A program made the position numbers and the translations under genes. Positions 1-21,797 of a stretch of 21,797 nt of DNA are shown one piece after another; the stretch's first letter is position 1, and each line of letters starts with the position of its first letter. Origin of the DNA: a virus; the IMG/VR virus record IMGVR_UViG_3300006329_000033, positions 1-21,797 of that record; one strand, 5' to 3'. The notes under the pieces are model-generated. The model was given only the letters and a program-made list of their open reading frames with translations. It searched no databases and had not been told where the DNA came from.

Positions 1-219
1 TTTAGAGGAATCATCCTCTGGTAAATTCTGTGCGTTCCTATCATTTGGATGTGCTTCAACACAACCAGGAATATTTACTATAGGTCTTCCAATATATTCT
101 GTAATCGTAGGATGACCTGGTGCTAGAGGTGTTGGTAGATCATAATTAAAAACGTTAACATTAGGAATGTTTATGTTCCTAACATTAACGTCATTAATAG
201 TTTGGGTTGGTATAGTCAT
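1..219 (-). CDS. Hypothetical protein, C-terminus cut by window edge
   Basis: An open frame starts with ATG at 219 and has no stop for 73 codons before the window ends, so the protein is partial. The visible part begins MTIPTQTINDVNVRNINIPN, is rich in Asn, Val, Ile and Pro, and contains a PGCVEAH segment near residues 51-57. Its ATG overlaps the TGA of the upstream 45-codon gene in an ATGA junction, which supports both genes and suggests translational coupling. There is no signal peptide or membrane segment in the visible part. I do not recognise the family. The low-complexity N-terminus would suit a small virion or adaptor protein, but that is only a guess. Confidence 0.6.
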   Translation of the reverse strand, partial: MTIPTQTINDVNVRNINIPNVNVFNYDLPTPLAPGHPTITEYIGRPIVNIPGCVEAHPNDRNAQNLPEDDSSK

Positions 220-353
220 TCCCAGTACTCATCTAATACATCAAGTACATTATTTAGAATCATCTGTGCTGCTGCACGTTCATTATCATTCCAATTTGGA
301 TACCATTGATGTTTATGTAAACCGTCTTTCATACGCATCACTCTTGCGAGCAT
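216..353 (-). CDS. Small hypothetical protein (45 aa)
   Basis: ATG at 353 is preceded by an AAGG-type ribosome binding site about 5 bases upstream, and the frame closes with TGA at 216-218. The protein starts MLARVMRMKDG, continues with a Trp/His-rich KHQWYPNWND segment, and ends in an acidic amphipathic helix finishing LDVLDEYWE. It lies 7 bases after the previous gene and overlaps the next start by 4 bases, so it fills an otherwise empty gap in a packed phage genome. No family is recognised. The alternative is a chance frame, but the codon content, spacing and binding site argue against that. Confidence 0.65.
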   Translation of the reverse strand: MLARVMRMKDGLHKHQWYPNWNDNERAAAQMILNNVLDVLDEYWE

Positions 354-360
354 GGCAACC

Positions 361-630
361 TTATTGACCCGTCCATTCATACGTCTTCACTTTTGTATTC
401 ATTAACTTAGCGGTCTCTATATCATCACTCTCATCTGGATTAGTGTGGTGTGTGACCTCTCGTAATGTCTTTAGGTATTCTAAGACATGTTCCCTAATTT
501 CCATTAACTCATCAAAGCATCCTTGATTGTGTGCACATCCTCTAAGTTTGTGGTCAGGTGCAATGACTGACTCTTGAAAAAGAGTCAGTGCTCTATCATA
601 TTTGATAGCAGGTGTCTCTTTACCTATCAT
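361..630 (-). CDS. Hypothetical protein (89 aa)
   Basis: This is a soluble, mixed-charge protein of 89 residues starting MIGKETPAIKYDRALTLFQ. Residues 25-60 contain CAHNQGCFDELMEIREHV, with two cysteines and a histidine (C32, H34, C38) followed by a predicted helix. The C-terminus is acidic (NPDESDDIETAK). The start overlaps the stop of the 84-residue gene by 4 bases. There are no transmembrane segments. I do not recognise the family, and a metal site is not supported by so few ligands. By position it is probably co-transcribed from the late promoter at 1303-1310. Confidence 0.7.
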   Translation of the reverse strand: MIGKETPAIKYDRALTLFQESVIAPDHKLRGCAHNQGCFDELMEIREHVLEYLKTLREVTHHTNPDESDDIETAKLMNTKVKTYEWTGQ

Positions 631-881
631 GGCAGTGGAGGTAAACCTACTGCACCAGATGCTTGAGGATTTGATGGAGGTGTTGGTATTGCAGGTCCAG
701 TTGCGTCTGGAACCAAACCACCGAGTGATGAACCAAGTGCACCAGAGACTTGCTCCATGACTTGAGACTTGACGTTATCAATAATTTTTCCTCGGTTGAG
801 ATATACACCCACCCCACCAGCAATAAGGGCAAGAGATACAACACCAGACGATATTGCGATCGCATTTATAATTTTTTGCAT
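627..881 (-). CDS. Small single-pass membrane protein (84 aa)
   Basis: The N-terminus carries one clear hydrophobic segment at residues 6-27 (INAIAISSGVVSLALIAGG). An amphipathic region (RGKIIDNVKSQVMEQVSGAL) and a Pro/Gly/Ala-rich tail ending VGLPPLP follow. The hydrophobic segment could be an uncleaved anchor. The gene sits 3 bases after the two-TM protein and overlaps the next gene by 4 bases, so all are likely translated from one late transcript. No family is recognised. A role in lysis or in virion-membrane contact is conceivable from topology and timing alone, but nothing in the sequence proves it. Confidence 0.7.
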   Translation of the reverse strand: MQKIINAIAISSGVVSLALIAGGVGVYLNRGKIIDNVKSQVMEQVSGALGSSLGGLVPDATGPAIPTPPSNPQASGAVGLPPLP

Positions 882-884
882 GAT

Positions 885-1283
885 TTACTTTGTGTCAGGG
901 ACAATTTTTACAGGACCTGATTCAATCCTGATAGTTTGTGCAGGAGCAGTCTCCGATGCCTTAGCGATAAGAAACTCCATATCCTTTTTAGATATGTTAG
1001 CACTACCACCTTCACCATCTTTCTTTTTCTTACCTCCAGCGGCCACGCCAAAAGTAGCTAAAGTTCCTGTGAAGACCGAAGCTATAAAGGTTGGATCAAT
1101 TCTCTCTCCTCTCTCGTAGCCTGGTATTTTAACGTAATTTAACGTCAAGATTCCTGCGGACCACACAAGGACTATCACTCTTATGAGTGTAGCTAAGTAT
1201 TGAAGTTGTTCCTCCTTATCTTCTGCTACTTCTTTAAGTTTACCTAGAGGACCTTTCTTTTCCTCTTTCTTTACATCTGCCAT
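885..1283 (-). CDS. Two-TM small membrane protein, late gene
   Basis: The 132-residue protein has a Lys/Glu-rich N-terminus (MADVKKEEKKGPLGKLKEV), a first hydrophobic segment at about residues 29-50, a short charged loop (YERGERIDP), a second hydrophobic segment at about 66-84, a GGKKKKDGEGG patch and a soluble C-terminus ending VKIVPDTK. A perfect late promoter lies 20 bases before the start. Two closely spaced segments with charged flanks plus late expression would fit a class II holin. The soluble tail of about 45 residues is longer than in many holins, so the function stays open. The family is otherwise unrecognised. Confidence 0.75.
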   Translation of the reverse strand: MADVKKEEKKGPLGKLKEVAEDKEEQLQYLATLIRVIVLVWSAGILTLNYVKIPGYERGERIDPTFIASVFTGTLATFGVAAGGKKKKDGEGGSANISKKDMEFLIAKASETAPAQTIRIESGPVKIVPDTK

Positions 1284-1302
1284 AATACAACGATATCTGC
1301 CC

Positions 1303-1310
1303 TATTTATA
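1303..1310 (-). promoter_or_regulatory. T4-type late promoter TATAAATA
   Basis: On the minus strand the octamer TATAAATA matches the T4 late promoter consensus exactly. It overlaps the regA stop codon and lies about 20 bases upstream of the ATG of the two-TM membrane protein at 1283. In T4 such boxes are read by the gp55 sigma factor loaded by the gp45 clamp, and both proteins are encoded in this window. It probably drives the run of small genes from 1283 down. Confidence 0.7.
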
Positions 1311-1734
1311 CAAGAGCAGGTGTCGTTTTCTTTTTACCTATATTATATTTCGATTCTAATTCCCACTCACCCTTCTCTTTGTAAGCCAGCACTTTGATTT
1401 GGTTCAATGGTGCAATATCTACTATTGCTTCATCATCTACAATACTAATAAGACCCCAATCAGATAGTAACTGAGTAATACGATTACGACGTTGAACATC
1501 ATTCTGGGTTAAGTTTGCTGTCTTACCATCTAATGCAAACAACTCTTTAAAGTGTACAATATAGTACTTACCCTGTTTGTGTAGAATATGACAGGATTGA
1601 TATAGTTTCTTTTCTTTACGAGAAGCAACTCCTATCCTAGATAAGGTCTCTCTTACCTTTAGAAAATCATCTGGTTGAGAAAGCTTGACCTCCACCATAC
1701 TATCACGAGTCCACTGAACTTCAGCTTGGGACAT
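1306..1734 (-). CDS. regA: RegA translational repressor
   Basis: RegA binds AU-rich ribosome-binding regions of early phage mRNAs and blocks their translation. The sequence follows T4 RegA closely: PDDFLKVRETLSRIG, LYQSCHILHKQGKYYIVHFKE and QLLSDWGLISIV all have direct counterparts. I chose ATG at 1734 because a GGAGG lies 8 bases upstream. An in-frame GTG at 1749 and an ATG at 1698 are weaker choices, although the 1698 ATG is where T4 RegA would begin. The protein is 142 residues against 122 in T4, extended at both ends. It overlaps the gp62 stop by 14 bases and keeps the T4 order 45-44-62-regA. The AAAAAATA between the binding site and ATG could be an autoregulatory target. Confidence 0.95.
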   Translation of the reverse strand: MSQAEVQWTRDSMVEVKLSQPDDFLKVRETLSRIGVASRKEKKLYQSCHILHKQGKYYIVHFKELFALDGKTANLTQNDVQRRNRITQLLSDWGLISIVDDEAIVDIAPLNQIKVLAYKEKGEWELESKYNIGKKKTTPALV

Positions 1735-2128
1735 TATTTTTTCCTCCACGATTTAATTTCAATTTCAAATGTTCAATTTGATCTTTATTTAGGATTTTAA
1801 GGATTGCTTGTGCCTTTTCGGTACTATAATTATAGTACGTTTTGATTGTCTCAAGATCCTCAATCTTCACTTTCTTCTCCCAAGGAGAAAATCGCTTTCT
1901 TTTCCTAACGATATTTATATAAAAATCGTATTGAAGTTTATTAGGAAGGTCATGGTATACGTTCATTTCATTAGCCATCTCAAGGCAATCAAAATGAGAT
2001 GCTAAACATTTAGTTACTACCCATGCAGGATATTCCTTCTCCCAACTAGGATCATCACTATCCAATAAGTTCTGCTTTGTCTCGTTGATCGACTTCAGAT
2101 AGTCCGTCAAGCTGTGATTGTGTTTCAT
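1721..2128 (-). CDS. 62: gp62 clamp loader small subunit
   Basis: With gp44, this subunit loads the gp45 sliding clamp onto DNA. The match to T4 gp62 is clearest from residue 33 onward: YPAWVVTKCLASHFDCLEMA parallels the T4 YSKFMVENALSQFPEC region, and RKRKRFSPWEKK parallels T4 PRGKRYGKWAK. At 135 residues it is shorter than T4 gp62 (187). ATG at 2128 is the only sensible start, although no strong binding site precedes it. The first 71 bases overlap the end of the methylase gene. Normally gp62 follows gp44 directly; here about 3.4 kb separates them. Confidence 0.85.
   Translation of the reverse strand: MKHNHSLTDYLKSINETKQNLLDSDDPSWEKEYPAWVVTKCLASHFDCLEMANEMNVYHDLPNKLQYDFYINIVRKRKRFSPWEKKVKIEDLETIKTYYNYSTEKAQAILKILNKDQIEHLKLKLNRGGKNNVPS
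1821..1838. repeat. Perfect 18-bp palindrome inside gp62
   Basis: GTACTATAATTATAGTAC equals its own reverse complement over all 18 bases and contains TATAAT on both strands. It lies within the gp62 coding sequence, where it encodes a Tyr-Tyr-Asn-Tyr-Ser stretch, about 87 bases before the regA start. It may be chance in AT-rich codons, or an operator or RNA hairpin acting on regA. Confidence 0.5.
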
Positions 2129-2924
2129 AATTTAATAAGAGAAGTTCTTTACGTTTCTTTTGATCTGCTGTGTAAGTGTTAGTAGATCTCATAGTATAGG
2201 TTAGATCCCAATCCTTTTGATACCAGTTTGGAAACCTATCTTTAATATACAATTCTGAATTATATGTTATCATACATTTATGTTCTGAAGCACACGCTTC
2301 ATATGCAAACAATTCATGATCAAATTGTTTATGCAAGTTTCCTTTAGTACCATACAAATTATCTTTAATAGCATATGGTGGATCTAAAAATACAAATGCA
2401 TCTTTACCCCAAAGCATATCTCTATAATTTTCATTGGTAATTCTCCAGTTACTAATCAATTCACCTAATGCAGGAAGTTTATCTATACCTCTAAAGGTAA
2501 AGTTCTGCCTAGATGCTTGCTCACTAAAAGAACTATTAGCAGTAAGTCCACTAAATGAACATTTGTTTGCTACGTAAAAATTAAAACCTGCTTCATAAGG
2601 ATCGTTCTTTAATTTATCCTTAGCATTTTCAAATGCTTCCTTATGTGCATCAGGACTCTCACCGAGTTCTGTCTTTAATTCCCTTAGATCATCACACAAC
2701 TGCTGTCCGTGGTCTCTGAGGGTCACCCAGAAGGCATACAGAGGATAATAGAGGTCATTTACCCACACTTCAGTATTAGGGTATGTCTGAGTAACATAAA
2801 TTGCCATAGAACCACCTCCTAAGAACGGTTCTCTATACTGTTCTATTGGAGGTAGATGTGTTTTAAGGAATTTAAGTGCTCTTGACTTACCGCCAGGATA
2901 ACGTAGAGGTGTGGTGTACTTCAT
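2058..2924 (-). CDS. dam: D12-class DNA adenine methyltransferase (Dam-like)
   Basis: This enzyme transfers a methyl group from S-adenosylmethionine to the N6 of adenine in DNA. The D12/Dam layout is complete: RYPGGKSRALKFL at residues 8-20, the AdoMet-binding PFLGGGSMA at 33-41, the acidic ND pair at 56-57, a NKCSFSGLTAN region at 120-130, and the catalytic DPPY at 181-184. A KRKELLLLNYE segment at 257-267 marks the usual end of the fold. The last 22 residues, ending AELIG, lie beyond that and overlap the gp62 reading frame, as if the original stop was lost. It overlaps the upstream membrane-protein gene by 4 bases. It probably modifies phage DNA against host restriction, or host sites; the target sequence cannot be read here. 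Confidence 0.93.
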   Translation of the reverse strand: MKYTTPLRYPGGKSRALKFLKTHLPPIEQYREPFLGGGSMAIYVTQTYPNTEVWVNDLYYPLYAFWVTLRDHGQQLCDDLRELKTELGESPDAHKEAFENAKDKLKNDPYEAGFNFYVANKCSFSGLTANSSFSEQASRQNFTFRGIDKLPALGELISNWRITNENYRDMLWGKDAFVFLDPPYAIKDNLYGTKGNLHKQFDHELFAYEACASEHKCMITYNSELYIKDRFPNWYQKDWDLTYTMRSTNTYTADQKKRKELLLLNYETQSQLDGLSEVDQRDKAELIG

Positions 2925-3190
2925 TTAGATAGATATACGATTCCGTTATTAGAATCATTAAAATCTCCTGCAGGAGGGGGAGTTAATGGTTTATATATCC
3001 CTCTAGGTCTGTAATCATCAATCAATACTTCTATTGCTGTATCAAACCATCTGTTCATTGACTTTGCCATAGCACGATAAGATGTACCGACATAGATTTG
3101 ACCTGCAACTACTGCTACAGTTGCTGCACCCCAGAATGAATAGTACCATCTGGATTTTACTTGTGCTCTCACACGATCTCGTTTGTTCAT
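2921..3190 (-). CDS. Small single-pass membrane protein (89 aa)
   Basis: The protein begins with a strongly basic stretch (MNKRDRVRAQVKSR), then an aromatic and hydrophobic segment at about residues 15-36 (WYYSFWGAATVAVVAGQIYV), then a helix and a Pro-rich portion (PRGIYKPLTPPPAG). Positive-inside charge would place the N-terminus in the cytoplasm. Its ATG overlaps the stop of the oxygenase gene by 4 bases and its stop overlaps the methylase start by 4, so it is part of a coupled cassette. No family is recognised. Confidence 0.7.
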   Translation of the reverse strand: MNKRDRVRAQVKSRWYYSFWGAATVAVVAGQIYVGTSYRAMAKSMNRWFDTAIEVLIDDYRPRGIYKPLTPPPAGDFNDSNNGIVYLSK

Positions 3191-3819
3191 GATAAAAATC
3201 TCGATTTAGTTTTACTTGTAGATGCTAATGAATCTATTAATTCATCCCACTTATCTGCCTGTACATATGAAAAACCAATAGTGGTTCTTAATTTGTCAGT
3301 AGAGTTGTTAGGGGATACTCCTCTATGTTGCCAGTTAGATGGAATTAGAACTCCTCTATTAGGTACATATGGATAATGATAATACTTATCATCATTATAG
3401 CATATAAATTCTCCACCCCATTCTTGATTCCATTCCATATTGGTAAAGAGAACAAAAGTCCATACCCAATCTTGTTTGAAATCTTTATGAAAGGTAGAGA
3501 TCTGACCAAAGGTTTGACCATTAACATGAATCTTACATAAGCGAATATCTTTTTTGATATGCTTTTGAATTTTCATTTTAATGATAGTAGCAGCTTCTAA
3601 GAACTGTTGCTTATCATGTTCCCATCTCATTCCCCAACAAAGGTTGTCTTTATATGTGACTCTACTTTGTTCAGGACCAACCCACATAACTGGTGGTTTA
3701 CTGTCAAAAGAGTATGATGAATTACATAGTGCCCATTCTCCATGGTGCAACTCATCATCTATTCCGAAGAAACATGGTAAAGGAAGTACCTCACCATCGT
3801 AATGAATTGGTGTGTTCAT
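3187..3819 (-). CDS. 2-oxoglutarate/Fe(II)-dependent oxygenase
   Basis: Members of this superfamily couple 2-oxoglutarate decarboxylation to hydroxylation or related oxidation of a substrate. The iron triad is visible as H111-x-D113 (FHKDF) and distal H165 (NWQHRGVSP), with R178 (KLRTTIGF) placed to bind 2-oxoglutarate. The GEFICY strand and the RGVLIPSNWQHRG turn are typical of the double-stranded beta-helix core. The length of 210 residues suits the single-domain phage members, which are common in T4-like cyanophages. The gene begins in a TAATG overlap with the upstream membrane-protein gene, with GAGG just before it. The substrate is unknown; modification of protein, nucleic acid or a small molecule is equally open. 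Confidence 0.85.
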   Translation of the reverse strand: MNTPIHYDGEVLPLPCFFGIDDELHHGEWALCNSSYSFDSKPPVMWVGPEQSRVTYKDNLCWGMRWEHDKQQFLEAATIIKMKIQKHIKKDIRLCKIHVNGQTFGQISTFHKDFKQDWVWTFVLFTNMEWNQEWGGEFICYNDDKYYHYPYVPNRGVLIPSNWQHRGVSPNNSTDKLRTTIGFSYVQADKWDELIDSLASTSKTKSRFLS

Positions 3820-4028
3820 TAGTCCTCATGGTCATCCCATTGATCAGTAAGACCTTCATTATTGAAAAATGCTTTGTATATACCATACCCTGATAGTAAT
3901 ACTAAAATTACTAGGATTGATATGCCAAAGGTAACGTTTGGATTAGCATTGTAATGAGGTACAATAGCATTACATTTTGTCCATGTGCCTGGTAGTGTGT
4001 ACACAGGAGGACAGGATAAAAAAGTCAT
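3819..4028 (-). CDS. Small single-pass membrane protein (69 aa)
   Basis: Residues 33-52 (TFGISILVILVLLSGYGIY) form one clear membrane segment. It is preceded by a 30-residue portion with two cysteines (C6, C19) and several prolines, and followed by an acidic tail (TDQWDDHED). A high-quality sigma-70 promoter lies so close upstream that transcription would begin almost at the ATG, so the message would be leaderless or nearly so. The stop shares a base with the start of the oxygenase gene. No family is recognised. Confidence 0.65.
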   Translation of the reverse strand: MTFLSCPPVYTLPGTWTKCNAIVPHYNANPNVTFGISILVILVLLSGYGIYKAFFNNEGLTDQWDDHED

Positions 4029-4033
4029 AATTC

Positions 4034-4062
4034 ATTATAGCATTAGTTAGCGGTGTTGTCTA
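4034..4062 (-). promoter_or_regulatory. Sigma-70-type promoter inside the accessory cassette
   Basis: On the minus strand TAGACA (4057-4062) is separated by exactly 17 bases from TATAAT (4034-4039), and TGC immediately before the -10 box makes an extended -10. Start of transcription would fall around 4027, on the ATG of the 69-residue gene. It would give the oxygenase, membrane protein and methylase genes their own host-type early transcript, separate from the halogenase. Confidence 0.65.
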
Positions 4063-5197
4063 CCCAATTCTTAAAGGCATATGTAGACCATTGAGCATAC
4101 CCATCATTACTAAAAGTGGGTTTAGATGGTGCCTTACCATTACCACCATATGCAATAGGTACTGCATCATTTCTACTGTTAGACATAGCAAACTCAAGGT
4201 ACTCGTCAAACGCTTCATCTGGTTCCCATGCTAGTTCAGCAGCATGTTTCCAGAAAGGTGTATCATACTTTGAACCATGTCTATAATGCCATAAGATAAA
4301 ATCTTGACTACGTTTAATATAGGTAAGCATATCTTTCTTTATCTTATCAGCATGATTATCACCTGATAAGTAATTATTAAATATAGTTCTTGCAAACTGT
4401 AAGTATCCTTGTGTAGAAGATGCTTCCATTGGTTCTAAGAAATATAATCTATTACCATTTAAAAAGATCCTACCATCTACTATAGGATTCTTTGCAACGT
4501 AACTATTAAAAGTAACATGTTTAGTTACCTCAACATCAAACATTTCTAATAGATTCTTCTGTGCTTCTTCTTTAGAAGTTATCTTATCATTATACAAATA
4601 ACCAACAGATCCATCCCTAGCAGGTGACTTCTCTGAAGTTGGAATTATAAATGTCCATCCATGTGGTGTTGCTACTGATCTAGTCCAATGTTGATTGACC
4701 GTTTTGAAGAATGGTCTAGCAAGTATACATGCATTAACAGCACTAGTTAAATTATCATAATCAGTTAAATCTTTTGGTGTTCCTCTACAATCAAAGACAT
4801 AAGTAGAGTCAACATCATATGGAGATACATCATCCTCTACTACTTTGAATTGACCTGACTTTAATATATGTTCTTGCATCTCCCATGGGCAGAAATGCAT
4901 TGCCATACTATTGGCAGGAAAATCATGAAAGAACTTATCTTTCTTTTTACCCCATCCTTCATATAATATACCACTCTTAAAGGTAGCATGTATGGGATTA
5001 TCATACCAATTAAAAGAAGTAGCAGACCACAGCATTCTTGGAGGATCCAATAGAGATGCTTGACCTACCACTTCTGGCGGTATTTCTGGGTTATATATTA
5101 GTTCTACTTCGTGCTCAGGATAATTCCTAAGATACCATGCAAAATGAAGTGCAGTAAAGCAACCTGCTGTTCCTGCACCAACTACGCTAATCTTCAT
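4043..5197 (-). CDS. prnA: Flavin-dependent halogenase (tryptophan-halogenase family)
   Basis: These enzymes use reduced FAD, oxygen and halide to make HOX, which travels to a conserved lysine and halogenates a substrate. The N-terminus holds the dinucleotide-binding VVGAGTAGCFTA (residues 5-16). The lysine motif is ATFKSGI with K74, matching Lys79 of PrnA. EPMEASSTQG carries E258, matching Glu346 of PrnA. The WxWxIP signature appears as WTFIIP (181-186), with Phe in place of the second Trp. I chose ATG at 5197, so the protein begins right at the FAD-binding strand; a start at 5254 would add 19 residues that overlap the upstream gene. At 384 residues it is shorter than PrnA (about 540), as is known for cyanophage relatives such as the iodinating VirX1 of phage Syn10. 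The flavin reductase is not in this window and may come from the host. The substrate is unknown. Confidence 0.88.
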   Translation of the reverse strand: MKISVVGAGTAGCFTALHFAWYLRNYPEHEVELIYNPEIPPEVVGQASLLDPPRMLWSATSFNWYDNPIHATFKSGILYEGWGKKKDKFFHDFPANSMAMHFCPWEMQEHILKSGQFKVVEDDVSPYDVDSTYVFDCRGTPKDLTDYDNLTSAVNACILARPFFKTVNQHWTRSVATPHGWTFIIPTSEKSPARDGSVGYLYNDKITSKEEAQKNLLEMFDVEVTKHVTFNSYVAKNPIVDGRIFLNGNRLYFLEPMEASSTQGYLQFARTIFNNYLSGDNHADKIKKDMLTYIKRSQDFILWHYRHGSKYDTPFWKHAAELAWEPDEAFDEYLEFAMSNSRNDAVPIAYGGNGKAPSKPTFSNDGYAQWSTYAFKNWVDNTAN

Positions 5198-5453
5198 GTA
5201 AATCTGGTAAATGCGGCTCAACCCAGTGATCAGTATTATCAATACCTGCTGCATTGATATATCTCATTATATGTTGGTCTACCTGATGGTAGATATCGTG
5301 TAGATCTAAGTCCATACGAATGTCATGAGCGATCTCTGCTACCTGTTTCTCAGTTAAACAATGATCAGGGTGTAGTAAGTCACAGCATGGAATTCTGTGT
5401 TCTATCAATTCATTAAGATTAATTCTTATTTCGTAATCTTGGTATACAGGCAT
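5187..5453 (-). CDS. His-rich acidic hypothetical protein (88 aa)
   Basis: The protein of 88 residues has ten histidines and three cysteines. The cluster HRIPCCDLLHPDHC at residues 19-32 and the C-terminal HWVEPHLPDLHED are the densest parts, which hints at metal binding without matching a motif I know. The middle (TEKQVAEIAHDIRMDLDLHDIYHQV) is helical. It sits directly after gp44, where gp62 would normally be, but shows no resemblance to gp62. It overlaps the halogenase start by 11 bases, so the two are likely co-translated. No family is recognised. Confidence 0.65.
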   Translation of the reverse strand: MPVYQDYEIRINLNELIEHRIPCCDLLHPDHCLTEKQVAEIAHDIRMDLDLHDIYHQVDQHIMRYINAAGIDNTDHWVEPHLPDLHED

Positions 5454-5484
5454 AGTGAAACAGTAGTTGACTCAGTATTTAGTT

Positions 5485-6426
5485 CTATTTAAACTCACAC
5501 TCTACCATAATTTCAGTTAGAGCAGCAAGTAAATTTATCTCTTGATCAGCAACAAATGCTGATTGGTATTGAAATTTAGCAATAATTAATACTGCTTGTG
5601 GGATAGTTGCAGGTACTAGGTAAGCATATAAACTATCATAGATTGATCTGAATATATGAGAGGGTTCATTATCTAAATTATTAGAAACCCACTTCTTAAC
5701 TGTAGTAAATTCTCTTGATTTAAGAGCACTAGTCAATTGACTAAACTTAATCTCATTTAAACTTGCTAATATACCACTGTCTATTATACCACCAACAGCA
5801 TAGCGTTGACATTCATTAAGTGTTCTTCTCCAATCAGGAAAGAACTTAAGTATCAACTGTGGTAATACCTTCTCATCAAAATCTATATCCTCTTCTTTAA
5901 GAATAAACTTAAGACGTTCAAAGAATTGAGATGCTACCATCTTCTTATCAGTAGAAGGTATTGTAAAATCTATCACAGTACATCTAGAATGTAATGGTTC
6001 TAGAATCTTATTCTTATAGTTACATGTAAATATAAATCTACAGTTACCATGAAACTTTTCTATGTTTGCCCTCAATGCAAGTTGCACATCAGTGCTAGTG
6101 TTATCTGCTTCATCTACTATAACAACTTTATGTTGTGAATCAGAAGACAAAGACACAGTAGAAGCAAAGGTAGCAACCTTGTTTCTAACTGTATCAAGAT
6201 AACGTCCTTCATCAGAACCATTGATGATAATATAATCAACTTTTAGTTCTTCACATAATGCTCTGGCAACAGTTGTTTTACCAACACCTGCTGTACCATG
6301 TAAAAGCATATTAGTTACCTGACCTTGTTTAAGAAACTCTCTAAATGAGTTCTTAATACTCTCAGGTAAAATACAATCTTCAATTTTCTTTGGTCGATAC
6401 TTTTCAACCCAAATAAAGTCATTCAT
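5485..6426 (-). CDS. 44: gp44 clamp loader large subunit (AAA+ ATPase)
   Basis: gp44 is the ATP-hydrolysing part of the gp44/62 complex that opens and loads the gp45 clamp. The protein starts with the family's typical MNDFIWVEKYRPKKIEDCIL. It has Walker A GTAGVGKTT at residues 44-52, Walker B VIVDEAD at 102-108, sensor-type IFTCNYK around 132-138, and the SRC motif with the arginine finger at 147-149. The length of 313 residues is close to T4 gp44 (319). Its ATG overlaps the previous stop in a TAATG junction. Confidence 0.96.
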   Translation of the reverse strand: MNDFIWVEKYRPKKIEDCILPESIKNSFREFLKQGQVTNMLLHGTAGVGKTTVARALCEELKVDYIIINGSDEGRYLDTVRNKVATFASTVSLSSDSQHKVVIVDEADNTSTDVQLALRANIEKFHGNCRFIFTCNYKNKILEPLHSRCTVIDFTIPSTDKKMVASQFFERLKFILKEEDIDFDEKVLPQLILKFFPDWRRTLNECQRYAVGGIIDSGILASLNEIKFSQLTSALKSREFTTVKKWVSNNLDNEPSHIFRSIYDSLYAYLVPATIPQAVLIIAKFQYQSAFVADQEINLLAALTEIMVECEFK

Positions 6427-6626
6427 TAGTCAAAAATTCCATACGGTGTTAAGTCGTACTTTGTCACTTGTAGTGGTTCACCCTTAGGTGGTGTTGGTTG
6501 CCCTATCTTCTCTAAGATATCAGCAGGTATTTTCTTCATAGAAATGTCATAGGGTATAGGTGCATTTGCTACACATACCCTTATACATTCCCATTGTTCA
6601 TCAGTAAAGAAGTTGTTATGATACAT
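6426..6626 (-). CDS. Small hypothetical protein between gp45 and gp44
   Basis: This is a 66-residue soluble protein starting MYHNNFFTDEQWECIRVCVA and ending KYDLTPYGIFD. TAATG junctions join it to both gp45 and gp44, so it is firmly part of the replication operon. The N-terminal half looks helical; the second half is Pro/Lys-rich (IGQPTPPKGEP) and could be an extended peptide that binds a partner. No family is recognised. A role as an accessory factor of the clamp or loader would be a guess from position only. Confidence 0.75.
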   Translation of the reverse strand: MYHNNFFTDEQWECIRVCVANAPIPYDISMKKIPADILEKIGQPTPPKGEPLQVTKYDLTPYGIFD

Positions 6627-7288
6627 TAACCAAATGATGAATCAGGTTCTAATGCAATATAATATTCTAATGTATCATCTGCATTAATAAAACGAGCAAC
6701 CTTCTGACTTATCTCAACATTATAATTACCTGTCAACATTTTTATATTCTCTATCTTAAAGTTAAACTTAAATGGAACCTCAGAAGAACCAACCTCATAT
6801 GACATTGCATTAGAGGTAGCATCTGCTCTATCCTTACCAGTTAATAATACCTTTCCATCTTCAGATTCTAAACATAGGTCTGGGAAATTGTATACACGAG
6901 ATGCTTTAATCAATGTGTCTAATGTCTCGTATGGAAGTTTAAACTTAAATTGATATTGAGGTAATTGTATATCCTTTTCTGGTGGTTTGGTTATTACATC
7001 AGGATCAGCAAAGAAATACTTAACCTTTGATTTACCACTCTTAATGATCATATATGATTCAGTAGGAAATTCTAAAGAAGGACCATTGAATAAGGATACT
7101 CCAGATAGAAATCCTCTTAGATCATATATGGCAAATGGAGTAGGAAAATCCTCAGTAACCTCTGCCTTAGCAAAGATATTATTAGTCACAGAAATTGTAC
7201 TAATAACATTCCCTCTCTTAAAGTATATGGAATTGTTAATAGAACTGAAATTCTTGAGGATGTCTAATGTCTTGTCAGTTAGATTCAT
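6626..7288 (-). CDS. 45: gp45 sliding clamp
   Basis: gp45 forms the trimeric ring that tethers the phage DNA polymerase and also links gp55-RNA polymerase to late promoters. The 220 residues (T4: 228) begin MNLTDKTLDILKNFSSINNS, as in T4-like clamps, followed by repeated beta-strand and helix units (FAIYDLRGFLSGVSLFNGP, and LPYETLDTLIKASRVYNFPD in the second domain). The gene lies directly before the gp44 operon partners and 2 bases after the upstream gene. Identification rests on the fold pattern, the N-terminal similarity and the conserved 45-44-62-regA order. Confidence 0.92.
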   Translation of the reverse strand: MNLTDKTLDILKNFSSINNSIYFKRGNVISTISVTNNIFAKAEVTEDFPTPFAIYDLRGFLSGVSLFNGPSLEFPTESYMIIKSGKSKVKYFFADPDVITKPPEKDIQLPQYQFKFKLPYETLDTLIKASRVYNFPDLCLESEDGKVLLTGKDRADATSNAMSYEVGSSEVPFKFNFKIENIKMLTGNYNVEISQKVARFINADDTLEYYIALEPDSSFG

Positions 7289-7290
7289 AA

Positions 7291-9420
<2,130 letters not shown>

Positions 9421-9444
9421 TGTTTTTGTTTAATCTATGAGTTC

Positions 9445-9496
9445 ATTATAAAGGAGTGTACAATTAAATGCTATAATCATTGTGCCACTTTGTCAA
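9445..9496 (-). promoter_or_regulatory. Possible sigma-70 promoter elements before the AAA+ gene
   Basis: The minus strand carries a perfect -35 hexamer TTGACA (9491-9496), which with 17-base spacing faces a weak TAGCAT. It also carries a perfect -10 hexamer TATAAT (9445-9450), whose own -35 is weak. The two good boxes are too far apart to form one promoter. One of them probably starts an early transcript for the AAA+ gene and pebS. Confidence 0.4.
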
Positions 9497-9500
9497 CTGG

Positions 9501-11723
9501 TTATGCAACCATATCAACAAAGGATGATAACACTTTCTTATTGGTTGCTTTTGCCTTTAAATTTCTTTTAAATGCAGTACGTATTTGTGCTTTAGATGCA
9601 TTTTCTTTAACTTCAAATTCAGTTTCCCTATTTAAGTTAGTTGATGCAATACCATATAGAACACTATAACCACCAGGTTTTAGAATTGCTGACTTGTTCT
9701 TACTCCATGATCTCTTATCAGATTCAAGGTAGTTATTATCCTTAGTATAAGTATAATGGAATCTAGAAACATCACGTGACTCAACGATCCTTAGACCTAT
9801 AGTTGAAACACTAGGGAAATTATCTGTAAGGTTATCTAATAAGATTTTAGTTACATTTGAATTCCATGTCCAATCAGCACAAGGAGGATAGATTCTACCT
9901 ACCTTTCTATCACGTATCTGACAGTTCTGATGTAAACTTACTCTACCCCATCTCCATTGGTCTTCCCAATGTCTTTCTACTTTGTTTACTCTAGAAATAG
10001 TACATGATTCACCATCAGTTAAGAATACTGTATTGAGTTTAGAAACCTTATGCTTATTCAAAAACTCAGGAATAAGATCACGTAAAGCAACTATAGTTTC
10101 ATTTAATGGAGTACCAGAAAGATTTAAACCATATGGAATGAACTCAGGCATATGCTTCTGGAAAGAAGAAGCAAGTTTGAATAAATTTGAACAATCCTTT
10201 TCAAACTCTTTAGAAGTTCTAGATGAAGATAAGAAATTAAGCAAACGGAATTGTGGATTTAAGTAGAGAACATTCTCTTCCATATCAATTACTTCACTCA
10301 TATGCCAATTTCCTCTGTCATCCATTTCACTATGTTGCCATTCTTTTGGGCACTCATAAGTAAATCCATAAACCTCAAATGGAATCTGAACTTTCTTACA
10401 GAACCATACAAGATTTAATAACTGTTTTACAGTGTCTCCAATAACATTCTGCATAGATCCAGACCAATCTAATATAAAGATTAGTCCATGATTCTTACCC
10501 TCAGGTAAAACTGTTATCTTTTTGAAAAGATCCTCGTTGAATTTGTAAGTATGGAGTTTCGTTGTATCGAGTACTCCAGTCCTACTAACAGCAGCACGAG
10601 AATAAGCATCTGCAGATTTTCTACATTCAAATTCTTTAACAAGATAGTTTACTCCCTTACTTGATTCTCTTTTATATTGTACATATTCCTCTTGTAATTC
10701 TCTATCATATCTACTATATGTTAACCTAGTTTCATAACCATAACTTCTCATCTTTTCATCACCACCCTCTGCCCAATAGTTCTCCATGTATGAATGAACA
10801 CCTTCACATGGTACAACAATTTTATCTAAGTGTACTTTAGGGAAATCTAGATAAGTAGTTTCTCTAACAGTATCATTGATTAATTCCTTCTGATGATAAT
10901 CAAATGCTTCTTGTGTTTCAGAGTGTAGATCATCATCTTCACATTCTTCTCCACCACTCTTTTCATTACATGGTTCTTTTTCTTGCTCTTCTATCTTCTC
11001 AGAGTCGTCTGTACTGTCCTCAGAATCGTCTGTAAGGTCACTCTCATCTGATTCACTATCTGTTGTATCCATTGAGATACCATTTCCATCCATATTTTCT
11101 TCATGAGAATTAGGATTCTTTAAGTTGATCTCTATGTTCTGGTCTCTATTTGCCTTAATGAAATTACATATTTCTAATGATAATTCTAGAACTTCTTCAA
11201 ATGTTTCTACTTCTTTTACCTTATTAACAAGAACTTGCTCCTTCTCGTTGAATCTAATAACTTCAAATGCACCTAACTTGAAGTAAAGATTAATACGATC
11301 AATGAAACCAATGTCTTGTAAATCTCTAGATTGAATTTCAAAGAAATCTTTTACATGTAATTCTTTATATCCTTTATAGAAACTCTTAGATAAACCATTA
11401 TATCTTCTCTTCATTAACTTTTCAATTCTTGCATCCTCTATAACATTAACAAAATCTGGTGGAAGATTCTCATACTTTCCTTCCTTCCACACTTTTACTG
11501 GTGTGTATAATGCATGTCCTACTTCATGACCAACAAGCATATCATATACATTGTCAGATGCTTGCCACATAGGAAGAGTTAATACTCTTGTCTCTACATT
11601 GAAACATGCAGTAGGTACTTGCTTATGCTCTACTATCAAATTCTCAGTAGCAAGCAATTTAGCAAGATTATCTTTGACTTCAAGATGTTGTGAGTTCATG
11701 GTGCTTGTCGTATATGTTTCCAT
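9501..11723 (-). CDS. VWA-domain protein with zinc metallopeptidase motif (CobT-like)
   Basis: The N-terminal domain holds HEVGH at residues 66-70 and IEDARIEK at 95-102, a zincin-like HExxH plus downstream acidic pair as in VWA-linked putative metallopeptidases. Residues 208-272 are a very acidic Asp/Ser/Glu linker, as in CobT. The C-terminal VWA domain has a full metal-ion adhesion site: DWSGS at 418-422, SGTPLNE with T537, and FLTDGE with D569. With the adjacent AAA+ protein it forms an AAA+/VWA pair like CobS-CobT or MoxR systems. ATG at 11723 lies 13 bases after a GGAGG that is buried in a hairpin; ATG at 11699 is an alternative. Chelatase and peptidase roles are both possible; neither is proven. 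Confidence 0.85.
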   Translation of the reverse strand: METYTTSTMNSQHLEVKDNLAKLLATENLIVEHKQVPTACFNVETRVLTLPMWQASDNVYDMLVGHEVGHALYTPVKVWKEGKYENLPPDFVNVIEDARIEKLMKRRYNGLSKSFYKGYKELHVKDFFEIQSRDLQDIGFIDRINLYFKLGAFEVIRFNEKEQVLVNKVKEVETFEEVLELSLEICNFIKANRDQNIEINLKNPNSHEENMDGNGISMDTTDSESDESDLTDDSEDSTDDSEKIEEQEKEPCNEKSGGEECEDDDLHSETQEAFDYHQKELINDTVRETTYLDFPKVHLDKIVVPCEGVHSYMENYWAEGGDEKMRSYGYETRLTYSRYDRELQEEYVQYKRESSKGVNYLVKEFECRKSADAYSRAAVSRTGVLDTTKLHTYKFNEDLFKKITVLPEGKNHGLIFILDWSGSMQNVIGDTVKQLLNLVWFCKKVQIPFEVYGFTYECPKEWQHSEMDDRGNWHMSEVIDMEENVLYLNPQFRLLNFLSSSRTSKEFEKDCSNLFKLASSFQKHMPEFIPYGLNLSGTPLNETIVALRDLIPEFLNKHKVSKLNTVFLTDGESCTISRVNKVERHWEDQWRWGRVSLHQNCQIRDRKVGRIYPPCADWTWNSNVTKILLDNLTDNFPSVSTIGLRIVESRDVSRFHYTYTKDNNYLESDKRSWSKNKSAILKPGGYSVLYGIASTNLNRETEFEVKENASKAQIRTAFKRNLKAKATNKKVLSSFVDMVA

Positions 11724-11871
11724 TATAATAAGAAACCCTCCGCTTGGGAGGGTTAAGTAGACGGTTTATCAACTGTCCACGTCGTTTTTTAGCAGCACGT
11801 AATGCTTGCGGCTTCAAGGTACGCTTTTGCTGCTTCTTAGAGTGATGTTGCCAGTTCGGAAGTTGTGCCAT
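11680..11871 (-). CDS. Possible small basic protein (63 aa)
   Basis: The frame starts at ATG 11871 inside the end of gp46 and stops at 11680 inside the VWA gene. It begins MAQLPNWQHHSKKQQKR and is strongly basic (KPQALRAAKKRRGQ, LLNPPKRR), as expected for a nucleic-acid-binding peptide. It fills the otherwise empty 113 bases between the two large genes. Against it, there is no ribosome binding site, it overlaps both neighbours (35 and 44 bases), and the terminator-like hairpin lies inside it. If it is not real, this gap holds only the hairpin. Confidence 0.45.
   Translation of the reverse strand: MAQLPNWQHHSKKQQKRTLKPQALRAAKKRRGQLINRLLNPPKRRVSYYNGNIYDKHHELTTS
11726..11754 (-). terminator. 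Hairpin with U-rich tail after gp46
   Basis: The minus strand reads AACCCTCC-CAAGC-GGAGGGTT followed by TCTTATTATA: an 8-bp perfect stem with a 5-base loop and a moderately U-rich tail, consistent with a factor-independent terminator for the gp47-46 transcript. The 3' arm carries GGAGG 13 bases before the ATG of the VWA gene, so the same hairpin could hide that gene's ribosome binding site. Confidence 0.6.
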
Positions 11872-13588
11872 CGTACTGTTTGGGTTTAGAGAAATTCTTG
11901 TATTTCTTGAACTCTATCACATTATCAAACTTATCGACAATCTGTTCCCCCTTATGTGAGATAACAAACACATTGTTACCATCAGTGATATTATAGAGGA
12001 TCTTCATGAAGTCCATAGTACCATTGGTATCTAAAGAACTATCAAAGATTTCATCAAGGATCAGGATGTTTGTATTAACTGAGTTCTTAAGTTTAGCGAT
12101 CTCTCTCCATGTAAAGAGTAATGCTAAATCAATTCTCATCTTCTCTCCTTCAGAGAAGGAAGCATAAGAAAACTCATCTCTAAACCTTGACTTAATTGTC
12201 TCATTAAACATTTCATCGAGGTTAAAGTTGACATAGAACTCTAACTTCTGAAGGTATTTATTAATAAGATCATTCATTACAGGTAAGTATTTCTTAATAA
12301 TAGATGACTTAACTCCACCATCCTTAAGAAATTCAGATACTAATTGAAGATCAGATTGCTTCTGAATTATATCTCTTCTTAATATTTCCTTCTCTTGACC
12401 TTGTTCAATAACCTTTCTAAGTTTCTCCTTCTCTAGTTCAACAGCATCATCATTATTCTCTATAGATTTAATTTCCTTTTCTATCTCTTTAATCTTATTG
12501 TTCTTCCAATTAATATCAGCAAGAGTTTGTTTGACTTTAACCTGAGAATCCTTTATTAACTTTTGAATATCATTACGACTAGTCCATTCTTTATCAAGTT
12601 TATGTTGTTCAGATCCTATCTGATCTAATGCTTCATTTAATTTAGTGAGTTTATCTTCATCTTTATTAAGCATATTATCCTTAAGATCAGATCCTATACC
12701 TTGATGGCATGTAGGACATATCTTATTATCCTTGAAGAATTGAATCTCACTCTTCAAATCTTTCATCTTACTATTAAAGGTTATAGTAAACTCTCTTAAC
12801 TTACTCATTCTATCAGTAGGATCTTCAGTTTCTTCTAACTCAACACCCAAACTATCCATCTCTCTCATATCAAGTTCAACTTCATTTTGAGATGTGTTGA
12901 TCTCTTTTTGAAGAGTGTCTATAGATTCATTCCAATGAGATACATTACTATTACTTTGTTTCTTTAAATCATCTATTAATGTTCTTTGAACTGTTACCTT
13001 ATCTTTTAATAGAGACATTGCATTCTCTACATCATAGACCTGTTCTTTATTAACCTTAACTCTTTCCTTTAATATAGTATTCATTGTAGAGAATATTCTT
13101 ATGTCAAGTATATCTTCTATAACATCTCGTCTACCTGGTGCAGATAACTGCATGAAAGGAACAAAGGTACTTGATCCTAGTACAACTATCTGAGTAAATG
13201 ATTTATAGTTCATCTTTAGAACATTCTGTTCTAACCACTTCTGTTGATCAGCAGCAGCAGATGATTGATCTAATAATGTACCATTCTTATAAATTTCAAA
13301 TACATTTGGTTTTATTCCTCTTATTACTTTCCATTCTATTTTTCCAATAGTAAATTCTAACTCTACTTTACAATCTGCACAGTTAACTGTATTGACTAAT
13401 TGACTCTTATTAATTTTACGAAATGGTTTAGCAAATAATGAAAAGCATAGTGCATCTAAAATGGTTGATTTACCAGAACCATTTTCTCCAACGATCAGTG
13501 TTCTTTCATGACCATTTAAATTTACTTCAGTAAAGTTGTTTCCTGTACTCAGGAGGTTTTTCCATTTTATAGATTTAAATTCAATCAT
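11837..13588 (-). CDS. 46: gp46 recombination nuclease ATPase subunit (Rad50-like)
   Basis: gp46 and gp47 form the phage version of Rad50-Mre11, which resects DNA ends for recombination-dependent replication and host DNA breakdown. Walker A GENGSGKS is at residues 34-41. Long coiled-coil arms flank a zinc hook CPTC at 291-294. The ABC signature FSEGEK starts at 478, and Walker B ILILDEIFD lies at 508-516. The 583 residues compare with 560 in T4. It overlaps the DUF3110-like gene by 4 bases instead of following gp47 directly. Confidence 0.97.
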   Translation of the reverse strand: MIEFKSIKWKNLLSTGNNFTEVNLNGHERTLIVGENGSGKSTILDALCFSLFAKPFRKINKSQLVNTVNCADCKVELEFTIGKIEWKVIRGIKPNVFEIYKNGTLLDQSSAAADQQKWLEQNVLKMNYKSFTQIVVLGSSTFVPFMQLSAPGRRDVIEDILDIRIFSTMNTILKERVKVNKEQVYDVENAMSLLKDKVTVQRTLIDDLKKQSNSNVSHWNESIDTLQKEINTSQNEVELDMREMDSLGVELEETEDPTDRMSKLREFTITFNSKMKDLKSEIQFFKDNKICPTCHQGIGSDLKDNMLNKDEDKLTKLNEALDQIGSEQHKLDKEWTSRNDIQKLIKDSQVKVKQTLADINWKNNKIKEIEKEIKSIENNDDAVELEKEKLRKVIEQGQEKEILRRDIIQKQSDLQLVSEFLKDGGVKSSIIKKYLPVMNDLINKYLQKLEFYVNFNLDEMFNETIKSRFRDEFSYASFSEGEKMRIDLALLFTWREIAKLKNSVNTNILILDEIFDSSLDTNGTMDFMKILYNITDGNNVFVISHKGEQIVDKFDNVIEFKKYKNFSKPKQYDGTTSELATSL

Positions 13589-13839
13589 ACTTTAGGGGGA
13601 ATAATAATATCATCAGGGGTAACTACACAATATGTAAAACCTTTCTCTTCACATATTTGTAGAGCTATATCAGTTTCAACTTCAATGATTCTCATGTCGG
13701 GATAATCATCTGCCTTTAATAATTCAGCATGTCTCTCTGCATCTTCCTCCTCCTCAAACAGATACAAAACATTATTTGATCCAACGTTGGGAGCATATGC
13801 ACCTTGATCCTCTTTTCCTTTTACCGTTAAAATAAACAT
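13585..13839 (-). CDS. DUF3110-like small protein between gp47 and gp46
   Basis: The 84-residue protein resembles the DUF3110 family known from cyanobacteria: an N-terminal strand, then NNVLYLFEEEEDAERHAELL, then DYPDMRIIEVE, as in the family's pattern of reporting a value and flagging acidic ED-rich helices. It starts in a TAATG junction with gp47 and ends in an ATGA junction with gp46, so it is locked between the two nuclease subunits. The function of the family is unknown. A host origin is plausible, because the family is mostly cyanobacterial. Confidence 0.78.
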   Translation of the reverse strand: MFILTVKGKEDQGAYAPNVGSNNVLYLFEEEEDAERHAELLKADDYPDMRIIEVETDIALQICEEKGFTYCVVTPDDIIIPPKV

Positions 13840-14876
13840 TAATCTAGTTGAATTGCCTCTGTGTAGATAGAACTAACAATGGACTTGAGGTTATCCTTAG
13901 TAGGAAAATCAAGAACATCAATATAGTTTTCTAAGAAGCTTAATGTTCCTTCTATCTCAATGTCTCCAGTTGGGGACACTTCTTGTATAGTGTTGTCAAT
14001 AATTTTTAATTCATGTATCCCTATATTATAGAGACGTTCAATGAAATTGTCAAACTCACAATAGTTATCTTTCTGTTCAACTATCAGTTTTATAAACTTA
14101 TCTTTATATGGTTCTACATTAAGACACTCATAATTTTCCAAAGAATCATTATAGAATATCTTTTCAAACATATGACTAGGGTTATTAATAAACTTCAATC
14201 GCCTAGTTTTTGTATTATATAAATGGAATCCTCTCTTATCTCCATAGTCATTCCAGTATGTCTGATAAGGATTACCAAGATATCTTATGTTGCCATTACT
14301 AGATCTAGTATGGAAGTGACCAGAGTAAACGTTCTTAAACTTATCAAACCTTTCATAACTCATCCCATGATCCATAACAAATCCAGGATGTGCCTCGAAT
14401 CCTTTAAGTTCTAAGTGACCCATACATATCTCTGCCTTTGTATTTTCTATTTCATCAAAGGTCTCACTTTCATTCTCAAGACAGATCCAAGGTATAAAAC
14501 AAATATCTAAACCCTCTATATTAAGAGTAGTTGGTTTCTCTATACAATGTACATTGTCATATTGATTAAGAAGTAGATCAACAGCATTAATGTTTAACGT
14601 GTTCTTATAGTAGGCAGTATGATTACCAACCAACGAGTAAACAGTAATACCTAGATCAGCAAGTTTATCAAAATACTTCTCCTTTGCCCAGTTAAGAGTC
14701 CAGAAGTCAATGGTCTTTCTATTATCAAAGGTATCTCCAAGATCTAATAGTGTCTTAATTTTATTCTTTACAAGAGTAGGAAAGAATGTTTCCTCATAGA
14801 ACTTCTCCATATAGTCATGGAAAATCTGACTACTTTTACGTAATCCAAAGTGTTGATCAGTTATAATTCCTATCAT
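13839..14876 (-). CDS. 47: gp47 recombination nuclease subunit (Mre11-like)
   Basis: This is the metallophosphoesterase nuclease of the gp46/47 complex. The metal-binding motifs are in order: D7-x-H9 (ITDQHFG), LGDTFDNR with D48, GNH at 84-86, H154 (MGHLEL) and GHFH with H187 and H189. The length of 345 residues compares with 339 in T4. The start overlaps the gp55 stop by 4 bases. gp55 and gp47 are thereby expressed together, ahead of gp46. Confidence 0.96.
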   Translation of the reverse strand: MIGIITDQHFGLRKSSQIFHDYMEKFYEETFFPTLVKNKIKTLLDLGDTFDNRKTIDFWTLNWAKEKYFDKLADLGITVYSLVGNHTAYYKNTLNINAVDLLLNQYDNVHCIEKPTTLNIEGLDICFIPWICLENESETFDEIENTKAEICMGHLELKGFEAHPGFVMDHGMSYERFDKFKNVYSGHFHTRSSNGNIRYLGNPYQTYWNDYGDKRGFHLYNTKTRRLKFINNPSHMFEKIFYNDSLENYECLNVEPYKDKFIKLIVEQKDNYCEFDNFIERLYNIGIHELKIIDNTIQEVSPTGDIEIEGTLSFLENYIDVLDFPTKDNLKSIVSSIYTEAIQLD

Positions 14877-15337
14877 TGGCGGTATCTTTGTTCAAGTGAT
14901 GTTTTAATTCCTTCATACTCTTGACTATTTCCATAAGCATCAGCAGAGAATAGTTCATTATGACCTGACTTTTCAATCATCTTGTTCTTTATATCTACCT
15001 GTTTCTTTTCCTTCTGTATTCTACGTAAGAAAGCATAGTATATTATCTGAGTAAAATAAGCAAATGGATTCCTTGACTTCTCTGGATCGAAGTTATCAAT
15101 ATATGTAATACAATTTTCTATACCATCACCTATCATGTCATCTTTAAACATATAGTTGACAAAGTTTGGTTTATATGATAGATGTGTAGCAATCTTTAAG
15201 AAGCATTCACCTATGTATTTACTAACAGGAGGTTTCTTAGTTCCTTTTATTCTAGCAATTTCTACATGGTCTTTGTATTCAATAATTGCTGCTAAGAACT
15301 CTTTATTGTTAACATAATGTTCTTTTTTACTTGCCAT
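14873..15337 (-). CDS. 55: gp55 late-transcription sigma factor
   Basis: gp55 replaces the host sigma factor and recognises TATAAATA late promoters with the help of the gp45 clamp. The sequence follows T4 gp55: YVNNKEFLAAIIEYK near the start, KDDMIGDGIENCITYIDNFD at about 66-84 (T4: QEMIADGIEASIKGLHNFD), and NPFAYFTQIIYYAFLRRIQK, then KEKKQV. At 154 residues it is shorter than T4 gp55 (185); the C-terminus is reduced. Two exact late promoter boxes in this window give it local targets. A host-type promoter precedes the gene. Confidence 0.94.
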   Translation of the reverse strand: MASKKEHYVNNKEFLAAIIEYKDHVEIARIKGTKKPPVSKYIGECFLKIATHLSYKPNFVNYMFKDDMIGDGIENCITYIDNFDPEKSRNPFAYFTQIIYYAFLRRIQKEKKQVDIKNKMIEKSGHNELFSADAYGNSQEYEGIKTSLEQRYRQ

Positions 15338-15361
15338 TTACTATCTTGCTCTTGTCTGTCT

Positions 15362-15390
15362 ATCATAGCATATTTAGGGGTACTTGACAA
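15362..15390 (-). promoter_or_regulatory. Sigma-70-type promoter for gp55
   Basis: On the minus strand TTGTCA (15385-15390) and TATGAT (15362-15367) are separated by exactly 17 bases, about 25 bases upstream of the gp55 ATG. A further TTGACA lies at 15418-15423 with a weaker -10. Host polymerase could thus make the late sigma factor before late transcription begins. Confidence 0.65.
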
Positions 15391-15439
15391 GGGGATAGAA
15401 AGTGTGTATAATAACTGTGTCAACGGTTAAGGGATACAA

Positions 15440-15904
15440 CTAAGCTTTATCTGGGTCTTCTTTTTTAAACTCTAGACGTAAGACGTTCTCAAGATACTCC
15501 CTCGCCATATCAACTGATCCTATAAGACCAGTTTTATCATTTAATTCTAAACGACCTCCTTTTCTCTTTTGTGGGATAGGGGGTCTTGTCATATTTCCTT
15601 TTATTTTAGCAATCCTTTCCTCTTGATCTATTTTAGCCATAGTTCCCAAATAGAAACTACATACAGATGAATTTAATTCTGTCATACAAAGTATATCTTC
15701 TCCAAATATAGTAAACTCGTCCTCGTGTGTTATCTTATTCCAGTATTTAATTCTATAACCTTGTACTATTCCAGGTATATCTATTTCTTCTATCTCTAAT
15801 GGTTTATTAATTATAAGGTAATCTTCTTCGGGACACGCTTCTTTAACTAAGCAAAGTATTTCCTCACCGTTCTTAAATTTAATACTAGCGTAGAAGGAGT
15901 CCAT
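15440..15904 (-). CDS. Hypothetical protein downstream of uvsW (154 aa)
   Basis: The first 80 residues look like a small beta-barrel: FKNGEEILCLVKEA, then a YLIINKPLEIEEI strand, then EFTIFGEDILCMTEL, which is similar in rhythm to an Sm-like fold. The second part has a basic, Pro-rich linker (RPPIPQKRKGGR) and a C-terminal helix (MAREYLENVLRLEFKKE). It lies 2 bases after uvsW and about 100 bases before gp55, at the end of the UvsY-UvsW transcript. The Sm-like idea is inference from strand pattern only. No family name is recognised. Confidence 0.7.
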   Translation of the reverse strand: MDSFYASIKFKNGEEILCLVKEACPEEDYLIINKPLEIEEIDIPGIVQGYRIKYWNKITHEDEFTIFGEDILCMTELNSSVCSFYLGTMAKIDQEERIAKIKGNMTRPPIPQKRKGGRLELNDKTGLIGSVDMAREYLENVLRLEFKKEDPDKA

Positions 15905-15906
15905 AC

Positions 15907-17373
15907 TTACTGTTTTAATTTTACCTGTATAATTTCATAATCGAATGATTCTTGGTTATAGATTTTTACTCTCTCAAATAAATGACGAAGGGTATAATTA
16001 GGATTCTTACCATCTTTGGTAGTATCATCAGCAATGTCGTAAAGGATAGCAATTGATTTGTTTTCTCCTTTTCTTAATACTCTACCTATTGATTGTAGGT
16101 TTCGTACTCTTGACTTTGATGGGGATGCAAAGATGATATTGTGAAGACGTTTAATGTTAATTCCAGTTGAGAAGGTGCCGTAAGAGGCAACAATAATTGC
16201 ATTGTCTTCATTTTCGGTAATGGTTCTGACTGATTCACGATCTTGTGTTTCAACACCACCATGAACAAAGAATACTTTTCGTTCACTAGATGCACTATTA
16301 TTTATCATCTCATAAAGTGGTTCTCCATGCTTCTCTACGTAATTGAATAGGACTAGTGTATTTCCTTTAAGATCTAGAGCAAGGTTCTTTATGAAATTAT
16401 TTCTTTTAGGGTGGGTTACTACCCATTCTATTTCATCTTGATAGGTATCAAAGTCCTGGTATGGATGTTTTAATGCAATGATTCTAATTTTTAACTTGGT
16501 AAGGTGACCTTCTTTAATTAATTCATTAGTGTTAGTTACCTTATCATGAGGTCCAAATAGTCCTTCTAGTACCAACTTATTTGTTTTACTACCATCTAAT
16601 GTACCAGTAAACCCTATACGATACCTTGCATGATGTAGTTTAGTAAGTATTTCCGTCAGTGATTTAGCTTTGAATAGATGTGCTTCATCACCGATAACAG
16701 CAGTAAATGGTTCAAACCATTTCCTAGATTGTTTATATACTGATTGCCATGTAGTTATAGTAACTGCTTTATCAGTAACCTTTTCATGACCAGCATATAT
16801 CTTATGAACATGATCATCTACACACCACCCATAGGAAAAGAAGTCCTTATATAATTGTTCTACCAAAGATGTAGTAGGTACAACAATCAATGTCTTCTGT
16901 CCTGACTCAAATAAAAATCTGACGATGGAATATATCATCAGAGATTTACCTGATCCTGTAGGTGATACTATTAGTTTTCTTCTCTTTCTTAATGCTTCAT
17001 ATATTGCTTTATATTGATAAGGTCTTATCTTTAGTGAAGTAAACTTATCAACATATGTTTTTATACCACTAGGAGATATTAATTCATCCTCCGAGTCAGG
17101 CATACCAAAGTGTTTATTATCAACATAGGAATATTCATACCCCCTTTCTTTACAAAACTGTTCAATATACTCTCTTAAACCTGCATATATCTGACCAGTT
17201 GCTGGTGAGAACAATCTTATCTTACCATCCCAGTATCTCTTTCTATAGGAATCCATGAACTTTGCTTCTGGTACTTCAAAAGTGAAGTGGTCAGAAAGTT
17301 CATAGGAGATATGTGGTTGAGTTTTTAGTTGAAGGTATACTTCGTTTTTCTTTTTAATAAGAACATCACTCAT
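15907..17373 (-). CDS. uvsW: UvsW recombination helicase
   Basis: UvsW is the T4 SF2 helicase that branch-migrates recombination intermediates, unwinds R-loops and shuts down origin-dependent initiation. An N-terminal region (residues 1-110, with RKRYWDGKIRLF at 44-55) matches the UvsW DNA-binding domain. The helicase motifs are IRPYQYKAI (Q-like), SPTGSGKS at 137-144, DEAH at 229-232, GFTGT at 254-258 and QSIGRVLRKG at 427-436. The 488 residues compare with about 500 in T4. The gene overlaps uvsY by 8 bases. Confidence 0.96.
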   Translation of the reverse strand: MSDVLIKKKNEVYLQLKTQPHISYELSDHFTFEVPEAKFMDSYRKRYWDGKIRLFSPATGQIYAGLREYIEQFCKERGYEYSYVDNKHFGMPDSEDELISPSGIKTYVDKFTSLKIRPYQYKAIYEALRKRRKLIVSPTGSGKSLMIYSIVRFLFESGQKTLIVVPTTSLVEQLYKDFFSYGWCVDDHVHKIYAGHEKVTDKAVTITTWQSVYKQSRKWFEPFTAVIGDEAHLFKAKSLTEILTKLHHARYRIGFTGTLDGSKTNKLVLEGLFGPHDKVTNTNELIKEGHLTKLKIRIIALKHPYQDFDTYQDEIEWVVTHPKRNNFIKNLALDLKGNTLVLFNYVEKHGEPLYEMINNSASSERKVFFVHGGVETQDRESVRTITENEDNAIIVASYGTFSTGINIKRLHNIIFASPSKSRVRNLQSIGRVLRKGENKSIAILYDIADDTTKDGKNPNYTLRHLFERVKIYNQESFDYEIIQVKLKQ

Positions 17374-17773
17374 CTAAACCCCTAGAATAACGTAACCAAT
17401 CAATTGCATTCTTTACTTGGAATGAACGATTGTTTATCATATTTAGTATCTTTTCGAGACATTTCTCATAACCATCATACATATCTAACCGAGCTTGTGC
17501 CTCATTCAACTCTTCATCTGCATTAAGATAGATGGGAACTTCATTCTTCATAATCTTTACATCAGGGCATTGTTCATCCCTTCCCATCAGGTAATGGTAC
17601 TTTTCTTTATAAAGTTTCTGAAATGTATATTGTGCTCGGTTTTTAAGTAATTTGTACCTCAGCAATTTGTCCAACCATTTTGCATGAAGTTTAGGTATTC
17701 TACGTGCCTCTTCATTTAAGTCATCAAGCATAACAGCATCTTCACGCCATTCATCTAAAAATTCAGTATTCAT
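17366..17773 (-). CDS. uvsY: UvsY recombination mediator
   Basis: UvsY helps the UvsX recombinase replace gp32 on single-stranded DNA. Length (135 residues; T4: 137) and pattern match T4 UvsY: KLHAKWLDKLLRYKLLKNRA parallels MLYSKWLNKHSSIKKEMLR, MKNEVPIYLNADEEL parallels MKTVLSADKDV, and NNRSFQVKNAIDWLRYSRG parallels KSRGFAIKHIQDMRAFEAG. It overlaps the tail gene by 4 bases and uvsW by 8, giving a UvsY-UvsW recombination unit. Confidence 0.92.
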   Translation of the reverse strand: MNTEFLDEWREDAVMLDDLNEEARRIPKLHAKWLDKLLRYKLLKNRAQYTFQKLYKEKYHYLMGRDEQCPDVKIMKNEVPIYLNADEELNEAQARLDMYDGYEKCLEKILNMINNRSFQVKNAIDWLRYSRGLDE

Positions 17774-18306
17774 AATGTTAATTCTTTATCATTCTTATCT
17801 AGTAGTTTAAAGTATGTATATTTGAAAGTTATATTTGAAGTTAAGTACTGTATATCATTAGTGTCTACGTTAAATGGTAAACCTGTTATTCCTATAGGGA
17901 ATGCATCGTACAGTTTAACTACAACTTGGGTATTAAAATTACTGTTTAGTATTCTTAAAGTAAGATCTAATCTATCGTAATCTGGTCCTTTGTGTTCCTT
18001 CTCCACCATCTTGTCAGCAAATTCCCTCCACTGACTTGCCTTCTGTGGATATGTTATACCAGTCATCCAATTATGAACGATAGAGTAGTTTCTCATATCT
18101 TCATCAACAAGCATAGTTATAGTAAAGTCCTCATAATTTAACTTGTCACCACTAAGTTGAAAGTCATTAAAAGGAGTTGCTTGTTGTGGACCACCCATTG
18201 ATATACCAGGAATATTTGCTGCAGTACAATCAAACGATACCTCTTTAAAAATAGGTATGTCCAGTTGAAATGCTACTGGTGCTAAGAAGTTTAAATTATT
18301 GCTCAC
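17770..18306 (-). CDS. Tail protein with gp19-like fold, probably gp3-type tail completion protein
   Basis: The sequence follows the T4 gp19 tail-tube pattern: FDCTAANIPGISMGGP (gp19: CKATALPAGIVEKIPV), GDKLNYEDFTITMLVDEDM (gp19: GDRTFDDWTVTVMNDEA), then LYDAFPIGITGLPFN and a final strand pair ITFKYTYFKL. It is 178 residues against 163 in gp19. The main tube gene gp19 normally lies beyond gp20 in these phages; the gene after gp23 is usually the gp3 tail completion protein, whose length (176 in T4) fits. I therefore favour gp3 but cannot exclude another tube paralogue. The start is GTG, with GGAGG 14 bases upstream; no ATG is available before the preceding in-frame stop. Confidence 0.75.
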   Translation of the reverse strand: MSNNLNFLAPVAFQLDIPIFKEVSFDCTAANIPGISMGGPQQATPFNDFQLSGDKLNYEDFTITMLVDEDMRNYSIVHNWMTGITYPQKASQWREFADKMVEKEHKGPDYDRLDLTLRILNSNFNTQVVVKLYDAFPIGITGLPFNVDTNDIQYLTSNITFKYTYFKLLDKNDKELTL

Positions 18307-18330
18307 GGTAAAAACGGAGTCCTCCCCTAG

Positions 18331-18338
18331 TATTTAGA
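18331..18338 (-). promoter_or_regulatory. Late-promoter-like box TCTAAATA
   Basis: Seven of eight bases match the late consensus TATAAATA. It lies between the gp23 terminator and the GTG of the tail gene, 25 bases before that start, exactly where a late promoter would be needed after termination. Confidence 0.45.
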
Positions 18339-18341
18339 CAT

Positions 18342-18367
18342 AAAAAAAGAGACCCCGTAGGGTCTCT
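18342..18367 (-). terminator. Factor-independent terminator after gp23
   Basis: The minus strand reads AGAGACCC-TACG-GGGTCTCT followed by a run of Ts: a perfect 8-bp GC-rich stem with a 4-base loop and a seven-base U tract. It lies 20 bases after the gp23 stop and should end the capsid transcript. Confidence 0.88.
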
Positions 18368-18387
18368 AGTAAAATATGTAATCTGAA

Positions 18388-19836
18388 TTACATTAAGTTT
18401 GCAACAGATACTCTTCTGTAGTAAACGTTTGTGCTTAGGTTACCAGCAGCACTAGGGTTAGAATCGGTAAGAGTTGAATCATATCCCTTAGCAAATGGGT
18501 TAAGAACTACGCCATAACGTGTCTTAAATCCGATGCGTGGCTGGAAGTCGTCTTGCCCGACGCTACGTACCATCTGTAGAGGTACATAAGGACAATAGAA
18601 CAGACCAGCATCATAAGGAGATGAACCCTTGTATCCGATAACATAGTACTGATTACCTGAGTTACCTGATGAATTTGTACCACCACGTGTGATAGTAGCA
18701 TATGGATCAATGTAAACTCTGTATCTACCATTAAGGATACCAGCGAAAGTATTACCTGTCTCATCAACTTGTAGACGGTTATTACCTTCGATTGCAGGAG
18801 CGTAATCAAGAGCACCAGCCATTGCTAAAGCAGAAGCAACGTCAGCAGAGCACATAATCATGTTGCCCTTTCCACGACGAGTTTCTCTTGCAATTGCGTT
18901 TGCGTCTCTCTCGATTTGGAACATAAGTCCCTTGAATTTCTCAACTGACCAACGACCATTTGAGTCAACGTCTAGGTCGAAGATACCAGCAGTTGCTGTA
19001 TCATGCTGTGCACCACGCTTTGCAGATTTGTAAATTGTACGAACAATCTCTCTGTTGATCTCAGCAAGGATCTCAGATGAAAGAATGTTTGCCAATTCTG
19101 ACTCAGCATCAAGACCGTGAATTGCACGTAAATCTTGAGCAAGTTCAATACTGTACTCTGCCTTTAGAGCTCTGGACTTAGCAGTAACCGAGATCTTCTC
19201 GATACTGAATCCCATCTCTCTGAAGTCAGGAGCAGAACCGTCGCTATCTAATGCTTCAGAGTCCTGTGTGGACATTGGAGCACCATTGTTATAGTAACTC
19301 TGTGAAGTAGCTTCGTTAGAACCAGCTGCAAATGCATCGTTAAGAACAGCAGGGTTGTCACCTGTTAGTGTTGGACCAGCACCAGATACGTCGTTAGCAC
19401 CACCAGTACCTGACTGATTTGGGTTAACTTCGTTGAAGAATGCTTCAGCATTACTTGTACCAGGACCATCATAACGTGCTCTCATTGCAAAGATTAGTCC
19501 AGTAGGACCACTCATTGGTTGAACACCAGCAAGGTCATAAGCAACCAAGTTAGGCATTGCACGTCTAATCAATGAGATTAGAACTGGGTCGAAACCTGCA
19601 ACTGACTGGTCACCTGATGAACTAAAACCAGGATTTCCTGTTGCACCTGGGTCTGTGTTCATTGTAGGAACTGCTTCAGATAATATCTGACGTTCCTGTT
19701 TAATTACTCTTTCTTGGTTCTCTAAGAGAATTGAGGTAACAGCTTTCTTATAGTTATCTGTGATAGGATCAAGATCACCATGGTCGAGAACTGGTGCCCA
19801 TTTTTCTTGAAGAACCTTAGACATACCTAATGTCAT
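18388..19836 (-). CDS. 23: gp23 major capsid protein
   Basis: gp23 forms the hexamers of the T4-type head. The protein has 482 residues and starts MTLGMSKVLQEKWAPVLDHG. The core contains the family features FDPVLISLIRRAMPNLVAYDL, GVQPMSGPTGLIFAMRARY, and near the C-terminus YCPYVPLQMVRSV, then PRIGFKTRYGVVLNPF. A gp21-type cleavage site (Ile/Leu-x-Glu) is visible as ILSE before AVP, after E54, which would remove an N-terminal propeptide. A GAGGA lies 9 bases before the ATG. The gene is flanked by gp22 and a strong terminator. Confidence 0.97.
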   Translation of the reverse strand: MTLGMSKVLQEKWAPVLDHGDLDPITDNYKKAVTSILLENQERVIKQERQILSEAVPTMNTDPGATGNPGFSSSGDQSVAGFDPVLISLIRRAMPNLVAYDLAGVQPMSGPTGLIFAMRARYDGPGTSNAEAFFNEVNPNQSGTGGANDVSGAGPTLTGDNPAVLNDAFAAGSNEATSQSYYNNGAPMSTQDSEALDSDGSAPDFREMGFSIEKISVTAKSRALKAEYSIELAQDLRAIHGLDAESELANILSSEILAEINREIVRTIYKSAKRGAQHDTATAGIFDLDVDSNGRWSVEKFKGLMFQIERDANAIARETRRGKGNMIMCSADVASALAMAGALDYAPAIEGNNRLQVDETGNTFAGILNGRYRVYIDPYATITRGGTNSSGNSGNQYYVIGYKGSSPYDAGLFYCPYVPLQMVRSVGQDDFQPRIGFKTRYGVVLNPFAKGYDSTLTDSNPSAAGNLSTNVYYRRVSVANLM

Positions 19837-19875
19837 TTGTTTTTTTCCTCGTTTAAATAGGGGTTAGTTAATAAT

Positions 19876-20910
19876 TTACTGCCACTGTGAGATAGCGTTG
19901 ACATATGCTGCCATTGCACCTTCTGTAGGTGCTGCTACTTCTCCAGTTGCTACATCTTCCTTAGGAGCAGAAACCTTTTCCTTGGGGAAATAGTTTTCCT
20001 TAAGGGTTGCAAGCTTCTCCTTAAAGGACTCTTCAGATTCAAACACAACTTCTTCTGCTAAAGAAGCAAGCTTCTCTGCCTGAGTTTGTGCTAAACCTTT
20101 AGATACTTCGGCAATTAATGATTCACGAGTACGTGTATTAATTTGGCCGCTGAGTGAGACGTTCTTTTCAATTTGCTCATTGAGCTTCTCTTCCATTTCA
20201 TCTAGTTTGTGTGTCATCTCATCGAGAACATCATATTTTTCTTCAGGGATTGATACATAATTTTCTTCAAAAAGCTTCTTCATGCCATCCATGAAGGAGC
20301 CATACATTTCTAGTTTGATGCCTTTGTGGAGTTCGATTTCATTCTCTTTCTTCCACTCTTCGGCAACATAAGTGAGAAACTTATCCATTTTCTCAGAAAG
20401 TTCAGTTTTAACTTCCTCAACTTTCTCAGATAATTGCTTCTCAAATTCTTCTTCTAACTTCTTCTTGCTCTCAGAGATTTTACTCTTGACAGCAGCTTCA
20501 AAGATAGTTTTTGTTTTTGCTTTAAACTCTTCGGAAAGTTCTTCGCCAGTTAGAAGTGCTTTAACATCATCATCGACATTAATTTCTTCTTCCTTAACAA
20601 CTTCTCCTTCGGGTTTTGTTTCTTCCGCTTTAGTGATACCTGCAGGCTTCCCTTCAGCAGCACCAGCGTTCTTGTTAACAGCGTTTCCTTTTATCGCTGA
20701 TGTACCTTTATTGGCAATTTTCGATGAGTTATCATCGTTCTTATAGTTTTGGTTGGTAGGACCACCCAAATTTTCAATCGAAGCATCTTGAGGTGCAGGG
20801 ACGGAAACTTTTTCCATACCATCTGCAGCACCAGCACCATCAGTGACTTGGCGTTCAGAGAGATTCTCTTCGACGAATGTTTCAAATTTCTGGTCAACTG
20901 ATGCTGACAT
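19876..20910 (-). CDS. 22: gp22 prohead scaffold core protein
   Basis: gp22 is the internal scaffold on which the head is built and is later degraded by gp21. The protein is 344 residues, rich in Glu and Lys, with long coiled-coil stretches at about 130-190 and 225-260 (for example KFLTYVAEEWKKENEIELHK and LDEMEEKLNEQIEKN). It ends AAYVNAISQWQ. It is longer than T4 gp22 (269), mainly through a low-complexity N-terminal region of about 110 residues rich in Gly, Asn and Ala. Position between gp21 and gp23 supports the call. A GGAG precedes the ATG by about 6 bases, and a late promoter lies 38 bases upstream. Confidence 0.93.
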   Translation of the reverse strand: MSASVDQKFETFVEENLSERQVTDGAGAADGMEKVSVPAPQDASIENLGGPTNQNYKNDDNSSKIANKGTSAIKGNAVNKNAGAAEGKPAGITKAEETKPEGEVVKEEEINVDDDVKALLTGEELSEEFKAKTKTIFEAAVKSKISESKKKLEEEFEKQLSEKVEEVKTELSEKMDKFLTYVAEEWKKENEIELHKGIKLEMYGSFMDGMKKLFEENYVSIPEEKYDVLDEMTHKLDEMEEKLNEQIEKNVSLSGQINTRTRESLIAEVSKGLAQTQAEKLASLAEEVVFESEESFKEKLATLKENYFPKEKVSAPKEDVATGEVAAPTEGAMAAYVNAISQWQ

Positions 20911-20947
20911 ATTAATACTCCGTTGAACTATTAGATTAATCTGAATT

Positions 20948-20955
20948 TATTTATA
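20948..20955 (-). promoter_or_regulatory. T4-type late promoter TATAAATA before gp22
   Basis: The minus strand carries TATAAATA, a full match to the T4 late consensus, just after the gp21 stop codon and 38 bases before the gp22 ATG. It should drive gp22 and gp23 up to the terminator at 18342-18367. Confidence 0.8.
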
Positions 20956-20956
20956 A

Positions 20957-21601
20957 TTACAGTCCTTTCAAGAACTGTTCAAATGCGGAAACTTTGCGTT
21001 CCTGTAAATTATATAGGGTAGCAGAGTCAATTTTCTTCTTAATATGAGAAATTTCTTGCTCTTTTAGTAATCCATTATCCCAAACCCATTCTTTTCCTTC
21101 CATAATACCTTCTACAAAAGCATCAGGAGCAGATGGATCTGCCACAATATCAGCAGCAGTTGCTAACTGATAGTCATCACGAACGTAGTTTGCACCACCC
21201 ATTTCTCTTAGAGAACCAACTCCTCTAGAAGAAACACCTAATGATACACCCTCATCTAGGAGAGATTTTGCAATCTGACCCATTGGTGTATCTAAAAGTT
21301 TTGCTTTACCGATATAATTGTTTCCTTCTCTTACGAGTGATTCAATTTTATGTGAAGCTCTATCCAAATTGACTGTTGGTCCTTCTGGATGTCCTAGTTC
21401 ACCTAGAGCACGATTCTTAGAAATGTTTAATTCAGTATATCTATTAACTTCTCTCTCAAGAATATCAATAGGATACACTCTACCATTTCTATTTTTAATT
21501 TCACCTTGCAAAAATACACCTTGGATATAATGGTTCTTCTTACCATCTTTATCCTCAGTTAGAAATTTTACTTCCTCTATTTGTTCAGTTATTAGTTTCA
21601 T
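20957..21601 (-). CDS. 21: gp21 prohead core protease
   Basis: gp21 is the serine protease that cleaves head and scaffold proteins during maturation. The match to T4 gp21 is clear: YIQGVFLQGEIKNRNGRVYP, ALGELGHPEGPTVN with H71, VSLGVSSRGVGSL with the serine pair at 124-125, and DPSAPDAFVEG near 155-165. I chose ATG at 21601, which gives MKLITEQIEEVKFL and 214 residues, close to T4 (212). An upstream ATG at 21640 has a better ribosome binding site (GAGGT about 5 bases before) and would add 13 residues, so the start is not settled. It overlaps the upstream acidic gene by 17 bases. Confidence 0.93.
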   Translation of the reverse strand: MKLITEQIEEVKFLTEDKDGKKNHYIQGVFLQGEIKNRNGRVYPIDILEREVNRYTELNISKNRALGELGHPEGPTVNLDRASHKIESLVREGNNYIGKAKLLDTPMGQIAKSLLDEGVSLGVSSRGVGSLREMGGANYVRDDYQLATAADIVADPSAPDAFVEGIMEGKEWVWDNGLLKEQEISHIKKKIDSATLYNLQERKVSAFEQFLKGL

Positions 21602-21794
21602 GTTCGTCTGGTGCAGGAACAGGGGGTGTTGGATCGGCATCGTTTACCTCATTAGGATCACGACTTGGATCAGGATTTGCTTCAACCTCAGGATCATTAG
21701 GATCTGCAGCATTATTCTGTGGATCTAAATGAGCAAACATATTAGCTCCAACTTTCTCTTTTTCAAGAGTTAGTATTTCAGCTGCCTTATTCAT
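21585..21794 (-). CDS. Small acidic protein, possible gp67-like prohead core protein
   Basis: The 69-residue protein has an N-terminal helix (AAEILTLEKEKVGANMF) that resembles the T4 gp67 segment TIDLIKEEKIAIARNFL, followed by a long acidic Asp/Asn/Pro tail (DPNDPEVEANPDPSRDP). T4 gp67 is also small, has an acidic tail and lies just upstream of gp21. The similarity is short, so the call is tentative. ATG at 21794 is 3 bases from the window edge, so an upstream start cannot be excluded. Confidence 0.55.
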   Translation of the reverse strand: MNKAAEILTLEKEKVGANMFAHLDPQNNAADPNDPEVEANPDPSRDPNEVNDADPTPPVPAPDEHETNN

Positions 21795-21797
21795 AAT

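Follow-up and report, generated by a model that had tools for sequence, protein, structure and literature searches.

Introduction

Halogenases have long been annotated in phage genomes. The roles of H101, F103 and W455 of PrnA and of E461 of RebH, the acid contacting the amino group of free tryptophan, are established structural knowledge. We know of no activity for any member of the compact group of phage proteins considered below, and in the literature searched we found no paper that treats compact halogenases as a class. The size difference is nevertheless visible in a table from 2010, which lists cyanophage halogenase genes of 1104–1167 bases beside genes of 1437–1593 bases and lumps them as one cluster (PMC3037559). 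VirX1 of cyanophage Syn10 (6QGM) belongs to the long type, with 531 residues and intact WxWxIP and FxxPxxSxG motifs. Lys79 of Thal is irreplaceable, and HOX forms with iodide, bromide and chloride (PMC7948982). Variants or absence of WxWxIP are known in active halogenases such as Bmp5, while the tunnel motif FxxPxxSxG is said to be present, with variants, in all active members (PMC8407142).

Here, we describe a halogenase gene of the short type on a viral contig with T4-like genes. The window analysed is this whole contig of 21.8 kb (21,797 nucleotides).

Results

The halogenase gene and its genomic setting

The predicted halogenase gene at 4043–5197 proved to be real. It lies on the minus strand and encodes a protein of 384 residues beginning MKISVVGAGTAG. 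The open reading frame called by the program opens at 5254, and the start at 5197 is favoured by the relatives. The predicted phage setting was also borne out: the major capsid protein shares 66% identity with its counterpart in Synechococcus phage ACG-2014f, and the cobS, clamp-loader and dam genes match those of Prochlorococcus and Synechococcus myoviruses. The carrier is a virus of marine cyanobacteria. In P-SSM4, gp44, dam and gp62 directly adjoin one another, no halogenase lying between them. On the contig, five genes separate gp44 from dam, namely those for a His-rich protein, the halogenase, a PsbN-like protein and a 2OG oxygenase, plus a further small gene; relative to P-SSM4, this cassette is thus an accessory insertion. 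No flavin reductase was seen in the 21.8-kb window. The late promoter ATAAATA has five matches in the window, fewer than expected by chance and none close to the halogenase gene.

Table 1. Features of the compact halogenase gene and its product; counts refer to 61 compact and six long phage rows.
Feature	Position	Strand	Basis and conservation
Compact flavin-dependent halogenase gene	4043..5197	-	384 aa; homology searches, start backed by relatives
GAGTAG, GxGxxG dinucleotide-binding (FAD) motif, residues 7–12	5162..5179	-	G7 and G9 invariant, G12 in 60/61
Gln46 in VGQAS, FAD strap	5060..5062	-	Q in 53/61 compact, E in 6/6 long; Glu in PrnA/PyrH
Lys74 in ATFKSGI, counterpart of catalytic Lys79 of PrnA/Thal	4976..4978	-	phmmer alignment; Lys in 61/61
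H91-D-F93, HxF active-site motif of the PrnA H101/F103 type	4919..4927	-	H in 56/61, F in 58/61; aligned to HAF of 9luq
WTFIIP, residues 181–186, clade variant W-x-F-x-[IVL]-P of WxWxIP	4640..4657	-	F183 in 61/61 compact, W in 6/6 long
Glu258 in EPMEASSTQG, counterpart of PrnA Glu346	4424..4426	-	phmmer alignment; Glu in 59/61, Gln in 2/61
Trp370 in YAQW, on RebH W466 in the lid	4088..4090	-	profile alignment, low-scoring end; W in 55/61

Homology and predicted fold

The protein scored 94 bits against Pfam Trp_halogenase (PF04820; cut-off 21) and 220 bits against PHROG 2928, and phmmer matched halogenases of the PDB down to an E value of 4e-13, with 9luq as the best hit. Thus, the similarity is not due to chance. 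An AlphaFold model built from 52 rows reached a pLDDT of 88.6 and a pTM of 0.88. Compared by Foldseek and VIA-align, it resembled SttH most closely (Z 36.7 over 357 aligned residues), followed by 9luq (35.2), PrnA (approx. 32), MibH (31.3) and VirX1 (27.1). The model therefore predicts a halogenase fold over almost the full length of the protein. SttH, Th-Hal, AbeH and the L11 halogenase 9luq, the best predicted fold matches (Z 35–37), differ in being bacterial proteins of approx. 490–525 residues with only 19–21% identity.

The sequence ranking agrees with the fold, as 9luq, RebH and PrnA are placed ahead of VirX1 by both. VirX1 had been named as a cyanophage relative of our protein. It is homologous, carries the Lys and Glu and is predicted to share the fold, but the relationship is a distant one (27.8 bits in the sequence search, 20% identity in the fold comparison). 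In Syn10 (L034), VirX1 and a second, 507-residue halogenase directly upstream overlap (973–2496 and 2486–4078). The closer comparison is with the short proteins of isolated cyanophages, namely Sf-CH8, S-ShM2, S-SSM5, S-RIM4 and the short copy of S-SSM7 (T4-GC 212, PHROG 2928). These fall in the same length class and share W-x-F and the invariant Lys; their identity to the window protein ranges from 50% (Sf-CH8) down to approx. 30%, and their genes occupy other genome sites.

Active-site residues

The proposed equivalence of K74 and E258 with K79 and E346 of PrnA was confirmed by exact phmmer alignment and by conservation in the 61 aligned compact proteins. The HxF type and the position of the lid Trp likewise match PrnA and RebH. 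These tryptophan 7-halogenases differ in being approx. 150 residues longer (538 in PrnA, as had been noted) and in having the strap Glu, the acid for recognition of free tryptophan and the second motif Trp. Gln46 of our protein occupies the position of E46 of PyrH in published numbering, and the E46Q mutant of PyrH has been solved as 2wes. Position 35, at the end of the second strand, where an acid is usual, is Tyr or His in all compact rows. N247 and N249 are invariant among the 61 compact rows, the long rows having V/I and L, respectively.

WTFIIP departs from the strict WxWxIP signature, as originally predicted; it is, however, no private alteration, since W-x-F is fixed throughout the compact proteins. 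As active halogenases without WxWxIP have been reported (PMC8407142), this variant does not disqualify the protein from halogenase membership. The halide loop reads F253-P256-A259-S261, both the S and the G of strict FxxPxxSxG being replaced, and we have therefore lowered our claim of activity. The same A-S loop is found in long phage relatives that keep WxWxIP (HTVC008M and P-SSM2), and 9luq also has S instead of G. In a halogenase-like protein of Campylobacter phage CP21 (L031:3001-4200), the second Trp is kept (WCWTIP) and Gln stands at the position of the catalytic Glu.

A compact viral clade

Members of the compact clade have approx. 360–400 residues. The tree splits them from the long phage halogenases with support of 100/100, the long side comprising only six rows and its join being flagged as a long branch; with this reservation, the window protein falls outside the VirX1-like clade. 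Relative to the long rows, deletions fall mainly in three stretches: the spacing from F93 to H101 is 8 residues in compact and 41–59 in long rows, that from H101 to D136 is 35 versus 48–58, and the C-terminal tail measures 69 versus 78–114 residues. Judged from the alignment, the shortness reflects loss of the segment following HxF, of part of the FAD-domain sheet and of part of the C-terminal tail. Against relatives with 91% identity, dN/dS was 0.13–0.14. Nearly all relatives have intact frames; one (L012) is split into two open reading frames. The group is a distinct compact viral branch of an ordinary enzyme superfamily.

Scanned with a 19-row alignment, IMG/VR yielded at least 599 matching stretches, at least 562 of which encode relatives. 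The same alignment recovered four relatives from approx. 85,000 prokaryote genomes, a lower bound as the scan relied on one exact peptide pattern. All four are in metagenome-assembled genomes, and a copy in a cyanobacterial host was not found by that pattern. Three of the four lie amid small or unassigned genes. The fourth (L111:3932-5098), on a Poribacteria contig of 90 kb, has an M48 peptidase, a zinc peptidase, PhyH and a flagellin-like protein as neighbours; it looks chromosomal and is a possible cellular member. The family is thus largely, not strictly, viral.

Genome sites and neighbouring genes

Approx. 45 loci have the compact gene between gp23 and the gp19-like/uvsY genes. The site adjoining gp44 is that of the window's own clade, and in other loci the gene lies near fibre or structural genes. 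As genome site and tree agree closely, moves between sites must have been few. In approx. 20 loci a SegE-type GIY-YIG endonuclease gene adjoins the halogenase, lying directly upstream in L010 (320-766) and in approx. 18 similar loci, and free-standing homing by such an endonuclease could be the source of the gene's mobility. Tandem compact copies with a 4-base overlap, each with the catalytic Lys and Glu, occur in L019 (2916-4004 and 4001-5095), while S-SSM7 and P-TIM40 have one compact and one long copy each.

The His-rich open reading frame (5187–5453) does overlap the halogenase gene upstream, by 11 bases, but the idea that its product is a partner was rejected. Homologues with 72–85% identity are present in P-RSM4, S-TIM4, P-HM2 and S-SSM4, all without a compact halogenase match, and gene order is not conserved: in S-SSM7 the gene is approx. 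55 and 116 kb away from the two halogenase genes. More distant relatives of the protein are not His-rich.

At 3819–4028 on the minus strand, the window encodes a 69-residue protein with a PsbN match over its C-terminal 40 residues (31 bits; cut-off 25). Homologues with 70–90% identity, mostly annotated as hypothetical, occur in many Prochlorococcus and Synechococcus phages. Genes for 2OG-Fe(II) oxygenases lie near several compact halogenases (L022:5354-5998, L060:2853-3497, L026:3065-3652, L109:5160-5837 and 3187–3819 of the window). They account for no more than 14 of the 86 genes close by versus 5 of 142 farther ones, in loci that are non-independent and with two Pfam counts that may overlap, so that the association is suggestive only.

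Discussion

On balance, we consider it fairly probable that the protein is an active halogenase of an aromatic substrate other than tryptophan, made during infection. Our data show the homology, the predicted fold, the key residues with their conservation, and selection; from there we infer the use of FADH2, the halide, the type of substrate and the role in infection. FADH2, presumably supplied by a host flavin reductase, would bind to the Rossmann part and react with O2 to give C4a-hydroperoxyflavin, which a halide would convert to HOX, most easily iodide or bromide, possibly chloride. HOX would then move to Lys74, which would direct electrophilic halogenation of an aromatic ring gripped by H91, F93 and W370; E258 would stabilise the ring cation. 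The aromatic cage of H91, F93 and W370 appears to be retained, and the profile alignment places no acid at the position of RebH E461, in a low-scoring stretch (in RebH, Y454, Y455 and E461 make the amino and carboxylate contacts). Because HxF is kept, W370 appears to be kept and this acid seems to be missing, the substrate is likely to be aromatic and probably not free tryptophan. Without the segment after HxF, the pocket should be more open, admitting a bulkier aromatic molecule or a residue within a peptide. That the clade as a whole comprises virus-specific halogenases of a bulky or macromolecular aromatic target, such as protein Trp/Tyr or a host pigment, in the infection of marine cyanobacteria is a tentative extension that we regard as rather improbable.

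The original prediction that the enzyme looks active is likely from homology and both catalytic residues, but is less certain than it seemed, because the strap Glu is Gln, the acid of strand 2 is lost, S and G of the halide loop are replaced, the second Trp is Phe and two members have Gln at position 258. Most of these changes are clade-wide (E-to-Q at position 46 in 53 of 61), as would be expected if a former halogenase had turned into another FADH2/O2 enzyme, e.g. an aromatic monooxygenase or oxidase, with Phe183 and Gln46 marking the change and K74 kept for another role. The Trp motif has indeed been proposed to block monooxygenation (PMC8407142). Yet the clade has held on to the Lys without exception and to the Glu in all but two members, Bmp5 and others are active with a variant motif or none (PMC8407142), and HTVC008M and P-SSM2 combine the A-S loop with WxWxIP. 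We therefore consider such a switch unlikely, if worth keeping in mind.

The more open pocket expected from the lost segment, together with the leakage of HOX documented for Thal (PMC7948982), would also suit a protein whose useful product is free HOI or HOBr that hits the host or competitors, with no one specific substrate. As the conserved aromatic cage and E258 argue for a bound substrate, we hold this to be very unlikely. Large internal deletions relative to PrnA and the split frame of L012 might even suggest a decaying gene without function; this is scarcely credible for a diverse clade with conserved key residues, almost uniformly intact frames and a dN/dS of approx. 0.13.

In summary, the compact halogenases are marked by a fixed signature of their own, are frequent in marine viral contigs and are almost entirely missing from cellular genomes; as a family they offer a clean target. 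The enzymes are small and are carried by phages of culturable hosts (Sf-CH8, S-ShM2 and S-SSM5), and the residues changed in the compact clade yield direct predictions on halide and substrate.
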